Below, piece by piece: positions 1-35,967 of a stretch of 35,967 bases of DNA (its first letter is position 1; the number at the start of each line of letters is the position of its first letter). This stretch comes from a virus, in IMG/VR virus record IMGVR_UViG_3300009181_000183, positions 1 to 35,967 of that record, one strand, 5' to 3'. Under the pieces are notes generated by a model. That model did no database searches. It was not told the origin of the DNA and was given only the letters and a program-made list of their open reading frames with translations. Both the position numbers and the translations under genes were made by a program.

Positions 1-17
1 ACCAACGCATTTCACAC

Positions 18-203
18 ATGAAAATCGAATTTCAGACAGGGGAGCAAATCAAACGCGACAACGGCAGCGGCTACCGACTTGCGGATGCGTTCCCGAAACG
101 CCGATTTTCGGATCGGTGCTTGTACGCCGTGCGATACAACGGCATTTCGCTGGACAACTCTACCGTTGAAAGCATCACACGAGCGAAAGGCGGATCCCGA
201 TGA
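18..203 (+). CDS. small hypothetical early protein (61 aa)
   Basis: I do not recognise this 61-residue protein. It starts with ATG after a short C/A-rich leader like those before other uncoupled genes of this phage. It ends in a 4-base ATGA overlap with the next small gene, which supports both calls. The sequence is polar and mixed in charge, with no membrane segment, signal peptide or metal site. The C-terminal half (RCLYAVRYNGISLDNSTVES) is beta-prone. A small single-domain early phage protein is the most that can be said. Confidence 0.55.
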   Translation: MKIEFQTGEQIKRDNGSGYRLADAFPKRRFSDRCLYAVRYNGISLDNSTVESITRAKGGSR

Positions 204-355
204 CCCAAAAAAACCCAGCCGCCGTAGCCTTAGGCCGTCTCGGTGGCAAGGCGAAGTCTGCGGCTAAATCCGAAGCAGCCCTCGAGAACGGAAAGCGCGG
301 TGGAAGGCCGAGGAAGGACGGGCTGACGATAAGCGGACCCGTTACGCCTCCCTGA
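200..355 (+). CDS. small basic protein with GGRPRK tail (51 aa)
   Basis: The ATG overlaps the stop of the gene at 18-203 (ATGA). The product is 51 residues, Ala/Lys-rich, with a double LGGKAKS...GKRGGRPRK pattern. I recognise this from many short uncharacterised proteins of phages and environmental bacteria; the GRP core resembles an AT-hook and could touch DNA, which is inference. The last dozen residues (DGLTISGPVTPP) look unlike the rest, so the native end may be shorter or altered. The stop is overlapped by CTG as CTGA, a possible start for the next frame. Confidence 0.55.
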   Translation: MTQKNPAAVALGRLGGKAKSAAKSEAALENGKRGGRPRKDGLTISGPVTPP

Positions 356-504
356 GAAGCGACGAATCGGGATGGAAACAGAAATTCAAACAACGCCTCT
401 ACCTCCACCGTTCCTGCCGCCCCATCTCCAAAGTCCACATGAACGACGAGGACCGCGGCCGACTCTGGTTCCGGCAGGAATGTCAGGGAATGTGCGGGAA
501 TTGA
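352..504 (+). CDS. possible small gene with a CTG start (50 aa)
   Basis: This frame is open from 268 to the TGA at 502-504, and its translation from 352 looks protein-like (GWKQKFKQRLYLHRSCRP, then a Cys-containing tail ending ECQGMCGN). It has no upstream ATG, GTG or TTG. The only plausible start is the CTG at 352-354, which overlaps the preceding stop as CTGA and so copies the ATGA/GTGA couplings used across this genome. The next gene starts 3 bases after its stop. Function unknown. It could instead be a fragment joined to an upstream frame by an indel. Confidence 0.35.
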   Translation: MRSDESGWKQKFKQRLYLHRSCRPISKVHMNDEDRGRLWFRQECQGMCGN

Positions 505-507
505 TTT

Positions 508-762
508 ATGAACATCAACGGACTGGAATTTACCGACGAGGTGCCAACGAATCCGGGGGCGTATTGGTGGAATCCGTCCAAAGACTCGGCCCACACAAAG
601 CTGGTCGAAAGATACGACGCTTCAGGCCGCCTGTTTGGATGGTTCGACGGCAAGGGCTATACCGATTCAAGGGGATGTACTTCCGCGCATCGTCAACGCA
701 ACGTCAGGGACCGTTGCGCGCAATCTGCGGACGGCAAGCGACTGTCGGACAGAGTACAGTGA
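508..762 (+). CDS. hypothetical protein with GAYWW motif (84 aa)
   Basis: The N-terminal half (PGAYWWNPSK, then LVERYDASGRLFGWFDGKG) resembles short phage and bacterial proteins that begin with a PGxYWW segment followed by a small beta-sheet; none has a known function that I can name. The C-terminal 30 residues (RQRNVRDRC onward) are Arg-rich and less convincing, so the true end could lie elsewhere. It follows the preceding stop by 3 bases. The region from here to 1142 seems to contain frame disturbances. Confidence 0.45.
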   Translation: MNINGLEFTDEVPTNPGAYWWNPSKDSAHTKLVERYDASGRLFGWFDGKGYTDSRGCTSAHRQRNVRDRCAQSADGKRLSDRVQ

Positions 763-834
763 AGACCAAGGCACACAGCAAGGTTTCGGAGCATTGCGGA
801 GCGGTCCCGAATACGGGACAAGATGCTCCGTTGA

Positions 835-1119
835 ATGCGAACCAAAAACGAAACCACCAGAACGGCGGTGCGTCTGCCGTCCGCCATCGCGAAGGAATTG
901 CGACGACGGTCCGAACGCACGGGGAAAGATCAATCGGCCATCATCCGGGATGCCCTGCGGGTGCATCTGGCAATCAAGCCGATGGTCTGCTCACAGTGCC
1001 CGAGCTTGCCAAACGGCTCCAGTTCTCCACCAGAAAGGTCCGCGAGTACGCGCGCACCGGCAAGTTTCCAGTGGTTCGGCTTAACAGTCGGGACCTGCGC
1101 TTTCACTGGCCCACCGTGA
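835..1119 (+). CDS. ribbon-helix-helix (CopG/Arc-type) DNA-binding protein, 3' end uncertain
   Basis: Residues about 8-45 form a clear RHH domain: the strand TRTAVRLPS, then helix AIAKELRRRSERTG and helix DQSAIIRDALRVHL. Such proteins dimerise and insert the strand into the major groove, usually as autorepressors or antitoxins. The ATG directly follows a stop in the same frame. After about residue 48 the translation (MVCSQCPSLPNGSSSPPERS) loses all domain character, while the -1 frame over the same DNA encodes a convincing HTH. Either the HTH gene overlaps this one, or the frame is broken near 980-1000. No toxin partner is visible. Confidence 0.6.
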   Translation: MRTKNETTRTAVRLPSAIAKELRRRSERTGKDQSAIIRDALRVHLAIKPMVCSQCPSLPNGSSSPPERSASTRAPASFQWFGLTVGTCAFTGPP

Positions 1120-1142
1120 TCCAGCGGTTGGCCGGTGCCTAA
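996..1142 (+). CDS. excisionase/MerR-like helix-turn-helix protein
   Basis: The segment from GTG 996 reads VPELAKRLQFSTRKVREYAR, then TGKFPVVRLNSRDLRFHW, and ends IQRLAGA. It is a typical winged-HTH excisionase-type (HTH_17) domain, in which the tyrosine/arginine helix recognises DNA and the RFHW wing follows. At 48 residues the domain would be nearly complete. The frame is open upstream as far as 372, and a GTGA overlap at 759 is another possible start, but the sequence between 759 and 990 looks non-coding in this frame. Role: probably transcriptional control or excision; no integrase is in the window. Confidence 0.55.
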   Translation: MPELAKRLQFSTRKVREYARTGKFPVVRLNSRDLRFHWPTVIQRLAGA

Positions 1143-1195
1143 CAACAAACCCAGCTAGTACACCTGTGAGTTATTATCAAGAGTCGGAGGCCGCG

Positions 1196-2320
1196 ATGCC
1201 TCTGGAAGTGGTCAGCACCGGGGCGCTCGAATCGATCGAGCGTGCCCAGATCGACACCCAGATCGCCACGGCCAAAAAGTACCCACGCAACATCCTCGCG
1301 GTGAAGCAGCAGATGCTATCCATCGCGACCTTGGATGACGAGACCGCGGCTGCGTGTTTCTATACGCTGCCCCGGGGCGGGAAGACGATCCAAGGGCCGA
1401 GCGTCCGCATGGCAGAGATTGCCCTCAGCTGCTTCGGCAACGTCAAGGCGGCTACGCGGATCCTCAGCGTGGCCACCGGAGAAAACCCCCACGCGGTCGT
1501 GCAGGCGGTCGTGTGCGACATGGAGAAGAACGTCACGTTCTCGGTCGAGAAGCGGCGCCGGATCACGGCCAAGAAGGGTCGCGACGGTGCCCGACGGCCG
1601 GTGGACGACGACGACATCCAACTGGCCGTGAACGCTGGCTCGGCAATCGCTTTCCGCGACGCCGTGTTCAAGGTCGTGCCCGGCGCGCTCATCAAGTCGT
1701 GCTTCGACGCCGCCCGCAAGGTGGCCGTTGGCGACCTCAAGAGCCTCATTGCCAGGCGGTCTCAGGTGCTCGACCGGCTCAAGAAGATGGGCGCCATCGA
1801 GGACCGAATCTTCGCCGCCATCGGGGTGAAGAAGGCCGAAGAGATCGACCTCGACAAGCTCGAGGAATTGATCGGAATCGGGACCGCGTTGAAGGACGGA
1901 AGCCTGTCATTGGAGGACGCCTTTCCGGCCCCCGGGTCCGCGGAACCCGGCGATACACCGCGGCCGATGTTCCGGCCGCAGCCAACCACCAGTACCGCCA
2001 AGGCACCCTCGACGGAACCCGTCGCGAAGCCCGACGAGACCGAGCCGCAGGCCGATCCAGCCACGACCCCGAAACCCGCGGCCGATCCCACACCGCCGCC
2101 GGCTGCGGCGCCGGTCGAGACGCCCCAATCGTTCCTCGCCAACGTCATCACAACCGCCGGCCTGACGTTCGACCAGTTCGTCGCATGGGCCAGCGCCTCA
2201 GGATTCCTTGAAGGCCAGCCGGCGAGCTTCGAAGAGATCGACGCGAAGGTCGCCTCTCGCCTTCTCAAGTCTCGGACCGGTATGCTCAACGCCATCCGCT
2301 CCGCGGGAGGTGCCCGATGA
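1196..2320 (+). CDS. phage recombination-module protein, possible single-strand annealing protein (374 aa)
   Basis: I chose ATG 1196 because GGAGG lies 7 bases upstream; GTG 1166 is a possible longer start. Residues 1-250 match a phage family I know as uncharacterised or recombination-associated: RAQIDTQIATAKKYPRN, ETAAACFYTLPRGGK, GPSVRMAEIALSCFGN, and a region with KRRRITAKKG. A Pro/Ala-rich linker follows and then a C-terminal helical segment of about 60 residues. Its place ahead of a Cas4-like nuclease, an SSB-like protein and RusA fits a RecT/Red-beta-type role of pairing DNA single strands. I infer that role from context plus weak resemblance. It ends in an ATGA overlap. Confidence 0.65.
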   Translation: MPLEVVSTGALESIERAQIDTQIATAKKYPRNILAVKQQMLSIATLDDETAAACFYTLPRGGKTIQGPSVRMAEIALSCFGNVKAATRILSVATGENPHAVVQAVVCDMEKNVTFSVEKRRRITAKKGRDGARRPVDDDDIQLAVNAGSAIAFRDAVFKVVPGALIKSCFDAARKVAVGDLKSLIARRSQVLDRLKKMGAIEDRIFAAIGVKKAEEIDLDKLEELIGIGTALKDGSLSLEDAFPAPGSAEPGDTPRPMFRPQPTTSTAKAPSTEPVAKPDETEPQADPATTPKPAADPTPPPAAAPVETPQSFLANVITTAGLTFDQFVAWASASGFLEGQPASFEEIDAKVASRLLKSRTGMLNAIRSAGGAR

Positions 2321-2715
2321 ATTCCGCCACCAAGCCCGATGTTGACCGCATCGCGGAACTCGCCGCGCTCATCGCCGGGCGCGTCCCGTTCCTGATCGAG
2401 GAAGCGCGGGCGCAGATCAACGAGTCTATCAACGCAACCATGGAGGAGGCGCACGAGAAGGAGTACCGCAAGGCCATCCTGTCCCTTGCCATCACCGCCA
2501 AATGGGACCTCGACGGCAACAATGTCGTCATCTCTATGCCGGTCTCCGTAAAACGTCGCTTCGAGTCGGTCGGCAAGCTCGACGACCCGAACCAGCCCGC
2601 GCTCCCGGGAGTGGACCCCAATCAAACGCCGACCACCAAAGCTGCCCGCAAGTTTATCGGAACCATCGAGAAGTCCGGCGAGTGGGTCACGATGAAGATC
2701 GGAGGTTCCGCGTGA
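2317..2715 (+). CDS. hypothetical recombination-operon protein (132 aa)
   Basis: The gene overlaps its upstream neighbour (ATGA) and its downstream neighbour (GTGA), so it belongs to the operon. Residues 1-55 are predicted helical and acidic (MEEAHEKEYRKA); residues 60-85 form beta strands (AITAKWDLDGNNVVISMPVS). The end, FIGTIEKSGEWVTMKIGG, is another small beta unit. I know no family function. Position suggests an accessory to the annealing protein or nuclease. Confidence 0.7.
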   Translation: MNSATKPDVDRIAELAALIAGRVPFLIEEARAQINESINATMEEAHEKEYRKAILSLAITAKWDLDGNNVVISMPVSVKRRFESVGKLDDPNQPALPGVDPNQTPTTKAARKFIGTIEKSGEWVTMKIGGSA

Positions 2716-3536
2716 GCAACCACACCAGCGCGCTCGCCGTCGTCGGCAGCGTTCCCAGCATCGAACTCCGGGGCCAGGCGCTCACCAAGCGCGACGACCT
2801 GATCGTGGAGGCGTTGGCCATCACCAAGGTCTCGGACCCGTTCGCGCACGAGGAGGCGTGCAAGCTGCACGTCGAGTTGAAGCGCATGGCCCGCGAGGTC
2901 GAACGGGATCGCTCGGCGCTCAAAGCACCGGTGCTCGACCTCGGCCGCAAGATCGACGACTGCGCGCGGCAATTCACCGCGCCGATCACCGATCAAACGG
3001 ACCGCATCGGGAAGTTGGTGCTTGGGTACGAGGCCGAGGTGGAACGCGAACGCCAAGCGTCCGAGCGCAAGGTCCTCGAGGAAAAGGCCCGCCTCGAACG
3101 CGAACGGCGTGCCGCGGAGGAAGCGGAACGCCAGAAGGCGGAACAGGCCCGACGTGAGGCCGAGGAAGCGCAGCGGAAGGCCGCGGAGGCCCTGCGCGCT
3201 TCGGTCATTTACGGAGGGCACGAGGACGCAGCCAACGCCGCAGCCGTCGAAGCCCAAGCCGCAGCCGAGAGAGCCCGGGAGGCCGACCTTGCAGCCAAGG
3301 CCGCGGCCGAAGCCCCGGCGCAGGTTCCCGCGGTCGTGGTTCCGCCCCAGTCCACAAAGGTCGAAGGCATGCGGCGCCGCGAGGTGTGGGTCGTCGAGGT
3401 CATCAACCCCGCGCAACTCTACGCTGCCCGGCCCGACCTTGTGCAACTGGTCCCGCGCATCGCGGAGATCACCAAGGCCGCGGCGAACGGGGACAACCTC
3501 CCCGGCGTCAATGCTCGGAAGGAGTCGCGCGTATGA
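2712..3536 (+). CDS. coiled-coil protein of the recombination operon (274 aa)
   Basis: The GTG start overlaps the preceding stop as GTGA. Residues 20-100 form a helical domain (TKRDDLIVEALAITKVSDPF, later SALKAPVLDLGRKIDD). Residues 105-175 are a long Arg/Glu/Ala coiled coil (ERQASERKVLEEKARLERER and onward). An Ala-rich stretch follows, then a C-terminal beta unit (REVWVVEVINPAQLYAARPD) that ends in PGVNARKE. This architecture occurs in phage operons beside nuclease/recombinase genes, where such proteins are often annotated as DUF1351-like. The exact role is unknown; a structural partner of the nuclease is a reasonable inference. Confidence 0.75.
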   Translation: MSNHTSALAVVGSVPSIELRGQALTKRDDLIVEALAITKVSDPFAHEEACKLHVELKRMAREVERDRSALKAPVLDLGRKIDDCARQFTAPITDQTDRIGKLVLGYEAEVERERQASERKVLEEKARLERERRAAEEAERQKAEQARREAEEAQRKAAEALRASVIYGGHEDAANAAAVEAQAAAERAREADLAAKAAAEAPAQVPAVVVPPQSTKVEGMRRREVWVVEVINPAQLYAARPDLVQLVPRIAEITKAAANGDNLPGVNARKESRV

Positions 3537-4642
3537 GCACCGACGAACGCAACAACCTGCCGAGCGCGTCGAGCGCGCATCGGTACGCAACCTGCCCCGG
3601 GTCGTTCCTGCTCGAGCAGCAGGTCCCGCCCGGCCCTCCGTCACCGGACGCCGAGTTCGGGAACATCGTCCACGCCCTGCTCTCTGAGGAGACCGTGTTC
3701 AATGCGACCGACGACCACCGAGAACTGGCCGACAGGTGCCGCGCTCAGGAGGCCGAGCTTGTGACCGAGCACGGATTTACCTCTGCGGTCACGTTCGAGA
3801 CCCGCGAAAAACGATTCTGGTCAACGGAATATGAAGACTGCCCAACGTGGTCCGGGAAGCCTGACGTGGTGTACAACGCGGCAAGCGGACCCGACTCCGT
3901 TCGCGTCCTGCTCATCGACTACAAAACAGGGCGCGGAGAAGTGGACGCAGCGGAAGCCAACCTGCAACTGCGCGCGCTCGTGGTTCTCGTTGCAGAGCAC
4001 TACGGAAACGTGATCGAGGCTGTGGCGGCGGTCATCCAGCCGCTCGCGGGAAAGCCCACAGTCTGCCGGTATAGCGCCGAAGACATCATGCGAGCCGCCT
4101 TCGAGTTGCAAGACCTCATGGAAGCCGTGAAGCTTCCAGACCAACCGCTGAACCCGTCTCCGGCCGCGTGCAAGTACTGCCGCGCGAAACCCATCTGCCC
4201 GGCCGCGTTGGACGCGGTGGAAACACTGCCCGCGCTCGCGCCCCGGTCCGGCCGGGAGATCGCGATGACCCCGGAGCAGATCGCCGCGTTCCTCGACGCG
4301 GCCAAGGTGGCTGAGGACGTGATCGAAAGCGTCCGCGAGAAGGCCAAGCGGCTCCTTGAGGCCGACTACACCGCGGTTCCTGGCTGGCGCCTCAAGCCCG
4401 GCGTGGTCCGCGAAACCATCACCAGACCGGACACCGTGTTCGCGCGGTTCGTGCGCTCCGGGGGCACGCAAGAGCAGTTCATGGGCGCGGTCTCTATCGG
4501 GAAAACCAAGCTCAAGGACGCCCTTCGCGCCGCGACCGGGACCAATGGGAAGACGCTCGACGCGTTGCTCGCGGACACCATCGCGGGGTGCATCGAGGAG
4601 AAAACGACCTCGCCGTCCTTGGCGAAAGGAGGTGCCGAATGA
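3533..4642 (+). CDS. Cas4/RecB-like PD-(D/E)XK exonuclease (DUF2800-type, 369 aa)
   Basis: This is a predicted nuclease that would resect DNA ends for phage recombination. Motifs in order: Cys21 in YATCPGSF; H47 in NIVHALL; Asp111 in SGKPDVV; D129-x-K131 in LLIDYKTGRG; Gln145 in NLQLRA; and Cys213, Cys216, Cys222 in CKYCRAKPICP. The N-terminal cysteine plus the C-terminal triplet make the four-cysteine iron-sulfur cluster of Cas4/AddB-type nucleases. Asp111, Asp129 and Lys131 are the expected metal-binding and catalytic residues. A C-terminal helical region of about 120 residues follows. Start and stop overlap both neighbours by 4 bases. The annealing-protein-like gene upstream makes an exonuclease/annealing pair likely. 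Confidence 0.88.
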   Translation: MSTDERNNLPSASSAHRYATCPGSFLLEQQVPPGPPSPDAEFGNIVHALLSEETVFNATDDHRELADRCRAQEAELVTEHGFTSAVTFETREKRFWSTEYEDCPTWSGKPDVVYNAASGPDSVRVLLIDYKTGRGEVDAAEANLQLRALVVLVAEHYGNVIEAVAAVIQPLAGKPTVCRYSAEDIMRAAFELQDLMEAVKLPDQPLNPSPAACKYCRAKPICPAALDAVETLPALAPRSGREIAMTPEQIAAFLDAAKVAEDVIESVREKAKRLLEADYTAVPGWRLKPGVVRETITRPDTVFARFVRSGGTQEQFMGAVSIGKTKLKDALRAATGTNGKTLDALLADTIAGCIEEKTTSPSLAKGGAE

Positions 4643-5085
4643 GCCCGCGCCAAATGGTTGAAGAGTTCATGCGCGCGTTTGGACAGGAGGCGCCGCAGCG
4701 GCCCTTCATGCCGTCGCTCGAGACGCGCCGGTTGCGCGGCCGGCTCATCGTCGAGGAGGGGTCGGAAATTGGAGCGGCCACGAACCTCGTGGACTACTTC
4801 GACGGGCTCGTTGACACCCGCTACGTGCTCGAAGGTGCCGAGGTGGCGGCGGGCATTCCTGAGGGGGCGATCCTCGAAGGCATGGCCGAAGTCCACCGCA
4901 GCAACATGTCGAAGGCGTGGACCATTGCCGAGATCGACGCGGCAGACATGCCCATCGGCACACGCTACCTCCCGCAGTCGGACGGGCGCGTGATCGTGTT
5001 CCGGCACGACGGGAAGGTCCTCAAGTCGCCGAGCTATTCGCCCGCGAACCTTCGACCCATCCTCGAGCAATGGGGGTGCCTGTGA
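4639..5085 (+). CDS. MazG/HisE-like NTP pyrophosphohydrolase (148 aa)
   Basis: An all-alpha NTP-PPase fold is suggested by RGRLIVEEGSEI (the E-E-x-x-E metal-binding helix), then DGLVDTRYVLEGAEVAAG (second acidic helix with an LVD core), EVHRSNMSKAW, and a C-terminal DGKVLKSPSYSPANL. These last two are hallmarks of the phage phosphoribosyl-ATP pyrophosphohydrolase-like branch. Such enzymes hydrolyse (d)NTPs to monophosphates and may clean or rebalance nucleotide pools, or lower alarmones, during infection; the actual substrate is not visible. It is coupled by ATGA and GTGA to its neighbours. Confidence 0.82.
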   Translation: MSPRQMVEEFMRAFGQEAPQRPFMPSLETRRLRGRLIVEEGSEIGAATNLVDYFDGLVDTRYVLEGAEVAAGIPEGAILEGMAEVHRSNMSKAWTIAEIDAADMPIGTRYLPQSDGRVIVFRHDGKVLKSPSYSPANLRPILEQWGCL

Positions 5086-5402
5086 AGTGCTTGCAAGCCT
5101 TCGGACAGGCTCGCGTCGTCGGCAACCCCGAGGTACTGACGACGAGCAATGGCGACCGCTACGCGGCGCTCACGGTGAAGTTCGACACCCGCGAATTGCA
5201 GAGCGGGGCGAAGTTCACGCAGCGGATCAAGTTCCGGTCCTTTGCCGAGGCCGACATTGCGCTGATCGAAAAAGGCGAAGTGCCCGCGGGCACCATCGTC
5301 TTCTTCGACGGCGAATGTGACGCCGTGGCCGAGGAGCAAAACGGGAAGTGGTACGCCAACCCTCGCGTCACGGGTCGCCTCATCACATGGAGGCAACCGT
5401 GA
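5082..5402 (+). CDS. SSB-like OB-fold protein of the recombination operon (106 aa)
   Basis: The GTG start overlaps the stop of the MazG-like gene. The sequence has the strand pattern of a compact OB fold: FGQARVVGNPEVLTTSNGD, RYAALTVKFDTRE, TQRIKFRSFAEAD, GTIVFFDGECDAV, NPRVTGRLITW. This resembles phage single-strand-binding proteins. It has no acidic SSB tail. It is distinct from the canonical SSB at 9306-9761, so the phage carries two. It probably coats ssDNA for the annealing reaction. Confidence 0.7.
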   Translation: MKCLQAFGQARVVGNPEVLTTSNGDRYAALTVKFDTRELQSGAKFTQRIKFRSFAEADIALIEKGEVPAGTIVFFDGECDAVAEEQNGKWYANPRVTGRLITWRQP

Positions 5403-5833
5403 ACGCTCTAGTGTTCCGAGCGGTCGGGATCCCGAAAGGGCAACCCCGCGCGAAGGCGTGCGTCCGCGGTCGCCATGCCGGCGTCTATGACCCGGGCACC
5501 GCTAACGACTGGAAAACCATCGTGCGCAACGCCGCGCGCGAGAAGTGGGACGGGGTTCCGTTTGATGTTCCAGTGTCGGTCCGCATTTCGGTGTTTTTCC
5601 CGCGCCCGAAGTACCACTTCAAACGCAACGGAGAACTGAAAGAGGGCGCGCCCATTTGGCATGCCTCTAAGCCAGACCGGGACAACATCGACAAGGCTAT
5701 CCTCGACGCGCTCGTGAACGTCGGCGTCCTCAAGGACGATTGCATCGCGGCCGGTGGGTTCGTCCACAAGCTCTACCACGCTCCGGGTGAGCTTCCCGGG
5801 GCATGGATTGAAATCGACACGCTCGGACGCTGA
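5399..5833 (+). CDS. rusA: RusA-family Holliday junction resolvase (144 aa)
   Basis: RusA dimers cut four-way DNA junctions left by recombination or replication before packaging. Visible signatures are the N-terminal GIPKGQPRAKACVRG, the central strand VSVRISVFFPRPK, and the catalytic acidic motif KPDRDNIDKAILDAL followed by LKDD. The acidic residues of these two clusters bind Mg2+. Length fits the family. I chose GTG 5399, which overlaps the upstream stop (GTGA); an in-frame ATG at 5387 would add four residues. It is the last gene of the operon that starts at 1196. Confidence 0.92.
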   Translation: MNALVFRAVGIPKGQPRAKACVRGRHAGVYDPGTANDWKTIVRNAAREKWDGVPFDVPVSVRISVFFPRPKYHFKRNGELKEGAPIWHASKPDRDNIDKAILDALVNVGVLKDDCIAAGGFVHKLYHAPGELPGAWIEIDTLGR

Positions 5834-5877
5834 CAGCAGACGGAGGGGCGCGCATTCCACACCACACGCACAACACC

Positions 5878-6123
5878 ATGACCACCGAAACAAGAATCCG
5901 ACGGAACGCTGTCCAAGCAGCCCGCCAATGGGCCACGGTCGGATGCACCCGCTCGAAGGGCTACCTCCTGCGCAGGAACCCCGAGATGTCCGCCGACGAA
6001 GCCGCTGCCGTGATCCTCGCCGCCGAAGTAAGTCGATTGGAAACCGAGCTTGCCGAATCCAATCGACAAGCCAGGCAGGACGTGGCCGCGCTCGCGCTCC
6101 GACTCGCAGCGGGCATCCCCTAA
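5878..6123 (+). CDS. hypothetical small helical protein (81 aa)
   Basis: The ATG follows a 44-base gap with a C/A-rich leader (cacacgcacaacaccATG). The product is predominantly alpha-helical, with WATVGCTRSKGYLLRRNPEM near the middle and a C-terminal helix of EVSRLETELAESNRQARQ that may dimerise as a short coiled coil. I recognise no family. It begins a run of small genes between the recombination and replication modules. Confidence 0.55.
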   Translation: MTTETRIRRNAVQAARQWATVGCTRSKGYLLRRNPEMSADEAAAVILAAEVSRLETELAESNRQARQDVAALALRLAAGIP

Positions 6124-6179
6124 ATATACCCCACAGCCATGCTTCCAATGTCGGCCCCTGTTTGCAAAATGACACCCGT

Positions 6180-6359
6180 ATGAAGAACACGAACAAAATC
6201 AAATGCGGCAAGGCACACTCGGGCAGCAAGCAACTCGTCCGCACGATCCGGGGTTTCTGCGAATGCCTCGGGTGCGGGCAGACGTACAACGACGCGCAGG
6301 TCGGCGAGGCCAAGCGCGGTGACGGTGCCGGCCGGGGGCTCCTCTACATCCAGGCCTGA
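6180..6359 (+). CDS. possible zinc-ribbon small protein (59 aa)
   Basis: Residues 9-33 hold four cysteines, KCGKAHSG followed 16 residues later by CECLGCGQTY, plus His12; this spacing would suit a small zinc-binding ribbon. The rest is polar. Such proteins are common accessory proteins in phage early regions. I chose ATG 6180; the frame runs further upstream but that part is not protein-like. Function unknown. Confidence 0.5.
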   Translation: MKNTNKIKCGKAHSGSKQLVRTIRGFCECLGCGQTYNDAQVGEAKRGDGAGRGLLYIQA

Positions 6360-6421
6360 CCTTCGCGCCTGCGTCGGTGCCTTCGGGCTCCCGGCGCGTG
6401 CGCGGCGAGCAGCCGCACCAT

Positions 6422-6577
6422 ATGAACGAAATCCTCATCATGACCGGATGGCGCGCCAGGGCGGCGTGCTACTACATCAAGCACCGCTCGGAGGCCATGC
6501 GCCTCGGGCTCCGACTCACCGAACGCGTCGCCAACGATTGCCTGCTCGGGGTGATGAAGATGGAGGCCACGAGATGA
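6422..6577 (+). CDS. small hypothetical protein (51 aa)
   Basis: ATG 6422 (MNEILIMTGWRARAA) gives 51 residues and ends in an ATGA overlap with the next gene. The product is helical and basic; ACYYIKHRSEAMRLGLRL could form one amphipathic helix. A GTG at 6377 would add 15 unconvincing residues. No family recognised. Confidence 0.45.
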   Translation: MNEILIMTGWRARAACYYIKHRSEAMRLGLRLTERVANDCLLGVMKMEATR

Positions 6578-6717
6578 ACGCCACGCCTATCCCCGAGCCC
6601 GGCGCGCTCATCCGCCACCACACCGTCGGCCGCATCGTCGGAACCTACCACGACGCCGGGAACAACCTTTACTCGCCGGACGACAAGCGCCGCGCCAACC
6701 AAGGGGGGGCCAAGTGA
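6574..6717 (+). CDS. small hypothetical protein (47 aa)
   Basis: This 47-residue frame is coupled on both sides (ATGA at 6574, GTGA at 6714). It begins PEPGALIRHHTVGRIVGTYH, a beta-like segment seen in small SH3-like or KOW-like folds, and ends in a basic tail. Support comes mainly from the paired overlaps. Function unknown. Confidence 0.45.
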   Translation: MNATPIPEPGALIRHHTVGRIVGTYHDAGNNLYSPDDKRRANQGGAK

Positions 6718-7070
6718 CCAACGCTATTCTCGCCGCCGCCCTGATCCTGATCGAGACCGGCGGCAACGACCGGGCCGTCGGCGACCACGGCAAGGCGCTG
6801 GGTCCGCTGCAAATCCACGCGGAGGTCGTCGCCGACGTGAACCGCGCCTTCCGCGCGCACTACGAACACCGACGGATGACCAACCGAGCGGAGGCTGTCC
6901 AGGTCCTCGACCGCTACCTCGCGCTCTACGCAACTCCCCAGCGCATCGGGCGCGGGGTCACCAACGAAGACCGCGCGCGCATATGGAACGGTGGCCCGGA
7001 CGGTTGGCGCCGACGCGCGACGCTGGGCTATGCCCGACGGTTCCGCGCGGTGAAAGGGGGTGCCAGGTGA
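6714..7070 (+). CDS. SLT-like lytic transglycosylase-related protein (118 aa)
   Basis: The start ALILIETGGNDRAVGDHGKA followed by LGPLQIH is the soluble-lytic-transglycosylase (lysozyme-like) signature, with Glu14 as the expected catalytic acid and the GxxGPxQI motif after it. The C-terminal RIWNGGPDGW and GYARRF match short phage members of this fold. The predicted reaction is cleavage of peptidoglycan glycan strands to 1,6-anhydro ends. No signal peptide is present. At 118 residues it is a minimal domain. It sits among early genes rather than lysis genes, which is unusual. Start and stop both overlap neighbours. Confidence 0.75.
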   Translation: MTNAILAAALILIETGGNDRAVGDHGKALGPLQIHAEVVADVNRAFRAHYEHRRMTNRAEAVQVLDRYLALYATPQRIGRGVTNEDRARIWNGGPDGWRRRATLGYARRFRAVKGGAR

Positions 7071-7291
7071 AGAACCGACAACCAACCCAAGCGCAGAAGG
7101 TCCTCGCGCGCCTCAAAGCCGCAGACGGCGGGTGGGTGTCCATGCCCGCGCTCGTCGAAGCCTCCGGGGCCTACGCGATCCACAGCCGAGTCTCGGAACT
7201 GCGATCCTACGGCCACGAAATCGAGAACCACGTCCTGCGCTTCGATGGATTAGCCCTCTCGTTCTACCGGCTCAACGGGGAGGCCGAATGA
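7067..7291 (+). CDS. phage winged-helix DNA-binding protein (74 aa)
   Basis: The sequence follows the winged-helix pattern: AQKVLARLKAADGGWVSMPA (helix 1 and turn), LVEASGAYAIHSRVSELRS (helix 2 and recognition helix), then a beta wing YGHEIENHVLRF and SFYRL. Short proteins of this kind are common in phage replication regions and are thought to regulate transcription or act in replication. The GTG start overlaps the preceding stop, and its own stop is overlapped by the next ATG (ATGA). Confidence 0.7.
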   Translation: MKNRQPTQAQKVLARLKAADGGWVSMPALVEASGAYAIHSRVSELRSYGHEIENHVLRFDGLALSFYRLNGEAE

Positions 7292-7650
7292 ACCGCAAAG
7301 AACGTGAGGCTCTTGGTATAAGCCCGGGGCGTGGCGGGCCGCGTGGTGCGCTTTTCCGGCCGCGGGTAACCATCGATCAGATCGCGGACATCAAACGCGG
7401 GTACGAAGCCGGCGAACCGCTCGCCACCATTGCCGCGCGCAACGGAGTCTCCGTGGCCTACGTGTCGCAACTCGGGACCGGAACCCGGAACAGGAGGAAC
7501 GCGCAGAGCGTCTACGTCTACCGGCTCAACCATCTGACCGAGGATCAGCGGGAAAAGCTGGCAAAGGAAGCGGTTGGAGACCCGGCCGAAGTTTCACCTT
7601 GTACCGGGAACGGTGAGCCCGCAACTTCCACGGGTCGCTGCAAGGCCTGA
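7288..7650 (+). CDS. HTH protein, resolvase-type DNA-binding domain (120 aa)
   Basis: Residues 27-58 contain a simple HTH: VTIDQIADIKRGYEAGEPLA then TIAARNGVSVAYVSQLGTG, in the style of the resolvase/invertase DNA-binding domain. Flanking parts are Arg/Gly-rich N-terminally (ISPGRGGPRGA) and helical or acidic later (LTEDQREKLAKEAVGDP). It is ATGA-coupled to the gene before it and may form a regulatory pair with it. Target unknown. Confidence 0.65.
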   Translation: MNRKEREALGISPGRGGPRGALFRPRVTIDQIADIKRGYEAGEPLATIAARNGVSVAYVSQLGTGTRNRRNAQSVYVYRLNHLTEDQREKLAKEAVGDPAEVSPCTGNGEPATSTGRCKA

Positions 7651-7680
7651 GAACCGAGCAACGGCAACCACAAGGCACAC

Positions 7681-7776
7681 ATGGACACTAAGTTTCGCCC
7701 CACCACGTTCGGGAACCGTCGCGGATTGTGTCCCGCGATTTCTCAGCCCGGCGAGGTGGGGCATTTCCCTTTTTGA
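7681..7776 (+). CDS. candidate leader peptide before the replication genes (31 aa)
   Basis: An ATG after the C/A-rich stretch aaccacaaggcacac opens a 31-codon frame (MDTKFRPTTFGN ... GEVGHFPF) whose TGA at 7774-7776 ends 2 bases before the ATG of the next gene. The frame spans a nested inverted repeat, so ribosome movement could alter RNA folding. This may be chance; no family is recognisable. Confidence 0.25.
   Translation: MDTKFRPTTFGNRRGLCPAISQPGEVGHFPF
7697..7775 (+). promoter_or_regulatory. nested inverted repeats with T-rich tail upstream of the replication gene
   Basis: An outer pair GCCCCACC (7697-7704) / GGTGGGGC (7755-7762) encloses an inner pair TCGCGG (7719-7724) / CCGCGA (7733-7738). 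The T-rich sequence atttcccttttt follows at 7763-7774, just before ATG 7779. The RNA could form a two-tier stem like an attenuator or leaky terminator, and the DNA could be a replication-origin or operator element. Pairing is seen directly; the role is inference. Confidence 0.45.
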
Positions 7777-7778
7777 CC

Positions 7779-8516
7779 ATGGCCTGGATCGAACTTCACC
7801 AAACCCTTCCGCGGCATCCGAAGCTCATCAGGCTGGCCGCGCGGCTGCAAATTCACACCGCCCAAGCCGCCGGGCACGTCGTGTTCCTCTGGCTATGGAC
7901 ACTCGACTACTGCCCGAACGGCGGCCTTTCCGACTTCGGCGCCGCGGAGATCGCCGCGGCCTCGTCATTCACTGGGGACGCCGACCTGTTCCTCGAGGCT
8001 TTGGTGGCCTGCGGATGGATTGACGAGGACCGTGCAATCCACAACTGGCACGAATACGCCGGCCGACTGGTCGAGGAGCGGGCGCGGGACAAGGAGCGGA
8101 AGCGCGCCGCCCGGGAGTCGTACAAGTCGAGGATGTCCGTCGGATGTCCGGCGGACGGAGATGGGACGGCGGCTGGACGGCGACCGTACCCAACCCAACC
8201 CAACCCAACCCAACCCAACCCAACCGTACCAGAAGACAATGGGGCTCCTTCGGCGCCCCGCACCAGGTTCACCCCGCCGACCCGCGAGGAGCTTGATATC
8301 GAATCCGCCAAGATCGGATTGCCGAAGGCGCAGGTGGACCTGTTCGTCGCCCACTACGCTAGCAACGGATGGAAGGTCGGCCGCAACCCGATGAAGTCGT
8401 GGCCTCACGCATTGGCAGGCTGGGCTACGCGGTGGCGCGGGCGCGAATCCCAACCCGCATTAGGATTCGGCCGCCGTGGCCCGCTCCCCAAAACCCCCGA
8501 TGACGCCGGATTCTGA
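7779..8516 (+). CDS. phage replication initiator-like protein (245 aa)
   Basis: The N-terminal 110 residues (MAWIELHQTLPRHPKLIRLA, later VFLWLWTLDYCPNGGLSDF and ALVACGWIDEDRAIHNWHEY) match the winged-helix domain of phage replication or DnaD-like primosome proteins. That domain binds origin DNA. A basic helix (ERARDKERKRAARESYKS) and a Pro/Thr/Gln/Asn linker encoded by a pentanucleotide repeat follow. A C-terminal domain (TPPTREELDIESAKIGLP, GWKVGRNPMKSWPHALAGW) is typical of the part that contacts the helicase loader. ATG 7779 is preferred over the in-frame start at 7728, which only adds a non-conserved extension. The loader gene follows directly. Confidence 0.8.
   Translation: MAWIELHQTLPRHPKLIRLAARLQIHTAQAAGHVVFLWLWTLDYCPNGGLSDFGAAEIAAASSFTGDADLFLEALVACGWIDEDRAIHNWHEYAGRLVEERARDKERKRAARESYKSRMSVGCPADGDGTAAGRRPYPTQPNPTQPNPTVPEDNGAPSAPRTRFTPPTREELDIESAKIGLPKAQVDLFVAHYASNGWKVGRNPMKSWPHALAGWATRWRGRESQPALGFGRRGPLPKTPDDAGF
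8191..8225 (+). repeat. pentanucleotide repeat (CAACC)7 inside the initiator-like gene
   Basis: Seven perfect CAACC units lie at 8191-8225, flanked on both sides by GTACC (8186-8190, 8226-8230). In frame they encode a PTQPN linker repeat between the two domains. The unit is not a multiple of three, so gain or loss of one or two units shifts the reading frame, while three units keep it. Confidence 0.95.
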
Positions 8517-8523
8517 CAACCCC

Positions 8524-9309
8524 ATGAGCACCGACACCACCGCCCCGATGGAGACCGAGGTCCGCGCCTGCGGGACCTGCGGCAAGACATTCGCCGCACC
8601 CGTTTGCCGAAACCCGTTCGACGAGACCAAGGTTCTCGCCGTTGCCAGGCATTGCGGTCCGTGCGTCGGTACCGAAAACCTCCGCATCTCCAAGGGAGTC
8701 GAATCGAGGCGCGCCGAGGCCGCGGAAGCCGGGTTTCGCGACGCCTGGAACCGGATTTGCCCAGAGGAGTACCGCTCGAAGCTCGAGGGTGGGAACACCG
8801 ACATGCTCCGCCTCGCGGACGAGCAGCCGGCGTTCGATCAAATCACCGCCCACCCGTTCGGAGCGCGCGGCCTCATCCTTCGGGGCGGCACGGGCGCGGG
8901 AAAGACCCGGTGCATGTACCGGCTCTTGCGCTCCTACTTCCTCCGCGTCCCTCGCTCGTCGATTGTCGCCATGTCGGCCGGCCGGTTCGACCGCGAGGCC
9001 CGGGACTCTGCCGGCAACTTCACGCTGTCCGATTGGTTCGCGAAGCTCGCCGTGGCCGACGTGCTTTTCATCGACGACGTGGGCAAAGGGAAGTGGACGC
9101 CCGCGACCTCGGGCCAGTTTTGGGAACTCGTGGACGACCGAACGAAGCACGGCAAGCCCGTGTTCCTGACTACCAACTTTTCCGGCCAGCGTCTCGTGGA
9201 GGTCTTGGGCCTCGACGGCGACACCTCCGAACCCCTTTTGCGGCGCCTGCGCGAACACTGCGACGTGATCGTCTGCCGCTCCAACAAACGCCAAGCCACC
9301 ACCGAATGA
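8524..9309 (+). CDS. DnaC-like helicase loader ATPase with N-terminal zinc motif (261 aa)
   Basis: It would load the host replicative helicase at the phage origin. A cysteine cluster at residues 16-47 (RACGTCGK ... C28 ... HCGPC) probably binds zinc. The AAA+ core has Walker A GGTGAGKT (121-128), a Walker B of VLFIDDVG about 55 residues later, sensor 1 VFLTTNFSG, and an arginine-rich C-terminus LLRRLREHCDVIV. Size and order fit DnaC/IstB-type loaders. I chose ATG 8524, which follows a C/A-rich leader; ATG 8476 would overlap the upstream gene by 41 bases. Its stop is overlapped by the SSB gene (ATGA). Confidence 0.88.
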   Translation: MSTDTTAPMETEVRACGTCGKTFAAPVCRNPFDETKVLAVARHCGPCVGTENLRISKGVESRRAEAAEAGFRDAWNRICPEEYRSKLEGGNTDMLRLADEQPAFDQITAHPFGARGLILRGGTGAGKTRCMYRLLRSYFLRVPRSSIVAMSAGRFDREARDSAGNFTLSDWFAKLAVADVLFIDDVGKGKWTPATSGQFWELVDDRTKHGKPVFLTTNFSGQRLVEVLGLDGDTSEPLLRRLREHCDVIVCRSNKRQATTE

Positions 9310-9761
9310 ACCACGTCACCATTCTCGGGAACCTCACCCGCGACCCCGAAACCCGATTCACGCCCAACGGCAAATCGGTCACCGAGGCGAGCATCGCCGT
9401 CACCGAACGCTGGAAGACGGAATCCGGCGAAGCCAAGGAAAAGACCGCCTTCATCGGCCTCGTCCTGTGGGGACCGACCGGCGAGGCGTTCGCCAAGTTC
9501 CACCGCAAGGGCGCCAAGGCGCTCGTCGAAGGCAAGCTAGTCCAGGAGGTCTGGGACGACAAGGACACCGGCAAGAAGCGCGAGAAGACCAAGGTGCAAG
9601 TCGAGAAGTGGCACTTCCTGCCCACGCGCGACGGCGGGCAGCAGGCCGAACGGGAACAGGTCCGCGAGGCTGCTACCCAACCGCGCACCGCCACACCCGC
9701 TTCCAAGCCCAATGGTACAGACCTTCCGCTCGATCCCGAGGAGGATGACGTGCCCTTCTGA
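9306..9761 (+). CDS. ssb: single-stranded DNA-binding protein (151 aa)
   Basis: This is a canonical SSB: the N-terminus MNHVTILGNLTRDPETRF, then TPNGKSVTEASIAVTERW, TAFIGLVLWG, and ALVEGKLVQEVWDDKDTGKK make the OB fold. A low-complexity linker ends in the acidic tail PEEDDVPF, the docking peptide for exonucleases, primase and other partners. It coats ssDNA at the replication fork. It is coupled to the loader gene by ATGA. It is longer and more bacterial-like than the OB protein at 5082-5402. Confidence 0.95.
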   Translation: MNHVTILGNLTRDPETRFTPNGKSVTEASIAVTERWKTESGEAKEKTAFIGLVLWGPTGEAFAKFHRKGAKALVEGKLVQEVWDDKDTGKKREKTKVQVEKWHFLPTRDGGQQAEREQVREAATQPRTATPASKPNGTDLPLDPEEDDVPF

Positions 9762-9806
9762 TCCCAACCCGCCACGCCAACACACAATCCCAACCCAACC
9801 ATCCCC

Positions 9807-10319
9807 ATGCCCTACTCCGCCAGACCCGAAGCAATCGCCATGCGCGCGCGGCGATTGTCCGACGACATCCTCGCCGGCAAAGAAGCCCAACGCTTGAAGC
9901 GCCATCGGGGCCGCAAACGCATCGCTGACCTCACCTCGAAGGCCCGCATCCGCCTTGGGTTCACCCAGCGGGCAGAGGCGTCGAAGCAGGCCAAGGTCCT
10001 GCACCACCTGTCCCGCGGACGGGACGCCGGGGACATCGCCGTGCGGGAGTCGTGGCTCATGTCCGACGTGCTCGGCATCATCGACCGCATCAAGCAGACG
10101 CACGACGCCTGCCAAAGCGTACCCAACGCCGCGCTCCCTGCGCCTCGCCAAGCCATCGCAACGGCCGGGAAGGGTGAGGACCGCGGAAACAAAACAAAAC
10201 GCGCAGGCCGGCCTGCTACGCGCGGCAGCACCCAGGCCTCCTCCCCCCGGGGTGGGAACCCTACCGATTTGACGAACGAACGCCGGGGCCGAAAAGGACC
10301 GAAGACCACCCGAGCGTAA
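9807..10319 (+). CDS. basic hypothetical protein (170 aa)
   Basis: The ATG follows a C/A-rich leader (cccaacccaaccatcccc). Residues 1-110 are mainly helical and basic, with KARIRLGFTQRAEASKQAKV and SRGRDAGDIAVRESWLMSDV possibly forming an HTH. After about residue 118 the sequence becomes low-complexity and Lys/Arg/Gly-rich. In that tail another frame (+2 relative to this one) reads LPPGWEPYRFDERTPGPKRT, which looks more protein-like, so the native 3' end is uncertain. Function unknown; it may be a regulator lying between replication and packaging. Confidence 0.55.
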   Translation: MPYSARPEAIAMRARRLSDDILAGKEAQRLKRHRGRKRIADLTSKARIRLGFTQRAEASKQAKVLHHLSRGRDAGDIAVRESWLMSDVLGIIDRIKQTHDACQSVPNAALPAPRQAIATAGKGEDRGNKTKRAGRPATRGSTQASSPRGGNPTDLTNERRGRKGPKTTRA

Positions 10320-10336
10320 AGTTTACCCCATAAACT
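10320..10336 (+). promoter_or_regulatory. AT-rich inverted repeat in the pre-terminase gap
   Basis: AGTTTA (10320-10325) and TAAACT (10331-10336) form a perfect 6-base inverted repeat around CCCCA, in an AT-rich patch (taaagtttaccccataaactaaac) of otherwise GC-rich DNA. It lies between the replication genes and the small terminase gene, where lambda-type phages carry cos. It could be an operator, a weak terminator, or part of the packaging site. Confidence 0.4.
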
Positions 10337-10585
10337 AAACCCCGAACCCATTGGAAAAGAGCAAAGCAACAGACCGCAGCGCAACCCACCCGCTCGTGGC
10401 AGTACAGGAAGCGCCGGGCAGACCGTCGGTGGCTTTCCGCGGCCCGGAAGGCTGACGGCCTGATCTGCGACCAAACGAGCACAGCCACGCAACTCGACCG
10501 AGCCATTGCCAGTGCGAACAGTTGGTGGTGGAAGATGGTGGAGCTTGCCGTTGAACGTGACGGCTGGGAGCGTCCGAGACCATGA
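10334..10585 (+). other. open frame without a normal start codon, upstream of small terminase
   Basis: After the TAA at 10331-10333 this frame stays open for 83 codons to a TGA overlapped by the small-terminase ATG (ATGA). The translation looks real (SWQYRKRRADRRWLSAARKA, TQLDRAIASANSWWWKMVEL, then AVERDGWERP), and third codon positions are GC-rich like coding DNA nearby. There is no ATG, GTG or TTG before the internal ATG near its end. A CTG at 10460 is the only alternative. It may be a gene with a non-standard start, a frameshifted remnant, or coding-like packaging-site DNA. Confidence 0.4.
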
Positions 10586-11181
10586 CACAGACCGAATACG
10601 CGCGGCACGCCGGGTTGACCAAGGGGCGGGTGTCCCAACTGGTCAAGGCCGGAATGCCGTTGACGTCTCCCGAGGCCGCGGACTCGTGGCGCGGTATGTC
10701 GGCCCAACGCCGCGGACCGGATCATTCGACTCCGGCCGCGGGACCGTACCGTCCGCCCGAGGCCACCGCCCCGCCGGTCGGCCCCGAGAGCGAGACCGCG
10801 GACACGCCATCGGGCGCGTACGAGCGGCAGCGCCGGATCGAGCGGGCCGCCTACGCCCTCGCTGTCAACGCCCTGCGGAACAAGCAACCGGACGCCGGCA
10901 AGCTGGTGTCCATCCACGCGCAGGCTGCGCGCAATTTGACCGAGGCGAGGAATCAGGTTATCGGCCTCGCGGAGCGCGAGAAGACGCTGGTCTCTGGCGA
11001 CTGGGTGCGGAAGGCGATGACCTCGCACGACGGCGCCGTGGCCACCCTTCTCCGCGCGATGCCCAAACAACTCGCGGGCCGCATCGCCCCGCACGACCCC
11101 GAGCACGCCGAGCAGGAATTGGAACGCTGGGTGCAGGAGGTCGCGCTCGCCACCCTCAACCAAACAGACCCCTGGAAATGA
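10582..11181 (+). CDS. terminase small subunit, Nu1-like (199 aa)
   Basis: The N-terminal HTH (TQTEYARHAGLTKGRVSQLV, then KAGMPLTSPEAADSWRGM) is the Nu1/DUF1441-type DNA-recognition domain that binds the packaging site. A Pro-rich linker follows, then a helical C-terminal half (YERQRRIERAAYALAVNALR, and LERWVQEVALATL at the end) for self-assembly and binding to the large subunit. Its size fits lambda Nu1. The large subunit does not follow directly: three other genes intervene. The ATG overlaps an upstream stop, and the stop is overlapped by the ParB-like gene (ATGA). Confidence 0.82.
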   Translation: MTQTEYARHAGLTKGRVSQLVKAGMPLTSPEAADSWRGMSAQRRGPDHSTPAAGPYRPPEATAPPVGPESETADTPSGAYERQRRIERAAYALAVNALRNKQPDAGKLVSIHAQAARNLTEARNQVIGLAEREKTLVSGDWVRKAMTSHDGAVATLLRAMPKQLAGRIAPHDPEHAEQELERWVQEVALATLNQTDPWK

Positions 11182-11732
11182 AAACCCAAACCACCATCGA
11201 AAACCTCGGTATTGAAACCCTCATCCCGTACGCAGCAAACGCCAGAACACACTCCGACGAACAGGTCGCCCAGATCGCCGGCAGCATCCGCGAGTTCGGA
11301 TGGACCAACCCGGTGCTGATCGACTCCGCTGGCACCATCGTTGCCGGGCACGGCCGCGTTATGGCCGCGCGCAAGCTCGGGATCCAGTCCATCCCGTGCA
11401 TCCGTCTCGGGCACCTCACGCCCGCGCAGGTCCGGGCCTACGTCATCGCGGACAACAGGCTCGCGCTCAACGCCGGATGGGACGAGGACTTGCTCGCCGC
11501 CGAAATGTCCGCGCTCAAGGAGGAAGGGTTCAACCTTGGGTTGACCGGGTTCTCGGACTCCGAAATCGACAAAATGCTTGGACGGACCACAGGCGCCGAA
11601 CCGTCCGGCCAAGGAATCGAATATCAGGAGAAGTACGCCGTTCTGGTCGAGTGCGACGACGAAGCCCACCAGCAGGCCACGTTCGACAAGCTCCAATCCA
11701 TGGGGCTGACCTGCAAGGTGCTAGTAAACTGA
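11178..11732 (+). CDS. ParB-like (ParB/Srx fold) domain protein (184 aa)
   Basis: Residues 8-100 form a ParB N-terminal domain: LIPYAANARTHSDEQVAQIA, SIREFGWTNPVLID, GTIVAGHGRVMAARKLG, PAQVRAYVIADNRLALNAGW. The GHGRxxAA helix is the nucleotide-binding/catalytic box; such domains can bind or hydrolyse CTP/ATP or act as nucleases. In phages this domain is very often fused to an adenine methyltransferase, but here the protein ends after a short tail (EIDKMLGRTT, then a beta segment EKYAVLVECDDE) with no methyltransferase motifs. It is coupled to the small terminase gene and lies 4 bases before the ABC-GNAT gene, so it probably works with that cassette. Confidence 0.88.
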   Translation: MKTQTTIENLGIETLIPYAANARTHSDEQVAQIAGSIREFGWTNPVLIDSAGTIVAGHGRVMAARKLGIQSIPCIRLGHLTPAQVRAYVIADNRLALNAGWDEDLLAAEMSALKEEGFNLGLTGFSDSEIDKMLGRTTGAEPSGQGIEYQEKYAVLVECDDEAHQQATFDKLQSMGLTCKVLVN

Positions 11733-11736
11733 TCCC

Positions 11737-12861
11737 ATGAAAGTCCAAATCAGAAACAGATGCTCGGATTTCAACAGCTACCGAGCGGCGCGGGTCAAGA
11801 GTCTGTTCAACTGCGAGTCCGGCGCGAACTTCAACCTAGACGCGGAGATCCCTGACGATTCCGCGGAGTGGAAAATTGGCGTAGTCGTCGGCCCATCCGG
11901 GTCCGGCAAAACGTCGATAGGACGGTCAGTATGGCCGGACGTTGGCATCTATGACGGGGACTTCGGGTGGCCAAAGGACGCCCCGATCATTGACGCAATC
12001 GCTCCTGTCGGGAACTTCGACGACGTTGCCGGCGCACTGTCCGCGGTCGGGCTGGGAAGCGTACCGGCCTGGCTGCGTCCGTTCCACGCCCTGTCGAACG
12101 GGGAGCGGTTCCGGGCCGGTCTTGCCCGGATAATCGCGGAGGGGAAGGAAAAGGTCATCATCGACGAGTTCACGTCCGTCGTGGACCGACAGATCGCCAA
12201 GATCGGGGCAAGTGCGTTTGCCAAGGCGTGGAGACGCGGGGCGGGAAAAGCCATCCTGCTTTCGTGTCACTACGACATCCTTGATTGGATTGAACCGGAC
12301 TGGGTGTTCGATACCCGGACCGCGCGGCTCGAAAGGGGGTTACTTCGGCGACCCAAATTTGACCTCGAAATATGGAAGACGGACGGCAGCTACTGGCCTG
12401 CGTTTGAGCCGCATCACTATCTGAAGCTTCCGCGAATGGTCGCCGCTCAATACTACGTCGGGTTTGTCGATGGGGAGGCGGTCAGCCACATTGCGGTCTC
12501 CCCTCGTCTTGAAATCGGCGGAATGCGCGCGTGCCGAATGGTCGTCATGCCGGAGTGGCAGGGCGCCGGCGTCGGGGTGCGCTTCCTGAACGAAGTGTGC
12601 CGCTTGCAATTCGACCCATCGGCGAACCGGTTCGCGCCGCGGGTGAAGGCCGTCTACTTCCACACCTCTCATCCAGGCCTTTGCGCCGCCATGCGGCGGG
12701 ACAAGAAATGGGTGCAGGTTTCGCAAATGATGGGCGGGGGTCACAAAGGAAAGTCTGGTTCGAGCATAGCAAAATCGGGAGGAATCAGCGCCGGGTACGG
12801 CGGCCACCACCGTGCCGTCCAGGGCTTCAAGTTCATTCGTCCGAAGGAAACCAAAGCATGA
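11737..12861 (+). CDS. ABC-type ATPase fused to GNAT acyltransferase (374 aa)
   Basis: This is a soluble two-domain enzyme. The ATPase half (about 1-205) has Walker A GPSGSGKT (52-59), signature LSNGE (119-123), Walker B KVIIDE (139-144), D-loop SVVD (147-150) and H-loop His178. The signature lies only about 60 residues after Walker A, so this is a minimal ABC domain without a transporter partner. The C-terminal half has an entry motif EPHHYLKLPRM (224-234), a core HIAVSP, the acyl-CoA-binding motif VVMPEWQGAGVGVRF (269-283) and a TSHPG turn (310-314). This resembles ABC-GNAT phage proteins and distantly the Mom-type GNAT fold. It ends in a Gly/Lys/His-rich tail. The ATGA overlap with the formyltransferase implies a shared pathway. 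Substrate unknown. Confidence 0.82.
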   Translation: MKVQIRNRCSDFNSYRAARVKSLFNCESGANFNLDAEIPDDSAEWKIGVVVGPSGSGKTSIGRSVWPDVGIYDGDFGWPKDAPIIDAIAPVGNFDDVAGALSAVGLGSVPAWLRPFHALSNGERFRAGLARIIAEGKEKVIIDEFTSVVDRQIAKIGASAFAKAWRRGAGKAILLSCHYDILDWIEPDWVFDTRTARLERGLLRRPKFDLEIWKTDGSYWPAFEPHHYLKLPRMVAAQYYVGFVDGEAVSHIAVSPRLEIGGMRACRMVVMPEWQGAGVGVRFLNEVCRLQFDPSANRFAPRVKAVYFHTSHPGLCAAMRRDKKWVQVSQMMGGGHKGKSGSSIAKSGGISAGYGGHHRAVQGFKFIRPKETKA

Positions 12862-13496
12862 AGGTTCTATTGGCAGGGCAAAAATGGTTCGGGGCGGAGG
12901 TTTTCCGCGCCGTCCGGAAAATCGATGGAGTTGAGATCGCGGCTGTTTCGTCGCCAGTCGGAATCGAAAAGGAAGACAAGCTGACCGCGCAGGCGGGTTT
13001 GGCAAGAATCCCGATCATCCCGGCCGGGTCGCTTCGGGCCACCAATATACCGGATGGAATCGACCTCATTGTCGCGGCGCATTCGCACGACTTCATTTCG
13101 GAGAAAACGAGGCTCCGGTCCCAGTACGGAGGAATCGGCTACCACCCGAGTCTCCTTCCGCTGCACAAGGGACGCGACGCAGTGCGCTGGTCGATCCGAA
13201 TGCGGGAGCGGGTCACCGGCGGAACCGTCTATCGGCTCTCAAACAGGATGGACGGCGGAAACATTCTCGCACAGGAACACGTCTTCATCCGCCCCGATGA
13301 TACGGCGGAAGAACTTTGGAGGCGCGACCTCTGCCCGCTCGGCGTGAAGCTGCTGGCCGAAGTCGTGGCGCGTTTCAAACGTGGTGGACATTTGCTCGGA
13401 GATCCACAGGACGAAGAACTCGCAACCTGGGAACCGTCGATTGACAGGCCCCCAGCGTTCAGGCCGGACCTTCTTCTTCTTGGCTACAAAAAATGA
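12858..13496 (+). CDS. 10-formyl-THF-dependent formyltransferase-like enzyme (212 aa)
   Basis: The fold is that of GAR/methionyl-tRNA formyltransferases: N-terminal Rossmann strand MKVLLAGQKWFGAEVF, IDLIVAAHSHDFIS, then the signature GGIGYHPSLLPLHKGRDAVR, and TGGTVYRLSNRMDGGNILAQ. His96 and Asp132 are in place and are 36 residues apart, as in glycinamide-ribonucleotide formyltransferase. The usual catalytic Asn two residues before the His is Gly94 here. It lacks the C-terminal tRNA-binding domain of Fmt, so Met-tRNA is an unlikely substrate. It is coupled to the ABC-GNAT gene before it and to the large terminase gene after it, which suggests a phage-specific formylation, possibly of the GNAT product or of a DNA base. 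Confidence 0.85.
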   Translation: MKVLLAGQKWFGAEVFRAVRKIDGVEIAAVSSPVGIEKEDKLTAQAGLARIPIIPAGSLRATNIPDGIDLIVAAHSHDFISEKTRLRSQYGGIGYHPSLLPLHKGRDAVRWSIRMRERVTGGTVYRLSNRMDGGNILAQEHVFIRPDDTAEELWRRDLCPLGVKLLAEVVARFKRGGHLLGDPQDEELATWEPSIDRPPAFRPDLLLLGYKK

Positions 13497-15307
13497 CCCT
13501 CACCGATCCCCAGCGCGACATCCTCGACTTCCGGCGGACCCTGTACCGGCCGACGCCGCGCCAGACAGTCGTGGCGTGGGCAGAGGCTTCGCTGAAAATG
13601 TCGGCCCGGCAGACCGAGCACCCAGGCCCGTTCTCGACATCGCTTCGCCCGTACATGCGAGAGCCGATGGAAGGGTGGAAAGACCCGGGCGTGTCCGAGA
13701 TCGTGCTGTGCTGGGGATCGCAGACGGCGAAGACGACGACGCTCATGGCTGGGCTCGCGTGGCTCATCGACAACGAACCGTCCCCGGTGCTCTGGCTCAT
13801 GCCCACGGAGAACCTTGCCCGGTCGTTCTCGAAATCCCGGTGGCTCCCGTTGCTCGAAGACTCGCCCGCGATGGCGTCGAATTTCCCCGGGGACAAGGAC
13901 AAGATCACAAACCTAGAGCAGCACTTCACCCGGTCCACGCTGACGTTCATCGGGTCCAACTCCCCGGCGAACCTCGCGTCCCGGCCGGTGCGCGTGCTGA
14001 TCGGGGACGAGGTGGACAAGTTCGCGCAGGCCACGGAGCGTGAGGCCGACGCACTGGACCTCGCCGAGCAACGGCTCAAGGCGTTCTCGTCCTCCAAGTC
14101 GTTCCTGACCTCAACGCCCACGGTGACGGAGGGGCGGATTTGGCAGCGGTTCATGCGGGGCGACCAGCGCCGGTACTACGTGCCGTGCCCGAACTGCAAG
14201 GAGCGGATCCGGCTCGAATGGCGGCAGGTCAAATGGGACGAGACCGCGAAGATGCAGGACGGGAAGTGGGACTTCTCGCGGGTCCGCGCGTCCGCCCGGT
14301 ACGAGTGCCAACTGTGCAAGGGTAGCATCACCGACGCACAGAAGGTCGCATCCCTTCGCCATGGGACATGGATCCCGGAGAACAAGGGGTCACTCCCCGG
14401 CGTGCGGTCGTACCACCTTTCGTCGCTGTACTCACCCGACCGGAAATGCACCTTCGGCCACCTCGCGGTCGCGTTCCTCGAGGCGCAGGAATCGCTGCTC
14501 GGGTTGCAGGGCTTCATCAACGGCAACCTCGCGGAACCGTGGGAGAACCAAAGCGCGCCGCGGCATCGCGAGGAACTGATCGTTGCCGGCGGCGAGGGAA
14601 TCGACGGCGAGGCGGTGAAGTTCCTGACCGTGGACGTGCAAGCGCAGTCACCGCACTTCTGGTTCGTCGTGCGGGCGTGGTCGCCGGACGGATCAAGCCG
14701 CGCCATCGACTCCGGTCCGCTGGACACCTGGCACGACATTCGGGAGAAGCAGATGGAACACGGTGTCCAAGACCTGCACGTAATCGTCGATTCCGGCTAC
14801 GACGCGACAGCCGTCTACTCGGAGTGCCTGCGATGGGGTCGTTTCATCCGGCGCGATGGACGGGTCCCGCTGTGGGTCGGATGGATGCCGGCGAAGGGCT
14901 TGCCGAGGAAAGGGTGGCGCAACCCGAAGACCGGCGTGGATGAACCGTTCTACCTCCGCGGGATCGACCCACGGATTGGCGACGGCGCCGGCCGGCAGGG
15001 CACCCTCGAACTCAAGCTCCTAGAGTTCTCGACGGACACGACCAAGGACATCCTCGACCGGATGCGCCGTGGGAAAGTCTCGACCCGCTGGGAAGTCGCG
15101 GAAAATGTTGCGACGGCCGAATACTGGCGGCACCTCGACTGCGAGCAGAAGGTCGCGCGCTTGTCTTCCGCCAACGGCCGGACAACGTGGACGTGGCTCC
15201 CGCGTTCACAGAAATGGCCGAACCACCTTGCCGACTGCGAGGTCGAGCAAATCGCCGCCGCGCTTTTCCACAACCGTCTGAAAGTGACCGCCACCACCGA
15301 CCGATGA
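13493..15307 (+). CDS. terminase large subunit, GpA-like (604 aa)
   Basis: This is the motor and nuclease that cuts concatemers and pumps DNA into the prohead. The ATPase has Walker A GSQTAKTT (75-82), Walker B VRVLIGDEVD (166-175) and a coupling motif SFLTSTPTVTEG. Two CxxC pairs (PCPNCK and CQLCKG) form a zinc ribbon typical of the GpA family. The RNase H-like nuclease is marked by KFLTVDVQAQSPHFWFVV, HVIVDSGYDATAVY and a C-terminal LADCEVEQIAAA. Length fits the lambda gpA family. The ATG overlaps the formyltransferase stop. Confidence 0.95.
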   Translation: MTLTDPQRDILDFRRTLYRPTPRQTVVAWAEASLKMSARQTEHPGPFSTSLRPYMREPMEGWKDPGVSEIVLCWGSQTAKTTTLMAGLAWLIDNEPSPVLWLMPTENLARSFSKSRWLPLLEDSPAMASNFPGDKDKITNLEQHFTRSTLTFIGSNSPANLASRPVRVLIGDEVDKFAQATEREADALDLAEQRLKAFSSSKSFLTSTPTVTEGRIWQRFMRGDQRRYYVPCPNCKERIRLEWRQVKWDETAKMQDGKWDFSRVRASARYECQLCKGSITDAQKVASLRHGTWIPENKGSLPGVRSYHLSSLYSPDRKCTFGHLAVAFLEAQESLLGLQGFINGNLAEPWENQSAPRHREELIVAGGEGIDGEAVKFLTVDVQAQSPHFWFVVRAWSPDGSSRAIDSGPLDTWHDIREKQMEHGVQDLHVIVDSGYDATAVYSECLRWGRFIRRDGRVPLWVGWMPAKGLPRKGWRNPKTGVDEPFYLRGIDPRIGDGAGRQGTLELKLLEFSTDTTKDILDRMRRGKVSTRWEVAENVATAEYWRHLDCEQKVARLSSANGRTTWTWLPRSQKWPNHLADCEVEQIAAALFHNRLKVTATTDR

Positions 15308-15516
15308 AGACCGAACTCCTGACCCCGAAGGAACTTGCCGGGATGCTCAAGCGGAACGTGTCCTACGTCTACGCGATGCGGGTCCGCGGGTTCGCGATGC
15401 CCGGCGGTCGCGCGACTCTGGTCGACGCGCTCTCGTGGCTGAACTCGAACCCCAACCCGCGCAAAGGCGAGCCCCGCGGGGGCAAGCGGAAGCGCACGGG
15501 AACACGGCGCGCTTGA
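15304..15516 (+). CDS. small HTH (excisionase-like) protein in the packaging region (70 aa)
   Basis: Residues 5-45 (LLTPKELAGMLKRNVSYVYA, MRVRGFAMPGGRATLVDALS) are a MerR/excisionase-type HTH with the wing shortened. The C-terminal part (NPNPRKGEPRGGKRKRTGT) is strongly basic and should bind nucleic acid. It overlaps the terminase stop (ATGA) and lies where other lambdoids have no gene, so it may regulate late genes or assist packaging. Confidence 0.7.
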   Translation: MKTELLTPKELAGMLKRNVSYVYAMRVRGFAMPGGRATLVDALSWLNSNPNPRKGEPRGGKRKRTGTRRA

Positions 15517-15517
15517 G

Positions 15518-15910
15518 GTGGTCGGCGCGGTGTGCGGATTTTGGGGTGTGGCCGCGTCAACCCCATTCGCCCGATCCTACCTCCGACAAGCGTGGGCCGA
15601 CGCCCAATCCGCCAGCGCGTCGCTTCTCAGCACCCTGAAAGGGCTGAACTCGGCAGTGATGGCAACGGTCAAGACGGGCCAGACGATCCTGTCCACGGCC
15701 GGCAATGGTCGGTCGGTCACGTTCACCGGACCGGGTTCGGGCATCAGTCCAGAGGACATCGTAGAATTGCTCGACCGGCTGCTCCGTCTGTACGACGAAG
15801 CCGTCGCGGACGGAATGACCACGGACGCCACCCGATATAGTTGGATCATGGCCGCGCTCGTGCCAGTGCGTTCAATCGGGACCAACTTCGCGAACAACAT
15901 AAACCGATGA
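15518..15910 (+). CDS. gpW-like head-tail joining protein candidate (up to 130 aa)
   Basis: Between terminase and portal, this is the lambda gpW position. Residues from about 37 have the right pattern: ASLLSTLKGLNSAVMATVKTG, then GNGRSVTFTGPGSGISPEDI and VELLDRLLRLYDEAVADG, i.e. helix, small hairpin, helix. The GTG at 15518 lies right after the preceding stop; an internal ATG at 15659 would give 83 residues, closer to gpW size. A C-terminal extension (SWIMAALVPVRSIG) is not typical of gpW. It overlaps the portal gene start (ATGA). Confidence 0.55.
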   Translation: MVGAVCGFWGVAASTPFARSYLRQAWADAQSASASLLSTLKGLNSAVMATVKTGQTILSTAGNGRSVTFTGPGSGISPEDIVELLDRLLRLYDEAVADGMTTDATRYSWIMAALVPVRSIGTNFANNINR

Positions 15911-17448
15911 CCCTCTTTTCCCGAATCGCCGCGGCGTCGCGCACGCTTCTCTCCGGGCCTCCCGCGCCCGTGGTTGTCCAAGTTCACCCTCCAATGGAGA
16001 TCGTCGCCCGCTACGAGGGCGCCACACCTTCGCCGAACCGGACCCAACTTCCAGGCTCCGTCGTCGGTCCCAGGGCTGACATCAGCCAGTGGACGCGCGC
16101 CGAACTGGTTCGGAAGTCCCGGTACTTCGAGAAGAACTCGGCCCTGCTCAACCGCATGGCGGACCTGTTCGAGCAGTACACGGTCGGGCTCGGCATCCCC
16201 TTTTTCCCGGCGTCGTCCAGCGAGGCTTGGAACAAGGACGCGTTTACCGCGTGGCAGGACTGGCAGAAGTTCGCGGACCTTTCCTCACGCCAAACGTTCG
16301 GGACGTTGCAGGGGATCATCGCCCGCGCCCTGTTCATCGACGGCGAGATTTTTATTCTCAAGACCCGCGGCGACACGGGGAATCCGCGGATCCAGTTGAT
16401 CGAGTCGCACCGTATCAAGACCCCGTCCAACCGGAAAGCGGAGGCCGGCAATGTGATCGTCGACGGCGTCGAACTCGACCCGCGCGGGCGCCCGGTCGCC
16501 TACTGGGTCGAATCGGATGCAGTCACGTCCTCCGGGATGGTGGTCGCGACAGCCGACACCATCCTTTCCCGCATCCCTGCCGACTACGTGGTCCACGTCG
16601 TCGAGCCTGGTCGGACCGGCCAGGTGCGCGGGCTGCCGTTCTGCTACCCTGTCATCAACGCGCTGCACGACCTCGACGACTTGCAAGTGTTCGAGATGAA
16701 GGCCGCGAAGGAAGCGGCGTCGGTGACCAACGTCATCAAGACGAAATCGGGCGAGGTGACGGACGAGGAATTGCTGCGCGGACTGCAAACGGCATCCAAC
16801 GGGGTCGACAAGTCGGTGTACTACCGGGACGTGTTCGGGGCCGAGGCAAAGGTGCTCAAGACCGGCGACGAGTTCGGGCAGTTCAAGGTCGAGCGGCCGA
16901 GCGCGGCGACGTCCGGGTACTGGGAGAAGATCGAGTCCATCATCTGCGCCGGCATCGGCATCCCGCGCGAAATCGTCCTCCCGACGTCGATGCAGGGCAC
17001 GTCCATGCGCGGCGTGATTGAGATCGCCAACGGCTACTTCCGGCAGCGGTCGGCCGTGATCGCGGAGGCCATGCGGATGGTCTACGAGTTTGTGATTGGC
17101 ACGCTCATCCAGACCGACCCGAATCTACAGACCGCTCCGGGCGACTGGTTCCGTGTGACGTGGCAAAGCCCGCGGTCCATCTCGGTGGACATCGGCTACG
17201 ACTCGGCCGCTGCCATCAGCGAGTTCAAGGCTGGGATGCGGACCTTGCAGGATTTCTACGGGCAGCGCGGCGAGGACTGGCGACAGGCTCTCCGTCAGCG
17301 TGCCGTTGAAGCCGCGGAGGCCGAGAAGCTGGCCAAGGAGTTTTCCATCCCACGGGCGTGCATTTTGTTGCTCGACCCAAACGAGCTTTCCTCCATGCAA
17401 AAGCAGGGCGGCACAACCGCCTCGACGCCGCCGCAGCCCGCGAAATGA
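15907..17448 (+). CDS. portal protein, lambda gpB-type (513 aa)
   Basis: It forms the dodecameric ring for DNA entry at the capsid vertex. Features: WTRAELVRKSRYFEKNSALL near the start, FGTLQGIIARALFIDGEIF, HRIKTPSNRKAEAGNVIVDG, ADYVVHVVEPGRTGQVRGLP, and LHDLDDLQVFEMKAAKEAAS, the long clip/stem helix. A late GIGIPREIVLPTSMQGTSMR, then GVIEIANGYFRQRSAVIAEA, is typical of the lambda portal family. I chose ATG 15907, which overlaps the upstream stop (ATGA). Gene order terminase - W-like - portal - protease matches lambda. Confidence 0.93.
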   Translation: MTLFSRIAAASRTLLSGPPAPVVVQVHPPMEIVARYEGATPSPNRTQLPGSVVGPRADISQWTRAELVRKSRYFEKNSALLNRMADLFEQYTVGLGIPFFPASSSEAWNKDAFTAWQDWQKFADLSSRQTFGTLQGIIARALFIDGEIFILKTRGDTGNPRIQLIESHRIKTPSNRKAEAGNVIVDGVELDPRGRPVAYWVESDAVTSSGMVVATADTILSRIPADYVVHVVEPGRTGQVRGLPFCYPVINALHDLDDLQVFEMKAAKEAASVTNVIKTKSGEVTDEELLRGLQTASNGVDKSVYYRDVFGAEAKVLKTGDEFGQFKVERPSAATSGYWEKIESIICAGIGIPREIVLPTSMQGTSMRGVIEIANGYFRQRSAVIAEAMRMVYEFVIGTLIQTDPNLQTAPGDWFRVTWQSPRSISVDIGYDSAAAISEFKAGMRTLQDFYGQRGEDWRQALRQRAVEAAEAEKLAKEFSIPRACILLLDPNELSSMQKQGGTTASTPPQPAK

Positions 17449-17525
17449 TGGGCACGGGGAAACGCGGGAACACCCGGGCGAAGTCCGGTGTTGGCATGGC
17501 TGGGGACGTGTTGTGGATGCTGTGA
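17445..17525 (+). CDS. very small open frame between portal and protease (26 aa)
   Basis: The ATG overlaps the portal stop as ATGA and opens a 26-codon frame (MMGTGKRGNTRAKS ... VLWML). It fills most of the 107-base gap before the protease gene. Coupling is the only argument for it; the peptide is short and unfamiliar, and it may be only a translational bridge or chance. Confidence 0.2.
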   Translation: MMGTGKRGNTRAKSGVGMAGDVLWML

Positions 17526-17555
17526 CGTGGCCCGTACTCCGAACGAAATCGACCG

Positions 17556-18623
17556 ATGAAAACTTGGTTCAGCATCAAAGCGAAGGCGGACCCGAAGCCC
17601 GGCGAGAGCGACGCCGAGGTTATGATCTACGACGAAATCGGGTACTGGGGCGTCCGTGCCAAGGACTTCATCAAGGCGTTGAAGGACTCCGGAACGAAGG
17701 CGCCGCTGGTCCGAATCAACTCCCCCGGCGGCGACGTGATGGACGGCATCGCGATTGCCAACTACCTCCGCACTCTCGATACCACGATTCAGATCGACGG
17801 CATCGCGGCGTCCATGGCGTCCTACATCGCCACGGCCGGCAAGCGGGTGAACATCGCGGACAACGCGTTCGTGATGATCCACAACCCCTGGGGCGTCGCG
17901 GTCGGTGACGCGGAGCAACTGCGCGAGCAAGCGGACGTCCTCGACAAGATCGGGCAGACGTTGGCCAACGGCTACTCGACCCGGACCGGAAAGAGCATCG
18001 AGGCCGTGCAGGCGTGGATGAACGACGAGACGTGGTTCAACGCGGCCGAGGCGAAGGACGCCGGTCTCGTGGACAACGTGAACGCGTCGGTCTCGTTCTC
18101 CGCGTCGCTCACCAGTTTTCGGAAGGCGCCGGATAGCCTGCGGACCAGTGCCGCGGCATCGACCCCGGTGCCTCCCAACAACGCTCAGCAGAAAACCACA
18201 ACCACACCGCAGAAAAGCACCACCACCATGAAGAAGCTCCTCAACGCTCTCGCTCTGGCCGGTTTCGTCTCGTCCGTGAATCTGGACGACGATGCAGCCG
18301 CGGCCGAGTTCGAGAACAAGTTCAACGCGCTCACCAAGGAGCGTGACGACCTCAAGGCCAATCTGGACACGCAGGCCAAAGAGAACGCCACGACCGCGGT
18401 TGACGCTGCCATCCGCGACGGGCGCATCACCGCCGAGACCCGCGACGGTTGGATCGCCGCCATCGCCAAGGACACGGGCGCGCAGGCGTTGCTCGCCAAG
18501 CTCCCGGCGAAGCTCCCCGGCTCGGCCCCCGTTGGCCGCTCCGTCGGGTCCGACGACTCGACGCCGAAGACGCTCACCGAGAAATGCCTCGAGGCCAACA
18601 AGGCCGCGACCGGCGCCCGTTAA
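17556..18623 (+). CDS. prohead protease of ClpP type with C-terminal scaffold (355 aa)
   Basis: Residues 1-200 form a ClpP-like serine protease: LVRINSPGGDVMDGIAIANY, nucleophile Ser86 in DGIAASMASY, and His109 in VMIHNPWG. It should cleave the scaffold and mature the capsid. Residues 200-225 form a Thr/Pro/Gln linker. Residues 225-355 form a scaffold-like helical part (NKFNALTKERDDLKANLDTQ) with a polar tail. The layout copies lambda gpC, whose C-terminal part is also made separately as Nu3. It starts with ATG after the portal gap. Confidence 0.9.
   Translation: MKTWFSIKAKADPKPGESDAEVMIYDEIGYWGVRAKDFIKALKDSGTKAPLVRINSPGGDVMDGIAIANYLRTLDTTIQIDGIAASMASYIATAGKRVNIADNAFVMIHNPWGVAVGDAEQLREQADVLDKIGQTLANGYSTRTGKSIEAVQAWMNDETWFNAAEAKDAGLVDNVNASVSFSASLTSFRKAPDSLRTSAAASTPVPPNNAQQKTTTTPQKSTTTMKKLLNALALAGFVSSVNLDDDAAAAEFENKFNALTKERDDLKANLDTQAKENATTAVDAAIRDGRITAETRDGWIAAIAKDTGAQALLAKLPAKLPGSAPVGRSVGSDDSTPKTLTEKCLEANKAATGAR
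18228..18623 (+). CDS. nested scaffold protein from internal start (Nu3-like, 131 aa)
   Basis: Inside the protease gene and in the same frame, ATG 18228 follows the stretch cagaaaagcaccaccacc, a C/A-rich leader of the kind that precedes independent starts elsewhere (18, 18668, 27218). The separate product would begin MKKLLNALALAGFVSS and carry the coiled coil FENKFNALTKERDD. Lambda makes Nu3 scaffold exactly this way from gene C. Known family behaviour supports it; use of this start is an inference from the sequence. Confidence 0.65.
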   Translation: MKKLLNALALAGFVSSVNLDDDAAAAEFENKFNALTKERDDLKANLDTQAKENATTAVDAAIRDGRITAETRDGWIAAIAKDTGAQALLAKLPAKLPGSAPVGRSVGSDDSTPKTLTEKCLEANKAATGAR

Positions 18624-18667
18624 TCACCGCCACAACCAGCAACCACCACCTCAGCTAAGAAACTACC

Positions 18668-19690
18668 ATGGCTCATACTACCATCGCCAATCTGTGGACC
18701 CCGCAGATTTGGATCACCACCGTGGACGAGCAGGCCCGCGCCTTGTCCGGACTCATCACCTCGGGCGGATTCACGCAGTCGGGTCTGTTCGACAGCGCCG
18801 CGTCGGGTGCCGGCACGAGCGTCAACCTGCCGTTCTTCGCCGACCTGACCGACACCCTCGACGGCATCCAGGTTGAAGGCACGGCACCGACCGTGAACAA
18901 CATCGGTTCCGCGCAGAACGTGGCGCCCGTGTTGAACCGCGTTTTGGCGTTTGGCGCCGAGGCTCTGGCGAAGGCCGTCTCGGGTTCCGACCCGGTCGCG
19001 GCCATCACCCGCCAACTTGCCCTGAACCGGCAGAAGCGGCTGCAACGCACCGGGCTCAACATCCTCCGCGGACTGTTCGCGTTCGGCTCCGCTCCGGCCA
19101 CCGCCGCCGCCATGTCCGCGTGCCGCTCGGACGTGTCGCTCGAAGCCGGCGCGTCTCCCGCGGCCGGGCAGTTGATAGACTCGACCAAGTTCAACAACGC
19201 CTGCGCGCTCATGGGTGAACTCCAGTCGAACCTGATGAACGGGGCTGTCTGGATGCACCCGCTCGTGCGCGCTGCGTTGCTCAACGCGGACGCGAACAGT
19301 TTCGAGCGGTCCTCGAAGATGGGCTTCATGCTCGAGACCTACAAGGGTATCCCGGTCTACGTTTCGAACCTGCTCTCGCGGTCCGGCACGACCAGCGGAA
19401 CCACGTACGACACGTACGTGATCGCGCCGGGCACCATCGGCTGGGGCATGAAGCCGCAGTCCCCCGGTATCGACGCGGCGAGCTTGCAGTACTTCGCTTC
19501 GCCCGACACGAACCGGGAAACGATCTACGACCGCACCCGGGCGTTGATCCACATCAACGGCACGAAGTGGACCGGGACCCCCGCGGGCCAGTCCGCGACG
19601 GACGCCGAGTTGGCCACCTCCACCAACTGGGCGCTCGCGTACCAGACGGCGGACCGCGTGGGCGTCGTTCAGATCCGCACCAACGGCTAA
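18668..19690 (+). CDS. major capsid protein, HK97 fold (340 aa)
   Basis: Position after the protease/scaffold and size fit the major capsid subunit. The N-terminus (TIANLWTPQIWITTVDEQAR) resembles the N-arm of P22/HK97-type coat proteins. The body includes SGAGTSVNLPFFADLTDTLD, AFGAEALAKAVSGSDPVAAI (spine-helix region), the segment LMNGAVWMHPLVRAALLNAD, and a C-terminal A-domain strand DRVGVVQIRTNG. The 44-base upstream gap holds a C/A-rich leader. No decoration-protein gene is obvious next to it. Confidence 0.9.
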   Translation: MAHTTIANLWTPQIWITTVDEQARALSGLITSGGFTQSGLFDSAASGAGTSVNLPFFADLTDTLDGIQVEGTAPTVNNIGSAQNVAPVLNRVLAFGAEALAKAVSGSDPVAAITRQLALNRQKRLQRTGLNILRGLFAFGSAPATAAAMSACRSDVSLEAGASPAAGQLIDSTKFNNACALMGELQSNLMNGAVWMHPLVRAALLNADANSFERSSKMGFMLETYKGIPVYVSNLLSRSGTTSGTTYDTYVIAPGTIGWGMKPQSPGIDAASLQYFASPDTNRETIYDRTRALIHINGTKWTGTPAGQSATDAELATSTNWALAYQTADRVGVVQIRTNG

Positions 19691-19694
19691 GCCT

Positions 19695-19937
19695 ATGCCC
19701 GCAGACACCAACAACACTGGAGGCGAGCAGGACGCCGCCACGGGTCCGTTCGGAATGGCGCAAGACGAGTTCACGGCGTTGCAAGCCGCGCAAGCCGCGC
19801 ACGCCCGGGGTCAACGCATCGCCGACCTGTGCCGGCGGGAACCCGTCGTGCGGGAACTGCTCGAGGAAATCGAAGCCCTGCGGAAGCAGGTAAGCGATTC
19901 CGCGCGGCAACCGGAACCGAAGAATTCGAAAAAGTAG
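19695..19937 (+). CDS. small head protein in FI-like position (80 aa)
   Basis: The ATG lies 4 bases after the capsid stop. The protein is mostly helical: ALQAAQAAHARGQRIADLCR and EPVVRELLEEIEALRKQV, the latter a likely short coiled coil, with a polar C-terminus (RQPEPKNSKK). It sits between capsid and head-tail connector genes, where lambda has FI. I recognise no family; an assembly or packaging accessory is an inference from place. Confidence 0.6.
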   Translation: MPADTNNTGGEQDAATGPFGMAQDEFTALQAAQAAHARGQRIADLCRREPVVRELLEEIEALRKQVSDSARQPEPKNSKK

Positions 19938-19943
19938 CACCCA

Positions 19944-20258
19944 GTGAACGCGGCCGACATGGCTCTCGCTCAGGGTTTGACGTCGCTGGTCCAAACGGCC
20001 GGCGACGTCGTGACCTTCCGCGGGCTGTCCGTGTCGTCCGTGGTCAATCTCGTGGTCGTGCCGGACAAGCCCGGCGAGCGCGGGATCCCGGACCTGTCGA
20101 TGCGGCAGACGAGCCGGATAGAAATCCCGGTCTCGGAATTGGAGTCAGACCCCAAAGCGTCGGAAATCATCGAGAGCTCAGGCCCTCGGTACCACCGGAT
20201 TCAGGCGGTGACGTTCACTGGCCTCGCCTGGATGTGCGATTGCGAGGTGTCAACGTGA
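19944..20258 (+). CDS. head-tail connector protein, FII-like position (104 aa)
   Basis: A 104-residue beta-rich protein: LVQTAGDVVTFRGLSVSSVV, NLVVVPDKPGERGIPDLSMR, the acidic link ELESDPKASEIIESSGPRYH, and AVTFTGLAWMCDCEVS. Length, strand content and position after the capsid fit the FII/stopper-type head completion proteins. It starts with GTG and its stop is overlapped by the next GTG (GTGA). Confidence 0.6.
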   Translation: MNAADMALAQGLTSLVQTAGDVVTFRGLSVSSVVNLVVVPDKPGERGIPDLSMRQTSRIEIPVSELESDPKASEIIESSGPRYHRIQAVTFTGLAWMCDCEVST

Positions 20259-21148
20259 TCACCGCTGGGCAAGCTGTGATTGAAGCCAAGGGCGTGGAGA
20301 AACTTGTCTCGACCCTTCGGGGGTATGCCGCCGCGAGCGGAAAAGCGATGGACGACATCCTCGCACAAGAGGCGCGGCAAATGTCGTGGGAGCTTTACAG
20401 ACAGTTCCGCAAGCTATCCCCGAAGCCTGCGGACATCCTCGGCGCGGCCATTGGACGCTCGTGGCGCATGGGTCGCGTCGGGAACGCGCTCACCTCGTCC
20501 CACTTTGGAATCTCGGCCGCAGCCGACCGGCGGGCCAACGCCCTCCTTGAAGGCCAACCGTCGGACTACTTCCGGGTGACGACAGACGGAGGAGGGATGC
20601 TCAAGGTTCGGCGCGTCCGGTTCTCTGGCCGCCGCACGTTCAAGACACGGACCCGGCTTTCTCCAGTACTCCGCGGTGGCCGGTACGGTAACAAGTTCGC
20701 CGCCGGTTCGCTCCGGGCATCGCAGGTCTCGCGCTTCGAGATCGGGCAGGCTATGCGGACGAACCGCGACATCAAAAGGCTGAACCTCGGCGCCCTGTCC
20801 GCTGCGGTCGAAATCGCTTTCCGCCAGCGCGCTGCCAAGGGCTCCACGCTCGCGGTCCAGTGGCTCCCGAAGGTCTACCGCACGCGGAAGTCCTCGATGG
20901 TGAAGAACGGCCCGTTGATCGTGAACTCGCCGGCCACAGGATACGAACTTGGCCGTGTTTCTTTCTTCTCATCCGACGGCCGACTGAACAGGATCCGCAT
21001 CGACGCCAACGCACCCGGGACTTCGAAGGTCATGGTTCGGTCTGGTGTCTTCGCGCAGGTCCTCGCCGAACGCGTTCGGGATCGCGAGAAGTACATCCGG
21101 GACAAAATGACCGGCGCCAAACAAGCAGCTTTCCGTGGGTTGAAATGA
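20255..21148 (+). CDS. minor tail/neck protein, Z-like position (297 aa)
   Basis: I do not recognise a motif with certainty. It begins with helices (VEKLVSTLRGYAAASGKAMD) and ends with RDREKYIRDKMTGAKQAAFR. The middle is very basic (MLKVRRVRFSGRRTFKTRT). Being ahead of a U-like and a tube protein, it matches the lambda Z/HK97-gp10 slot of neck or tail-completion proteins, though it is longer than most. The GTG overlaps the preceding stop. Confidence 0.55.
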   Translation: MITAGQAVIEAKGVEKLVSTLRGYAAASGKAMDDILAQEARQMSWELYRQFRKLSPKPADILGAAIGRSWRMGRVGNALTSSHFGISAAADRRANALLEGQPSDYFRVTTDGGGMLKVRRVRFSGRRTFKTRTRLSPVLRGGRYGNKFAAGSLRASQVSRFEIGQAMRTNRDIKRLNLGALSAAVEIAFRQRAAKGSTLAVQWLPKVYRTRKSSMVKNGPLIVNSPATGYELGRVSFFSSDGRLNRIRIDANAPGTSKVMVRSGVFAQVLAERVRDREKYIRDKMTGAKQAAFRGLK

Positions 21149-21594
21149 TCGCGATCAAGGACATCCAAACGACGGTTTCCGCCGCGGTCGAGGCCCACGC
21201 GTACTTCGCCGCGGCTCCCTCCATAAAGTGCGTCGCCGACGATGGGACCAAGGAAGGCGTGATCGAGGACGCTCTACGCAATCGCGGGGCTGTCTCAATC
21301 GTTCCCCACGTACTGCGCGGGGTCCGCAAAGACGGGATGGCAGGAAAGGTTCTGCTCGAGGCGGAAATTGTCGTGCGGGTGCAAATCGCGCCGCAGGTCA
21401 ACAACGCCACTGGCAAGGCAAATCGCAATATCTACGAGATGGTCCGAGCCGTGTCCGAAGCCGTGCTCAGGATCGCACCAACCGCGGGCGGAAAAAAGTT
21501 CGCGACCACGGACGAGTTCCTTCAACTCACGACGAGCGACGAAGGGACCATCACCTACGACGTCTTTTTCTCTGTCCTCACCAGCCTCAACTAA
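21145..21594 (+). CDS. tail terminator-like protein, U-like position (149 aa)
   Basis: Features: helix IQTTVSAAVEAHAYFAAAPS, strand GKVLLEAEIVVRVQIAPQVN, helix NRNIYEMVRAVSEAVLRI, then EGTITYDVFFSVLTSLN. The alternating helix/strand layout and the slot just before the tail-tube gene fit a tail terminator (lambda gpU/HK97 gp10 group). ATGA overlap with the upstream gene. Confidence 0.6.
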   Translation: MIAIKDIQTTVSAAVEAHAYFAAAPSIKCVADDGTKEGVIEDALRNRGAVSIVPHVLRGVRKDGMAGKVLLEAEIVVRVQIAPQVNNATGKANRNIYEMVRAVSEAVLRIAPTAGGKKFATTDEFLQLTTSDEGTITYDVFFSVLTSLN

Positions 21595-21612
21595 ACAGCA
21601 AAAAAACATCCC

Positions 21613-22146
21613 ATGACCACCGATTCACTGATCCTTGGCAATCACGCCTTCTTCTTCCGAGACGGCACTTCGTTCACCGTTCCAAGCGCCGGCACCGCTG
21701 GCCGCTCGTCCAAGCCGGGCGCGGCCGACACGGGTTGGATCGACCTCGGAATCCTGCGACAGGTGTCCGTGCAGAATGAGCGCGACGAGAAGGAAATCTT
21801 CGCGCCAACCCCTGGCGTGCTGCGCCTTTACGACGTCGTGGAGACCAAGCGCCAGATCACTTTCAAGCTGACGGCCGATCAGGTCACTCCGCTCGCGTTC
21901 GAGCTTATGTTCGGGACGCTGGCGCTGACCTCGGGCTCGACGCAGTACAACCCGCTCGAGGGCGCGATCAAGAAGGGCTGGCTCAAGGTTCAACAGTACA
22001 AGCAGGACGACAGCCTGTTCAACACCGTGGACGTGTTCATCGCGATCAAGGTCTCTGGCGAGATCACGTTCGGCGACAACATCGTGTCCGCAGAGTTCGA
22101 GGCGCGCGTGCTCCACTCGACGCTGAACACTGGCTCGCTGGCTTAA
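21613..22146 (+). CDS. major tail tube protein (177 aa)
   Basis: A beta-rich protein of the right size for a siphovirus tube subunit: LGNHAFFFRDGTSFTVPSAG, DTGWIDLGILRQVSVQNERD, TKRQITFKLTADQVTPLAFE, VFIAIKVSGEITFGDNIVSA and EFEARVLHSTLNTGS. The statement of a baseline DLG followed by a predicted beta-sandwich is typical of the family. A C/A-rich leader (aaaaaaacatcccATG) precedes it. Unlike lambda, the chaperone genes do not follow directly; a fibre/lysis block does. Confidence 0.8.
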   Translation: MTTDSLILGNHAFFFRDGTSFTVPSAGTAGRSSKPGAADTGWIDLGILRQVSVQNERDEKEIFAPTPGVLRLYDVVETKRQITFKLTADQVTPLAFELMFGTLALTSGSTQYNPLEGAIKKGWLKVQQYKQDDSLFNTVDVFIAIKVSGEITFGDNIVSAEFEARVLHSTLNTGSLA

Positions 22147-22158
22147 CCTAGCCGCGCC

Positions 22159-23388
22159 ATGCCTGCCGATCCCATCACCCCATCGCGAGCGGCCTCGTGG
22201 GACAACACGTCCGCTGCCTCCGGGAGCCCACCGAATTCCGCGGCGTGGAACAACGCGTCCGCTGCCTCCGGGAGCCCACCGAATTCCGCGGCGTGGGACA
22301 ACACGTCTGCCGCAAATGCGAGCCCACCGAATTCCGCGGCGTGGAACAACGCGTCTGCCGCAAATGCGAGCCCACCCAATGCGGACCCGTTCGTCAACGC
22401 CACGCCGGATGCCGGACCCGTGGCCGCAAACGTGACCTGCTACGGCCGGCTGACCGCGAACCTGTCGTCCTTCTCCAACGTGACGGGCGCGGACAACGGC
22501 GTCGACCTGTCTGGCCCGGACGCCACGTCGAAACAACGGATGCTCCTGCTCACGGAGCAGAGCGACCAAGCGGAGAACGGCATTTACTACTTCGCCACCG
22601 TTTCGACCAGCATCGCCATCGACGCGTATTTCACGTCCAACGGCGTCTATCAGGTCACCGGCCTGACGGCGAAGCGCATGTACCGCTGGGTGAATGGCAA
22701 CGGCACATCGATCAGCAACGGCAACGTCACGCTCACAGGAACCGGCTACATCGCCGCGACCGCAAGCGGAACGCTCACGATCACCGGTCCGGCGTCTGCC
22801 TCAATCACCAGCACGTTGAACGCCGCCGGTATCGCCCGCGCGACGCTGGCCAACGATTCCACCGAACTGGTGGCTGATCTCATCGCGTCAGGGGTCAACA
22901 TGTCCTCGACGCCGGTCAGGACGTGGTGGCGCCTCACGGCCACGGTGACGACTCCCGGAACGACCCCTGTCGTCTGGGAGAACATCCAGGCCAACATCGC
23001 GAAGACCGACTCCGCGGTCGGGTTCCCAGCGTTCGCCAACACCGCGCCAACGCCGTTCGTCCTGCCGGGAGAACAGGCGCCCGTCGCGATCATCACCGCG
23101 CCCACGGTCAACGTCGTGACACAGTCCGCCACGCTTGTCGCCGGCACCAATTACCTCGTGTCGGTCGGCAGCCGTCTGTCGCCAGTCACCATCAATCTGC
23201 CGGATCCCGGAAGCGTCGGGCAGACAATCGAAATCATCGACGCGACGCTCCAGGCGGGTGTGTACCCGATCACCGTCAACTCGGGCAGCAAGCCCATCGT
23301 TGAGGGAGCTTCGACCATTTTGCTTTCCACTCCCGGCAGTTCACTTCGTCTCACATATTCCGGCGTCTCTTCGACCGGATGGATGTAA
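22159..23388 (+). CDS. repeat-bearing tail fibre-like protein (409 aa)
   Basis: Residues 14-77 are four 16-residue repeats (see the repeat entry), Ser/Asn/Ala/Pro-rich and likely extended. Then comes a segment I know from phage fibres and host-recognition proteins, KQRMLLLTEQSDQAENGIYY, followed by Ser/Thr/Gly beta repeats (TSISNGNVTLTGTGYIAATA). The C-terminal part has LVSVGSRLSPVTINLPDPGS and VGQTIEIIDATLQAGVYPIT, a small jelly-roll-like or beta-helix end common in fibres. It probably helps bind the host surface. The stop lies 5 bases before the next fibre gene's ATG. Confidence 0.7.
   Translation: MPADPITPSRAASWDNTSAASGSPPNSAAWNNASAASGSPPNSAAWDNTSAANASPPNSAAWNNASAANASPPNADPFVNATPDAGPVAANVTCYGRLTANLSSFSNVTGADNGVDLSGPDATSKQRMLLLTEQSDQAENGIYYFATVSTSIAIDAYFTSNGVYQVTGLTAKRMYRWVNGNGTSISNGNVTLTGTGYIAATASGTLTITGPASASITSTLNAAGIARATLANDSTELVADLIASGVNMSSTPVRTWWRLTATVTTPGTTPVVWENIQANIAKTDSAVGFPAFANTAPTPFVLPGEQAPVAIITAPTVNVVTQSATLVAGTNYLVSVGSRLSPVTINLPDPGSVGQTIEIIDATLQAGVYPITVNSGSKPIVEGASTILLSTPGSSLRLTYSGVSSTGWM
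22198..22389 (+). repeat. four 48-bp tandem repeats in the fibre gene, 2x2 variant pattern
   Basis: Copies start at 22198, 22246, 22294 and 22342, each at TGG. Each encodes 16 residues of the type W-(D/N)-N-(T/A)-S-A-A-x-x-S-P-P-N-S-A-A. Copies 1 and 3 read WDNTS, copies 2 and 4 WNNAS; copies 1 and 2 read ASGS, copies 3 and 4 ANAS. All carry CCGAATTCC until the last. Confidence 0.9.
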
Positions 23389-23393
23389 CACCC

Positions 23394-25754
23394 ATGAATA
23401 AACTCCTCATCCTCCTTCTGCTCACGACCTCTGCCTTTGCTCAGGTCGTCGAAAACGCGCATCTGCGGGGCACGACCAACAACGTGCAGACGCAGTTGAA
23501 CGCGAAGCTTCCCGTTGCTGGAGGAACGATGACTGGCCCCATCAATTTTGGTGGCCAGATCGCCGTGAATCTCGGCACGCCATCGGCCTCAACCGACGCG
23601 GCGACCAAGTCCTACGTGGACACCAAGGCCGGACTATACCTGCCGATCGCCGGAGGAACGATGACTGGCCCCATCAATTTCGGCGGACAGATCGCCGGGA
23701 ATCTCGGCACGCCATCGGCCTCGACCGATGCGGCGACCAAGTCCTACGTGGACACCAAGGCCGGACTATACCTGCCGCTCGCGGGCGGCACCATGTCCGG
23801 CGCGCTGAACATGGGCTCCCAGAGGATCACGTTACTGGGCACGCCGACGACCTCTACGGATGCCGCCACCAAGGCATACGTCGATACGGCGATCGGCAAT
23901 GTGAATGTCGCCGCTGCCTTTCCTGATTCCATGGGCGAGATCACCAGGCTTCGCCAGCTGATGGCCGGTACCGGGCGCGCGGGCATCATGGTGTGGCCGC
24001 AGAACAAGGACACCGCTGGGATCACCACGAACAACGGGGATGGCTTCGCCATCACCCGTTGCGTGCGCCGCGTGCCCACCTCGTCGCAGCCCCAGTACTG
24101 GTATCTAAGGGAAATGGGAACGAACACGTGGATGGGCTACCTCACCCAGTCAACGACGTTTGGCACCACCAACGAGACCGCGCCCAACGTTCTCTACTAC
24201 CGGACTCTCAAGCCGATGCTGAAATACCGGGTGGATGCCGGTGGAGCCGTTACGGACAAAGACGGCGGATCCGTGGCGTATCCGATGCTGACCAACGTGG
24301 CCAACAACACGATCACGTTCAGCACTGCCACGATCAACACCTCCACGCGTCGCCTCGGGGTCATCCTCGGCGGCACCTATACTTTCGGAGCGCTCTGCAA
24401 GGTGACGATCACCAACAACACCACGTCGGCCAACGTGATCCCGAACCTTCTGCCCACCGTCCAGAACGGCATCGACAACCTCTCGTGGAGTTCGGGCGTG
24501 ACGGCGCTGGGCGAGTTGACCACGAGCGACTACGTGCTCGATACGCAGGGCGCCCAGATGATGCTGCACAACCAGTGGCACGTGCCCATCGCTGACAACC
24601 TCGATCCCGGCTCCTACACGGTAACTATCACCCTCACGCAGCAGAAGAACAACGACGTCAGCCACAGCGGCGCGCAGCGCGCATACATCGCGTACTTCAC
24701 CTACGGCGGGGACGGGACCACCGAGGCGACCAGCGGCGCGACGCTCGAGGTCTTCGGGCCAGCGAGCTACCGGCAGAAGGTCAGCACCAGCGAGACCTAC
24801 ACCTTCGAGGTGCGGCCGCAGGGCCAGGGTAGCTACGAGTTGATTGGCTGCAACCACGTTAACAGCGGCCGCAGTGGTGAGCAGCTCGACAGCCTGGCGC
24901 ACACCGTCGACGGCCAGACCATCATCCCGTGGGCCAAGACCGCGACGCGGGCCAGAGCCAGCAACGTGGCCACGATCACCACCGCCTCGCCGCATGGCCT
25001 TGTGACGGGCGATCTTGTGACGGTCTCCAAGGTTGGTGCGATCGCCTACAATGCCGAGGATCTGAGCGTTACGGTCACCGGTCTCACCACCTTCACCTAC
25101 GCCAACACCGGCACGGACGAGGGCAGCACGGCCGACACCGCTGGCTTCATGGTGAACCAGCGGCTGTGGCTGGGGCAGAAGATCATGCAGCGGCGGGCCA
25201 CGAGCCTCTGGCATTCGTCCACCAACACGCCGGTCATGTCGTCCGACGTGACCTACGTCTTTGATCGCAGTGGCTGGATCTCCGGGTCAGTGATCACGGC
25301 CCTCATGCCGATCGATTTGGAAAAGACCACCTACCTCGGCCTAAACACGGTATACGGCGGCACCACGTGGGGACCGGAGTTTCCCGGTCAGGTGAACTGG
25401 CGGGTCATCGGAACAACGACGGCCGGCACCTTCTCCGACACCACGACGACCGACGCTAACGTCACTGCCAGCTACGGCAAACACGCCGGATTCCTGGTCT
25501 GGGGTCCCACGCGCGCCACCGCCTACTTCTGCGAGAGCCCGAATCTGCAAATGGCCAACTGGGCCTACGGCAACTTTTTCGCGCAGGATCGCGGATCCAG
25601 CACCGGGGCGCGCGGCACCGCGTGCAGCAGCAAGTTTTACTTCCAGTACACGACGACAAACGCTGTCACCGGGATCTCTTCTGGCACGGTGTTTCGTGTG
25701 CGATGCACTAGGTTGGATGCAGACGTCACGTCGGCGGCCAGCCTGTTCCAATGA
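23394..25754 (+). CDS. large tail fibre with N-terminal signal peptide (786 aa)
   Basis: ATG 23394 follows a C/A-rich leader; an in-frame ATG at 23379 would overlap the upstream gene. The N-terminus MNKLLILLLLTTSAFAQ is a textbook Sec signal peptide with an AFA cleavage site. Then come three 44-residue fibre repeats (GGTMTGPI, later STDAATKSYVDTK). The rest is beta-rich, with a conserved SNVATITTASPHGLVTGD module at about 518-590 also found in the tip protein, and a C-terminal part with many aromatic and Thr residues. The signal is very unusual for a virion part that assembles in the cytoplasm. Likely role: receptor binding, or an exported surface protein. Confidence 0.75.
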   Translation: MNKLLILLLLTTSAFAQVVENAHLRGTTNNVQTQLNAKLPVAGGTMTGPINFGGQIAVNLGTPSASTDAATKSYVDTKAGLYLPIAGGTMTGPINFGGQIAGNLGTPSASTDAATKSYVDTKAGLYLPLAGGTMSGALNMGSQRITLLGTPTTSTDAATKAYVDTAIGNVNVAAAFPDSMGEITRLRQLMAGTGRAGIMVWPQNKDTAGITTNNGDGFAITRCVRRVPTSSQPQYWYLREMGTNTWMGYLTQSTTFGTTNETAPNVLYYRTLKPMLKYRVDAGGAVTDKDGGSVAYPMLTNVANNTITFSTATINTSTRRLGVILGGTYTFGALCKVTITNNTTSANVIPNLLPTVQNGIDNLSWSSGVTALGELTTSDYVLDTQGAQMMLHNQWHVPIADNLDPGSYTVTITLTQQKNNDVSHSGAQRAYIAYFTYGGDGTTEATSGATLEVFGPASYRQKVSTSETYTFEVRPQGQGSYELIGCNHVNSGRSGEQLDSLAHTVDGQTIIPWAKTATRARASNVATITTASPHGLVTGDLVTVSKVGAIAYNAEDLSVTVTGLTTFTYANTGTDEGSTADTAGFMVNQRLWLGQKIMQRRATSLWHSSTNTPVMSSDVTYVFDRSGWISGSVITALMPIDLEKTTYLGLNTVYGGTTWGPEFPGQVNWRVIGTTTAGTFSDTTTTDANVTASYGKHAGFLVWGPTRATAYFCESPNLQMANWAYGNFFAQDRGSSTGARGTACSSKFYFQYTTTNAVTGISSGTVFRVRCTRLDADVTSAASLFQ
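23508..23890 (+). repeat. three 132-bp repeats encoding GGTMTGPI fibre units
   Basis: Units start near 23508, 23640 and 23772, 132 bases (44 codons) apart. The first two are almost identical (AGGTMTGPINFGGQIA, LGTPSASTDAATKSYVDTK); the third is diverged (AGGTMSGALNMGSQRI). This is the well-known fibre-shaft repeat type. Confidence 0.9.
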
Positions 25755-25773
25755 GCCAGCGCATGGTAATTTC

Positions 25774-26106
25774 ATGACATCCACTACGCTCGAAATCAAA
25801 GCCGGCGCGACGTTCCAAGCCACGTTCCTGTACAAGGACCCGGCCGGGGCGGCAATCAACCTCACGGGCTACACCGCCGCGCTCCGCATCCGACGCAGCT
25901 ATTCCGCGGGCTCCACCGATGTGTCCCTGACAAGTTCGTCTGGGATCGTCATCACCGCCGCGGTTGGCCAACTCGACGTGACGATTGCAGCCGCAACCAC
26001 GGCAGGGCTCTCTGGCAGCTACGTCTGGGACCTGTCGGTGACCTCGGGTGGCGGCATCGTCTACTCACTCGCGGGCGGGGCCTGCGTAGTCACACAAAGC
26101 GCATGA
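25774..26106 (+). CDS. small Ig/beta-sandwich protein (110 aa)
   Basis: A beta-sandwich of BppU or phage Ig type is suggested by LEIKAGATFQATFLYKDPAG, then NLTGYTAALRIRRSYS, GIVITAAVGQLDVTIAAATT and GSYVWDLSVTSGGGIVYSLA. Such domains sit on tails or base plates and can bind sugars. It lies directly downstream of the fibre genes and shares an ATGA overlap with the next gene. Confidence 0.65.
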   Translation: MTSTTLEIKAGATFQATFLYKDPAGAAINLTGYTAALRIRRSYSAGSTDVSLTSSSGIVITAAVGQLDVTIAAATTAGLSGSYVWDLSVTSGGGIVYSLAGGACVVTQSA

Positions 26107-26399
26107 GCGATCCAATCGTCATCGTCAGGCCGGTCGTTCGAACGGTCACAATCTCGGCTCCCGGCCCTCAGGGTCCCGCGCCCAAATCTTGGTTCGGGTC
26201 CGTCACGCTGGTTGCCGGAACGGCCACGGTTTCACTTCCCGCGATCACCTCGACGGCGAAGGTTATGAAGTCCAGGAAGACGGCCGGCGGAACCATTGGC
26301 GACCTTACGCACACAATTTCCGCGGGCGTCTCGTTCACGGTCAACAGCGCGAGCGGTTCGGACACGAGCGTCGTTGATTATCTCGTCGTCGACTCGTGA
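26103..26399 (+). CDS. small structural protein with collagen-like APGPQGPA (98 aa)
   Basis: ATGA coupling links it to the Ig-like gene. The N-terminus has SAPGPQGPAPKSW, a short collagen-like stretch seen in tail accessory proteins, and the rest is a beta unit (GSVTLVAGTATVSLPAITST, FTVNSASGSDTSVVDYLVVD). Probably a minor fibre or baseplate accessory. No enzyme motif. Confidence 0.6.
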   Translation: MSDPIVIVRPVVRTVTISAPGPQGPAPKSWFGSVTLVAGTATVSLPAITSTAKVMKSRKTAGGTIGDLTHTISAGVSFTVNSASGSDTSVVDYLVVDS

Positions 26400-26403
26400 G
26401 AGG

Positions 26404-26442
26404 GTGGAAAACGGACGGCTGTTTTCAACTTCCAGATTCTGG
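26404..26442 (+). promoter_or_regulatory. two adjacent inverted repeats before the holin genes
   Basis: GTGGAAAAC (26404-26412) pairs with GTTTTCAAC (26421-26429) with one mismatch and an 8-base loop. CCAGA-T-TCTGG (26432-26442) is a perfect 11-base palindrome. They fill the 82-base gap between the structural and lysis genes, which also contains an A/T-rich run (aaaaaatttt). They could end the upstream transcript or bind a regulator for lysis timing. Confidence 0.4.
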
Positions 26443-26481
26443 CGAGTGGAAAAAATTTTGTTGGATTCAAAGCGGAGCAAA

Positions 26482-26682
26482 ATGAGACTAGCGACGACAA
26501 GGCCAATGGACCACCCCAAACACTACCTCCGCGATGGGCTAGTCGGCGTCATCGCGACCGGGAGCGGCACCGCGGTTTCCCTGATCCACCAGGTCGAGGA
26601 TTGGGTGCGGCTCGCATCTGTGACGATTGGTCTCGTCATCGGACTTTTGACCCTCTGGCGCATGATGCGCCGCGGGAAGTAA
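26482..26682 (+). CDS. holin-like membrane protein, possible dual start (66 aa)
   Basis: Two membrane segments are visible: DGLVGVIATGSGTAVSLI and LASVTIGLVIGLLTLWRMM, with a basic C-terminus (RRGK). This is the layout of small class II holins, which make the membrane holes that start lysis. I chose ATG 26482 because GGAG lies 5 bases upstream; ATG 26506 would give 58 residues and lacks the leading MRLATTRP. Two starts that differ by basic residues recall lambda S105/S107 holin/antiholin. The next gene is a second small membrane protein. Confidence 0.65.
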   Translation: MRLATTRPMDHPKHYLRDGLVGVIATGSGTAVSLIHQVEDWVRLASVTIGLVIGLLTLWRMMRRGK

Positions 26683-26708
26683 ACGCAGCCAAGAAAGGAC
26701 AAAAATAC

Positions 26709-26894
26709 ATGAAGAACTGGAAGACGACGATGGCGGGAATCGGTGCCATCCTCATTGCGGTCGGGGCCGCCGTGAAGGCATTTGCCACCGTTGGAATCGG
26801 TGCGGTTGACCTCGCTACCACGCTCACCGCAATCACCGCGGGAATCGGACTCATTGCGGCCAAGGACGCCAGCAATCCGACCTCGACACCGTGA
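26709..26894 (+). CDS. second small membrane protein, holin-like (61 aa)
   Basis: Two hydrophobic stretches, TMAGIGAILIAVGAAVKAFA and TTLTAITAGIGLIAAK, are joined by a short loop. It has a basic N-terminus and no signal cleavage site. Placement behind a holin-like gene suggests an antiholin or a pinholin partner. Its stop is overlapped by the next GTG (GTGA). Confidence 0.6.
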   Translation: MKNWKTTMAGIGAILIAVGAAVKAFATVGIGAVDLATTLTAITAGIGLIAAKDASNPTSTP

Positions 26895-27067
26895 ATTGGA
26901 TCGAGCAACTGGTGACGGCTCTGCTCAAGTGGGCATCGTCGCTGGCTGCCAAGGACCGAACGAATGAAGACTCTGCGCCTCAGGACCGGCTTCGTGATGA
27001 CCTGCGCGCTCACATTGACGCTTCTGAGCGGGTGCGCGAGCCGGGTGGTCTACGTGAAAAGCGGTGA
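26891..27067 (+). CDS. small lysis-region protein overlapping the lipoprotein gene (58 aa)
   Basis: GTG 26891 overlaps the stop of the membrane-protein gene. The product begins VNWIEQLVTALLKWASSLAA, an amphipathic or weakly membrane-binding helix, and continues charged (QDRLRDDLRAHIDASERVRE). The lipoprotein gene starts inside it in another frame, as Rz1 does inside Rz. It could be an inner-membrane spanin-like part, but the N-terminal helix is too weak for a sure transmembrane call. Confidence 0.5.
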   Translation: MNWIEQLVTALLKWASSLAAKDRTNEDSAPQDRLRDDLRAHIDASERVREPGGLREKR

Positions 27068-27191
27068 CCCCGTGCGGATCGCGGAGCCGGTCAAGGCGCA
27101 TGTGTGGGTCCCGGACGCTTCGGGGAAAATGATCCGTTCGCAAAACCGGATCGTGATCCCAGAAGGCTGGTACGCACTTCCTCGAAACTGA
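26964..27191 (+). CDS. lipoprotein, outer-membrane spanin-like (75 aa)
   Basis: The N-terminus FVMTCALTLTLLSGC ends in a lipobox, so Cys24 would be acylated and the protein held at a membrane, most likely the outer one. The mature part (ASRVVYVKSGDPVRIAEPVK, later NRIVIPEGWYALPR) matches a short phage lipoprotein family often found beside holins. It has 75 residues and overlaps the upstream gene. Together they may do the job of Rz/Rz1 in joining membranes at lysis; the family role is inference. Confidence 0.72.
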   Translation: MKTLRLRTGFVMTCALTLTLLSGCASRVVYVKSGDPVRIAEPVKAHVWVPDASGKMIRSQNRIVIPEGWYALPRN

Positions 27192-27217
27192 AACCCAGAA
27201 CCGAAAGAAACCACCCC

Positions 27218-27598
27218 ATGACTGACAGCATGGCAACCCTCCACGGCGGCACGAAAGTCGTCGCCCGCTACAACGACGGGACCACCGGCGAAGTGTTCGT
27301 CCGGCAACTCCCGATCCGCAGCCTACAGGACTACCTCGCCACGCTCGACGACGAGCCGGCGCGGTTGGAACTCGTCTGCGACAAACCGAAAGGCTGGGCC
27401 GACTCGCTCACTATCGAATCCCACACCGCGCTTCTGGCGGCGGGGGAGGAGACCAACGAGCAGAATTTTTTCGCGTGGCTCCGTCGCCGGGTCGGCCGGC
27501 AGGAGCAACTGGCGCCGGGATCCAGCGGGGAGTTGGGCAAGCGCCTGCTGTCAGCCTCCCCGACTGGGTTGCCGAGTGCGCGATCCGCTGCGGTCTAA
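27218..27598 (+). CDS. tail assembly chaperone, G-like (126 aa)
   Basis: A C/A-rich leader (aaagaaaccaccccATG) precedes the start. The protein has an N-terminal beta part (GTKVVARYNDGTTGEVFVRQ) and a helical, charged middle (LQDYLATLDDEPARLELVCD, LLAAGEETNEQNFF). Its place before the tape measure gene, and the frameshift site at its 3' third, identify it as the G product of the G/GT pair, which coats tape measure during tail assembly. Ribosomes that do not shift make this 126-residue form. Confidence 0.78.
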   Translation: MTDSMATLHGGTKVVARYNDGTTGEVFVRQLPIRSLQDYLATLDDEPARLELVCDKPKGWADSLTIESHTALLAAGEETNEQNFFAWLRRRVGRQEQLAPGSSGELGKRLLSASPTGLPSARSAAV

Positions 27599-27798
27599 CG
27601 CTGGCTCAGGCGTTGGATCACAGTCCGGCGCAACTCCAACTCATGGTTCGGGCTCGTGCCCGGATCGACGCAAGCGACGGTCTCCTTGACCTGCACACCA
27701 GCTACGCCGCGGCAGTCGCAGCGATGGTTAAGGAGGGAAAGACCGTGATGGACAAATTGCAGAAGGACTTGGTGAAAAGGGCTCGTGGCTATGGCTGA
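27218..27798 (+). CDS. frameshifted tail assembly chaperone, GT-like (193 aa)
   Basis: A -1 shift at TTTTTTC (27466-27472) joins codons 1-85 of the G-like frame to a downstream frame that ends at 27798. That frame then reads SLPDWVAECAIRCGLTLAQA, LDHSPAQLQLMVRARARID and MVKEGKTVMDKLQKDLVKRA, a helical, coherent domain. It has no well-placed start of its own. This is the standard G/GT arrangement in long-tailed phages. Its stop overlaps the tape measure start region. Confidence 0.82.
27466..27472 (+). other. programmed -1 frameshift slippery site T TTT TTC
   Basis: In the G-like frame the codons are AAT TTT TTC, so the heptamer T TTT TTC fits the X XXY YYZ rule exactly. The -1 frame opens directly into the T-like domain. 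A GC-rich stretch follows that could fold as a stimulator. Confidence 0.8.
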
Positions 27799-30274
27799 CG
27801 CATCCGTCTCAATCAACATTGGTTTGCAGGGCGGCAAGGCCGTCCTCGTGGGTCTCGACGACATCGGCGCCGCTGCGTCGAAGCTCAAGACCATGCTGCT
27901 CGGAGTAGGAACGGCCCTTGCCGGCGCCGCGGGGCTCGGTGTGCTCGGGCAGGCTGCGATCAACACCGCCAAGCTCGGCGGGCAGTTGGCCGACCTGTCC
28001 GCGCGCACTGGAATGTCCGCGCGGTCCCTCGTCACGTTGCGACAGGCGTTCAACGACACCGGCATCGGGGCGGACTCCGTGGGCCGGGTCATGTCCCACC
28101 TCGAGCGCAGCATCTACGACGCGGTGACGGCCGGAGGTGCTGCGTCGAAGTCGTTCCAAGACATCGGGCTGTCCGCTGAAAAGCTCTACCAACTTTCACC
28201 AGAGGAGCAGTTCCGCGAGATCGCGAAGGCTTTCGGTGCGATGACAGACCCGGCCGCGAAGACCGCCGCGGCCATGCAGATTTTTGGGAAGGGTGACTCG
28301 GAATTGCTGCCCCTGTTCGGCGACTCGGGAGCGTTGGCAAAGGCGGACCAGGTGCTCGGGAAAATGCCGGACGTTCTCGCGCGCAACGTCCCGATCCTCG
28401 ACGACATCTCGGATTCGTTCGACCGGCTCCCGCAGAAGGCGACCCAGCTTTTCGCCGGAATCTTCGACCAACTCGGGCCGACTGTGAAGGCCATCCTCGA
28501 CGCGTTCGAAGGCATCGACTTCACCGGGGCTGGCCAGAAGCTCGGCGCGTTCGTCAACGTCGCCATCGACGCTTTCAAGCAGGGCCGGTTCGGTGACCTC
28601 ATCGCGCTCACGATCCGAGCGGCCGGCGAGGTCGGCATGGAATACCTCGGGAAGAGCTTCTCCGCGCTCCGGGATTGGCTGTCCAACGGGCAGTTTTGGA
28701 TGTCGGTCATGAACGCGATGGCCACTCAATACCTGACCAACATCAAGAACATGTCCGCGATGATCTTGAGCCTCACGGTGCCGTTTGCCGCGGTCGCCGA
28801 TTGGGTCGGGGACGCGTTCATGACGTCGTTCTCGTGGGCGCTGAATAAGTTCATCGCCGGACTAGAGAAAGCGATCAACGCGGCCGGCACGTTCTTCAAC
28901 GAAACCTTTGGGACGAGCTTAGGGTCCGTGTCCATCGGCAAGTCCGGGCTTGGCGCGCAGGCCCCTGACTTCGCGCGGTCCTGGGACCTGGCCAAGAAGG
29001 GCGCGAGCGCCGGCGTGGAGTTCTCCAACTCGTTCTTTGACTCGATGACGGGCGCGGTGAACGACTTCTGGGGCAACAAGCCTTTCACGGCACCCAACGG
29101 CGCCCGCGAGGAACTGGCTTCTCTGGTCAACGGGCAGTTGGACCGGCGCGAGGCCGCGGCAAAATCTTCCGGCGGAACCCCTGCGGCCACTGGCCCGAAG
29201 GTCATCCCGCAGAACACGAAGCTCGAAATGCAGAAGCTCGAGCTTGGGCTGTCCCAGCAACTCTCCGTCATCACCGCGGAGCGCGGGCGCGTCGAGGCGG
29301 ACTGGACGCTGACCAATAACCAGAAGCGCGAGGCCAAGCTGGGCCTCATGCGTCAGGAAAAGGGGCTGATCGACGCGCAGATCACCGCGATGGATACGTT
29401 GCGTGTGAAGGCGTCCGAGGAGGAAAAGCTTTCGATTGACCAGAAGCTCGTCGGCCTGCGCTCGCAGTCCACCGGGATGGACAACCAGATGCTCGGGCTC
29501 GGGGCCGACCCAAATTCGTTCTCGGCGCAATGGACGCAGGCGATCACCGACCTGCAAAACAACTTCCTCACCCTCGCGCAGACCACGGCCAACGCGTTCA
29601 AGGACGCATTTGGCGCGGCCACCTCGTCGATCTCGTCCGGCATTCAGGGCCTCATCATGGGGACGCTGACGTGGGGACAGGCGTTGCGGAACATCGGGCT
29701 GTCCGTGGTCAACAGCATCGTGAAGTCGTTCTCCGACATGGTGGCGAATTGGATCATGTCGCACGTCATCATGCAGGGCGTGTCCTCCGCGTGGTCGGCG
29801 TTCCAAAGCGCGCTCCGGGCGAAGGACGTGGTCGAAGCGAACGCGACCGAGTTGGCCAAGACCCCGGCGCTCTCCATGAACGCGATCTTGGCGTCCATCG
29901 GTTCCTTCGGTGTCGCTGCAATCGTAGGCGTCGCGGCAATCGCCGGAATCCTCGCGGCTACCGGCGCGTTCAAGAATGGTGGCTACACCGGGGACGGCGA
30001 CCCCAACGCGGTGGCGGGCATCGTCCACCGGGGCGAGTACGTGGTCCCGTCGGACGCTGTGGACCGGATTGGCATCGGCACGCTTGAGGCCATTAGCGCG
30101 GGCGGCATGGGCTCGGACTCCGGCGCAACGTCGAGCACGGCTCCCGGGCCGGTGACGATCAACATGGGGTTCTTCGACGACCCTCGCCGGATGAACGACT
30201 GGGCCAAGTCGTCGGACGGCCGCACCGTTCTAGTTGACCTGTTCCGCCAACACGCCCACGAGTTCCGCGCATGA
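27791..30274 (+). CDS. tape measure protein (827 aa)
   Basis: It sets tail length and is ejected into the host envelope. Features: an N-terminal SINIGLQGGKAVLVGLDDIG coiled region; LADLSARTGMSARSLVTLRQ, a typical tape-measure helical repeat; hydrophobic segments SAMILSLTVPFAAVADWVGD and SIGSFGVAAIVGVAAIAGIL; and the C-terminal signature GGYTGDGDPNAVAGIVHRGE followed by YVVPSDAVDRIG. ATG 27791 overlaps the end of the chaperone frame. By the usual rule of about 0.15 nm per residue, the tail would be roughly 120 nm. Confidence 0.93.
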   Translation: MADASVSINIGLQGGKAVLVGLDDIGAAASKLKTMLLGVGTALAGAAGLGVLGQAAINTAKLGGQLADLSARTGMSARSLVTLRQAFNDTGIGADSVGRVMSHLERSIYDAVTAGGAASKSFQDIGLSAEKLYQLSPEEQFREIAKAFGAMTDPAAKTAAAMQIFGKGDSELLPLFGDSGALAKADQVLGKMPDVLARNVPILDDISDSFDRLPQKATQLFAGIFDQLGPTVKAILDAFEGIDFTGAGQKLGAFVNVAIDAFKQGRFGDLIALTIRAAGEVGMEYLGKSFSALRDWLSNGQFWMSVMNAMATQYLTNIKNMSAMILSLTVPFAAVADWVGDAFMTSFSWALNKFIAGLEKAINAAGTFFNETFGTSLGSVSIGKSGLGAQAPDFARSWDLAKKGASAGVEFSNSFFDSMTGAVNDFWGNKPFTAPNGAREELASLVNGQLDRREAAAKSSGGTPAATGPKVIPQNTKLEMQKLELGLSQQLSVITAERGRVEADWTLTNNQKREAKLGLMRQEKGLIDAQITAMDTLRVKASEEEKLSIDQKLVGLRSQSTGMDNQMLGLGADPNSFSAQWTQAITDLQNNFLTLAQTTANAFKDAFGAATSSISSGIQGLIMGTLTWGQALRNIGLSVVNSIVKSFSDMVANWIMSHVIMQGVSSAWSAFQSALRAKDVVEANATELAKTPALSMNAILASIGSFGVAAIVGVAAIAGILAATGAFKNGGYTGDGDPNAVAGIVHRGEYVVPSDAVDRIGIGTLEAISAGGMGSDSGATSSTAPGPVTINMGFFDDPRRMNDWAKSSDGRTVLVDLFRQHAHEFRA

Positions 30275-32298
30275 TCGCCGCCACGTTCGATTCTCTCCCG
30301 GTCTACCTGCTCAACATCGGGCCGGACTGGACAACCCTCGTGCGCGGGACGTTCGAGGCCCTGACCCAGTACGAGACCGGACTGACCGGGCGGGAGTCCC
30401 GCCGGCCGCACGCCGCCACGATGCGCGCGAAGTTCGCGTACCTGGCGACCGTGGCAGACGACGACGCCCTCGCACTGCAAGCCGCTCTCCGAGCCCACCA
30501 AGACGAGCCGGTCCTCATGCCGGCGTGGCCCCTCGCGCAGCCGTGGTCCTCGCGCGCGTCCATCGCCACCACCGGGGGCCTGCGGATCGCCTACAAGGCC
30601 GACTGGTCGCAGTGGTCGATCTACGGGGACACGGAACCAAGCTGGCCGGCGGCGGACGACATCTGCGCTCCGCTGCTCTGGGGTCGGATCGACTCCCGGG
30701 AAATAGTTTGGATGTCGCCCACCGTCGTCTCGTGGGACGTTCAGTTCGTCGAGTCGGGGTCGGCGGTCTACGCCTTGCAACCGACGCCTCAGGAGTGGCC
30801 AACAGGCCCGGCGTTGGCACACTACTCGACCACGCCAAACCTGTGGCCGTTCGCGGTGGACTGGGCGCGGGGGAAAGCCTCGTTCTTGATCTCTATCAAG
30901 CGCGAGCAGATCGGGTTCGGCCGCGAGCAAATCCCAACCCTTTACCCGCAAGAGGTCGCCCGGCAGGCAACCGCCGAGGTCTGCACGTCCTCTCCTGCCG
31001 ATCAATGGCAGGTGCTCCGGTTCTTCCTCGACCACGGCACCGGGCGTTCCTTCTGGGTCGCGTTGCTCCAAGGGGTGCGGTCGCTGGCCTCGGACATCGC
31101 GGGCGGGTCCACCAGCGTCGCGGTACAGTTGGCCGACGGTCTCGCCGCGGGCGATTACGTCGCCTTTACCTCTGGCCCCTCCGTCGTCGCAACGGGCCAT
31201 GTGCAATCCGTGAGCGGGACCACGGTCGCGATGTTCGACGCCCCTGGGGCGCTGCCGGCGGCGTCCACCCTCGTCGCTCCGCTCATGCTGGCGCGGATGG
31301 ACAAGCCACGGATCCAGATTGACTGGTCGACGGGCAACGTCGCGTCCGTGTCCTTCGCGTTCGTCGAGGTCCCGCCCGAGGTTGACCCGACAGCGGACGA
31401 GACCGCCGGGGCCACCATCGGGTTGCTGCCAGCCCGCGCCTACATCTACGACGTGGCGCAGACCCTCGGCGGGATCACGGTCACGGACCGCTGGACCTCC
31501 TACGAGTCACCCGTCGCCGTCGGGTCATACATCTACGCGCCCCGGAAGATGGACCACGGGGTCATCCGTCAATCGCTGTTCCTAGACAGGGACGAACTCG
31601 AGATCCGGTCCGAGGTCGTGGCCGGCGACGTGCTCGTCGCAATGGCAACCGCGCAGTCGGAAAGCCCGGTCCGCATCACGATCTCGAGGGCGGACGTGTA
31701 CGCATCCACGGGATCCTCGCCCACCGTCCTTTTCACCGGGGAGGTGGTGAAGGTCTCGGTGAAAGGCTCGACGCTCTCCGCGCGGGTCGTTCCGGCAGGG
31801 TCGGTATTCGACCGCCTGTTCCCACGGTTCCGAATGCAGCCGGGGTGCAATCACGCCCTGTTCTCCGTCGGGTGCTCGCTGCTCGCGGCCAACTGGAAGT
31901 TCACCGCCTCGATGGTGACGCCCGGGACCCCGGGCTACCCGTTCACCTTCGGCGTTGGGTCTCTGGCCCGGGTGTCGGGTTCGATGCCGACGATCACAGC
32001 CGGCTGGTTCGCTGGCGGGTGGGTCGAGTTCGGGACCGGATCCGCGACCGTTCGCCGCTCGATCCTCGACAACACAGCGGCTGTTTCGAGTGCGCTCACG
32101 CTGACGCTCGGCCGCGATCCAAACCCGTTCCCGGTGGCCGGCGACTCCGTGGCGCTATATCCGGGCTGCAACGGCGACGCGTCGACCTGCTCGGGCAAGT
32201 TCGCAAATTTCGCAAATTTCGGCGGGCATCCGTTCATCCCGCCTGCCAATCCTTCGCTCGTGAAGATATCGCAAAACGTCGCAGGGGGTAAGAAGTGA
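30271..32298 (+). CDS. distal tail protein with BR0599/DUF2163-type C-terminus (675 aa)
   Basis: Residues 1-330 resemble minor tail or distal tail proteins: FDSLPVYLLNIGPDWTTLVR, EPVLMPAWPLAQPW, VLRFFLDHGTGRSFWVALLQ and RIQIDWSTGNVASVSFAFVE. The C-terminal part (from about 410) is a phage_BR0599-type domain: SYIYAPRKMDHGVIRQSLFL, MQPGCNHALFSVGCSLLAAN and CNGDASTCSGKFANFANFGG, with paired cysteines that may bind metal. This domain is known from gene-transfer-agent and siphovirus tail tips, where it lies just before a NlpC/P60 peptidase, as here. ATGA overlap at the start, GTGA at the stop. Confidence 0.8.
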   Translation: MIAATFDSLPVYLLNIGPDWTTLVRGTFEALTQYETGLTGRESRRPHAATMRAKFAYLATVADDDALALQAALRAHQDEPVLMPAWPLAQPWSSRASIATTGGLRIAYKADWSQWSIYGDTEPSWPAADDICAPLLWGRIDSREIVWMSPTVVSWDVQFVESGSAVYALQPTPQEWPTGPALAHYSTTPNLWPFAVDWARGKASFLISIKREQIGFGREQIPTLYPQEVARQATAEVCTSSPADQWQVLRFFLDHGTGRSFWVALLQGVRSLASDIAGGSTSVAVQLADGLAAGDYVAFTSGPSVVATGHVQSVSGTTVAMFDAPGALPAASTLVAPLMLARMDKPRIQIDWSTGNVASVSFAFVEVPPEVDPTADETAGATIGLLPARAYIYDVAQTLGGITVTDRWTSYESPVAVGSYIYAPRKMDHGVIRQSLFLDRDELEIRSEVVAGDVLVAMATAQSESPVRITISRADVYASTGSSPTVLFTGEVVKVSVKGSTLSARVVPAGSVFDRLFPRFRMQPGCNHALFSVGCSLLAANWKFTASMVTPGTPGYPFTFGVGSLARVSGSMPTITAGWFAGGWVEFGTGSATVRRSILDNTAAVSSALTLTLGRDPNPFPVAGDSVALYPGCNGDASTCSGKFANFANFGGHPFIPPANPSLVKISQNVAGGKK

Positions 32299-32741
32299 CC
32301 CCGACATGGTGGACGCCATCACGGTTGGCGAAGCTCAACGCGGCAATGGAGCGGTGGCGCGGGACTCCGTTCGCGCCGAACTCGTGCAGCGCGGGGCATG
32401 GCGTGTCCTGCCAGAAGCTCGCGGGTGCGCTCTACGAGGAAGCGGGGTTCCCTCCGGTCGAGGTTCCTGACGTTCCCATCGCGCACGCGCGGTTCTCCAC
32501 CACGTCCTTCGTGGTCGCGTTTTTCAACAGCCGGGCCGACTTCGTTCCGGTCTCACTAGACGATGTGCAGCCCGGGGACGTGCTCGGGTTCATGATCGTG
32601 AGGTGCGTTCACCACCTCGGTGTCGCGCTGGAAGGCGGCATGTTCGCGCATGCCATCGACGGCATCGGCGCGACGACCTCGAGTTTGCAGGACGCTACGT
32701 GGGCCTCGCGGCTCGCGCATGTTTGGAGGCCGAGACCATGA
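32295..32741 (+). CDS. NlpC/P60-like tail peptidase (148 aa)
   Basis: A papain-like cysteine hydrolase is predicted, with Cys in HGVSCQKLAGALYEEAGF, a beta segment QPGDVLGFMIVR, then catalytic His in VHHLGVALEGGMFAHAIDG. These are the Cys-His elements of NlpC/P60. It would cut peptidoglycan peptides at the tail tip during DNA entry. GTG 32295 overlaps the preceding stop, and the stop is overlapped by the next ATG (ATGA). The position in the tail-tip operon is typical of lambda K-type genes. Confidence 0.82.
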   Translation: MTPTWWTPSRLAKLNAAMERWRGTPFAPNSCSAGHGVSCQKLAGALYEEAGFPPVEVPDVPIAHARFSTTSFVVAFFNSRADFVPVSLDDVQPGDVLGFMIVRCVHHLGVALEGGMFAHAIDGIGATTSSLQDATWASRLAHVWRPRP

Positions 32742-32935
32742 AAGGGACTAGCATCAAGCCGATTGACCCGGATCTCGAGAACGGCAACACGGCGCCGGAC
32801 GAGGTGGCAACGAATCAGGAGGCCGCGGTGCTGCCGTGGCTTGCTGGCGAGCAGAAGGTGGCCGTGCGATGGATCAGCCCGGTCTACAACCAGTTCACGA
32901 AGGAAGCCCCGGCCGAGAGGCCCGGGAAGAAATAG
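32738..32935 (+). CDS. small tail-tip operon protein (65 aa)
   Basis: It overlaps the peptidase stop (ATGA) and ends 9 bases before the tip gene. The sequence is polar at the start (DLENGNTAPDEVATNQEAAV) with one ordered strand (VLPWLAGEQKVAVRWISPVY). It may be a small adaptor, in the slot of lambda gpI. No family recognised. Confidence 0.55.
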   Translation: MKGTSIKPIDPDLENGNTAPDEVATNQEAAVLPWLAGEQKVAVRWISPVYNQFTKEAPAERPGKK

Positions 32936-32944
32936 GAGGACACC

Positions 32945-35851
32945 ATGGGCTCAGGAGGAAAAGGCGGCGGAAGCGGAAGTAAGGTCTACGACTACTTTGG
33001 AACGCTCGCGGGCGCCGTGTGCGCCGGCCCCGTGGACGAACTCGTCGCGATAATCTGCGACGGGAAAACTGTGTGGCCGTCCGCGACGCTCTGGAAGACC
33101 GGCACCGTGTACGCGGTCAACGATCTCGTGGGGTACCAGGGCGGCGTGTTCAAATGCACAACGGGGCACACGTCGAACAGCGGAAACGTCCCGCCGTCCA
33201 CATCCTACTGGACCCGCTACACGGTCACGCGCACCGGCAGCCCCAACCCGCTCCCGCTCTCCGTCGAAGGATACGGCGCCGCGTACTTCTACTGGGGCAC
33301 CGACACCCAGACGCTCGACTCGACAGGCGAGGCGACCCTCTCGACCAACGGACACCCGAACTACCGGCGCCAGTCGGTGCTCGTACTCAAGGATTTCCTA
33401 TTCGGCCGCGAGCGCACGTCCGCTCCCAACGTCGAGGTGATCGTGCGGAAGAAGCCAAAGCAGACCGTGGTGACCGGAACGTCCGCGAACCTCGCCGACG
33501 GTCAGGCCAACCCAATCGCCGCGCTCGCGGACATCTACACGGACCCGGTGTTCGGCGCCGGTCTCTCGACCGCTGGATACGGAACGCCGGATCCGGCGAC
33601 GTGGCAGGCCGCCGCCGACGCGTTGCAGGCCAACGCCACGAAAGCCTGTCTGTCGCCCCTGCTCAATTCCGCAGGCACGCTGCGCCAGTTCACGGGCGAG
33701 TTGCTTGCCTACTGCGACGCCTGGGTCAGGTTCAACGGGGCCGGGTCCATCGAGGCCGGCACGTTCCCGCACAACGTCGCGCCGCCGACGTTCACGCCAG
33801 AGACCACCATCGACTTCCACGACCTGATCGATGAAGTGAGCTATTCCGCGGATGGCTGGTCGGGCACCTACAACCAGTCTCAAGTCACGTTCAAGGACCG
33901 GGACCGCGCGTTCAAGGACGGGTCGGTCTCCTCGGTCTCGGGATCAAATCTCGCGGTGACCGGCGAGCCCCGCACCGCGCGCGTGGACCGGCCGTGGATA
34001 ACGCGCCGGCAGCAGGCGAGCGACTACGCGGCCGAGTGGCTGAAGATCAACGCGGAGCCCGTGGTCAAGGGCACCCTCGTCGTCCGCGCGGAGAAGGCCG
34101 AAAGCATCCTTCCCGGCGACATGTTCCTGCTCACGCACGACGCGTTGTCGGTTTCGATGACTTGCCGATGCACGTCAAAGGACCTGGCCCAGCCGCCCGC
34201 CGGCCGCGCAACCATCGGATTCGAGTCGGACCGGGCATCAGCGCCGCCCGTTTACCAGCCAACGGCAAACCCGGGTGCGACCGCCGAGTACCCGTCGCCA
34301 GAGCTATTGAGCCTGCGGCAGCTTTTCCAACCCCTGCCGTCGATGGTGGACGGGTCGGACAATTCATCGCTCGCGCTGCTCGTGGCTCGTAAATCTCCGA
34401 TCACGGTTTCTGCAAGCGTGTGGTTGCGGAAGTCCGACGTTTCTGGGTTCTACCAACTTGGCACCGCACGGCAGTTCGCCATCGCCGGCACGCTTCAAAC
34501 GTCCTACGCGCCCGCCACGACGCTCACCACCGCGTCCCGCGCCAGAACATCAAACGTCGCGACGATCACCACCAGCGCAGCCCACGGGCTCAACGCCGGG
34601 CAGACTGTCATTATAACCGGACTGTCTGACTCTACCTTCACCGGCTCGTTCTCAATCGACTCAGTCCCGACCTCGACCTCTTTTACTTTCGCGAACACGG
34701 GCTCGAACGTGTCCACCACAACCGACACGGGAGGCACGGTGCTGCCCGCGTACGACGACGTGACCGAAGCCCTGCGCGTCACGCTCGACACCCAGACAAA
34801 CGCGGCCGACCTCGCCAAGATGCTGACCACACAGACCGAGGACAGCATCGACGACGTCGCCATCTGCGTCGTTGTGTTCGACCAGTCCGACGCCAAAAAC
34901 TTTGAGGTGATGGCCCTGCGGAACATGAGGATTGCAACTGGGGAATCCTTCTACAGGCTCAAGGTCCGGCGGTACAGGTTCGGCTCCAAGAAACGCAACG
35001 GAGTCACTGGGGACCAAGTGTTCATCGCGTACCGCTCCGACCTCGTGGCCTTTAGCAGCGCGTCGTTTGAGACGTTCGCGAACGCGGGGTCTTCGGCCGT
35101 GTTCCGGTTGCAGGCGGCGAACTCTGAAAGTGTTGCCGACCTCTCGGACGCTGCCGTCTGCCCGGACATCAGCTACACGTTCGCTGACACGTTCGCTCCC
35201 GGGGTTACGTGGACCAGCATCAAGGCCAACGGATCGACCATCACGGACTTCTCCACCAACTATACGACCTCAACAGTGTTCTCGGTACTGGCGTGCGTCG
35301 CAGACGCGACGAATGGCCTTACAGAGTCGCGCCTATACGCGACCCGCGGGACCGAGACGGTGCCACTCTGGGGCTCGGTGTTCAACCAATCCACGAAGGC
35401 CGTCGTCGAGACCTCGTTCTCGCTCCCGACCAACGGCGAGTGGAACGTGTTCCTTTCGGTAAAGGACTCCACCGGCCGGTTGCGCAACGTCCATATGATC
35501 TATTCCGGGAGCCCGGTGACGCTGAAAATTGGTGTCGGCACCGGGTCCGCGCAGGTCGCGAACCCGGTTTGCGATGTGCCTTCTGGGGCATACAAGGCCT
35601 TAATCGTCTTAGTCACCCTTTCCTGCTCAACGCCGGGATCGACGATCAAGTACGCGTGGGAACAGTTCGGTGCCGAGAGCCCGTCCATTTTTTGGACGAC
35701 CTACGGTTGGATTACCTACACGGGTCCTTTTTTCTTCTACATCAACCAGCCTTTCGGCACACGGTTTTTCGTCTACGCAGAGAAATCCGGGGCGACCACG
35801 AGCGACACGGTCAAATACGACTGGACTTCTGCTGGGACGACGGCTTACTGA
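32945..35851 (+). CDS. tail tip / host specificity protein, gpJ-like (968 aa)
   Basis: A strong SD (GGAGGA, 32935-32940) precedes the ATG. The N-terminus (MGSGGKGGGSGSKVYDYFGT) and the following AGPVDELVAIICDGKTVW are typical of gpJ/GTA gp15-like tip proteins. Residues 50-93 look like an inserted carbohydrate-binding (CBM5/12) module with YAVNDLVGYQGGVFKCTTGH and YWTRY. Next are a beta-rich hub (FHDLIDEVSYSADGWSGTYN) and FLLTHDALSVSMTCRCTSKD. At about 530-600 lies the SNVATITTSAAHGL module also found in the 23394 fibre. The C-terminal third is fibronectin/Ig-like and should meet the receptor. Confidence 0.85.
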   Translation: MGSGGKGGGSGSKVYDYFGTLAGAVCAGPVDELVAIICDGKTVWPSATLWKTGTVYAVNDLVGYQGGVFKCTTGHTSNSGNVPPSTSYWTRYTVTRTGSPNPLPLSVEGYGAAYFYWGTDTQTLDSTGEATLSTNGHPNYRRQSVLVLKDFLFGRERTSAPNVEVIVRKKPKQTVVTGTSANLADGQANPIAALADIYTDPVFGAGLSTAGYGTPDPATWQAAADALQANATKACLSPLLNSAGTLRQFTGELLAYCDAWVRFNGAGSIEAGTFPHNVAPPTFTPETTIDFHDLIDEVSYSADGWSGTYNQSQVTFKDRDRAFKDGSVSSVSGSNLAVTGEPRTARVDRPWITRRQQASDYAAEWLKINAEPVVKGTLVVRAEKAESILPGDMFLLTHDALSVSMTCRCTSKDLAQPPAGRATIGFESDRASAPPVYQPTANPGATAEYPSPELLSLRQLFQPLPSMVDGSDNSSLALLVARKSPITVSASVWLRKSDVSGFYQLGTARQFAIAGTLQTSYAPATTLTTASRARTSNVATITTSAAHGLNAGQTVIITGLSDSTFTGSFSIDSVPTSTSFTFANTGSNVSTTTDTGGTVLPAYDDVTEALRVTLDTQTNAADLAKMLTTQTEDSIDDVAICVVVFDQSDAKNFEVMALRNMRIATGESFYRLKVRRYRFGSKKRNGVTGDQVFIAYRSDLVAFSSASFETFANAGSSAVFRLQAANSESVADLSDAAVCPDISYTFADTFAPGVTWTSIKANGSTITDFSTNYTTSTVFSVLACVADATNGLTESRLYATRGTETVPLWGSVFNQSTKAVVETSFSLPTNGEWNVFLSVKDSTGRLRNVHMIYSGSPVTLKIGVGTGSAQVANPVCDVPSGAYKALIVLVTLSCSTPGSTIKYAWEQFGAESPSIFWTTYGWITYTGPFFFYINQPFGTRFFVYAEKSGATTSDTVKYDWTSAGTTAY

Positions 35852-35864
35852 CCCAGCGCGGGCC

Positions 35865-35967
35865 ATGTCGGGTGTATATGCGGTGACGGCCACGGCTGAT
35901 TTCTCCAATGCGACGACGCCGTTTGCATCGCATGGAACCGCGGCGTGCGCCGGGCGCGCGAGTCGGG
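35865..35967 (+). CDS. start of a further gene, cut by the window end
   Basis: ATG 35865 opens a frame that runs off the window (MSGVYAVTATADFSNATTPF). The N-terminus looks like a beta-rich fibre or tail accessory protein. It follows the tip gene by 13 bases, so it is likely the next tail gene. Identity cannot be given. Confidence 0.5.
   Translation, partial: MSGVYAVTATADFSNATTPFASHGTAACAGRASR

Follow-up and report, generated by a model that had tools for sequence, protein, structure and literature searches.

Phage proteins in which an ABC ATPase is fused to a GNAT domain (ABC-GNAT) are already known as PHROG 11143, and they were predicted to acylate DNA bases by Iyer and Aravind in 2013, a prediction that was restated in 2021 for jumbo phages (PMC7824862). 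The 2021 text leaves the acyl group uncharacterised and mentions neither ParB nor a formyltransferase. Temperate and lytic phages alike often encode a member, which is usually annotated as a hypothetical protein or an iron transporter. In the literature searched, we found no biochemical test of the family and no modified nucleoside from any phage carrying it. TmcA, a tRNA acetyltransferase, likewise combines an ATPase and a GNAT in one chain; however, its ATPase is of the helicase type, not ABC, and its substrate differs from the one proposed for ABC-GNAT.

Mom is another GNAT-type phage enzyme, and it has neither an ABC domain nor acyl-donor genes, whereas the ABC-GNAT cassette has the ABC domain and, in some clades, accessory genes. 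Phage Mu closes with the genes for Com and then Mom, 115 bp short of its right end, and Com controls the translation of mom (PMC6483171). Phage proteins of the ParB-CTPase fold are fused to or located beside DNA-modifying enzymes; ParB of the kind described below accompanies phage DNA methyltransferases and Mom, and a ParB-like protein accompanies CmoX (PMC12783734). The present analysis adds to these systems the C-terminal tail of the ParB partner, the exchange of ABC-GNAT with Mom, and accessory modules that may make the acyl donor.

An ABC ATPase fused to a GNAT domain

The DNA analysed here (the window) is the whole IMG/VR virus record IMGVR_UViG_3300009181_000183, 35,967 bases from a tailed phage; all features below lie on the plus strand. 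Genes for terminase, portal, head protease and major head protein were recognised downstream of the ABC-GNAT cassette by Pfam and PHROG profile matches. The ORF at positions 11737..12861 (ATG start, 374 aa, open throughout) is a real gene encoding an ABC ATPase fused to a GNAT. The profile of PHROG 11143, a family of unknown function with 357 profile positions, matches residues 1-371 of the product (E = 4.6e-142), and relatives are encoded in 66 phage records and in no fewer than 177 stretches of IMG/VR.

The ABC ATPase domain (residues 1-204, 11737..12348) contains Walker A, GPSGSGKT (residues 52-59, 11890..11913); the ABC signature, LSNGE (residues 119-123, 12091..12105); Walker B, VIIDE, with the catalytic Glu 144 (residues 140-144, 12154..12168); the D-loop, SVVDR (residues 147-151, 12175..12189); and the H-loop His 178 (12268..12270). 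K58, S120, G122, D143, E144 and H178 were invariant in an alignment of 66 members, and D150 was kept in 63/66, so that the full set of motifs listed in a preliminary description of this gene holds across the family. The single canonical ABC element missing is the Q-loop Gln; no conserved Gln column was found between Walker A and the signature in the 66-member alignment. The GNAT domain (residues 205-374, 12349..12858) includes HHYL at residues 226-229, Arg267 and, as GNAT motif A, the acyl-CoA pyrophosphate loop QGAGVG (residues 275-280, 12559..12576), which the preliminary description had already placed in the same chain. Y228, R267, Q275, G276 and G278 were invariant, and Pfam Acetyltransf_7 was found in 66/66 members at a threshold of E<=10. 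Some residues near the GNAT site differ by clade; residues 308-309, for example, are FH in the clade with a formyltransferase and NV in the set of Gordonia phage Jace (both described below).

An AlphaFold2 model built on the 66 sequences (pLDDT 88.3, pTM 0.78) was compared with solved structures using VIA-align. Residues 1-204 aligned with many ABC ATPases (Z about 14-15), and residues 208-369 aligned with GNATs, namely 1y9k (Z 15.7 over 139 residues), the acetyl-CoA-bound 6ao7 (Z 14.8) and RimI (Z 14.5). The C-terminal half thus has the GNAT fold on which the preliminary description had staked its proposal. Foldseek listed no matches other than ABC ones, because the ABC domain fills its list. 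In the Firmicutes phages P335 (Lactococcus), Oenococcus, Enterococcus 9184, Streptococcus MismyG and Thomasclavelia, ABC and GNAT are separate genes, adjacent or overlapping, and the domain boundary of the fusion is therefore confirmed. ABC ATPases with intact catalytic residues bind and hydrolyse ATP on dimerisation, and judging from its motifs the ABC domain of ABC-GNAT should do the same.

A single place in Tenacibaculum phage pT24, which is named in PMC7824862, shows homology to the window protein (34% identity across residues 31-322 of the latter), and the system of Iyer and Aravind shares with the window protein both the domain pair and the proposed target. The pT24 gene (L090:4896-6068) contains an in-frame stop in the record and is annotated as two genes; damage, a sequencing error and recoding are all possible.

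The Pfam family ABC_tran matches the window protein, and many phage records annotate its relatives as the ATP-binding subunit of a transporter (iron siderophore, hemin or oligopeptide). This assignment was rejected, since no membrane gene recurs beside ABC-GNAT in the loci of relatives, where the cassette consists of ParB, ABC-GNAT and either a formyltransferase or PanD/CoA-transferase; the absence of a membrane partner had also been stated in the preliminary description. With the GNAT fused to the ATPase and the Q-loop Gln not conserved, a transporter role is extremely improbable. The MADS defence component mad3 was rejected as a counterpart as well, its best stretch covering only residues 114-151, the generic region of the ABC signature and Walker B. 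A scan of bacterial genomes, in which the patterns of the profile were generic ABC motifs, gave only weak, mostly partial ABC matches.

A ParB-like protein with a C-terminal tail precedes ABC-GNAT

A ParB-like protein of 184 aa is encoded directly upstream (11178..11732). The mechanical ORF, 10506-11732, begins too early for ParB, and we took the ATG at 11178 as the start. The protein matched ParB_N of Pfam (6e-5) and many ParB PHROGs, and its AlphaFold2 model (pLDDT 92) shows a flexible, low-confidence linker at about residues 134-150. After this linker stands a separate, confidently modelled element of about 35 residues around one helix (residues 162-174; 11625..11729), which was traced among relatives with an iterated HMM and is called the tail here.

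The genes of the cassette are tightly packed: ParB stops at 11732, ABC-GNAT occupies 11737-12861, the formyltransferase (FT) starts at 12858, and the terminase start at 13493 overlaps the FT stop. ParB lies directly 5' of ABC-GNAT in most relatives, and the layout of ParB-tail, ABC-GNAT and accessory enzyme was found in dozens of phages. Among the 80 closest IMG/VR loci, the order of ParB or tail, ABC-GNAT and FT was nearly without exception where the contig was long enough. The tail was detected in 66/67 loci with FT, 12/13 with PanD and CoA-transferase, 4/4 with CoA-transferase, 19/19 that were cut by contig ends, and 58/77 without an accessory gene. In Mu-like relatives the tail alone forms a stand-alone ORF of 42-60 aa. 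A Com-like zinc finger, which was expected upstream in these phages, was rejected, as the small ORFs there are the ParB tail and not zinc fingers. By analogy with Com and mom, a short upstream ORF could still act in translational control.

In some phage records (L085, L099) the label "DNA modification methylase" is attached to the ParB protein, and "iron siderophore transporter" to the ABC ATPase. For the Oenococcus ParB protein, ParB_N was the only significant family found. Microbacterium phage Leaf (L204:1-1884) gave no ABC-GNAT match; three ParB-like genes in a row immediately precede its terminase. Upstream in the window, the ORF at 8604-9761 carries an SSB domain only at residues 235-338; its mechanical start probably lies upstream of the real one, which would make the SSB gene shorter than the ORF.

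ABC-GNAT and Mom exchange in the same genome slot

The Arthrobacter phages EastWest (ParB and ABC-GNAT) and Sicarius2 (ParB and Mom) are syntenic, with flanking proteins 67-71% identical and sliding clamps 54% identical, and the Mom of Sicarius2 is a true Mom (Pfam Mom, 6.6e-59). The two phages are 75% similar in DNA sequence from the gene 5' of ParB to a point inside ParB; the similarity is lost ahead of the tail and returns past the enzyme. The two ParB proteins are 60% identical over residues 5-133, and their C-terminal tail switches with the enzyme: in Sicarius2 (L202:908-2064) ParB ends in a zinc ribbon, CPNCGHTF, and is followed by Mom, whereas in EastWest (L091:3444-5113) it ends in the tail and is followed by ABC-GNAT. 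The window ParB shares ParB_N and the link to DNA modification with other phage proteins of the ParB-CTPase fold and differs from them in carrying the ABC-GNAT-associated tail. The Mom-linked ParBs of Appa (L197) and Salinibacter B2_17 (L198) also end in a zinc ribbon of the CPNCG type. Because the tail is almost universally linked to ABC-GNAT and is exchanged together with the enzyme, it may serve as an adaptor. This exchange hints at a role for the puzzling ParB partner in phage DNA-modification systems.

A second exchange was observed in Mu-like phages. Porphyromonas phage 008a carries a repressor, a transposase, and MuB-like and Gam-like genes on its left side, and the tail ORF, ABC-GNAT and FT on its right, 168 bp from the end. 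Mom and ABC-GNAT are thus both GNAT-type phage enzymes in one genome slot, at the end of Mu-like phages and behind ParB in Arthrobacter phages; the evidence for this shared slot comes from relatives and not from the window's own lineage. Aeromonas phage PX29 (L084, L200) encodes a Mom-like protein as well as an ABC-GNAT, at separate places in its genome.

Direct similarity between the two enzymes is weak. The window protein gave no match to the Mom family PF25680, the best relative seen reaching 14.2 bits against a cut-off of 27.1, and hhalign of the GNAT part with Mom gave only a weak match (probability 15%, E 0.0017, 55 columns). A His-Tyr pair is kept near the start of the GNAT part in both families (H48-Y49 in Mom, His227-Tyr228 in ABC-GNAT), and Arg101 of Mom may correspond to Arg267. 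Our claim is that ABC-GNAT works like Mom, not that it is Mom.

Taken together, the exchange with Mom, the slot at the right end of Mu-like phages, and the company of a ParB that otherwise attends DNA-modifying enzymes argue well, as genetic context, for DNA as the probable target of the cassette. The preliminary description had proposed that the fusion directs acylation to a nucleic acid in an ATP-dependent way. That proposal is supported in part, by the Mom exchange, the ParB partner and the independent published prediction of DNA base acylation; its idea of a nucleic acid target stands, although the ground it gave, the habit of soluble ABC ATPases of handling DNA or RNA, is not what supports it.

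Two other acceptors were considered. Some phage GNATs are known to act on host proteins (PMC7824862), and the GNAT part aligns structurally with RimI; ABC-GNAT could accordingly acetylate or formylate a host or phage protein, such as RNA polymerase or a defence protein, in the manner of the phage GNAT Rac. We consider a protein acceptor distinctly unlikely, as the cassette and the ParB tail jointly take over a conserved slot from Mom, ABC-GNAT stands in Mom's place in a Mu-like phage, and a DNA-associated ParB is its partner in most loci. An RNA acceptor, tRNA or mRNA, would be modified in an ATP-dependent manner by analogy with TmcA. The single-chain layout of ATPase and GNAT is that of TmcA, and methionyl-tRNA formyltransferase is related to FT; however, the class of the ATPase differs, no RNA-related sign was seen in the neighbourhood, and the exchange in the Mom slot speaks for DNA, which leaves the RNA analogy very unlikely.

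A formyltransferase without the catalytic Asn follows ABC-GNAT

FT (12858..13496; Formyl_trans_N, 3.9e-17) begins with an ATG that overlaps the ABC-GNAT stop (ATGA), and it is related to the hydrolase domain of 10-formyl-THF dehydrogenase (FDH). Its best PDB match was FDH (2bw0, 3.4e-19 over residues 1-193), with the next family at 2e-12, and HypX fell below threshold in this sequence search against solved structures. FT is co-linear with the FDH domain and stands alone as a phage protein, whereas FDH adds acyl-carrier and aldehyde dehydrogenase domains. In the active-site motif GYHPSLLP (13137..13160) the catalytic His (His96) is kept and the Asn is replaced by Gly. Among 66 aligned FTs, the His was invariant, the Asp was invariant except for one gap, and the Asn position held G or I, with N in 0/66. 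Amine formyltransferases depend critically on the catalytic Asn, and FDH has Ile in its place (PMC4388273). FT and FDH share the His and Asp, and both lack the Asn. Neither FT nor the ParB tail, the partners that define the system, appeared in the preliminary description.

Besides the window, 67 locus rows have FT 3' of ABC-GNAT. In a FastTree tree of 181 ABC-GNAT rows, among which several loci are near copies, FT occurs in 68/181, all 68 within one clade of 86 rows. The other 18 rows of this clade comprise 13 cut by contig ends and 5 without FT, i.e., FT is present in 68/73 uncut rows. The Gordonia phages NHagos and BiggityBass are of the FT type, whereas no accessory gene was found in Arthrobacter phage EastWest. 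The Pasteurella-like, firmicute and jumbo-phage groups showed no accessory gene, meaning none recognised with the queries used.

FDH hands the formyl group to a 4'-phosphopantetheine thiol, and HypX has been proposed to make formyl-CoA through a related domain, direct proof lacking according to its authors (PMC6802093). Because a CoA-dependent GNAT adjoins an FDH-type enzyme, we suggest by analogy that FT makes formyl-CoA as the donor in the window's clade; the donor there is probably not acetyl-CoA.

FT could have another role in the same DNA-modifying cassette, formylating an amino group that has already been put on the base or on a nucleotide precursor, or tuning the folate pool, with the GNAT using acetyl-CoA or another acyl or aminoacyl donor. 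Amines are the usual substrates of formyltransferases, the isolated hydrolase domain of FDH can simply hydrolyse 10-formyl-THF (PMC4388273), and clades without accessory genes must draw on a host donor. We regard this alternative as rather unlikely, the most serious of those considered here; the Asn needed by amine formyltransferases is missing in 66/66 FTs, and a CoA-transferase in a parallel clade points to CoA thioesters.

A putative Mom-like cassette for DNA base acylation

We postulate a Mom-like phage cassette for DNA base acylation whose accessory genes supply an acyl-CoA reserved for this reaction (formyl-CoA in the window's clade), and we give this explanation about an even chance. 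FT would take the formyl group from 10-formyl-THF and pass it to a pantetheine thiol, yielding formyl-CoA. The GNAT domain would then move the acyl group from acyl-CoA to a base amine, e.g., N6 of adenine or N4 of cytosine, of the phage's own DNA, and the acylated bases could hide this DNA from restriction. Dimerisation of the ABC domain, driven by ATP, may gate loading on the duplex or its distortion, and the ParB-like protein may recruit or license ABC-GNAT on DNA via its C-terminal tail. One point counts against the Mom-like reading: Mom works without an ATPase domain, so that a Mom-like role gives no reason for the ABC domain.

To our knowledge, neither enzymatic formylation of DNA nor the transfer of any group from formyl-CoA to DNA has a precedent. 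Specific masses can be predicted from the accessory genes for laboratory phages, and the prediction from 2013 therefore becomes testable by nucleoside mass spectrometry.

PanD and a CoA-transferase take the place of FT in the Jace clade

A second set of accessory genes was found in another clade, of 28 rows, that includes Gordonia phage Jace. Here 17 rows have PanD and/or a family III CoA-transferase, and most of the remaining 11 represent a second ABC-GNAT in an operon that already has one. In the position of FT, this clade carries the aspartate decarboxylase PanD (Pfam, 2e-33) and a short CoA-transferase III (Pfam, 2e-8). The Gly-Ser cleavage site of PanD was present in 15/15 sequences, and the GD motif of the CoA-transferase, which is expected to hold the catalytic Asp, in 19/19, many of these rows being near-identical. 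The CoA-transferase is short for its family, at roughly half the usual length.

PanD and the CoA-transferase could possibly make beta-alanyl-CoA; alternatively, PanD could serve CoA synthesis instead of donor making. Since two unrelated enzyme sets occupy one position, the general idea that the accessory genes supply an acyl-CoA is better supported than by either set alone, and we infer this supply as their shared role. A more specific form of the acylation cassette can be drawn from it, in which swappable donor genes set the acyl group, giving N-formylated bases for the window's clade, beta-alanylated ones for the Jace clade and probably acetylated ones where no accessory gene is present, with an ATP-gated GNAT brought to DNA by ParB via the exchanged tail. 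We offer this form tentatively and consider it doubtful as a whole.

In Jace and its relatives (L086:4420-7185, L101-L106, L113-L117), PanD and the half-length CoA-transferase III lie directly behind ABC-GNAT, and a second ABC-GNAT copy was observed within the same operon in L101-L106 and L111.
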